Of a stretch of 37,325 nucleotides of DNA, positions 1 through 37,325 are shown in pieces. A program made the translations under genes and the position numbers. The notes under the pieces were generated by a model. It saw only the letters and a program-made list of their open reading frames with translations. It had not been told where the DNA came from and made no database searches. The stretch covers positions 1 through 37,325 of the forward strand of contig JWZX01003190.1 of assembly GCA_001275005.1 (NCBI GenBank), written 5' to 3'. Origin of the DNA: Chrysochromulina tobinii (taxonomy: Eukaryota; Haptophyta; Prymnesiales; Chrysochromulinaceae). Within the stretch, counting starts at the first letter, position 1, and the number at the start of each line of letters is the position of its first letter.

Positions 1-507
1 CCCGCCCACCCCTCTCCTCCCCCCGCCCTGTGCTCATTCGCGCAGCGCCGCGCCCGCCCCGACAAAAAGTAGGTTGCCAAAATGAACGCGCCACCCGAGC
101 CGCCGCCGCCAACCGGGCGGAGCATGCCGCGCGACCCTTATGTGCCGCCCGCGCCGCAGACGCGTGCGCCCAAATTTTGGGGGCGCTTCTGAGGCGGCGC
201 GGAAGCGCATGCCGAGAGCCGGCACGGCGTGAGAAGAGGAAGGAGAAAGAGATCCGGATGGAAAGCTCAAAGCACACAGTGGCCGCGGCACACGGCGCTC
301 TCGGTCTCCCCCCCTTGGCGGCACCACCTCACTCTGGTACGCCGATTAGAGAGGGGCATCAGACTCTCAGCGAAAACCCTTGGAAGAAAAGGGTAAGTGG
401 CCGAAAAGGCGAGCTCGAGTGGAAATGCCGAAACAGAGGTTTCGCGGTTCGCGAAGCTCGAGCTCGCGATCGCCTTTTGCACGGAAAAAACAGCCTTCGT
501 GAGCAAG
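1..507. other. Upstream region of the A20/AN1 gene
   Basis: No gene is supported here. The open frames on both strands lack family features. A good 5' splice-site consensus (GTAAGT) lies at 393-398, and an AG directly precedes the chosen ATG at 508. A 5'UTR intron of about 115 nt (393-507) is therefore possible, but the would-be acceptor has no clear pyrimidine tract. Confidence 0.4.
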
Positions 508-1098
508 ATGGCCTCAGCTGATGGCAAGGAAGCCACCGAGCGCTCGGACTTGTCGTGTGCCGCTGGCTGCGGCTTCTTCGGCAGCGCCCACACTGGCGGC
601 ATGTGCTCCAAGTGCTACAAGGAGACGATAAGCAAGAACGGGCTTGCTGCTGCTGCGCAGCCACGGGTGACTGCCACGCCCACGCCGCCCCCGCCCGCGC
701 CCGCGCCAGCGCCAGAGGTGGCCATCCCCGCGCCGGAGGAGCCGGCGGCGCCCCAAACAGCTGCCAAGGAGGCCTCGCCGGTGCCGGCTGTGTCGCCGGC
801 AGCGGCTGAGCCGGCCAAGTTCATCGAGGCGGTCTCCATTCTAGAGATGTGCCCGCCGTCGGACGAGGGGACCGAGGTCGAGGCGCCGAAGAAGGTTCAG
901 GTGAACACGAGCCGCTGCTGGACGTGCAACCGGAAAATCGGCCTCACCGGCTTCCAGTGCAAGTGCGAGTTCTTCTTCTGCGCTGAGCACCGCTACTCAG
1001 ACCGCCACGAGTGCGCCTTTGATTTCAAGGCAGTGGGCAAGCAGCAGCTCGCCAAGGCGAACCCGGTGATCGCGCCCGCGAAGCTCAAGACCTTTTGA
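508..1098 (+). CDS. A20/AN1 zinc-finger stress-associated protein
   Basis: A 196-residue protein of the A20/AN1 (plant SAP, animal ZFAND5/6) family. These are small ubiquitin-binding proteins linked to stress responses and proteasome-related signalling. An A20 finger lies at residues 17-36 (C17, C21, C33, C36). A Pro/Ala/Glu-rich linker follows, then a C-terminal AN1 finger with C137, C140, C151, C153, C158, H161, H167 and C169 in canonical spacing. ATG 508 ([17 protein letters not shown]) is chosen because it places the A20 finger near the N-terminus as in the family. The open frame continues upstream to 397 without family sequence, and a 5'UTR intron may end exactly at 507. The gene is intronless in its coding part. 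The family assignment is certain; the physiological role is inferred from homologues. Confidence 0.93.
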
Positions 1099-1745
1099 GC
1101 TCGAAAGAGAGAGTCGTCATTTAGCGGATGTCTAAAAAGGCGAAAGCGGTCGTCTAATCGTCGTCGTCGGTCGGTAAGCTGTCCGCTACGATGTGTGCTG
1201 TCGACTGTATCCTCCGCTGTCGACTGTCGTGTCTGTGCTAGCGGGCGCGGACTTTCAAATCAAGCGAGCTGAAACGTCACTACTAACTTTACTATGTAAG
1301 CATTATCGCGACAATAATTAAGCAGGGAACGATAACGAGACGCTCCGGCGAGAAAGGCCGGCACATGTAGGCCCCGGCAGCGCGGGAACGAGCGCCCGCG
1401 TTGGGACCGCGCGCGGCGCGTAACGATATGCACCAAGGGGGGCGGCGGCTCGCGCGGTCGCGCGGCGGCGCCCGCCCCCCGGTCGCCGCCCCAGGCGGGG
1501 TCGGACGCCCGCCCGGGCCGCGTACGCCACGCGCTCGCGCACGACCGGACGTATGAAAACGACCCGAGAAAGCAGAAACGACTCGTGTCTGACGGACTCG
1601 ACCGTCACTGGGACGCTCCCATCCCAAACACGACGGCCTGGTCGGCGTGAGATGATGATGCGTGGCTACCGCAGCCGGTGAAGCCCTCAACCGACCTGGA
1701 CTGGGGGTGCGACGCGCAGCATATGCAGAGGCCCCGTAGAGCGCC
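1099..1745. other. Convergent intergenic region, no gene seen
   Basis: This lies between the stop of the A20/AN1 gene (+) and the stop of the TcdA gene (-), so it should hold two 3'UTRs. A 183-residue antisense open frame (1292-1843) is Arg/Pro-rich, overlaps the TcdA tail and resembles no family. The sequence TGTCGACTGT occurs twice near 1197-1229. Nothing else is recognised. Confidence 0.4.
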
Positions 1746-3431
1746 CTAGCTGGTTGAGGCTCCTTCGCGCCCACGACGACGCGCCTCCTCCAGCAGGCTG
1801 CACGGCCGGCCCGCAAGACCCTCCTCGATAGTGCGCTCAACATGGCGCCTCAGATCCGAGGGGAGCGCCTCGATGCCTTCACGCTCATGGCGCGCTGCCT
1901 CCTTGACGGTGACGAAGAGCACATTGGACACGTCCGCGGGGCACCGCTCATCGAAGCGGCACAGGCAGAAGACCGGGCGCGTCGGGTCGAGTAGGCGCGT
2001 GCCACTGAGCGCCGAACGGCTGCGGAAGATGTCGTTGACGACCAGCGCGACCTCATGGTAGGTGAGAGGCACCTCGCTCGCAGGTCGCTGCTTCTCCTTG
2101 AGCTCCCTTTTTAGGAAGGCGCGGTACAATCGCGTTTGGAAGCCGGCCGACATGGATGGGACAGCACGCGGCGAGGGCACCACCGGGTTGCCCGCGAGGA
2201 CGCTCAGCGAGTGCGCGGCCAGCGCGGCACCCATCGCGGCCGGTAGCGGAGGCAGCACGGGCATCACACGCACTCGGAAGCTCGCTTGAGAGCCCAGCTC
2301 GTTTGCCGTGGCCCCCGAAGGCAGAGGGAGCAATCCGACCTGTGAATGGGGCGAGGAGGGGCGTCATCAGCTCGTCATCAGCTCGTCATCAGCTCGTCAT
2401 CAGCTCGTCATCAAAGTACCATCAGACGCAATCAGCAGGAGGTATCCCACCTGCTGAGGCTCCGACGAGTACACCACAGGCACACGATGGCAGAGCTCAT
2501 CCCACCAACGCTCCGGTGACAGCGCCAACGGCTCGGTGGCAAGGGCTTTGCCATCGCTGCTGCTACATCCTTCCTCCTCGCTGCCGCCGCGCTTTTCGTC
2601 GTCGTCGTCGCCGCCGACGCCGACGCCGCCACCGCCCTCGTCGTCGCCGCCGCCTCCACCGCCCTCGTCGCCGCCGCCGCCTCCACCGCCCTCGTCGCCG
2701 CCGCCGCCGCTCGCCACTGGCGCCGTGGTGGGCGCCTCGTCGTCGGTGCCATCGACGCGCTGCTTCTTGAGCCGTTTGAGCAGCGAGGCCGCGATGGGGT
2801 CGTTGAATACCTCCGACAGCCGGCCTACGTGGAAGGCGCAGCAGTCGCCTTTGCCGCCAGCGCCGAGCGCACACAACACGGGAAGGCCCTCGCGCACACA
2901 ATAGCCGAGCAGTGCCGCCTTCGTGGCGAGGTCGTCGATGCAGTCGACGACGAGCGCCGGCTCACCCGCGAGAAGGCGCGGAGCTGCGGCCGCGTCAAAG
3001 AGTGCGACGATCGCCTCGATCTGCGCTGACGGTGCCACACGTAGCATCTGCTCTCGCAGCGCCACCACCTTGGGCGTGCCCACGTCTGCGCGCACGGCGG
3101 TGGCGTTCCGGTTGAGTGATGAGAGTGTCACCTGGTCAAAGTCGATCAGGCGCAGCCGCCTCACGCCGCCGCGCAGGAGCAGGTTCGCTGTGTGGCTACC
3201 GACGCCGCCGAGGCCGATGATGATGACCAGCGGACCGATGGCGCTGCCGCCGCCCGAAGGGATCGTTGCGCTGGCGACAGAGAGCAGCGTCGCCGCACGT
3301 TTGCGGCTTAGCTCCGTCCAGACCGCGAAGACCGCGTAGGCCACAGTTGCGACGGACGCCACGGTGATCGGGAAAGCCGCGTGCATGACTCCGCGAAAAG
3401 GCGTGAACTTCCTAACAAGTCGCACACACAT
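1746..3431 (-). CDS. tRNA threonylcarbamoyladenosine dehydratase (TcdA/Tcd1-like)
   Basis: An E1/ThiF-fold enzyme that dehydrates t6A37 of tRNA to the cyclic form ct6A. Two exons: 3431-2451 and 2339-1746. The 111-nt intron (2340-2450) has a GTGGGA donor and a TTCACAG acceptor in phase 0, giving SEPQQ|VGLLPLPSG and 524 residues. The sequence shows an N-terminal hydrophobic segment (about 18-38), as in the membrane-anchored yeast Tcd1/Tcd2, the nucleotide loop GLGGVGS at 73-79, IDFDQV, LNRNATA and TPKV. The C-terminal block FRVRVMPVLPPLPAAMG is typical of eukaryotic members. A Gly/Asp-rich insertion (about 240-290) interrupts the middle. ATG 3431 is a true ATG just upstream of the membrane segment. 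The gene is divergent from bestrophin. The intron carries an 11-bp tandem repeat and its two junctions resemble each other. Confidence 0.93.
2340..2450 (-). other. Intron of the TcdA gene, with junction direct repeat
   Basis: Joining at these GT-AG sites restores the family sequence exactly. The first bases of the intron (CAG|GTGGGATACCTCC) and of the next exon (CAG|GTCGGATTGCTCC) match at about 13 of 17 positions. The interior is mainly a tandem 11-mer containing CTGATGAC on the coding strand. Confidence 0.85.
2362..2413. repeat. 11-bp tandem repeat inside the TcdA intron
   Basis: The unit is CGTCATCAGCT on the + strand, or AGCTGATGACG on the gene strand. It is repeated about 4.7 times without mismatch and lies wholly within the intron. 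Each unit carries CTGATGAC, a branch-point-like sequence. Confidence 0.95.
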
Positions 3432-3564
3432 TTGGCTGTGGCACGCATTTAAGATATGATTTTCCGAGGGTCATTTGCGATGTGTGCTTGAGACGGCGGC
3501 CGCCGCGTCCTGGGGACCTGCCTGGGCAGCTGGCGTGAATGCTGCTCTGCTGCGTGCTGCGACC
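3432..3564. promoter_or_regulatory. Compact divergent upstream region, TcdA / bestrophin
   Basis: Only 133 bp separate the two start codons, so both 5'UTRs and any core promoters must share this segment. An A/T-rich patch (TTTAAGATATGATTTT, near 3449) stands out in GC-rich surroundings. No recognised promoter element is claimed. Confidence 0.4.
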
Positions 3565-5259
3565 ATGCTGATCTTCCGAAAGGGAACACCATGGAGGCTA
3601 ATGTTCCGGAGGGTGGGCTCGGCTATCCTCCCAGCGATGCCCGAGGGCTTATTGGCCGCCATGTGGACTCTCCTGATCGAGTTGATCGTGCCCCGCTCGT
3701 ACATGGACACGCTGCTGCAGCACCCTAATGCATACCATACGTTTGCATTCTTGGCGCTGACGTTGCTCGTGTTCCGCACCAACGTCGCGTACAATCGCTT
3801 TTGGGAGTGCTGCACCTCGGTCACCGTTATGGGAGGCATGTGGGGCGACGCGTTCACCATGGCCATCACGATGGACGAGCTCATCAACACCAACAAGCGT
3901 GAGTACGGCGAGGCGGGCGCTGCGTGGCTCGAGAAGCGGCGGCGGCACCAGATGCTCATGGCCCGCCGCTACTCACTCTGCCACGCGCTCGCACTGCAGT
4001 ACCTGCGCCGCGATGACTGCCTAAAAAACCTGGTCCCGAGCGACGGGCGCCAACCGAAAGTGCCAATGGGGGCTGGGGCGTTTGGCGGCATGGAGCAGCC
4101 GACGAGCCGTGCGGACCCCGAGTGGCAGCAGCTCGAGGTGCTCGGTGGCCTCACCGAGTCTGAGATCCGTTCGCTCGAGAGTAGCCCCGACCGCGTGGGG
4201 TACATCTTCTCGCAGATCATGCACCTGAACGCACAGCGGCGCTGCGACGGCGGCCTGGGCACGGACCCGCCAGTGCTCTCGCGCTACTGGTCGTGTCTCT
4301 CGTCCGGCATGTCGGGCATGCGGCAGGCGCGCAAGGTCGAGGACATCCCCTTCCCGTGGCCGTACACGCAGGCCGTCGCCCTCTGTACCCACTTGTTCGC
4401 CCTCACCTTCCCGCTCGTTCTCGCACACTTTGCCAACTGCGGCTCCGTTTCATGCGCCAGCCCCAACTATTGGATGGGCCCGTTCCTCGCGTTCGTCACG
4501 GTGACCTCCTTCGCGGCCCTTGACCAGGTCGCCGTCGCCCTCGAGGATCCCTTTGTCCACCCGCCCAACGACTTGCCTGCGAACGCGCTTCAGGCGGCCT
4601 TCAACAACCGCCTGAACACCATCCTCGACGCCGTTCGTCGGCCGGCGGATGCTCTCACAACGAACTCGCAACTAGTGTGTGACTTAGACCGTCTCCCCGA
4701 GGGCGACGAGAAGTACTGGGGCGAGTTCGCCGAGCTCGAGGCGACAGACGTGAAGCTTGCGACGGTCAACTTCCTTGGACAGTGGCGCAAGTACACGACG
4801 AAGCACGAGAGGCCAGCCCATACTTTTCGTTCGAAGAGTATGTCGAACATTGCCACGCCAGGGCTGGTCATGCTCTCGTCGGGCCGGGGGAAGCTCAAGA
4901 CGCGCCTCCTGGAAGTCGAGGCTGTCGGGGGTTTCAAGAAATCCTCGTCGGATCCAAACTTGACGAGGCTCGAGGACGGAATCGCCGCCCCCCCCCCAGG
5001 CGCCCCCCCCCCAGGCCGCGGACCCCTTGGCGGCAAACTGGGTAAATTGACGTCGACCTCTCTCGATTTCCTTCCCCAATTTCCGAAGGCGCAGCCCACT
5101 AGCCCAAACAGTTCTAGCACCATCGGCGACACCCTGAATATCTTTAAGCGCTCCCGGGCACTCGGCACGGATCCAACCCTGAGTGATACGGATAGCCCCA
5201 TCGGGACGCCAACGAAGGGGTCCCCTTCTGCTTCGCCCAGCGTGCCCAGACGTGCCTAG
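3565..5259 (+). CDS. Bestrophin-family anion channel
   Basis: A 564-residue bestrophin (RFP-TM/UPF0187 family), a pentameric anion channel. Algal members act in plasma or thylakoid membranes, but the location here cannot be told. Evidence: an N-terminal MLIFRKGTPWRLMFRR start, a hydrophobic helix pair, the signature FRTNVAYNRFWE, then IPFPWPYTQ near residue 261 and the acidic cluster EDPFVHPPNDLP near residue 327, which in the family forms the Ca-clasp/pore-linked element. A stretch of about 70 residues between helices (TSRADPEWQQLEV and around) is longer than usual. The C-terminal 150 residues are Ser/Pro-rich and probably disordered. The open frame begins upstream at 3475, but the first ATG is 3565, matching the family N-terminus. 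Single exon, divergent from TcdA. Confidence 0.92.
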   Translation: MLIFRKGTPWRLMFRRVGSAILPAMPEGLLAAMWTLLIELIVPRSYMDTLLQHPNAYHTFAFLALTLLVFRTNVAYNRFWECCTSVTVMGGMWGDAFTMAITMDELINTNKREYGEAGAAWLEKRRRHQMLMARRYSLCHALALQYLRRDDCLKNLVPSDGRQPKVPMGAGAFGGMEQPTSRADPEWQQLEVLGGLTESEIRSLESSPDRVGYIFSQIMHLNAQRRCDGGLGTDPPVLSRYWSCLSSGMSGMRQARKVEDIPFPWPYTQAVALCTHLFALTFPLVLAHFANCGSVSCASPNYWMGPFLAFVTVTSFAALDQVAVALEDPFVHPPNDLPANALQAAFNNRLNTILDAVRRPADALTTNSQLVCDLDRLPEGDEKYWGEFAELEATDVKLATVNFLGQWRKYTTKHERPAHTFRSKSMSNIATPGLVMLSSGRGKLKTRLLEVEAVGGFKKSSSDPNLTRLEDGIAAPPPGAPPPGRGPLGGKLGKLTSTSLDFLPQFPKAQPTSPNSSSTIGDTLNIFKRSRALGTDPTLSDTDSPIGTPTKGSPSASPSVPRRA

Positions 5260-5842
5260 GCATGCGTGGTGTGGCACGCGGAGGGTCCACTCGCGGGTGG
5301 ACCCGTGCCGAGTGCCCTGGAGCGCTTCGAGATGTTTAGGGACGTCGGCTCGTAGGTCGTACTCTGTCACGTATCCTGGGCATAGGCTATAGCGCATGGC
5401 TTTTGTTACATGTTATGAGTTTCGGAGAGTTGCGGCGCGCGGCGACCATTACTACTGTCACATGTAGTACGGTGTAACACACGCGACCGCTGCGCGTCGG
5501 TGATCGGACGCTTTATATTTATCGTCAATCGTGAACGGACGCACCAGCACACGGAAGACGTGCGATGTACGATGAGCACGCAGCGGTGTGATGAGAAGGG
5601 TTTTACATGATGTATACATGGTCGCCTTCTCTGCAGCTCTCACGATCATGCGACAACAACTTTCTACAATTAATTGCCACGTCATTCGTCATGCTGTGAA
5701 GTCGCGATTTCATGTGGGTTCCACCCTTCGCCCATCCCACTCGTGTACCGCCTCTCACGGTCGGCGATTTGAGCATCGTGTGTGCCACGACAGATCAGAC
5801 GCGACTGAGCGCGCTACTAGGTCCCATCGCGTGAAGGCGTGC
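5260..5842. other. Intergenic region upstream of the MESD-like gene
   Basis: It holds the bestrophin 3' end and the MESD-like 5' region. The AT content is higher than in the genes (for example 5506-5530 and 5655-5690). A frame open from 5588 is in phase with the MESD-like gene, but it has a non-coding look before the signal peptide at 5843. No element is identified. Confidence 0.4.
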
Positions 5843-6565
5843 ATGCGCTTGCTGCTGCTCGTGGCTTGCTGCGCATGCGCCGCCGCACGCCCGCGGACGG
5901 GCCGCGATTGGAGCAAGCTGACGGACAAGGACTGGGACCGCATCGAAGACGAGTGGTCAACACCTGAGGAGAAGGAGGAGTACGAGTTCAAGCCGCCGAA
6001 GCCAGGGAAGGGCGTCGACATTGATGCGCTTCAAAAGGCGATGGAGAAGCAGGAAAAACTGAAGAAGAAAGGAAAGCTCAAGAAGGGTGAGCAGAGCCCT
6101 GAGGTCAAGAAGATGCTTGCTCAGACGCAGCAGACCTCGGGGCCAGCGATGCTGTTTGCCACGCTCGACTACGAGGGCTGCTGCAAGAAGAATGAGACGG
6201 AGAAGATTGGCACGCGGTGGGCCACGCTCATGGCCTCGGCGGGTATGGCCGTACAGACGTACGTAATCGACGAGAACATGGTGCTCTACTCCACGCAGGC
6301 GGGCGGGTTCGTCAACGAGATCATCGAGTACGTCACGCAGCAGACGGAGTGCGTCTTCGTCGAGTTCAACAGCCAGCAGACGCCCGGCCCGGCCAAAACG
6401 CCAGAGTGGATCGCCAAAGACGAGGCGAGGAAGGCGGAAATGAAGGCAACGCAAGAGAAGAAGAAGGCCGAGGAGGAGGCCGTCAAGAAGGCCGAGGAGA
6501 AGCTGAAAGCGAAGAAGAAGAAGAAGGGCAAGCAAAGGAAGGCCAATGATAAGGAAGAGATGTAA
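5843..6565 (+). CDS. MESD-like ER chaperone
   Basis: A 240-residue secretory-pathway protein with a MESD (mesoderm development / Boca) domain. Animal MESD is an ER chaperone for the beta-propeller/EGF modules of LDL-receptor-family proteins. ATG 5843 starts a clear signal peptide (MRLLLLVACCACAAARP). The family's N-terminal motif follows (DWSKLTDKDWDRIEDEW), then KPPKPGKGVDID and the core: TSGPAMLFATLDY, W226-type strand TRWATLMASAG, YVIDENMVLY and ECVFVEFNSQQ. The tail is a long Lys/Glu-rich coiled coil. The C-terminus (DKEEM) is not a canonical KDEL/REDL retention signal. Two Cys in EGCCKK are unusual. The domain assignment is firm; the client protein in this alga is unknown. Confidence 0.85.
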   Translation: MRLLLLVACCACAAARPRTGRDWSKLTDKDWDRIEDEWSTPEEKEEYEFKPPKPGKGVDIDALQKAMEKQEKLKKKGKLKKGEQSPEVKKMLAQTQQTSGPAMLFATLDYEGCCKKNETEKIGTRWATLMASAGMAVQTYVIDENMVLYSTQAGGFVNEIIEYVTQQTECVFVEFNSQQTPGPAKTPEWIAKDEARKAEMKATQEKKKAEEEAVKKAEEKLKAKKKKKGKQRKANDKEEM

Positions 6566-6958
6566 GGATTACACGTTAGGAGAGACCCACAGCGACAGCA
6601 CGCGCTACTTCCTCAGGTATTAATAGCCAACCGCCGCCGGTACAAAATCGCGAGGCGCAGTCCTTCTCCTGGAGGCCGGACAGACGTGAGACGAGCATTG
6701 AGGCTTCAGTGCGAGCTCGGAGCTCGGGGCATGTTTTGGGCATGTTTATCGTTTTCAGACCGCGCACCCGCGGCGCACCGGGCGGGTCGGCGGCGCGGGG
6801 CGCGGGTTCGTGCCGGCACGCGGTCGTCCCGGGCGGTGAGCCTTTGTGAGCCTCCGAAGACCGATACGTCGACGCGAGGATCTGTCCTTGACTCGTTTCT
6901 CTATATTCATACTGGCGCATGGCCCTAGTCTAAAGTTAGTCGGGCCGAGATGCCCAAG
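6566..6958. other. Convergent 3' intergenic region
   Basis: This is about 390 bp between the stop of the MESD-like gene (+) and the stop of the membrane protein gene (-). Short open frames here have no family features. Nothing further is seen. Confidence 0.4.
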
Positions 6959-7639
6959 TCATCGGTGAAGGGCTCCGCTTCCTTTTGCGGCCTCCTGCTT
7001 CGCGCCAGCGGCCACGACCGCCGCGTGCGCCCACAGCGCCCCGAGGACGCTCGCGCCGGCGCCCCAGATGATGCCGCCCGCGCAAAGGCCGCCGAAGCCC
7101 GCGGTGGGCGGCAGGTTCACCAGGATGCCGCCCACGATGAGGGCGCCGGCGGAGGCCTCGGCGAGGAAGGGCGCGGGCGCCGCGGGAAGCGCGCGAAAGT
7201 AGAGAAGCGAGAGGCCGAGCACAATGTAGCCGATCATGAAGAGGATGGCGAAGGCCGTGTATGCGGAGTCTTTCGGGCCAGTGAACATGAAGCCGTCGAG
7301 GTCGACGGCGGCGGGGAGCGCCCTGGCTATCGGCGGGAAGACGTCGTACGCGATGACGCCGTCCGCGAAGAAGCACGCCTGACCGACGAGGGCGCACGCG
7401 GTGCCGATGAGGCCCCACGCGCCCGTCTTGGGCGCGTGCAGCCCGTGCACGCCCGCCGCGCCCAGGAGCCCCGCGATCGCGGCGATGCAATGGATCACTA
7501 GCACTTGCGAGGCGTTCCAGATGGGGTGGACAGCGGCCGCCGCGCCGTAAAAGGCCGTGTGGGGGTTCGCCGTCGCCCAGAAGATGATAAAGAGGAACCC
7601 GCTGAGGGCGAACGTCGCCGCGCCGAGGAGCGCCGTCAT
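6959..7639 (-). CDS. Unknown multi-pass membrane protein
   Basis: A 226-residue protein with about six or seven hydrophobic segments: ALLGAATFALSGFLFIIFWA, VLVIHCIAAIAGLLGAAGV, TGAWGLIGTACALVGQACF, FAILFMIGYIVLGLSLLYF, ASAGALIVGGILVN and GGIIWGAGASVLGALWAH. A short loop with NPHTAFYG sits between the first two. I do not recognise the family. The length and Gly/Ala-rich helices recall small transporter or DUF998-like membrane proteins, but no signature residue confirms this. ATG 7639 is a true ATG and the first helix follows at once. Codon third positions are G/C rich throughout, so the frame is very likely real. Upstream (7680-7715) TCAGTTGCA-like units repeat three times. Confidence 0.7.
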   Translation of the reverse strand: MTALLGAATFALSGFLFIIFWATANPHTAFYGAAAAVHPIWNASQVLVIHCIAAIAGLLGAAGVHGLHAPKTGAWGLIGTACALVGQACFFADGVIAYDVFPPIARALPAAVDLDGFMFTGPKDSAYTAFAILFMIGYIVLGLSLLYFRALPAAPAPFLAEASAGALIVGGILVNLPPTAGFGGLCAGGIIWGAGASVLGALWAHAAVVAAGAKQEAAKGSGALHR

Positions 7640-7924
7640 TGCTGGTCGGGGAGAGGAGTGGGTTGATGGCTTGTTGGCCTCTGTTGCAGGCTCAGTTGCA
7701 GCTCAGTTGCACTGAGAGCGGATCCAAGCTCCGCGCTGCAGCGAACACGCAACCGTTATTTAACTGAGTACAAGTGAACCCACACCCGGTTCCTGTCCAC
7801 ACCTCTCGAACCCCGTTTATCCCGATGGGGGGTGGGTTGGGATCTTTGGGAAGATTCTTTTTGAGTTGGATTCAAGGATTTTCGAGATGTAAATGCTCTG
7901 ACACTCACCGGCCCACAGCCTTGG

Positions 7925-8050
7925 TTATTTGCCCCAGCGCTCTACCTCGTCCGAGCCGAGGCCATTGGTGGCCGGCTTGGGCTTCCTCGCAACCTTTTTC
8001 CACGACGCCATCGCCCCCGCATCCATATCGACCGCGTTCGCCGACGCCAT
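7925..8050 (-). CDS. Possible 41-residue ORF (or 3' exon), unknown
   Basis: On the minus strand an ATG at 8050 opens 41 codons (beginning MASANAVDMDAGAMASW, ending DEVERWGK) with G/C-rich third positions, unlike the AT-rich flank. The frame remains open further upstream, but that part looks non-coding. A diverged copy of its first 15 codons and its 5' flank lies near 8863-9060 (MAVAMAVAIAVDMDAGA), where the frame then degenerates. It could be a small gene, the last exon of an unseen gene, or part of a dispersed repeat. No function can be given. Confidence 0.25.
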   Translation of the reverse strand: MASANAVDMDAGAMASWKKVARKPKPATNGLGSDEVERWGK

Positions 8051-8160
8051 CGCCTTCTCTGTTCTACTTTTTTCCAGATTCCACAAAAACAGCATAAACA
8101 GAAAAAAACCCCGCCCTTTTCTACTGTGCATTAACTCTAGTATCTTTTGGGGGGCAGCCG
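8009..8160. repeat. Diverged direct repeat, copy A
   Basis: It shares CGCCCCCGCATCCATATCGA with copy B, then an A/T-rich part with CAAAAACAGCA-like and CACTGTRCA-like blocks in the same order. Copy B is at about 8863-9060. The foldback element lies between the two copies. Confidence 0.7.
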
Positions 8161-8518
8161 TTACGAGTACTTTTACGGTGTGGAGCTCCATTAGATTTGT
8201 TTGCCGTGGCGGAGTAATGGGAAGGCTGGCGCCCTTAATGGCGCCCGCCGTTTCGCGCCCGTCCGGCCACGTGCCCACGTCCAATCCTCCAATGGCTTGT
8301 CGGCTCGGACGAGGTCTCGTCTCTCGACGGGTTGCAGCGAAAAAAAGTTTGGGACTCTCAACTTCCGCAACAGACATGGACATGTTTAACCCAAGTTCGT
8401 ATGTGCAACAATATGCGATAATCCCGCGCTGCAACCACCTGCATGGTACATGTTGTGAGGTATAAACGATTTTTTAAACGAAAGCTCTGAGCACCCTCTG
8501 TGCTGAGCTCATCAAACC

Positions 8519-8810
8519 GGGGTGACGGGGGGTTTCCTATCGTTTTGAGGGGGGGGGTCCTATCAGAGACGTATCCTGATGTATCCTGATGTATCCTGCA
8601 TGTATCCTGATTGTATCTTGATGTGTCCCGTAAAGAAATGTTGAAAGTAACAGCAAGTCAGATTTAAATTTTGAGATACATCAGGATACACTCAAGATAC
8701 ATGTACATGTACGTGTATCCTTCACGATACATGCAGGATACATCACGATACATAAGGATACGTATCTGATAGGACCCCCCCCAAAACGATAGGAAACCAC
8801 CCCGCACCCC
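8519..8810. mobile_element. Foldback / MITE-like element
   Basis: About 292 bp whose two ends are inverted repeats of roughly 100 bp. The left arm begins GGGGTGACGGGGGGTTTCCT and continues CTATCGTTTTGAGG, GGTCCTATCAG, then tandem GTATCCTGAT units. The right arm read on the other strand begins GGGGTGCGGGGTGGTTTCCT with the same order of blocks, including GTCCTATCAGATACGTATCC. The centre is AT-rich (AGATTTAAATTTTGA). It has no coding capacity. The flanks ATCAAACC (8511-8518) and ATGAAACA (8811-8818) agree at 6 of 8 positions and may be a decayed 8-bp target duplication. It fits a non-autonomous DNA transposon; the superfamily is not determined. Confidence 0.75.
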
Positions 8811-8862
8811 ATGAAACAGGAGTACCGGCTTCTAGCCGCCATTTATTCCGCCGCCACCGCCC

Positions 8863-9060
8863 TTGCGCCACCGCCCCCGCATCCATATCGACCGCGATTG
8901 CCACCGCCATCGCCACCGCCATCGCACCTCAGGGCTTACTCAGGGCTGTTTTTATTTTCCCCAAAACAGCAAAAACATAAAAAACACGTGCTCCTCTTCA
9001 CTGTACACGCTACATAATTTGACCTCCCGTTTGACCTTTTTTGTTTTTTGGGGGTGGTCT
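8863..9060. repeat. Diverged direct repeat, copy B
   Basis: Partner of the 8009-8160 segment. It keeps the CCGCATCCATATCGACCGCG core and the A-rich AACAGCAAAAACATAAAAAA part, and ends in a TTTTTTGGGGG run like copy A. It has an expanded GCCACC/GCCATC triplet tract after the core. Confidence 0.7.
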
Positions 9061-9603
9061 TGAAATATCTGCGTCGGTCGGTCGGCTGTCCCTCCCTCCC
9101 GACCGACCGTGGCTCCGACAGAGACCAAAGTCGCCCGCTCGCCCTATCAAGGGTTCAAATAACGCTAGGGACTACATGTAGGATGTACATCACAAATATA
9201 CATACATGTACCTCGCGAGTAAAGGCACCTCCGAGTGGTGCTCGGCTCTGAGGCGGCGAGGTTGGAGGAGGCGAGGGTGGAGGAGGCGACGGCGGTGGTG
9301 GCGAGGGCGGCGGCGGTGACGGCTACGGGCGCGGCCTGGGTGACGGTGAGGGTGGCGGCATGATGCCGGTGGTATAGGGAAGTTGGGTGGCAGAGGTGAT
9401 GGTGACGGGTGGAAATCAAGGACTGGGGATGAGCTACTTTGGTTTGCTCATGGGTTTGCTGGGGCCGTCCTGTGGGCTCGCGCGCGCCCTTCTGAGCGGA
9501 CGAGTATTAACAGGCCAGGTTCACACGCCGTGTCTCACACCTGAGTTGCCGATCGCACAGGGTCGGAGCCGCAGCGCCGCCAGCCGCCGTGAAGGCAGAC
9601 GCT

Positions 9604-10323
9604 ATGGGAGCCTTAGCGCCTATGTCGACCAACCGTCTGTTGCTGGAGCTGGCACGCGAGCGAAATGCAGACTTGCGAGAGCAGAACACAGACCTGCGCG
9701 ACGACAACACGCGCCTGCGCCAGGAAAACGCAGTGCTCCGTCACGAACTCGCTGCCGCGAGGCGCACTATTGAGGAGGTGATGGCGGACGCTGCAACCGC
9801 ACGGCGAGCGGCGGCCGCGAAAGTCGCGCAGCCAGCGTCCGCCATCGCCGCGATGCCAGCTTCCGCGCGGACGCCAAATGTAATGCCAGCTTCGCGAACG
9901 TCCCGTTCTGCGGTGAGCGCATCAGTCACGCCCAGTTCGGCATCGCTGGCTGCACCACTTCCGAAGGCTGCCTTTCGCATCGTGCGGGACGCGCCAGCAA
10001 CGCAGCGGCATCAAGGCCTCAAGATAGTATCAGCGCGCCAGCCGGCTTCCGTCGCTGCGGCGGCCGCCGCTGTTGCTGATAACGAGCAGCGCGAGCGCGA
10101 GGCGGAGGCTCGGAACACATGGCGTGCAGAGAGGGCATTGGCTGCACTGGTGATCCAATCGCACGCGAGGGCCTTGCTAGTGCAGCAGCGCCTCAACCTG
10201 GCTCGCGCGAGGTTTGCGGCCGTGCAGAAGCTCCAGGCCGTTGTTCGCGGCAACGCGGCTCGAGGAATCGCGGAACGTCGACGATTCGAAGGGCCATGCA
10301 CTCGGTTTGGATTCAGGGATTGA
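9604..10323 (+). CDS. IQ-motif coiled-coil protein
   Basis: A 239-residue protein. Residues about 10-60 form a heptad-rich coiled coil (LARERNADLREQNTDLRDDN, RLRQENAVLRHEL). A low-complexity Ala/Ser/Pro middle follows. The C-terminal 80 residues carry two IQ motifs, ALVIQSHARALLVQQRL and VQKLQAVVRGNAARGI, which in known proteins bind calmodulin or EF-hand light chains. The likely role is as a calmodulin-regulated scaffold, possibly cytoskeletal; that is inference. The frame opens at a GTG (9589), but the first ATG is 9604. An upstream exon cannot be excluded. The final 10 residues after the second IQ (GPCTRFGFRD) look like run-out. Confidence 0.75.
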   Translation: MGALAPMSTNRLLLELARERNADLREQNTDLRDDNTRLRQENAVLRHELAAARRTIEEVMADAATARRAAAAKVAQPASAIAAMPASARTPNVMPASRTSRSAVSASVTPSSASLAAPLPKAAFRIVRDAPATQRHQGLKIVSARQPASVAAAAAAVADNEQREREAEARNTWRAERALAALVIQSHARALLVQQRLNLARARFAAVQKLQAVVRGNAARGIAERRRFEGPCTRFGFRD

Positions 10324-10837
10324 GGATTGTGTGCGAATCCAGGATAAATAATATGCCTCTTAGGAATCCTACGTTGCCGCTCCAGTCTTAGTCTTCACGT
10401 CTACGTCTACGTGCGCGTGAACCGTGTGATGGCTGGTGTACCGTCAGAGCGGGCGAGAGGCGGCGGGCGGCGGGCGGGCGAGCGGGCGACCGCGCGCAGT
10501 CCGCAGAGAGGCGCGTACGTGACCGACGCGCACGCGGGTCAAGACGGTGCGAGAGGTACCCCGAGATACGTAGTTGGTTTATACATGTAATTGTTGGCTT
10601 CTCTGAACAGGCGCCTGTTTCAACTTCACGTTTCGCAACGCGTGAATTCACGCACTACGAATGTATCGTATTGTCTTCACAGCTGTGCTGCTTACGTGTT
10701 TTGTGTATTAACATGAAATCACGCTGCAAATTCACGCCCGGATGCGAGCGATCGGATAGCTAATCGATGTCGGGTCCTCTGGCAATTGACACCTGCATGC
10801 GCTTGGTCCACTTCAACCGACTCGTGCCCGCGGATGC
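10324..10837. other. Intergenic region upstream of the glycosyltransferase gene
   Basis: About 510 bp. A G+C-rich low-complexity part (GGCGGGCGGGCGAGCGGGCG, near 10460) is followed by an AT-richer part (10560-10770). No gene or known element is recognised. Confidence 0.4.
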
Positions 10838-13800
10838 ATGGTGCCGCTGAGCCGCACTTCGCTTCGCCTCATAGGCCTCATCGTGCTCGGAGTCGTGTGC
10901 CATGTGCTCCTGCGCCACCACGCGGCTGAGCTCGCCAAGAGCCGGCGACTACCGCCGAAGCAGCAGCAGGCGAAGCAGGAGCTCGCCCAGGCAGCATCGC
11001 ACGTGCCCAGTACCAGTACCACAGCTGTCGGCAGCGAGGCCTGTCGCACGGGAGCGCCGTTGAGTGTGCTCCTCATCCACGAGCACCACCTCAAGCCGAT
11101 CGGCTCCGACGTTCGGCTGCTCGGGGTCGTCGCGCAGGTGCGACGGGTGCCACGGAGTGCTTGCGCATGCTGCTAAGTGCATGCTGATTACATGCTGATG
11201 ATTTCCTGCTGATTGCATGCTGATGGGTGCCTGCCGCAGCTGCGCGGCCTAGGCCACACTGTCTCGCTGCTTTTCCGTGGCAAGACACCCACTGAGCAGC
11301 GCTCGCCGCCGACGCACGAGCTCGCCGCGCTCCTTGGCGCGGCGCGGAGCAGCGAGACGGAGCTCTCGCCTACAGAGGCCCCGCCGCACGTGCCGTCGAT
11401 CTACGAGTACTCCGAGCTCGATTCGCTCGCGACGCTGGCGCGGCAGGGGTGGTTTGACGTGGTGCTGTGCCCGCTCTGGTTTTGGCGCGACCCGATGGCC
11501 TCGGCCGCCGAGCTTCTGCTCCCGACTCTCGCGCTCCACGCGCCCGAGGGCCGACGGCCCTTCATCGCTGTCCTGTCGGACGACGCACACTCGTATAAGG
11601 CCTCGATGATGGCGGAGTGGGAAACTTCGGTGGAGCGCAAGGCATTTCATCAGGGCAAGGCGCACTCCCTGCCACCCCGCCAGCGCGCCGTGTACGAGCT
11701 CGCCGACGCCGTCGTCCACATCTCTGCGGCTGATTCCGCACTCGAGCGCAGTGCGTTCAACGCGTCGTGTCGCCACTGGCACGTGCTCAAGATGTCGCCG
11801 CGCGGCGTGCGGCTAATGAATACGTCGAGCTCGCGCCAGCTCGCTCAGCGGCGCATGCTCGAACAGGGGCCACAGCCGATACCGCAGGGGCAGCAAGGGC
11901 AGCAAGGGCAGGAGCAGGAGCAGGAGCAGCAGCAGCAGCAGAAGGGCACGGGGCAGCGCAGGCTGCTTCAGCTCAACGAGGGCGAGGAGGCGCCACAGGC
12001 GGAGGCACAGCAGTCTCAGGGCGAGCAGCAGCCGCCGTTACAAGGCTCGGAGGCACAGGAAGAGGTGGGGCGCGATGGGGGACTCCCGGCTGATCCTGCT
12101 GATGAGGCGAATGAGGCGAATGAGGCGAATGAGGCGAATGAGGGGCGCGATGGGGGACTCCCTGCTGACGAGGTGCAAGAGGCTTACACTCAGAGCGATG
12201 AGGCGGCGCAAGGCGATGCTGAGGCTAAGAGCAACGAGGCAGCGCAGGGCGGTCAGGAATCCTCTTTTGAGGAGGTCGAGCAAGCCGACAAGGCGCAAGG
12301 CAAGGAGGCATCACGAGGACAGGCGTCACAACGCGAGAAGCAGCAGCAGCAGAAGGAGGAGGAGGTGGAGGAGGTGGAGGAGGTAGAGGAGGAGGCAGAG
12401 GAAGAGGTGGTTGTGGATCAGGAACCTCCACAAGCGCAGTCACAGCAGGAGGATGCAACCCCTGAGCTGCAGGAGGGGGAGACGGCGGTGCCGGCGGCAC
12501 TGGAGGCGCGGGAGGCGGCGGCGATGGAGCAGACGGCGGCAAAGGAGCAGACGGCGGCAAAGGAAGAGATAGAGGCGAAGGGGGAGACGGTGATGAAGGA
12601 GGCGCCGGAGAAGGTGCCGGAGGAGGCGCCGAAGGAGGCGCCGGAGGAGGCGCCGAAGGAGGCGCCGGAGGAGGCGCCGGAGGAGGCGCCGGAGCTTGCG
12701 CAGGGCGAGCAGCACCCCTCAGACGAAGATGAAGATCATCATCAGCAGCAGGCGCAGGAGGGGGAGGGCCGGGCGGCAGAGGCGGAGGCGCCCGAGCCGC
12801 CATCGGAGCCACCATCGGAGCCGGAGCAGCAGCAGCCTGTACAGCAGCCCGTACAGCAGCCCGTACAGCAGCCTGCGCAGCATTCGGCTGACGATGATGA
12901 GGGCATCATTCACACCAAGAACACCGATGAGTCGTCCTCCACGCCGTCACCCTCGTTGCCGCCCCCGAGCGCATCGCGGACTGCAGAGATGGCACCCTCC
13001 CAAATTAGGAAGGATGATGTGGTCCAAATTAGGAATGCAGCGGCAACGGCGTCCGCAGCGGCAGCAGCCAGCAAGGGCGCGCTGGCCGGCGCCGTCGCGA
13101 GCGGCCTCGAGGGCGCGCTGACCGGCGCCGTCGCGAGCGGCCTCGTCTTCCCGCCCTCGAGGATCGGCTTCATGGGCAACGGCATCACGCCAACGAACCA
13201 TCTTTCTATCGAGTGGTTCCTGAGCGAGGTGTGGCCCGCGCTCAGGACGGCACTACCGAGCGTGCGGCTGCGGCTCGTCGGCTATGCGCCCGATGACCGC
13301 CCGAAGAGGCAGCAGGGCAAGCCGTGCGACGCGCTCAGCTCGCCCGTACGCTGCGGCTGGGCGTGGCGCACCTCGCTGGCGGGGCACGAGGCGGCAGGTG
13401 GCGTGGATGAGCTCGGCTTCATCTCAGATGCGGAGATGGTCGAAGAGCTCCTTAGCTGGCGTGCGATGATCGTGCCGATCCTACGCTCGACCGGCGTGAA
13501 CACCAAGCTGCTGCCTGGCCTCCAGCTTGGCGTCCCCATCGTCCTCACGAGCGTCTCGGCGTCGCCACTCGGCATCCCGACTGACGACTCCGTCGCGCTG
13601 CTCGCCGACGACGCGCCCACGTTCGTGCGCCAGCTGCGTCGGTTGCACGAGCACCCTTTGGAGGCACTCCGATTGGCCGCCTCGGCGCGCCGCCATTGGG
13701 AGCGGCTACTGGATGAGGATCGATCCGCGTCTGATCTCGCGCCGCTGCTGCAGCTGGGGTGCGACGTGCTGCAGCACGTCCCTGAAAGCGAGCGCCCCTT

Positions 13801-15199
13801 GCCGCTACCCAAGGTGCCCAGCACGGCGCGCTCCGCCGCCGGCTTGCGCTCAGACTTTGCCGCCGCCGCGGCCTTGCCGCCTCCGGTGGCCGCTCGCTGT
13901 TGGGGCGCCATGGTGCCGCCTGCGGTCGTCGTCATGATGCATGGCAGCGCGGCGTCGGAGAGCTCGGTGATGCACGCGCACGCACTGTGGGAAGCTCTCT
14001 GCCTCAAATGCAGCCTGCAGTGCGTGCACGGACGCGGCGGCCGCCGCCCGCTACCAAATTGGGACGTCCTGGTGGAGCACGAAGCGACACACTCTGCCGC
14101 CGAGCTCACTGACGCCCTCATGGCCGCCTCAAAGCGCATCTTCCCGCGACCCATGTATCTGGTCCACAACCCAGCCGCGCAGTTCCCCGCCGTGTTCCAA
14201 TACAGCGCACGCGGCGCGACGCTCGCGGCGGTGGCGCGGGGCGAGCGGCTGCGCGCACGGCTGCCCGCGGCCCTGGCCGCCGCGGGCTTCAAGCAGCACA
14301 TGTGGGCGAGCCGACCGCTCGAGCCGCTAGCGAATGGCACTCGAGGCGCCGCGCTCGACGTGGCGTGGCGTGACACATTGACCGCGCTAGGGCTCGCGCG
14401 CTCGTCACTGCCGCCGCTCCTCGCAGTCGCCGAGCGGCTGCGGCTTCGTCTTTCGGCCGACCGAGCTGCCGAGCCTCTGTGGATCGGCTGCTACCGGGAC
14501 AGGGGGCCATCGCGTGACGTGGCCAACGGTCCACGCAACAGCGGGCACACGACGCTCAGCTGTGCAGCCGCCTGCATCGACGCCCCCGTCTTCGCGATGG
14601 CCAACGGCGGACAGTGCTTCTGCGGCACGTCCCTCGCACGTGCGACGAACCACTCGAAGCGCGTGCCGCCCTCGCAATGCGGCGCCATCTGCGAGGCCGA
14701 GGAGGGGAAACTGCCGCCGCGCTACTGCGGCGGCGGCGCGCGCAACGCTGTGTACGTGAGCCGCGGCACTCTCTTGCCCGTGGAGCGCTCGCTCCTGATG
14801 GCGTCGCCGCCGCCGCCCTCCATCCAGGGGCACGCCGCCCACGGGGAGCTCGAGGCCGCAAAGGGTGCTGCCCCGGGCAGGGCCACGCGTGCTGCCGGCG
14901 CCGGCGGTGGCGGTGGCGGCGCCAGCGCTGGCGGTGGTGGCGGCGACGGCGGCGAGGCCAAAGTGAAGGACAGCAAGGGCAACAGCGGAACCAAGGACAA
15001 GAGTGGCAGCAAGGACAAGAGCGTAACCAAGGCGAAAGGCAGTAGCAAGGCGAAGAGCGGCGGCAAGGTCGCGAAGAAGAAAACGTCGGTCAAGAAAGTC
15101 AGCAGCCACGAGAGTAAGAAGAAGCACAAAGCGGCGGCCAAGCCCAAGGCGACGGCCTTTAAGTCCAAGGCAAGGCGCGGCCATGAGAAGAAGAACTAG
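10838..15199 (+). CDS. Type II membrane GT-B glycosyltransferase with WSC domain
   Basis: Two exons, 10838-11137 and 11240-15199, phase 0, joined as LGVVAQ|LRGLGHTVSLLFRG; 1419 residues. An N-terminal signal anchor (LIGLIVLGVVCHVLL) suggests a Golgi/ER type II protein. The N-lobe (VLLIHEHHLKPIGSDVRLLG to about 305) and a GT4-like C-lobe (about 735-940: GFMGNG, VRLRLVGYAP, GFISDAEMVE, TGVNTKLLPGLQLGVPIVLT) are separated by about 420 residues of Gln/Glu/Ala/Pro low complexity. A WSC-type Cys-rich carbohydrate-binding domain follows near 1175-1275 (IGCYRDRG, GGQCFCGTS, PPRYCGGGARNAVYV), and then a Lys-rich tail. The donor and acceptor substrates are unknown. ATG 10838 lies just upstream of the anchor. 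The 102-nt intron contains CTGAT repeats. The GT4 family call is by motif, without alignment. Confidence 0.85.
11138..11239 (+). other. Intron of the glycosyltransferase gene, CTGAT repeats
   Basis: 102 nt, donor CGCAG|GTGCGACG and acceptor CTGCCGCAG|CTGCGCGG. Reading across it restores a continuous N-lobe strand. From about 11170 to 11226 it is built of degenerate TGCATGCTGAT units with four CTGAT copies. The ten bases around the two junctions (CGCAG + TGCG) are alike. Confidence 0.85.
12104..12146 (+). repeat. In-frame 9-bp coding repeat (NEANEA)
   Basis: The unit GAGGCGAAT, encoding Glu-Ala-Asn, is repeated four to five times inside the low-complexity insertion of the glycosyltransferase. 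A longer flanking duplication (GCGCGATGGGGGACTCCC, at about 12068 and 12147) surrounds it, showing expansion by tandem duplication. Confidence 0.85.
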
Positions 15200-15686
15200 A
15201 GGGCTCGTCCACCGTGCATCATGTGGCACACTAACGCGCGCGGCCGCCGCCTCCCCCGGGCCGCGACTCCCCCGGTGCCCGGTGCGCACTCCGCACTCTC
15301 TCGCGGAGGAGAGCGGTCCGGTTCGATTCCATTTCCACGTGCCGCAACCAAATGGACTCGACCACAACTCTCGGTAGACGGCTCCGACCCGGTTCCGCGG
15401 TTCCGTTCGGCTGCGCGAGTCGCCGACGGCGCGACGGGTGAGTGGGCGAACCGCCCCGCGCCACCGGCCCCGCCCCCGACACGCCCGGTCGTTCGTCCCT
15501 TGATGAGAGTCTGCTCTGCTCTCTCGCTCAGACGTGGATACCGGGCACGTAGAAATACTGTGTACGAGTGCATGAGTCCATTTTCAAGGTGTCTGTTTGC
15601 ATACTTCTACTGTACACGCATGCGCTGCCGCCGAGCTCGGCAAGCCCACCTGGAGATCCTCTCCCTCATCTCTCGCGGCCTCCAAT
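15200..15686. other. Convergent intergenic region, no gene seen
   Basis: About 490 bp between the glycosyltransferase stop (+) and the RPL38 stop (-). A GGTTCGATTCC at 15320 resembles a tRNA B box but has no matching stems. Nothing else is found. Confidence 0.4.
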
Positions 15687-16551
15687 CTAAATGTCCTTGA
15701 CGGTCAGGCCGGGCGGCAGCGACTGCTTCAGCTTGTCGGCCTTCTCGAGGTCCTTCACGCACAGGGTGTACAGGTATTTGCTGCAGCGCACCTTGAACTT
15801 CACGACGTCCTTCGACTTCTTGATCTTAACGGCTGCGGGGAGCGAGCGGGCACGGGGCTGTCAGCAAGGCTGACGCAAGCTATGGCGGATGGCACAAGGC
15901 GTAGCAGCGCAGCAGCACGAGCGTAGCCCCACGATGGGCCGCGCCCCCTACGCTGCTGTGGGCCGGGCCACACTCCGCCGCGCCATGCTGCAGCACTTGG
16001 CAATGATCGAAAGCTGGCTGAGGGCTCACGACTCGCAACTGCGTCCGGCCATATCGATCTCTCGCCTGGACGATACAGAGCAGAGAAGCGATGCGGCCGG
16101 GCGCAGTAGCAAGGGACGGCGAGCCCCTTCAGGCGGCGAGGCGGCGTGCTCGCGGAAGACGCTCCGAAATGCCGCAAAGCACGGTGCAGCTGCACAGAGC
16201 GGTGGTCGCTGCCTCAATGGCTGCTCCGTGCAGCAGCAGCAGCGTGCCTTGCAACATCTCGGTGCGTCTCGCGTGCGCATCGCGCCGCCACCGCCACAGC
16301 GTCAGCAGAGCGCCGCCGATATCCGCTTGACGTCTCTCTCTGGCATGCAGGCTACGGAGCGAAGGCCACGCAGCGCAGGCAGGTTCGTGGCATTCGCTGG
16401 TAGCGTACACTTGGCGTCCTTCCTGCGCGCGGTGAGCAGGAAATCCTTGATCTCGTTGATCTGCTTCGGCTGCGAGCACGCGAGTCCGAGCACGACCCGT
16501 CAGCCAGTCAGGGTCAGGCAAGCGAGGCAGAAGAGGCGCGTCGCTCACCAT
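15687..16551 (-). CDS. RPL38: 60S ribosomal protein L38 (eL38)
   Basis: Reconstructed from three exons on the minus strand: 16551-16549 (the ATG alone), 16469-16409 and 15832-15687. Introns are 16470-16548 (79 nt, ATG|GTGAGC to CTCGCAG) and 15833-16408 (576 nt, AAGT|GTACGC to CCCGCAG, phase 1, rebuilding Ser). The product is 69 residues, close to the usual 70: [22 protein letters not shown], then [20 protein letters not shown] and ending [15 protein letters not shown]. It is a small structural protein of the large ribosomal subunit. A coding start at the very end of exon 1 is common in ribosomal protein genes. The open frames crossing the 576-nt intron are spurious. The intron could host a small RNA, but I could not identify box motifs. 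Confidence 0.95.
15833..16408 (-). other. Large intron 2 of RPL38
   Basis: At 576 nt it is much longer than most introns in the window. It has no tandem CTGAT array and no repeat of the splice junctions, unlike introns in neighbouring genes. Its open frames on both strands do not look coding. Intron-hosted snoRNAs are common in ribosomal protein genes, but I see no convincing C/D pair. Confidence 0.8.
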
Positions 16552-16750
16552 GGCTTCCACGCGTTCCACAGAATTCACACGCCGTCGTGGGCACCCGCGG
16601 AGTGAACGCGAAGGCGCGTGCCTGCCGGCGATGGTTCCCCCGACTCCCCCAACCCCCCTTCTGCTCACCCCCATCACGCCGGCGCGAGTTTGACGAACTC
16701 CGCGGACGAGGCGCTCTGGGCCCGCTCTCGTCTCGAGCAAGAGGCACTAG

Positions 16751-17890
16751 ACGAGGGCCGGCTGGCTGCGGCGCGTGGCGCTCGCACGTGGTCTTGGCGT
16801 GCTCGAACGCTTCGACTTTGCCGAGCACGCGCCCATCGCCTACGAAACGGGAGCGACGCAGGAGGCGGCGGACGCGCTGGGCAGCGAGCCGCAGCTGCAG
16901 CTACGCACACTGCACGCGATGCTGGCGACATCGCGCTGCCTGCAGTTAAGCACCCTGCACGCACTGCGCCAGCTGCCCGCGACCCCATGGCTTCTTCTTG
17001 GCGACGAAGTGCCTCACGAGCCAGTGCCGCCTGGAGAGCGCGGTTGCGAGCCTGCAGTCACGGGGACGCCAGCCGTCGAAGCGGACCCGACATCACTTCT
17101 TCAACTCATCCGACTCGACGGGCGCGCGAGTGTGTGGTGCTTCTCCGAGGACGTCGCCGCCGTCCTCGAGGGTCTGCCGCCTGCGCTGCCCGGCGGCGCG
17201 CACCTGCGCCTGCGCACAGTTGCCGCCGATGGCACTTTGGCGACGGGCGGACGCGTGTGGCACAGCGCTCCCGCCCTCTGCCGTTGGCTTCTCGCGGAGC
17301 GCGGGAGCATACGAGGCACGGCTGTCTGCGAGCTCGGGTGCGGCACCGGCGCCGTCGGCCTGTACGCGGCGGGGCTCGGCGCCTCGATGGTCGTCCTGAC
17401 CGACGGTGCAAGCGAGCTGCTCCCCCTCATTGAGCACAACGTGCGACGCAACGCACAGCTGGTTGCCGAGGCGGCGTGCCAGGCGGCCCTTGTGCGTTGG
17501 GGCTCAGCGGAGGACCTCGCCGCCCTCGAAACGCCGCGCCTCTCGAGGGGTGATCCCAGCCCTTTGCGCTTCGATTGGATCCTGGGCAGCGACACGATCT
17601 ACGACCCGGCGTCGCACGCCCCGCTGTGCGCCACGCTGCGTATGCTCTTCGACCGGCACGCGGGCACCCCACCGCCGCCGCGCGTCATCTTCGCCACCAT
17701 GCCGCGAAGTCGAACGCCGAGTCCCACCGACCGCTCGCGCTACGTGGACGCTGCGATGGCGAGGTTTGAGGAGGTCGCAGCCGCCCACGGGCTGCGCGTC
17801 ACGGCGATGAAGACCTCGCAGAGCGTGTGGACGGACACGGAGTGGCTCGACGCCGCGCCGTTTGTGTTCGAGGTGGCGCGGGCGGTGTAA
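16751..17890 (+). CDS. METTL21/FAM86-like protein methyltransferase (5' end unresolved)
   Basis: A seven-beta-strand SAM methyltransferase of the Methyltransf_16 (lysine methyltransferase) type. Seen: WHSAPALCRWLLAERG, motif I CELGCGTGAVGLYAAGLGA, acidic motif VVLTDGASELL, the helix IEHNVRRNAQ, and the family's (D/S)DxxY-type motif in FDWILGSDTIYDPASHAPL. The tail is strand-like (VWTDTEWLDAAPFVFEVARA). This family methylates lysines of chaperones or translation factors; the substrate here is unknown. The frame is open from 16751 with coding-like third positions, but its first ATG is 16919 (323 residues). Just upstream a different frame (16693-16770: SADEALWARSRLEQEALDEG) also looks coding. 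A missed junction or a one-base indel near 16770-16790 is therefore likely and the true start is not fixed. It is divergent from RPL38. Confidence 0.8.
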   Translation, partial: TRAGWLRRVALARGLGVLERFDFAEHAPIAYETGATQEAADALGSEPQLQLRTLHAMLATSRCLQLSTLHALRQLPATPWLLLGDEVPHEPVPPGERGCEPAVTGTPAVEADPTSLLQLIRLDGRASVWCFSEDVAAVLEGLPPALPGGAHLRLRTVAADGTLATGGRVWHSAPALCRWLLAERGSIRGTAVCELGCGTGAVGLYAAGLGASMVVLTDGASELLPLIEHNVRRNAQLVAEAACQAALVRWGSAEDLAALETPRLSRGDPSPLRFDWILGSDTIYDPASHAPLCATLRMLFDRHAGTPPPPRVIFATMPRSRTPSPTDRSRYVDAAMARFEEVAAAHGLRVTAMKTSQSVWTDTEWLDAAPFVFEVARAV

Positions 17891-18068
17891 CATGCTTCAC
17901 TTGACGTATGAACAGCCGGGAATTTGATGAAGCACACGAAGGTCCGAAATGAGCGCCAAGTTGAGCTCCCCGACTGTTTCGGCGATCGCGGTCCGCGGTC
18001 ACGGGTGCCTCTGTGAGGGGGAGCGCGCGCCGCCCGATCGCCCGATCGCCGAACATTGTGCGTGCGCC

Positions 18069-18509
18069 ATGGCTGCTGAGAGGCTCCCTCTATTCTCGGT
18101 CGCGGTGAAGGACACGAAGCAAATCGACCATTTGGTCTTCAAGGCCGCTGATCTGGACACGAAGACGACGTCGTGGAAGGTGGAGATTCACGATCAGAGC
18201 TGGCCGCACACCAAGACGCTCACTTACGAGGTCAAAAAGCTGACGAAATCATCGGACTGGGACACGCTCACGGTCAGGATACGGCCGCAGAAAGAGGGGA
18301 GGATGCTGGCGTGGCGGGCCACGTACGTTGCAGGCTCCGTGCAGGGCACGTGGAGTCCCGACTGGACTCCGGTTGTGCCGGCGGACGAGCGGCAGAGGGA
18401 CCTCGACACTGGCAACAAGAAGTGGGAGAAGATCTTTGCGCCGTACGTTCCGTATGTTCCAGCCCCACCTGGGCGTCCGTACGTTCCAGTCATGGCTCAT
18501 GCTTGCTGA
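18069..18509 (+). CDS. Small unknown protein
   Basis: 146 residues from ATG 18069 (MAAERLPLFSVAVKDTKQID). An in-frame ATG at 17949 would add 40 residues with less coding-like composition and leave only 58 bp from the preceding stop. The body alternates hydrophobic and polar residues (DHLVFKAADLDTKTTSWKVE, TYEVKKLTKSSDWDTLTVRI, WRATYVAGSVQGTWSPDW), suggesting a beta-rich single-domain fold. The tail repeats YVPYVPAPPGRPYVPV. I do not recognise the family and give no function. G/C-rich third positions support a real gene. Confidence 0.6.
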   Translation: MAAERLPLFSVAVKDTKQIDHLVFKAADLDTKTTSWKVEIHDQSWPHTKTLTYEVKKLTKSSDWDTLTVRIRPQKEGRMLAWRATYVAGSVQGTWSPDWTPVVPADERQRDLDTGNKKWEKIFAPYVPYVPAPPGRPYVPVMAHAC

Positions 18510-19409
18510 TTGAAAACGAAGAATGGCATTCTAATGGGCCACGTCGATCTCGGATCCTAGAGGTGGAGCCGGAGCGTGCGACTGTGTCCAAGTACCAAAG
18601 CTATTCCACACACATGGCACACATGGTCGAGGCAATCTTCAGCGCTCGAAACATATTAATACCGTGTCCGTGAGGCGACCAGGCGTGTCCGGCTGAGCGT
18701 GCAAGGCCCGCGGACCGCGGACGTCGATAACGAGCCCGGCCGGTGGGGGTTGTGCGACCGGACGTATTCGAGTTATGCGTGTGCCCAACCACAGATTCCA
18801 AGAAAATAAAACATGTATTAACAGCCCATTCACAGGAACCCTTCGAAGCGACGCGCGCGTCCCGCCTGCTACTGCACTCGTCGCTCTTCGTGCTCAACGT
18901 GCGTCGGTGCGACCGCTGCACGCGCACACCGCACCACCTTCGCACACGGAATACATCGAGTCCGCTCCCTGGTAGGTGCTTTCTTCCACACGGAGCCCGC
19001 GGGCACTTGTGCATCTCAGGGAGCACACATGCCCTTGCCCCTACGCCTCCCTTCGTCTCTCTCACGACTGTGGGTTTTTTCGCGTGCCTTTCCGCAGTCG
19101 CGCGCCGACAAAAGTCCGCCTCCCTCCTCTCCGCCCCCGCGCGCTTTGCCGCCACGTGACTGCCCAATCCTGAGTCCCCGAGCTGGGCTGCCTCTCTCGA
19201 GGGCATGCGACTCTCCGTTCGCGATGAGCTTCGGAACTACACTCCGCACGCGATTCCCCTCATCCTCGCGGCACGCTGTTGGTGGTTGCATGTCTGCATC
19301 GAGACCCCTGAAGCGTCCTTCAGCTTGCAGCCTCGTGTGGTCCCATATCTCCATGCTGCCGCGAATACACACGCTGCCTAAGCCTCTCTTCTTCTCTCTT
19401 GTTCGCAGG
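18510..19409. other. Region upstream of the WD40 gene
   Basis: About 900 bp with no recognised coding sequence. A splice acceptor (CTCTCTTGTTCGCAG, ending 19408) precedes the WD40 ATG, so part of this region is probably a 5'UTR exon plus an intron. A candidate donor is GTAGGT near 18972. The frame in phase with the WD40 exon is open back to an ATG at 19224, but that stretch does not look like WD40 sequence. Confidence 0.4.
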
Positions 19410-20863
19410 ATGATCGCGATGCTCATCAACTGTGTAGCGGATAAGACCAAGGCCCACAGCGTTGCCATCATCTCGGTCGTCTTTTCGCCCGATGGCACGA
19501 AGATCGTGTCGGGATCGATTGATGGGACGATCAAAGTCTGGGATTTTGGTGCGCCGCGGAGCCTCGAATCGCCCCTCCTTGGCGAAGACTGACGCCATTT
19601 GGCTTGCCTGGCAGACAAACTGGAGCTGTTGAGCGAGAAGACAAACGCCCACAGCGACTGCATCAACTCGGTGGCGTTTTCCCCTGACGGCACCAAGATT
19701 GTGTCTGGATCGTGGGACAAGACGATCAAAGTCTGGGAATCTGGTGCGCCGGAGCCTCGAATCGCCCCTCCTTGGCCAAAACTGACACCTGCTGGCTTGT
19801 CTGGCAGGCAAGCTGGAGTTTCTGAGCGAGAAGACCAACGCCCACAGCAGCTACGTCATGTCGGTGGCGTTTTCCCCGGACAGGACCAAGATCGTGTCTG
19901 GATCGGCTGACGGGACGATCAAAGTCTGGGATTCGGGTGCGCTGCAGCCCTCATATCACCCCTCCTTTTGGCTAAAACTGACGCTTGATGGCTTGCCTGG
20001 CAGACAAGCTGGAGATGCTGAGCGAGAAGACGAACGCCCACAGCCACTGGGTCATGTCGGTGGCGTTTTCCCCTGACGGGACCAAGATTGTGTCGGGATC
20101 GCGCGACGGGACGATCAAAGTCTGGGATTCAGGTGCGCCGCGAGCTCAAAATCGCCCCTCTCCTTGGCCAAAACTGATGCATGTTGGATTGTCTGGCAGC
20201 CAAACTGGAGCAGCTGAGCGAGAAGACGAATGCCCACAGCCAACACCTCACGTCGGTCGCGTTTTCCCCACACGGGACCAAGATTGTCTCGGGATCGGGC
20301 GACAAGACTATCAAAGTCTGGGATTTGGGTGCGCTGGAGCCCTCGAAATCGCCCCTCCTTGGCCAAAACTGACGCCTGCTGGCTTGTCTGGCAGGCAAAC
20401 TGGAGCTGCTGAGCGAGAAGACGAACGCCCACAGAAACTACATCGAGTCGGTCGCGTTTTCTCCGGACGGGACCAAGATTGTCTCGGGAGCGCACGACAA
20501 GACGATCAAAGTATGGGATTCAGGTGCGCCGCGAGCTCAAAATCGCCCCTCCTCGGCCAAATCTGACGCCTGCTGGCTTGTCTGGCAGACAAACTGGAGC
20601 TGCTGAGCGAGAAGACGGACGCCCACCACCACTACGTCAGGTCGGTGGCGTTTTCCCCGGACGGGACCAAGATTGTGTCTGGATCGGACGACGGGACGAT
20701 CAAAGTCTGGGATATGGTCAAGTGGTCTCGCAAAGATCATTTGATGTTCAATGATACCACCCAGCGATTTGTCTTGCTGCTGCTGTGGATGAAAAAATGC
20801 AGTATGAAGTTTCCGGATGATGTGCTAGATCTACTCATCGAAGCTTGCTTGCAAAGCAGGTGA
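19410..20863 (+). CDS. WD40 beta-propeller protein, seven near-identical repeats, one per exon
   Basis: Seven exons: 19410-19548, 19615-19743, 19808-19936, 20004-20132, 20200-20328, 20395-20523 and 20589-20863; 352 residues. Exons 2-6 are each exactly 129 nt (43 residues), all phase 1. Introns are 64-67 nt, all with GTGCGC donors and GGCAG acceptors. Each repeat reads [13 protein letters not shown], then a variable four to six residues, [15 protein letters not shown], [10 protein letters not shown]: the WD40 consensus with its GH-type turn replaced by AHS. Seven repeats make one propeller, a protein-interaction platform. The last exon adds a 49-residue tail ([20 protein letters not shown]). 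The stop follows CAG|GTGAGAGG, a perfect donor, so a further exon is possible. Partner and pathway are unknown. Confidence 0.88.
19549..20588. repeat. Tandem amplification of an exon+intron unit (about 195 bp)
   Basis: Successive exon starts are spaced 193, 196, 196, 195 and 194 bp. The introns repeat nearly verbatim: GTGCG donor, ATCGCCCCTCCTTGGC, CAAAACTGACGC, GGCTTGTCTGGCAG. Intron similarity is as high as exon similarity, so the copies are recent or homogenised. The nearly invariant ACTGAC lies 25-30 nt before each acceptor, where a branch point is expected. Confidence 0.95.
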
Positions 20864-21246
20864 GAGGTGTGGGGTGACGGCGACTGTGGATGTGTCGCAT
20901 CCAATCTGATCCACACGGCTTCGCCGTGTCTAGAGAGTCAATGAGCAGTCGAATGATATTGACTCGATATTGTTGACTTATATCGTATGGAAACCAACGC
21001 CGCTCCCGCTGCCCGGCCGGTGCCGGTATCTCGGACTCGGTGAGTCGGTGTGTCGCGGTTACCACCGTTACCTATGTTGAGAAAGGGTCAGTTGAATCGA
21101 CACACAAGGTACCGACCAGCCACTACCAAACGAAACACAGGACAGACGGGCGCTGTCACCGCGGTCGCGTCGCTCGGTAACTACACCTAACATTCACAGC
21201 TACAACTATAAATGTACGCCGTCAAAGGTGTGAACCCAATTTCCAA
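20864..21246. other. Intergenic region, WD40 to 2OG oxygenase
   Basis: About 380 bp with AT-richer patches (20940-20990) and no recognised coding sequence. If the CAG|GTGAGAGG at 20857-20866 is a working donor, part of this is intron of the WD40 gene. Confidence 0.35.
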
Positions 21247-23441
21247 ATGGAGACGAGTGCGACGTCGCCCTCGAACGCGGTCGCGATGATGACGCAGCAG
21301 GCGGAGGAGCAGTGGCGTCGCGCCGGTGGCCATGTGCTCCCGCCATTCGCACCGATTGCGTGCGCGAGCCGTCGAGCATTTGCGCTCCTGCAGGCGGCTG
21401 CAGCGCTCGACCAGGAGTGCGCACGGCTTCGACAGGAGCTGTGCGAGCTCAACACTGGTGAGGACGCAACGCGCCGCGTGCGCGCGTGCGTCTCGCCAAC
21501 GTCAAAAGCCGGCGCGGCCGCACAGCAGGAGATGGACGATGAGTCCGACGGCAGCGACCTGCAGGGCTCGCTCGTCGCCGCCAATGTGCGGCCCGGGAAG
21601 CCCTTGGTGCTGCTGTCCGCGCGGGACGGGCTCGAGCACCGAGCGCCCGACGGCTCGCTGCGACTGATCGCCGCCGACATGCTCTCCGAGCGAGAGCGCG
21701 AGCAGCTGCTCGCTGGCGGCTTGGTCGCCATGGCCGGCGCCTTCAGCCGCTGCGGCCAGACTACCCTCGGTATCTCCCCGGCTCTCGCGGCGCGTGTGCT
21801 CGCAACGACGGCGTCGGCGTCGGCCGCCTCGGGCGCAGACGGCACCGCAGGCGCTGCGGCCGCGCTCTCCTCCACCGCTATGGCGGGCGCGGACCTTTCA
21901 GGGACGGTGCCGTTGCTCTACCGCGTCGTCGAGCGCGCGCGCCGTCGGGTGGCCGCTGCGTTCGGTGCCGACCTGGCGTCGCTTCGCGTGAGCGACGCCA
22001 CGTTCACACGGCTGCAGCCGGTCAGCACGCCCGGTGCAGGCGGCGCACGCACACGCAAGCCAGGCAGCGCGGCGCGCTCCAGCAGCACCAGCAGCGCGGG
22101 CCACCATGGCAACGATGGCAGCGCTGGCGAGGACGGTGGAGGCGCTTGCACCTGCAGCGAGCACGACGACGTCGTCGACGAGGACGAGCTGCTGGCATGA
22201 GGCCACCGCCGCCTGGTGCTCTCGACGTGGGTCTGCTGCGGCACGATCAGTTCTGCTACTGGCGCGCACACATCGATCAAGTGAGCGCGTCTGAGGACCT
22301 CTGAGGACCTCTGATGACCTCTGATGACCTCTGATGACCTCTGATGACCTCTGATGGCGCGCACACATCGATCAAGTGAGCGCGTCTGAGGACCTCTGAT
22401 GACCTCGGATGACCTCTGATGACCGCTGATGACCGCTGATGACCGCTGGTGACCGCTGATGATCAGGTGAGCGTCGCGGAGTATGAGTACTCGGCACTCC
22501 TCTACCTCACGCGCTATGGTTCGGCCGCGCCCACGGAAGAGGGCGGCACTGGCGCCACTGCCGGCGGCGCCGCTGCCGGCGGCGCCGCTGCCGCCCCAGT
22601 CGGCGATTTTGAGGGCGGGCGGCTCGTCTTCCACGACTTGGACGCCGATCGGGTGGTGCTGCCCGAGCCTGGCGTGCTGGTCGCCTTCGAGTCTGGCGCG
22701 CCCAACCTGCATGCTGTCCAGCGCGTGACGCGCGGCAGCCGCTTCGCGCTCACGATGTGGTTCACAAGCAAGGCAGAGATGCCCGGCGCGGCGGTGGACC
22801 CGACGCACGCGGCGATGCAGCAGTGGGCAGCGGCCCTGCCAGATCCTCGTGTCGATGCCCCGTCCCCCATCACGCCACCGCTCACGGCGGCGCCATCAGA
22901 GGTCATCAGCGGTCATCAGCGGACATCAGTGCTCGCGACAGCGCCGCCGCCGCCTTTGCCGCCGCTGCCAGCGCCACCCTCCTCCAGGCTGCCCTCACGC
23001 GAAGAATCGCTCGTCTCGGCGGCCATCTGTTCTCTACCCGCAAACGATCCGCTCAATCGAGCGCTCGTCATCGCCAACGCCGCGGGCGGCCATCAGCTGG
23101 GTGCCATCCTCGAAAGAGCATTAGGCATCCCTGCTGCTCTAGCATTTGCGACGCCTCGCCCGTCCCCAGGCCAGCCACCGCCGCCGCTGCGGCTGGTGGA
23201 CGGCGTCGGCGGTGCATTGCTTGCGAGCCGCGTCGGCGCGCTCGACGCGCTTCAGACGACGCTGCTGCGGGCTCGGGCCGAGAGGGCAGCTCAGCAGCGC
23301 GCGAAACGGCCCACGCCCACGCAGGCCGTCCCCGGCCTGCAGTCACCGCCTCCAGACCCGCTGCCAGCCCCGCCGGTGGGCGCAGATGCGCCTGCGCCGG
23401 CCAAAAGCGGCGACGATGCCTTCTCCGTGTTCGACTTTTAG
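21247..23441 (+). CDS. 2-oxoglutarate/Fe(II) oxygenase (prolyl-hydroxylase-like)
   Basis: At least two or three exons. The N-terminal part is 21247 to about 22020 (METSATSPSNAV..., RLIAADMLSEREREQLLAGG, LRVSDATFTRLQP). An exon ending at 22280 carries LRHDQFCYWRAHIDQ, and the last exon is 22467-23441 (VSVAEYEYSALLYLTRYG). The iron triad is complete: H-x-D in AHID, and the distal His in GAPNLHAVQRVTRG followed by the 2OG-binding Arg of GSRFALTMWF. DFEGGRLVFHD and PGVLVAFESG are typical of P4H/2OGFOD3-like double-stranded beta-helix enzymes. The intron 22281-22466 is secure (phase 0, Q|V). Between about 22021 and 22240 the frame changes from the first part to the HID exon, so a further intron or an indel lies there. 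The C-terminus (after about 22860) is Pro/Ala-rich. The substrate is unknown. Confidence 0.82.
22261..22466. repeat. 10-bp minisatellite intron with duplicated 5' splice junction
   Basis: Intron 22281-22466 consists of CTGATGACCT/CTGATGACCG decamers with about ten CTGAT copies. The last 20 exon bases plus 24 intron bases (22261-22304) recur without mismatch at 22356-22399, 95 bp downstream, including a second copy of the GTGAGC donor. The acceptor side (GATCAG|GTGAGCG, 22461-22473) also resembles the donor side (GATCAA|GTGAGCG). Confidence 0.95.
22893..22930 (+). repeat. Reverse-complement copy of the intron motif inside the exon
   Basis: GAGGTCATCAGCGGTCATCA is the reverse complement of the CTGATGACCGCTGATGACCTC type decamers that fill the intron about 450 bp upstream. 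Here it is translated as SEVISGHQRTS in the Pro-rich C-terminal part of the oxygenase. Confidence 0.8.
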
Positions 23442-23950
23442 GAGCCCAGTAACCGATGAGAGGGCCCTGCCCCTGAGATGCACAGGTGCGCTCCAGTTCA
23501 TCGCCGGGCGGCAGGCTCCTGTGTCGTCCTGACTCCTGTGCCACTGTCATACGGAGACAACGGTAACGTTTGCACCACGCCATGCACCACACGCGCACAC
23601 CAATTATACGTAAAAGCCTCCCGCTGCGTTGAGCCTGAGACGGTGTGAATGTATTAGATGTTACATGTCACGAAGCCATTCGAGACGATTGGAAAACGTT
23701 CGGTTCGAGCTTGTGTGACCAGTGATAGCTGGACACGGTTTTACGGCGTCACGCGTAATTATGATTCTTGATTGTTGGCCCTTACGTGTGCCACCACAAC
23801 GAGCCCGGGGACCGGACTGTGCTTCGGGACCGCTGCCGCTAGCGCTCGTAAGTGTTTTGTCTTCATACGGCTCGCGCGCAGCGCGGTGCGCGCGCTCCAC
23901 GAGCTTGCAGCTGGTGCCTTGCAGGCGGCGCGCGCCGTCGGCACGTCGGC
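23442..23950. other. Convergent intergenic region
   Basis: About 510 bp between the oxygenase stop (+) and the Orai-PH stop (-). Short open frames show no family features. The stretch 23640-23770 is AT-richer. Nothing is recognised. Confidence 0.4.
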
Positions 23951-25212
23951 TCAGTCCTGCACGATGACGTGAGGTTGGCTGTTTCCACCAGGCGCTGCTG
24001 AGGAGACGCCCCGTTTGGCCATGCGGAATTGATTGATCCAGTCCTCCGTCTCGTCGAGCGTCACTCCTTGTAACTCGAACTTCCGGTCGAGAGGGTTGGT
24101 GGGCACAAGATCGAAGCGGTTGGGCATGTCGCTGTCCGCCTCGCGGACGCGTACCACGTCATACTGCCTCACGTCAATGGGTGCGCCGTGGTTGACGGCC
24201 ACGCGCAGTCGCTCGGCCATCGGGCCCGTGGCAGCACCATAGTCCTCCCACGAGCGGAAGTAGAAAAGGTACGGGCCCTGTAGCACGCAGTACCGCCTTT
24301 GGAACTTGTCGGTGCCGAAGAAGGCGCCCTTCTCGCCCTTTTTGAAGAGCCAGCCCTCGTGCTTCGAGCCGCCCATGGGGGAAGGCTCGCGCGCCGCTTG
24401 CCGATCCAAAGCGTTCGGCCTCATCGCCTCCGCCTGTTCCTCGGCGAGGCGCGAGTACGGCGAGAGCGCTGTGGTGAGCACTCGCATGCAAGGCAGGCCA
24501 TCCGTGGCAATCAACGTACCTGTTCCTCGACGAGGCGTGAGTACGGGACCCCGCGAGCCGCGGCCTCGGCGACATTCGGTGGCGCGGCCTGTGCGTTACG
24601 GCTGCTCGGGTTGAGGCGCGCGAGGTCGACGACGGCGTTGCCGCCCGAGGCCGGGTCTGACACGCGCAGAGCGCCCGTCACCAGCTTGTCCTCGGGGATG
24701 TGGAAGATCTCAAACATCGACGTCATGCGCTTGTAGACCGAGAAGGCAAAGACTAGAAAGATGATCGTGACCATCGATGCGGCGGCACCCATCTTGATCC
24801 AGGCCATGAACACGGCCGCGCTCACGAGGAAGGCGAGCGAGAGCGCCGCCATCGCGAAGATGTGGATGCGGTGGTCGATCAGGATGTGCACGGCGCGCTC
24901 GAGCGAGCCGTGCGGGCCCTGCAGCGCGAGCCGGTGGCCGAAGACGCAGGCGAAGGAGGCGATGCAGAGCACGTAGAGCGAGAGCGCCATCGCCGACGCG
25001 CCGCACACAAAGTAGCACGCCGAGAGCAGCGGCGGCGTGCCCTCGGGGACCTCAAGCTCCACGAGGCTCTCAAAGGAGAAGCCGGCGACAACCGAGGCCT
25101 GCGTGGCCAGGTTGGTGTAGCGCTCGACGTGGAACTCAAGCTCGCGCTGGCGCAGCTCGAGCGCGTTGCGCTTGACGCCCGCGAGCAACACCTGCTTATC
25201 CGCCTGCAGCAT
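23951..25212 (-). CDS. Orai-like four-helix membrane protein fused to a PH domain
   Basis: Exons 25212-24520 and 24433-23951, phase 0, joined as PYSRLVEEQ|AEAMRPNAL; 391 residues. Residues 1-35 form a charged helix (KRNALELRQRELEFHVERYT). Four hydrophobic segments follow at about 36-51, 63-92, 117-138 and 143-163. Helix 1 (ASVVAGFSFESLVELEV) resembles Orai TM1 (SGFAMVAMVEV), with E48/E52 at the selectivity-filter region. The TM2-TM3 loop and ALSLAFLVSAAVFMAW also fit Orai-like proteins of protists. Residues about 248-350 form a PH domain (GSKHEGWLFKKGEKG, FQRRYCVLQGPYLFYF, invariant Trp in ETEDWINQFRMA). A role as a plasma-membrane Ca entry channel tethered by phosphoinositides is inference; the PH domain is firm and the Orai likeness moderate. 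ATG 25212 is a true start. Confidence 0.78.
24434..24546. repeat. 27-bp direct repeat at the two ends of the Orai-PH intron
   Basis: The 86-nt intron (24434-24519, donor GTACGT on the gene strand) ends with a copy of the last 27 bases of the upstream exon. The segment 24520-24546 and the segment 24434-24460 agree at 25 of 27 positions. Splicing thus removes one copy exactly, and the intron's own 3' end would encode the same PYSRLAEEQ. Confidence 0.97.
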
Positions 25213-25574
25213 CGATCACACGACTTCCGCGGAATCGCGCACGCACAAACCCAAACTCGGGGGCTCCGTGTGTTTGACTATTAAAATGCATGAAACGCCT
25301 ACACGGAATCCATGAAGGTCACGCAGGATTAGGTGCTCGTCGTCGTTCGGTCGTCAAGTGTGTGTACATACCGTACGTGCCGCGTGAAAAGATTTATGTG
25401 AATACAAATTCCATGCATTTCACGGCATCCTTCGTCGCCCTGGGTTCACCAACGACCCTGAGTCCGAAAATGAAACACCGCGACGGCGTGAAGAATGTGA
25501 AAAGAGTTGGGGAAAAGCGAGCGTCCCACACGCTCTCACTTGGGACGCGCGCAAAAACATTGCAGTTCGTGACA
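25213..25574. promoter_or_regulatory. Divergent upstream region, Orai-PH / 508-aa protein
   Basis: About 360 bp between start codons. A frame in phase with the downstream gene is open from an ATG at 25290, but third positions are not G/C-biased there, so I treat it as non-coding. ACTATTAAAATGCATG at 25277-25292 is an AT-rich patch that could lie in a core promoter. No specific element is assigned. Confidence 0.35.
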
Positions 25575-27101
25575 ATGAAGCGGTCTCTGCAGATGACGCA
25601 GGAGTTCCATCAGCGTACGCCGACTGAGAACACCATCAGCAATCTGAAGAGGTTCCGCGTGTTCCTTGAACAATTCGACGTCAGCCCGGACGGCACCAAG
25701 ACGCAACTGCACGAGCCCGTGCGCTACCGCTTCGACCTCTTCTTTTCGAATGCGCACTGTCTCGAGGGGTGTAAGGCCTGTCTCGAGGGGTGTTGTCTCG
25801 AGGGGTGTAAGGCTTGCAATGAGAGCATGATCCCTTGCACTCCACCGCCGTGCGTATTGCTCAGGGGCTGGGACGGCACGACCGGCCCGACCGGCACCGA
25901 GGTGGAATGCAAGGGCAACAGAAAGACGGTGACTCTCCAGGTGGGACATACGGTCTCATCGTACGAATGGCGCGCCCACAGGCTGCCACGCGAGAAGAAA
26001 GCGGTCTTTCCACGCTTCCGGCTGCGAGTCGCGCCCGTCGATGAGGTCCTCGCCGCCACGCATCCCTGCCTCACGGTGTTCGGTCCGGAATTCAAGGTGG
26101 TGACGAAGCTCACCACGCCACAACCCATGGCGCAGCCTCTGACGCTTTTCGCCTTCTCGGGGAGTGTCTCGGATTCCTCATCTGCCGCAGCCACCGCCTC
26201 CGTGGGGACCTCGCAGTCTCTGCACCCTGAGCAGTTGCTGAGCGACACGGCGGACGCGGAGTCCGCGCCCTCCGCACGCAATCGAACAGTCGACCAGCGG
26301 ATGAGCGGCAGTTCACCGGTCGCGGAGGCGGGCCAGGCTGCGGACGAGGCAACTATTGAGCAGCTGCTGAGAGACACGGCGGACCCGTTGCCAATAGCAC
26401 CGGGCGAGTGGCAAGGCCCATTGCTAATAGCATCAGGCGAGTGGCAAGGCCAGGAGGCGGATCCGGAGGCGGAGCTGGTCCCGCTGTCGCGCCAGCGGGG
26501 CGAACCCAGCTCCGAGGACCGCTCGCCGACCAAGCGGCGCGCCTCATCGTCCACCGATACGTCCTCGCGTGAATGCCCCTCCCTAGCTGCACCTTTCCTT
26601 GAGGAGCCTATCGCTGAAGCGGAGGGCGAAGCAGTTCTGGACCACCTGTTCAGCGCGGATGAATTTGCCAACATGTTCAGCGTTCTTGATACTGAACTTT
26701 CGCTGAGCGGCCCGATGTTTGGCGGCAACAGCTCCACGTCCACCGAACCCACCGCCTCCCTCGCCACCACCACCGTCTCCACCGCCTCCTTCGCCCCCTC
26801 CACCATCACCACCACCTCCGTCACTGCCCGTAACTTTTCCACCACCACCACCGTCGCCGCCACCACCGACGCGACTGCGCACAGCCCGGAGCTTGACGGC
26901 GGCGCGTACCGCTCGCTGAGCACCGCAGCTACCCCACCACTGATGGAAGAGGTGCTCTCAACGGCCGAGCTCAGCTCACGCGTCGCAGTGCAGAATCAGA
27001 TTATCGGTGCGCTGATGCGCCAGCGAGGCGAGCTCATGAATCAGCTCACGGAGATCAAGAGCGACCGGCCACCCACCACCAACCTGCCGCGCGGGCTCTA
27101 G
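25575..27101 (+). CDS. Unknown 508-residue protein, possible transcription regulator
   Basis: ATG 25575 (MKRSLQMTQEFHQRTPTENT) is chosen because coding-type third positions begin there. Residues 1-180 look like one folded domain: FRVFLEQFDVSPDGTKTQLH, VRYRFDLFFSNAHC, VLLRGWDG, VECKGNRKTVTLQVGHTVSS, FRLRVAPVDEVLA and FGPEFKVVTKLT, a beta-rich pattern with a Cys-rich insert. The rest is Ser/Thr/Ala-rich, with acidic-hydrophobic stretches (HLFSADEFANMFSVLD, repeated EQLLSDTAD/EQLLRDTAD) like activation segments, a basic SPTKRRASS patch and a C-terminal helix (VQNQIIGALMRQRGELMNQL). A DNA-binding domain plus activation region is a guess; I recognise no family. Internal tandem repeats are noted separately. 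Confidence 0.6.
   Translation: MKRSLQMTQEFHQRTPTENTISNLKRFRVFLEQFDVSPDGTKTQLHEPVRYRFDLFFSNAHCLEGCKACLEGCCLEGCKACNESMIPCTPPPCVLLRGWDGTTGPTGTEVECKGNRKTVTLQVGHTVSSYEWRAHRLPREKKAVFPRFRLRVAPVDEVLAATHPCLTVFGPEFKVVTKLTTPQPMAQPLTLFAFSGSVSDSSSAAATASVGTSQSLHPEQLLSDTADAESAPSARNRTVDQRMSGSSPVAEAGQAADEATIEQLLRDTADPLPIAPGEWQGPLLIASGEWQGQEADPEAELVPLSRQRGEPSSEDRSPTKRRASSSTDTSSRECPSLAAPFLEEPIAEAEGEAVLDHLFSADEFANMFSVLDTELSLSGPMFGGNSSTSTEPTASLATTTVSTASFAPSTITTTSVTARNFSTTTTVAATTDATAHSPELDGGAYRSLSTAATPPLMEEVLSTAELSSRVAVQNQIIGALMRQRGELMNQLTEIKSDRPPTTNLPRGL
25757..25818 (+). repeat. In-frame Cys-rich tandem repeat
   Basis: TGTCTCGAGGGGTGT occurs three times, two copies followed by AAGGC, giving CLEGCKA-CLEGC-CLEGCKAC. 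The repeat contains GTGTAAG, so a very short mis-spliced or retained segment is conceivable, but the frame stays open through it. Confidence 0.85.
26388..26453 (+). repeat. 33-bp in-frame tandem duplication
   Basis: Two units encode LPIAPGEWQGP and LLIASGEWQGQ. The period is exactly 33 bp (11 residues), so it is recent and frame-preserving. Confidence 0.85.
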
Positions 27102-27853
27102 TTCGTGCGCAGCTCTGTGGCATCTCCGCTCTCGAAGCCTGCCCGGTCTCTGGGCACGCCTCGAGTGGTGGAATGTGGGCTCAGTCCCTCAGTGGTACAC
27201 AATACAGTGACGGCAGCCCGTGACGTGGGGGGGGGGCAGTGTGCGCTGACCATCTGTATGTATAGCCGAGTCTGAGACGGCAGTTATAGGCTTGGGCAGA
27301 CGCGAACGAATCGCGATCTCGTCCTTCCTGGACCGGACGGGGCGTCCTGACGCTCCTGACGCGCGCCCGGGTCCGCGCGGTAAGAACCGACCGCCCCCCG
27401 ATCGCCGTGACGGCCGAATGCGGTACGGTCTACGGACCTGCGCGCTGCGGACGGAGCGGAGCGCTTTTTCTTAACGTCCGGGTCTTTGTCCGCGAGAGCT
27501 GTGAGAGGTCAATCCGCAGCCGCGTCAGGAGCCACTCGCCAATGCCAGTGACGCACGCAACTAGATATTCTAGACGATACTCATACTGCGCGCTTACACC
27601 TTATTCGTTACTGGAACTTCTGATGCGTTCTGGCTTCTGGGACCCCCCGGTGGCTACACATACGACACACTGCCGTCCTCGTGGCAGCGAGCGGCTCTCA
27701 CGCCAAACAGCGACTAGACTGAAGGCGCCCCTAGACTGAATAGTGACCGTTGCCCTTACGTTGCCCTGGGGCTGCAATACATGTAGGCCCACTCGACTCA
27801 GGCTCCTGGAGCGAGCGTTGGATCTGCTTTGCACCTTGCTGAGCGCGGCCCGT
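27102..27853. other. Convergent intergenic region, no gene seen
   Basis: 750 bp between the stop of the 508-residue protein gene (+) and the stop of COPI beta (-). A poly-G run of nine lies at 27229-27237. Short open frames lack family features. Confidence 0.4.
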
Positions 27854-30688
27854 TCAGGGCGCCTTGCTTTTCATTTTGAGCGACAGCTTGTCTCCGAGCG
27901 AGAGTGCGATGCCCTGCGTCTTGGAACGAATGCGAATATATCCACAGAGGCTTCCGCCAGCGCGCTTCTCAAGCGACAAGTTGACTAAGGCATCCTCTCC
28001 AAAGGTGGACTTTGCGTACAGATTTGCAGCGAGGAACGCCGAATCCCCTTCGAGCGCCGACGCGGGAGTGAGGCACTTCATATTTGTCGACTTGACCACG
28101 TGGGCAAGGAATGTGTCCACGTCCGTGATGTCCGTGTTGATTGCAACCTTGTTTTCCCATTCGAACTCGGCCCACATGGCACGGAACGCCAAGTCTGAGC
28201 ATGACGCGGGCGCAATGTAATCCATGATGTCAATGTGAATGTCGTTGAGCACCACGCAGTTCCGATCTAGCGGGGCGGCGCCGGCAGCGCCGGGCGCCGT
28301 TGTGTCGTAGACGATCGTCCCAAACACGATGCCAGTCTCGGTGGAAGACACCTTGATATTCGCCTTGATGTGCTTGCTTTCGCCGGGCTTGAGAGTGTAG
28401 GTCTGCGGCCTCTCGCAGAGCTTGAGATCACCGACGGTCGCCAGCTCGAGACACGTGTTGTACATGGTCTCTTTGGACTGGTTGATCAGCATCAGGTCCA
28501 GCATTATGTCGTACGACTGCACGGTGACGTACGCTTCCGCGTACACCGCGTCCGAGAGCCCGGTCAGCTGTGTCACTCGCTTGAGACGCTGTGCAAAGTC
28601 CTCTTGCGAGTCCGCACCTGTGGCTTTGTTCAAGGCGGCGTCGTCGTCATCGTCCAGATCCATCATGCCCTTGTCAGCCGCACGGCCACGGAGCTGACGC
28701 ACAGAGATGAGGTCGTCTGTTTGGCGATTCACCTCGAGCTCGTCCGCCTTTGGAGTGTCCGCAGCTTCGGAAGCAAGGCGTTCGGACAGCATGGCCGAAA
28801 ATGCCTCGCGGCAATCGGTCAAGCAGAGCCGGTTGAGCTCCTGGGACGGATAGGAGAGGACCTGCAGGTTGATGGTGATGCGCTCCTGCGAGTCTGCGTC
28901 GATCTGCGGCATGCCTTGCCCCGCGTGCCCGAGCTGCAAGAGGCCAGTCAAGATCAGGATCACATCCGCAGTCACCAAATTTGCTGTCTGAGGGGGCACG
29001 TGCGCACGCGTGCGAAGCGCGAGCTTCGTCAGCGTCGTTGCGACAACGGTTGCGAGGAAAAAGTCGCCCGCGCACAGCAGCCCCCGCAGCTTGCCAGTAT
29101 CTTGGGCAGCTGTTTGGGCAGCCACGGCCGCCGGTTGATGGCCATAGGTACCATCTGCGAGGACTACCGGGCGCCCGGTTGACTTTGGCGGCGGCGGGGC
29201 AGCGGGTGCCTCGTCAGCGACGCGCGCAGCAAAGGGCAAGTCGCCCATGCTCTGTTTCAGCGTGGTGAACGCGAGCGCCACGTCCTGCGCCTCGGTGCAG
29301 TACTCGCCGATCATCCACAGAGCGACCCGAGCGATTCGAGAGGCATGGATGGACGGGAACGCGTGCAACAGCTTGCGCATGCTGTCGTCGCGCAGGTGTG
29401 GGTAGGTCTCGACGATCTCTCGCACGTACGTGATCACGTCGAGTGCGGACGCCTGGTTGCTATCGCCCAAAAAGTCCATCAAGATGGGGATCGCGGTGGA
29501 GACAGCATCGGGGAACTTGGTCGTTGACTTGTGGATGGAGGTGATCAGCATGGCGCGATACTCAGCGCTCTTGTCGCCGTCCTCGGCCGTCTTGACCACC
29601 TCCTTCTTGAGCACCTGCATCACCTCCCCAATGGTCCCCGGGGTGACGAGGTCGAGGATGATGTCGAGCGTCTTCTTGCGGATGTCGAGGTTGGCCGAGG
29701 CGAGGGCCCGCAGGATATCCATGATGAGCTCGGTGACCACCTTCGGGTGCTTCTTCTTCAGGTCCTGTAGGCGCTCCAGCACGATCAGCTTGATATTGTT
29801 ATCGGATTGCGAGGAGAGCAGCTGCGTGTACGAGCTCGCCGCCGCGCGGATCGCGGTGACGGAAGACGACAGCGCAATCATGGCTGAAGCGCATTCGTAC
29901 ACGACCGCGGTCGACGACGAGTTGAACAGCGTGAGGATGCAGCGTATATACTTTGACTTGTCGTTCGGGTTGGAGCGCACGACCTTGCGAATGAGCTCGA
30001 GGACGACGAGCTGTAGCGTGTCGCTATAGCTGGCAACCTGGTCGATGTTGTTCGAGAGGAAGTGGACTGCGCGCTCCTGATCGGCTTGGAAGAGCATGAG
30101 GAAGGCGTTGCGCTTGCACGAGGGGTCGGCCTCGGCCTGGAGCACCTTCTCCACCAGCTCTGGCCCGTCGGGAAGCAGGTGCTCGAAGGACTTGTAGATG
30201 GCGGATACGGCGAGCACAGCGTTCCGGCGCACAAATGCGTGACGGTGCTCAAGGTTGCTCTTCATCATGGGGATGAGCGGCTCGAGGATTTCGGTCTCCT
30301 TGAGCTTGCACATCAAGCGAAGCGTGCACCCGCGGATCCACTCATTCGGATGATTGAGGTCGTTTCGGAGGAAGTTGGTCACGAGGATCATCTCTGGCAG
30401 CATCTTGCCATCGGGTCCGTGCTTATCCACTACCTCGTAGTACACGAGAAGTAGCTTCTTGATCTTGTGGTCGTCGCAAGGGACGCAGAAGCGAATAACC
30501 GTCATGAGCAATTTGGGCATGGCCTCCCCGGTCAACAGGAGCGAGATGAGCTTCTTCAAGCCCCCAATCTTCTTTTCGGTGTCCTTGGACTCAAGGTCCT
30601 CGCGGATCTCATCCTCGTTCGGGGGCGTCTTCTTGTCAAAGTTCATGAGCACGGTGCAAAATCGTTCATTCACCGAGGAGGGCAGCAT
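27854..30688 (-). CDS. COPB1: Coatomer (COPI) subunit beta
   Basis: A complete intronless beta-COP, 944 residues, the usual family length. It is a subunit of the COPI coat that carries Golgi-to-ER and intra-Golgi vesicle traffic. The N-terminal adaptin-like HEAT solenoid shows highly conserved blocks (DTEKKIGGLKKLISLLLTGE, KLLMTVIRFCVPCDDHKIKK, HPNEWIRGCTLRLMCKLKE, LEHRHAFVRRNAVLAVSAIY, CKRNAFLMLFQADQERA, SDNNIKLIVLERLQDLKKKH). A disordered linker near 500-530 follows, then the coatomer beta C-terminal domain (RLKRVTQLTGLSDAVYAEAY, MLDLMLINQSKETMYNTCLE) and the appendage platform (FRAMWAEFEWENKVAINTDI). ATG 30688 (MLPSSVNERF) is preferred over the upstream GTG at 30694. Divergent from glucosidase II beta. 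Confidence 0.97.
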   Translation of the reverse strand: MLPSSVNERFCTVLMNFDKKTPPNEDEIREDLESKDTEKKIGGLKKLISLLLTGEAMPKLLMTVIRFCVPCDDHKIKKLLLVYYEVVDKHGPDGKMLPEMILVTNFLRNDLNHPNEWIRGCTLRLMCKLKETEILEPLIPMMKSNLEHRHAFVRRNAVLAVSAIYKSFEHLLPDGPELVEKVLQAEADPSCKRNAFLMLFQADQERAVHFLSNNIDQVASYSDTLQLVVLELIRKVVRSNPNDKSKYIRCILTLFNSSSTAVVYECASAMIALSSSVTAIRAAASSYTQLLSSQSDNNIKLIVLERLQDLKKKHPKVVTELIMDILRALASANLDIRKKTLDIILDLVTPGTIGEVMQVLKKEVVKTAEDGDKSAEYRAMLITSIHKSTTKFPDAVSTAIPILMDFLGDSNQASALDVITYVREIVETYPHLRDDSMRKLLHAFPSIHASRIARVALWMIGEYCTEAQDVALAFTTLKQSMGDLPFAARVADEAPAAPPPPKSTGRPVVLADGTYGHQPAAVAAQTAAQDTGKLRGLLCAGDFFLATVVATTLTKLALRTRAHVPPQTANLVTADVILILTGLLQLGHAGQGMPQIDADSQERITINLQVLSYPSQELNRLCLTDCREAFSAMLSERLASEAADTPKADELEVNRQTDDLISVRQLRGRAADKGMMDLDDDDDAALNKATGADSQEDFAQRLKRVTQLTGLSDAVYAEAYVTVQSYDIMLDLMLINQSKETMYNTCLELATVGDLKLCERPQTYTLKPGESKHIKANIKVSSTETGIVFGTIVYDTTAPGAAGAAPLDRNCVVLNDIHIDIMDYIAPASCSDLAFRAMWAEFEWENKVAINTDITDVDTFLAHVVKSTNMKCLTPASALEGDSAFLAANLYAKSTFGEDALVNLSLEKRAGGSLCGYIRIRSKTQGIALSLGDKLSLKMKSKAP

Positions 30689-30967
30689 GGCCACGCACCC
30701 ACCACTGGACAGCTGGGGGGCGAGGTCCTCCGCCTGCCGTCACGCGAATGCGCTGCGGAGCGCAGAAAGCGACGGCATGAAGTTCCGGATCGCGTCTCGG
30801 CGGGCGACCTCTGTCGCGTTTCGCGCATATGAAAAGATCGAAGATAAAGAGGTCACAATCCGAGACTGCACCACCCCGCGTATGCACACAACAGAGGGGT
30901 TGCACGCCTTCCCGTGACCCTTCCAAGTTTGCTAGGATCCTGTTCACGGGAACGCCACGTCATTACG
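30689..30967. promoter_or_regulatory. Divergent upstream region, COPI beta / glucosidase II beta
   Basis: 279 bp shared by two early-secretory-pathway genes transcribed apart. An AT-rich patch (CATATGAAAAGATCGAAGAT) lies at 30827-30846. No known ER-stress element is claimed. Confidence 0.4.
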
Positions 30968-33688
30968 ATGCGGCGCGGGAACCTGGCCTTGCTGTGCGGC
31001 CTGGCGCTCCTTGCCAGGCCGCTGTGCGCGCAGCAGCCTGTGCGTGGCGTGCCACGCTCAGAGTGGGCCGCGTACACCGGCCCCACATTTGCGTGCCGTG
31101 ACGGATCGGGCTCCTTGCCCATCGCGCAGCTGAACGATGACTACTGTGACTGCACCGATGGCTCGGATGAGCCGGGCACATCGGCATGCGCCAACACGGG
31201 CGGCCGCTTCTACTGCGCCAACAAGGGCTTCAAGCCCACTTACGTGCGCGCTGGCCTCGTGGGCGACGGCATCTGCGACTGCTGCGATGGAACCGACGAG
31301 TACGCGCGCCCGGGCGCGTGCACTGATACATGCATCCAGGCGGGCGAGGCGGCGCGCGCGGTGGCGGCGGCGACGCTGAGCAGCGTGCTCGGCGGGCTCC
31401 AAAAGGCGCAGCAGTGGGAGGCCGAGGCGGCCACCAACACTGGCAAGTGGGACAGCGAGATAGCGGCCCTCAAGGTGAGCCTCATTGAGAAGAAGGCAGC
31501 GGCCGACGCCATCCAGGTCGAGAAGGCGGCGGCCGAGCTGCGCGAGAGCGAGGCGCGCAAGGAGTTTCTCGAGAAGAAGGCGGCCGAGGAGGCCGCCAAG
31601 CAGGCGGAGGAGGAGGCCAAGGCGGCGACCGCCGCTGGCGCCGGCGCCGAGATGCCCTCGGGCGCCTCTGTAGAGGACTCCGTAGAGGACTCCGTAGCGG
31701 CAGCAGCAGCAGCAGCGGCAGCAGCAGAGGCAGCAGCAGAGGGCGTCCCTCCTGCGGGCGTCGAGAGGGGCCAACCGGCAGCGCCGGCCTCAGCCGAGGG
31801 CGTTGAGGCTGCCACCGCCGCCGCCGCAGCAGCAGCAGCAGCGGCAGCAGGAGGAGCAGCAGCAGAGGGCGCCGTGGCGAGCGACCATGATTTGTCGTAC
31901 CCCTCCGTCGACCATCATCCAGACGAGGTCGGCCCCGAGGGCGAGTACCCGGCGGATGACTACATACCGCCCGAGGGCGACGCGCCGTACGGCGACGACC
32001 CTCATTTGGAGGATGCCGAGTACCGCGCGCGCTACCGTGACGATTACGGCGAGGGTGGGGAGCGGTTCGGCGGCGAGGACGAGGACGAGCATCGGCCATG
32101 GAGCGAAGGAGACGACGAGCCTAATTTGGACGACGAGCCGGGCGACGACGAGGAGGGTCGAGGGAGGCGGGCGACGTGGCACGAGGAGGACGAGCACGAG
32201 GCGGCGCAGGCCACGGAGACGGACGAGGCGGCCCCGAAGGATCCAGGTATGTGCCACGCACGTGGCCTGCGCTGCGCGCGCCGGAGGTGCACGTGGCCTG
32301 CGCGTCCCTGGCCACCGCACACACATTCCCGCCTACTCCCTTCCCAGCACACATACACACGGCGGCGGCTGCCATGGCCGCGTCGCGTCGATGAGCGCGG
32401 CCGGCACGGCGCGGTCCTTTGACCGATTTGGCACGGCGAGGTCCTTCTGTGGAAGGTCCTTCTGGGGCGGCCGTCGAGGCGGCATGGGCGCTGTGGCCAG
32501 CTGGCAATCATCTGGCGGCCAGTTGGCGGCCAGTTGGCGGGGAGGGGCGGGGGCGCGCTGGGGGAGGGCGGCGGGATCCCCACGTCGGTCCCACGCCTAG
32601 CGCCCCCCGCCAGCGCACAGAGCGTGGGATGGGGTGGCCGCGGAGGGCTGTGTCGGACCCGACTGGTGACCTACCCGCGCCCTTACCCTCTGCGTGGCCG
32701 CCCCATCCCCGTGTGCCACAGGCAGCAGCAGCAGCAGCAGCAGCAGCATCAAGAGCGACAGTGGCCGCACTGGCAGCAGCAGCAGCAGTGGCAGCGTGTG
32801 GAGCGGCATAGGTCGAGTCATGACGGGCGCAGTGAGCTTCGGCCTCAATGGTTTCAGCTGGGTGGCCAACGGCGCCAGCTGGGTCGGCAGCCTCTTCAGC
32901 AGCAAGAAGAAGAGCGGCAAATCACCGAAGCGGCCGTTCGACGACTTCTCCACCCCAGGTCGACCCACCGGCTGTGGCCATCGGCTGCAACCACCGGCTG
33001 TGGCCATCGGCTGTAACCACCGGCTGTGGCCATCGGCTGTGGGGCCTTTCTTTCGCCCGATGGGCACACCTCCCTTGTTCGCCTGCCTCCCTTCCTGATG
33101 AGGAATGTATCGCCTCTGTCCAGTTGAGCTGACGCGCCTGTCTCGTGCCTGCACCCTCCCCGCGCCTCGCCCCTCGTCGTGTGCTCCTTTCCAGAGGCCG
33201 AGGCGCTGCGCACGAAGCATCGCGAGGCGATGGACGCCATTGACGATCTCGAGCGCCAGATGCGCGAGCTCGAGAGCAAGAAGACGGTCGACTATGGGCC
33301 CAACGGTCGCTTCGAGCCGCTCTCGCGTGAGTGCTATACCTCAGCGCTCGGGGGCGAGTGGAACTACGAGATCTGCCCCTTCAAGAACGCGGCCCAAAAG
33401 GGCCAATCGGGCGGTTCGACCACCATCGGCAATTGGGAAGGCTTCGCAGATGACTACAAGACGCTCAAGTTCACCAACGGCCAGCACTGCTGGAACGGCC
33501 CGGCTCGCTCCCTGACCGTGAGCCTCGAGTGCGGCGCTGAGAGTGAGGTTCTCTCAGTGGATGAGCCTGAGGTCTGCAAGTACACGATGCGCTTCCGCAC
33601 GCCCGCCGCGTGCACGCAGGCGCAGGCCGACGCGGCGAAGACCGAGCTGGACGCACTCGCGCCCGAACGCGTGCACGATGAGCTTTGA
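30968..33688 (+). CDS. Glucosidase II beta subunit (PRKCSH-like)
   Basis: Exons 30968-32246, 32722-32958 and 33195-33688, all junctions phase 1 (KDP|G, STP|E); 669 residues. It is the regulatory, mannose-sensing subunit that helps ER glucosidase II trim glucose from N-glycans. ATG 30968 starts a signal peptide (MRRGNLALLCGLALLARPLC). Two LDL-receptor class A-like Cys modules follow (DDYCDCTDGSDEPGTSAC, GDGICDCCDGTDEY), then a coiled coil (about 115-225), an Ala-rich and then acidic region, a Ser-rich exon 2 with the unusual SFGLNGFSWVANGASWVGSL, and the C-terminal MRH domain (YGPNGRFEPLSRECY, GEWNYEICPFKNAAQ, IGNWEGFADD, NGQHCWNGPARSLTVSLECG). The C-terminus VHDEL is a good ER-retrieval signal (HDEL type). 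The donor GTATGT and acceptors CCACAG and TTTCCAG are canonical. Confidence 0.94.
32965..33042. repeat. 26-bp minisatellite in glucosidase II beta intron 2
   Basis: Three tandem 26-bp units, CCACCGGCTGTGGCCATCGG plus CTGYAA or CTGTGG, start six bases inside intron 2 (32959-33194). No copy of a splice junction is seen in it. Confidence 0.95.
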
Positions 33689-34353
33689 AGAAAGCTACTG
33701 TCCCGCAGTGCCATCGAGGACCCCACGCACGTACGTACACCCTGTGCCCAGTCTGTCGTCCCGCCACGGCTCGCACCTTTCTGGCCCGATGGAGATCTCG
33801 CATTTCCTTTACGTAGTACTTGCCCGGCATCTGACAATTATCTGACAATCATCTGGAAGTGTCCTTCTTGTCTCGCGGCGCGGGATCATCATCGGCGTTT
33901 CCGGATAGGCCGCTTAGGGCCCGATTTAGTGAGTTCGTGACTTCGTGTACACGCGGGTGGTAGCTGGTACGCCGGTCGCGTAGACGGAACCAACGGAACG
34001 AAGGATGGATACGTGGAATCGGAAATGATATACGCGCGCGGATTCATACGCCGTCCCGTCGGCGCTCGGAACACGCGACCGCGGGACGGGCGCAAACACA
34101 CACGTCGGGACGGGATGCCGACCCTCACCCTACTGTGTATCACCGCACGCGCCATGTCACGCCCCCGCCGGTCCGCGTGTGCGATCGTCACGCACGGCCG
34201 CACTCGACAGACGACCGAGACGTACGACACCCCACCACGTCGCAGACCACTCCCAAGAACAGTCATCTCCCCACAATCATCTCCCCACAATCATCTCCCC
34301 ACAGTCATTGCACCGCACGAAAGGAAGACGCAGAAGCCAGGCGCCGTAACTCT

Positions 34354-34430
34354 TGTAATCGTACCCCAGACAGCAGGAATGCCTCATAGACCACTGTAAT
34401 CGTACCCCAGGCAGCAGGAATGCCTCATAC
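34354..34430. repeat. 41-bp tandem duplication
   Basis: Two units beginning TGTAATCGTACCCCAG at 34354 and 34395 continue through GCAGGAATGCCTCATA, with one difference in the shared part (AGACAGC against AGGCAGC). It is downstream of the FCP1-like gene and probably beyond or within its 3'UTR. Confidence 0.9.
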
Positions 34431-34527
34431 TGTGATAGCCCACTGCCATGCCGCTGCCCACTGTGATGCCGCTGCCCACTGTAATGCATCATAGACCACT
34501 GTAATCTCCCTCCCCATCCCACGCTCT

Positions 34528-34559
34528 GGGCCGCGCGACTCGTGGGAGTCGCGCGGCCC
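34528..34559 (-). other. Perfect 14-bp hairpin in the FCP1-like 3' region
   Basis: GGGCCGCGCGACTC is followed by the loop GTGG and the exact reverse complement GAGTCGCGCGGCCC. It lies 45-76 nt downstream of the FCP1-like stop codon, so it would be in that 3'UTR or at the transcript end. Confidence 0.85.
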
Positions 34560-34603
34560 TGCCGCGTCCTCCATCTCGCCCACATCTCACCCTCACGGCA
34601 TCC

Positions 34604-37074
34604 TCACAGCCTCCTCACGGCGACATCTTGGATGCGTGCGCGACGACGTGTGTGGCACGTGGTGGTGGGAAGGGGGAGCGGCCTCGAGAGCGCCAGGCAC
34701 TCAAGCGGCAGAACATAGTCCTCCTCGGGTAATCTCCGCCAATGCGAGATCGAGTCGAGCAGCCATCTCGCGTCGAGCAGTTTGAGCGTGGGCAACAGCT
34801 TATGCGCCTGCGCCTGCCGTAACAGCTGGCGCGTGCGCTCGCAGTGGACGGAGCCCTCAGCCAGCAAGGCAGGCGGCACGAGCATGTGGGTCGAGCTGGG
34901 GAGTACCTGAGGAGGGAGGCAATCAAGTGCAATTAGTGATCATCAGATGGCAATCAAGAGCATGTGGGTCGAGCTGGGGAGCACCTGATGAGGGAGGCAA
35001 TCAAGTGCAATTAGTGATCATCAGATGGCAATCAAGAGCATGTGGGTCGAGCTGGGGAGCACCTGATGAGGGAGGCAATCCGGTAATCAGCGATGAGGAA
35101 GCACTCAGAGGTCATCAGCGATGAGGAAGCACTCAGAGGTCATCAGAGGTCGAGCTGGGGCTGATGACGAAGCACTCAGAGGTCATCAGGGGTCGAGCTG
35201 GGGCGCACCTCGGCATACACCGCAGCCCCGCACCGACGCGCGAGCTGCACCTCCGGAGGCACTACCCCATCGACAAACAGCAGAGACGAGGGGCCGACGA
35301 AGGTACAGGCCACCCCAGAGAGGAGCCTGCCGCACTGCGCTAGCAGCAGCTCGCGAACGTCTGCCGCTGGGCGCACCGGCATGAACATCTCAGTGCTGCT
35401 CGTGCTGCTCGTGCCGCTCGTGCCGCTGCTGCCGCCTGCGCCGGTACTGCCGCTGCTCGTCGACGGAGCGGCTGCGGCTGCGGCACCAGCGGGAGGCCGT
35501 GGTGCCGCCACCTCCTCGTCGCCGCCGCCGGCCATTGTCATCGCCGTCGGCAAGCACAGCTCCGCGGGCGCCTCCGCTGGCGCCGCTGCTCGTGGCGGCG
35601 GAGGCGGCGCCGCCTCCGCCGCTGCTGTCGGCGCCGCCTCCGCCAATGCGGACGAAGCGGACGTGTAGGACGCGACTTCGTACGAGCCAAGCGACGGAAC
35701 TCGGTGGAGACGCGAGGGGGCGCTGTCCTGCGGAGCGCCGTCCTGGGCGCCCGTCCACGAGGCTTGTTGGGCTGTCGACGACGCCATGAGGGGCGAGCGT
35801 GGTGCTGAGCGGCCTCCCTGGCTGAGTGCATGCGTGCCTCCCTGGCTGAGTGCATGCGTGCGCAAGGCGCTGCCTTCGCGGGACGCACGCCGGCTTACAC
35901 CGTCCTGTGGAGCGCCGCACTGGGCGCCTGAGCACGGGGCTGTGTGGGCAGTCGACGGCGCCATGATGAGCGGCGAGCGTGGTACTGAGCGCGCTGGCTG
36001 CCCGCTGCCGTTGCCGTCCACACCACCAGCGACGCCGGCTCCGGCGCCGGCTCCTGTGGAACCTGGGGAACTCTCCGCGACCGGCGAGAGGGGCTGTGGG
36101 CAATGTCGAATCCCAGCGGTGGCATTGTGCAGTGAAAATGGGGAGAGGCCGCTGGATGGGCGCACGGTCAAGCTTCGTGGCGATCGCGGCGGCCTGTCAT
36201 AGCGCTCGAAGTACGCCCGATGGATGGCCTTCAGATGCTCCGCCACGCGGGGGAGCGACACGTCTGTGGGCGCGCCTACAAATCGATCGATCAGCACCAG
36301 ATTGGGCACGTGATTCGCCCACGCGATCGGCGAGTCGTCGACGATGAGGACGAGCTCGGGCACGCAAAGCAGCCGCTGGAGCGTCTTGGTGGTGCGGTCG
36401 AGCGCAGGGTGCCATGCAAGCACCTGCCCGGGCTTGAAGATCTCATGCTTCGGGTCGAGGTAGTGCAGCGCCTGCTGTACGTACCTGCGCAGGGAAGGCG
36501 AGGCGCCATGGTGAGCACTATGCCGGGAGGGCGCGGCGCCGTGGTGAGCACTATGCCGGGAGGTTGCGGCGCCATGGTGAGCAATGGTATGCTTCGGGTG
36601 CAGCGAGGGCGGCTTGATGCACGCACTCGCGCGAGCCCATCACCTGATGAGGGTGGCAATCAGCATGCACTCAAGGGCATTCCGCATAGTCCACGCACTC
36701 GCGCGAGCCCATAGTGTACAAATGGACGCAGAAGAGGTCGGCCATCTGTCCCAGGAACTCGTGGACACCCGGGCGCAGCCGCATCTCAAACTCCACATTC
36801 TGCACGCGCAGTGTCACCTCTGTCACCCCGCCTCCCTCGGCATCCGCCGCCGCGTCGCTGCCGCCGAAGCTCACTGAGGCCAGCCCAGCAGACGACTTGT
36901 CGGCGTTGTCGCGAGCGGAGGAGGGAGCGCCACTGCCTGCGGCAGGCGCCACACCGGGCGGCAACGGACCGATTGCGGACGGCGCCACCGGTCCCGGCTC
37001 AGGCACCGGTATGGAGCTATCACTGGTGCCCTCACTATTGCTACTACATGAGCGGCTGCCGAATGACGTGGCGG

Positions 37075-37152
<78 letters not shown>

Positions 37153-37325
37153 TATCCTGCGCGCTGCTACGGCCGCCGGCAGTGCCACTGCTGCCCTCGC
37201 CGCGCGCCGCCTCGTCGGTTTCGTGAACGGCTTCAACTCCCGACTGGCCTGCGCCTGCCAGATCGCTCTCGTCGACATCGTCCTCCTCCTCCTCCTCCTC
37301 CTCCTCCTCCTCCTCCTCCTCCTCT
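34604..37325 (-). CDS. FCP1-like CTD phosphatase with BRCT domain (5' partial)
   Basis: Exons on the minus strand: beyond 37325 to about 36695, about 36474 to 35209, and 34906-34604. The middle-last junction is certain (VYAE|VLPSSTHM, phase 0). The first junction is GAGTGC|GTGGAC to an acceptor at 36475 or 36485, not settled. FCP1-type enzymes dephosphorylate the RNA polymerase II CTD. Seen: FEMRLRPGVHEFLGQMADLF, VHLYTMGSREC, HYLDPKHEIF and the HAD acidic motif ELVLIVDDSPIAW. A low-complexity stretch of about 230 residues follows, then a C-terminal BRCT domain (LLSGVACTFVGPSSLLFVDG, LLDARWLLDSISHW). The catalytic DxDxT start is outside the window, upstream of poly-Glu and poly-Gln tracts. An active phosphatase therefore cannot be confirmed here. 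Confidence 0.85.
34881..35208. repeat. Repeat-built intron 2 of the FCP1-like gene
   Basis: A 78-bp unit starts at 34881, 34959 and 35037 and contains the 3' splice site plus the first 26 bases of the last exon. Acceptor copies therefore exist at 34907 (used), 34985 and 35063. A 28-bp unit (CGATGAGGAAGCACTCAGAG plus GTCATCAG) is repeated at 35091 and 35119. GGTCGAGCTGGGG recurs five times, including at the donor (35208 side) and in the exon. Confidence 0.95.
35813..35860 (-). repeat. 24-bp in-frame tandem duplication
   Basis: Two exact units, with CCTCCCTGGCTGAGTGCATG as the + strand core, encode THALSQGG twice in the disordered middle of the FCP1-like protein. A larger duplicated block (SPLMASSTA / SPLIMAPSTA) surrounds it. 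Confidence 0.9.
36485..36712. repeat. Repeat-built intron 1 of the FCP1-like gene
   Basis: The exon end and donor (ATGGGCTCGCGCGAGTGC|GTG on the gene strand, 36712-36692) recur unchanged 72 bp into the intron (36640-36620). A second array of three degenerate units (GGCGCCATGGTGAGCACTAT, then GCCGGGAGG) fills 36513-36590. A 22-bp block at 36641-36662 matches intron 2 at 21 of 22 positions. Confidence 0.93.
37076..37153 (-). repeat. CAG trinucleotide repeat encoding poly-Gln
   Basis: About 25 consecutive CTG triplets on the + strand (one CTG replaced by TTG) are read as CAG/CAA on the gene strand in the FCP1-like frame (SSAQDRQQQ...QQPATSFGS). The purity suggests a polymorphic microsatellite. 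Confidence 0.93.
37279..37325 (-). repeat. GAG trinucleotide repeat encoding poly-Glu, cut by the window end
   Basis: A pure CTC run on the + strand extends to the last base. In the FCP1-like frame it is GAG, followed by DDVDESDLAGAGQSGVEAVH. The frame is open to the window edge, so the gene continues beyond it. Confidence 0.9.

What the first reader, a model, noticed from the sequence alone, without database searches (positions are those of the whole stretch)
34881..35208. 3' splice junction tandemly copied twice inside an intron (FCP1-like intron 2)
A 78-bp unit spanning the branch region, acceptor and first exon bases is present about 2.5 times. The intron's first bases (GTGCGCCCCAGCTCGACCC) also match the downstream exon's first bases (GTACTCCCCAGCTCGACCC). 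This AGGT-bearing direct repeat at both ends is the predicted footprint of intron birth by tandem duplication. The decoy acceptors at 34985 and 35063 would lead to an early stop after VLPSSTHMLLIAI, so acceptor choice matters.
Basis: partly seen in the sequence, partly recalled or inferred. Interest (0 to 1): 0.88.

Follow-up and report, generated by a model that had tools for sequence, protein, structure and literature searches.

The report
Intron tails copied into new genes
In this genome, likely that of a haptophyte alga, one intron tail sequence recurs at thousands of sites, and in 40 of 65 sites sampled the predicted intron begins with a copy of the exon bases that follow it, so new introns (including this one in an FCP1-like gene) are likely made when the tail of an existing intron is copied, perhaps through RNA, into a gene.

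Summary
The repeat is real. The predicted 302-nt intron 2 (35208-34907, minus strand) of an FCP1-like gene opens with a 17-of-19 copy of exon 3's first bases, holds two 78-bp units, and its decoy acceptors (35063, 34985) give early stops. It does not look like tandem duplication of exon sequence. Its tail, TTGCCTCCCTCATCAG|GT, occurs 3,239 times (up to 2 mismatches; reversed control 1) in the 53-Mb genome. In 40 of 65 sampled exact-match sites the same layout recurs: a copy of the downstream exon's start (mostly 13-43 bp, usually at G|GT), a CTGAT-rich element, the acceptor (exon-swapped control 4 of 1,300). In unselected sequence outside the window the rate was 3 of 9. This is introner-type insertion with unusually long, variable target duplications, no common 5' end and no terminal inverted repeats. 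Some elements carry exon bases of the gene they came from (Lon; two cross-gene pairs; FCP1 and a PX gene, weaker), so tails of existing introns, sometimes most of an intron, appear to be what is copied. The RNA step is inferred. The 78-bp array is likely secondary. Filed as a new variant of introners.

The parts
34907..35208 (-). predicted intron 2 of the FCP1-like gene (donor at 35208, acceptor at 34907)
   Evidence: six relatives that cover the junction align without a gap there
35190..35208 (-). first exon-3 copy (target duplication 1) at the intron start, 19 nt, 17 of 19 to 34888-34906
35063..35189 (-). element E1, 127 nt, CTGATGACC-rich, ending TTGCCTCCCTCATCAG (decoy acceptor 35063)
35036..35062 (-). 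exon-3 copy, 27 nt (target duplication 2)
34985..35035 (-). element E2, 51 nt, ending CCCTCATCAG (decoy acceptor 34985)
34958..34984 (-). second 27-nt exon-3 copy
34907..34957 (-). second E2, 51 nt, ending CCCTCCTCAG (predicted true acceptor)
   Evidence: the near-identical tail on C643 ends in the same CTCCTCAG variant
34880..34906 (-). the original target: first 27 nt of exon 3
36485..36698 (-). predicted intron 1; ends in a second tail family (AGTGCTCACCAYGGCGC...CCCTGCGCAG) and holds an inner TTGAGTGCATGCTGATTGCCACCCTCATCAG element next to a 21-nt copy of the exon-1/donor junction

Best explanation
Intron 2 of this FCP1-like gene ends in a tail that recurs at thousands of sites in the genome, and it likely arose when the tail of another intron was copied into the exon at a G|GT site, duplicating 19-27 exon bases. 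The duplicated exon bases would supply the new 5' splice site, and the copied tail would supply branch region and acceptor, so splicing is predicted to restore the reading frame exactly. Across the family the 3' end of the copied piece is fixed at the intron's last base, while its 5' end and the duplication length vary. That fits 5'-truncated copying of an excised intron RNA by a reverse transcriptase, or reverse splicing followed by reverse transcription; this step is inferred. Repeated insertion at the same exon start, or unequal exchange between duplicated targets, then likely made the 78-bp array. Shown: the tail family, the exon copies with controls, elements that carry exon bases of another locus. 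Inferred: the RNA step, the order of events, which acceptor is used.
For: Tail family: 1,074 exact TTGCCTCCCTCATCAG, 726 before GT, 494 before GTG; 3,239 at up to 2 mismatches, reversed control 1. Exon copy in 40 of 65 sampled sites against 4 of 1,300 swapped and 0 of 65 reversed. First copy starts GT in 35 of 40; base before it G in 25 of 28, background 30%; no 5' consensus; TIR-like ends in 1 of 27. Joined exons open in 22 of 28, read-through in 5 of 28. Donor tags: Lon; a 113-nt intron shared by L054 and L078 with one mismatch, carrying L054's exon start; a 76-nt piece shared by L072 and L084 carrying 17 of 17 bases of L072's exon; FCP1 and a PX gene on C643. Two insertions at one site on C643 with exon copies of different length and different 5' ends. 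Joined Lon aligns gap-free with solved Lon chains. A second, unrelated tail shows the same layout.
Against: No RNA was seen. In unselected sequence outside the window only 3 of 9 family acceptors show the exon copy, one of them at AG|CC with no GT, so the sampled exact 19-mers may be the youngest. 25 of 65 show none. A test with short 12-mer tags was no better than its reversed control after family words were set aside. Spread to near neighbours is weak. In the two cross-gene pairs the recipient exon shares 6-8 bases with the start of the copied piece, which also fits microhomology or gene conversion. Relative P0122 seems to have an intron at this site without the exon copy. In FCP1 intron 1 the repeated stretch does not begin at GT. 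The GT start may be survivorship under selection for splicing and not target choice.
Confidence: 0.6

Rival explanations
1. [quoted passage not shown]
For: Known from Symbiodinium (4-bp duplications; PMC9860276). The fixed 3' end and dispersed copies fit.
Confidence: 0.15
2. Break repair: a staggered double-strand break is filled by copying a nearby or ectopic intron tail as DNA template, leaving a long direct repeat.
For: Daphnia neointrons carry direct repeats read as staggered breaks (PMC4202315 passages). Lon copies lie within about 450 bp of each other, and microhomology is seen in two pairs.
Against: Daphnia exon-intron repeats are 4-12 bp; here the copied piece stops at the intron's last base in the sampled family, which a DNA template does not explain without selection.
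Confidence: 0.18
3. Intron birth by tandem duplication of an AGGT-bearing exon segment.
For: AG|GT at both ends and a direct repeat; the 78-bp units are a true tandem repeat.
Against: The intron body is not exon sequence but a dispersed family, and the layout recurs in other genes.
Confidence: 0.04
4. Conserved splice signals plus slippage of CTGAT repeats in ordinary introns, with chance or secondary repeats.
For: CTGAT-rich short repeats are common in the sample, and 12 of 130 CAGGTG sites without the tail also pass the repeat score.
Against: An identical 16-base tail at 1,074 sites exceeds any splice signal known to me; slippage does not place an exon copy at the far end of the intron.
Confidence: 0.03

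Closest known systems
Introners (Gozashti et al. 2022, PMC9860276; Results and three method sections read)
   Same: Many similar introns in unrelated genes; some families carry the 3' splice site and take the 5' site from the target duplication; aquatic protists including a Chrysochromulina MAG.
   Different: Earlier reports are cited there as 3-9 bp duplications, and its haptophyte example has 4 bp and carries the 5' site. Here duplications are mostly 13-43 bp, similarity is confined to the 3' side, and some elements carry donor exon bases. Its pipeline required similarity near both intron ends and dropped low-complexity families, so it would probably miss this type.
Introner elements of Amoebophrya (PMC7789003, passages)
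   Same: Repeated introns spreading like mobile elements, with direct repeats at the borders.
   Different: Direct repeats of 3-5 nt, inverted repeats of 8-20 nt and largely non-canonical splice sites there; GT-AG, long repeats and no inverted repeats here.
Intron gain by break repair in Daphnia (PMC4202315, passages)
   Same: New introns flanked by, and containing, direct repeats.
   Different: Exon-intron repeats of 4-12 bp there; here a shared tail family and longer copies.
Intron transposition by reverse splicing (reviewed in PMC3443670, passages)
   Same: An intron sequence re-used at a new position, here with a donor exon tag.
   Different: The classical model inserts a whole intron and predicts no target duplication; many cases here are 5'-truncated with a new duplication.
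Direct repeats near splice sites (PMC11782384, abstract only)
   Same: Direct repeats of 4-30 bp at intron borders read as insertion footprints.
   Different: A survey of 213 introns of several classes, mean 11.4 bp; the abstract names no family or donor.

Membership tests
Introners | Similar intron sequence at many unrelated sites | tested here: met
   3,239 tail sites at up to 2 mismatches, reversed control 1; that each site is an intron is inferred
Introners | Similarity reaching both intron ends (criterion of PMC9860276) | tested here: not met
   No consensus at the element's 5' end, 27 examined; the intron's 5' start is exon-derived
Introners | Target-site duplication | tested here: met
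   40 of 65, controls 4 of 1,300 and 0 of 65, but longer than the 3-9 bp cited for earlier families
Introners | Terminal inverted repeats (in some families only) | tested here: not met
   1 of 27 TIR-like
Introners | Spliced in vivo | not testable with these tools
   No transcripts; joined frames open in 22 of 28
Tandem genomic duplication introns | Intron body is a copy of exon sequence | tested here: not met
   Body is a dispersed tail family; only the exon-start copies are exonic
Introns from break repair | Direct repeats around filler of mixed origin | tested here: inconclusive
   Repeats present; filler is shared at its 3' end but variable at its 5' end
Intron transposition | A donor intron found at a new site in another gene | tested here: met
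   L054/L078, 113 nt with 1 mismatch; L072/L084, 76 nt with 3 mismatches
Intron transposition | RNA or cDNA intermediate | not testable with these tools
   26 reverse-transcriptase matches, 22 over the cut-off, only permit it

The most novel reading that the evidence does not exclude
Introns of this haptophyte breed from their tails: the last few dozen to about a hundred bases of a spliced-out intron are reverse-transcribed back into exons at G|GT sites, each time duplicating some 13-43 exon bases to make a fresh 5' splice site. Every new intron so inherits its acceptor from an older intron and its donor from the gene it enters, and leftover exon tags record which intron begot which.
Probability: 0.4. 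Interest if true: 0.92.

Novelty: new variant of a known kind. Interest (0 to 1): 0.78.

Why it matters
How new spliceosomal introns arise in bulk, and whether any do so through RNA, is an old open question. Here a tail at thousands of sites comes with a readable footprint (fixed 3' end, variable 5' end, long target duplication, 16 of 40 duplications still identical) and, in a few cases, a tag that names the donor. Tracing donor to recipient within one genome makes RNA and DNA models directly testable. Surveys that demand similarity at both intron ends would probably miss this type, so intron gain of this kind may be undercounted.

Tried and rejected
Scans of direct repeats in 237 kb: AG|GT is not enriched among repeat starts at large, so the signal belongs to the tail families and not to repeats in general. 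Short 12-mer tag test: no better than its reversed control once family words are set aside. Local-spread test: mean within-contig similarity only slightly higher (38 of 2,000 shuffles reach it), and at score 25 or more 0 of 32 within-contig pairs against 35 of 2,113 between contigs. Virus link: 0 matches of the exact 19-mer in viral contigs (the tool warns that records of this genome may be left out). Pfam on exon 3 and on the joined C-terminal part: no family. The two-mismatch relative of E2 on C1044 (L089): no exon copy at score 10 or more at its TCAG sites. Literature: no paper holds 'intron gain', 'reverse splicing' and 'target site duplication' together; 3 hold 'introner' and 'target site duplication'.

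Considered and set aside: U12-type or group II introns (ends are GT-AG; one U2 gene with GTAGTA was found; nothing further tested). Assembly artefact as the cause of the family is ruled out in my view by the number of sites; the copy number of the 78-bp unit itself could still be misassembled, since contigs C366 and C1217 appear to break inside one such array.

Odds: I lowered the main confidence to 0.6 and the novel case to 0.4 because the unselected rate (3 of 9) and the failed 12-mer test deserve more weight.

Full report
What was claimed and what is there. Both are in the sequence. Tandem Repeats Finder gives 78 bp, 2.6 copies, 98%, at 34880-35080; the repeat finder gives the three registers. 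The gene is on the minus strand: predicted intron 1 is 36698-36485, exon 2 is 36484-35209, intron 2 is 35208-34907, exon 3 starts at 34906. Pfam NIF matches both sides of intron 1 and the joined piece at E=5e-22. The joined protein matches three solved sequences named RNA polymerase II CTD phosphatase (Fcp1 of S. pombe, from recall), with a second segment reaching the chain's C-terminal end; Pfam found no family in that part. Seven database relatives were aligned; six cover each junction and none has a gap there; the seventh, P0122, starts in intron 1 and stops in intron 2. A decoy acceptor gives EVLPSSTHMLLIAI and two stops.

The host. Its coatomer beta protein is 99% and 91% identical to unnamed ENA proteins and 69% to that of Calcidiscus leptoporus, a haptophyte. 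I infer a marine haptophyte, probably metagenome-assembled.

Anatomy of intron 2, 5' to 3': a 19-nt copy of exon 3's start (17 of 19); a 127-nt element E1, rich in CTGATGACC, ending TTGCCTCCCTCATCAG; a 27-nt copy of exon 3's start; a 51-nt element E2 ending CCCTCATCAG; the same 27-nt copy; E2 again, ending CCCTCCTCAG; then exon 3. The two 78-bp units differ at one base.

The tail is a family. A genome search with the intron gave 47 matching places, itself included, and the seven other loci cut out (two overlap) show a like layout. TTGCCTCCCTCATCAG occurs 1,074 times exactly, 726 times before GT and 494 before GTG; the reversed patterns never. At up to two mismatches the GT form occurs 3,239 times against 1 for the reversed pattern. 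That all these are introns is inferred. The most abundant 10-mer that passed my complexity filter in 237 kb is TGATTGCCTC.

The exon copy. I fetched 60 stretches around the first listed 19-mer places, contigs C33 to C428 in the order listed, merging clusters; they hold 74 19-mers. Keeping the last acceptor of each cluster with at least 200 nt before and 40 after leaves 65. In 40 of 65 the downstream exon's first bases recur upstream at score 12 or more; with exons swapped among loci 4 of 1,300, with reversed exons 0 of 65. In 35 of 40 the upstream copy begins with GT. Joining the exons keeps a frame open in 22 of 28, reading the intron through in 5 of 28.

Results that temper this. In the unselected 237 kb a looser form of the tail occurs at 12 places, three of them FCP1 intron 2; of the 9 outside the window 3 show an exon copy, one of these (L025) at AG|CC without GT. 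The scan is ungapped, so copies with indels are missed. Among 130 CAGGTG sites without the tail 12 pass the score; 9 of these lie in L015 and L021, several in plain tandem arrays, and two (L022, L028) turned out to be a second family. AG|GT is not enriched among direct-repeat starts in general.

A second tail. Those two sites share GCATGCAAGTGCTCACCACG. AGTGCTCACCACGGCGC occurs 1,733 times at up to one mismatch, reversed control 0. Of 8 occurrences of a looser form in 237 kb, one is an internal repeat of FCP1 intron 1, and three (L021, L022, L028) show an exon copy of about 30 nt; FCP1 intron 1 ends in this family. The layout is thus not tied to one sequence.

Sites without the intron. Lon protease (L065) carries three such introns; its joined exons align gap-free over 108 residues in the two alignments printed. 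For FCP1, P0121 (this genome's own) and P0122 are evidently ORFs called on DNA without regard to introns, since they run into them. P0126 runs through the intron-2 site and leaves the family only later; P0123, on a 42.8-kb contig, is uninterrupted across both sites. I infer, without their DNA, that these relatives lack the intron. P0122 (81%) reads AEVPDDL-stop where this genome reads AEVRPSSTPDDL-stop: it seems to have an intron here without the exon copy, which does not fit simply; deletion there or a later event here would explain it.

Who copied whom. (1) Lon: the exon after intron c, and c's own exon copy, contain ACCGATTAC; the elements of introns a and b start TCGATTAC and CCGATTAC and go on as in c. 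CGATTACTCTGATGATGACC occurs three times in the genome at up to one mismatch, all here. So c is the likely source (b could have served a). (2) L054's 113-nt intron contains a copy of its own exon start (19 of 21); the same intron with one mismatch sits in L078 on another contig, where the exon does not match the tag, and similarity stops near the intron's ends; the tag core occurs at these two places only. (3) A 76-nt piece shared by L072 and L084 (3 mismatches) carries, in L084, the first 17 bases of L072's exon, 17 of 17. (4) E2 of FCP1 occurs twice on C643, in a PX-domain gene, after exon copies of 17 nt and about 27 nt and with different 5' ends; the longer one matches FCP1's last unit in 59 of 62 columns, including about 10 nt like FCP1 exon 3 and the CTCCTCAG variant. 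This last tag is short and only suggestive. A general search for 12-mer tags did not beat its control, so the claim rests on these alignments. In cases 2 and 3 the recipient exon shares 6-8 bases with the start of the piece, which fits microhomology or gene conversion as well as reverse splicing.

Mechanism. Fixed 3' end, variable 5' end, long variable target duplications, donor tags and two unrelated tails together favour copying of an intron's 3' part, most simply from excised intron RNA by a reverse transcriptase. The genome has 26 reverse-transcriptase matches, 22 over the cut-off, which only permits it. Insertions stacked behind an older intron (Lon a and c, FCP1 E2 behind E1) explain how a 3' splice junction comes to be repeated. 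The near-identical 78-bp units then most likely come from unequal exchange between duplicated targets. I saw no RNA and cannot exclude repair that copies introns as DNA.

Literature. I read the outline, the Results and three method sections of Gozashti et al. 2022 (PMC9860276), passages of PMC4202315, PMC3443670, PMC7789003 and PMC12768974 and the abstract of PMC11782384; other papers I saw only in search listings. In that reading no introner family with target duplications of this length or with donor exon tags appears. The library holds open-licence papers only.

Noticed in passing
36485-36698 (FCP1 intron 1); L021, L022, L028: A second, unrelated intron-tail family (AGTGCTCACCACGGCGC, 1,733 genome matches at up to 1 mismatch) with the same kind of exon copy at three sites.
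   Followed up: partly
36651-36698: In intron 1 a 21-nt stretch spanning exon 1's end and the donor recurs inside the intron behind CTCATCAGGTG; this repeat does not begin at GT, unlike the family rule.
   Followed up: partly
L025 near 2855: Family element with a 26-nt exon copy at AG|CC, with no GT at its start: an insertion that may not be spliceable as such.
   Followed up: no
19482-20713: Tandem array of a 196-bp unit, 6.3 copies at 83% (WD40-like by eye, not tested).
   Followed up: no
8571-8628, 11165-11234, 22260-22462: Other CTGAT-type short tandem arrays in the window, possibly in further introns of this kind.
   Followed up: no
L075 (end of contig C366) and L003/L005 (start of contig C1217): Both contig ends lie in the same tail-plus-exon-copy array, so the assembly seems to break there.
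   Followed up: no
37075-37151 and 37281-37324: Long glutamine and glutamate runs in exon 1 of the FCP1-like protein at the window's edge.
   Followed up: no
P0122 (relative of the FCP1-like protein): A close relative seems to have an intron at the intron-2 site without the exon copy (AEVPDDL-stop).
   Followed up: no
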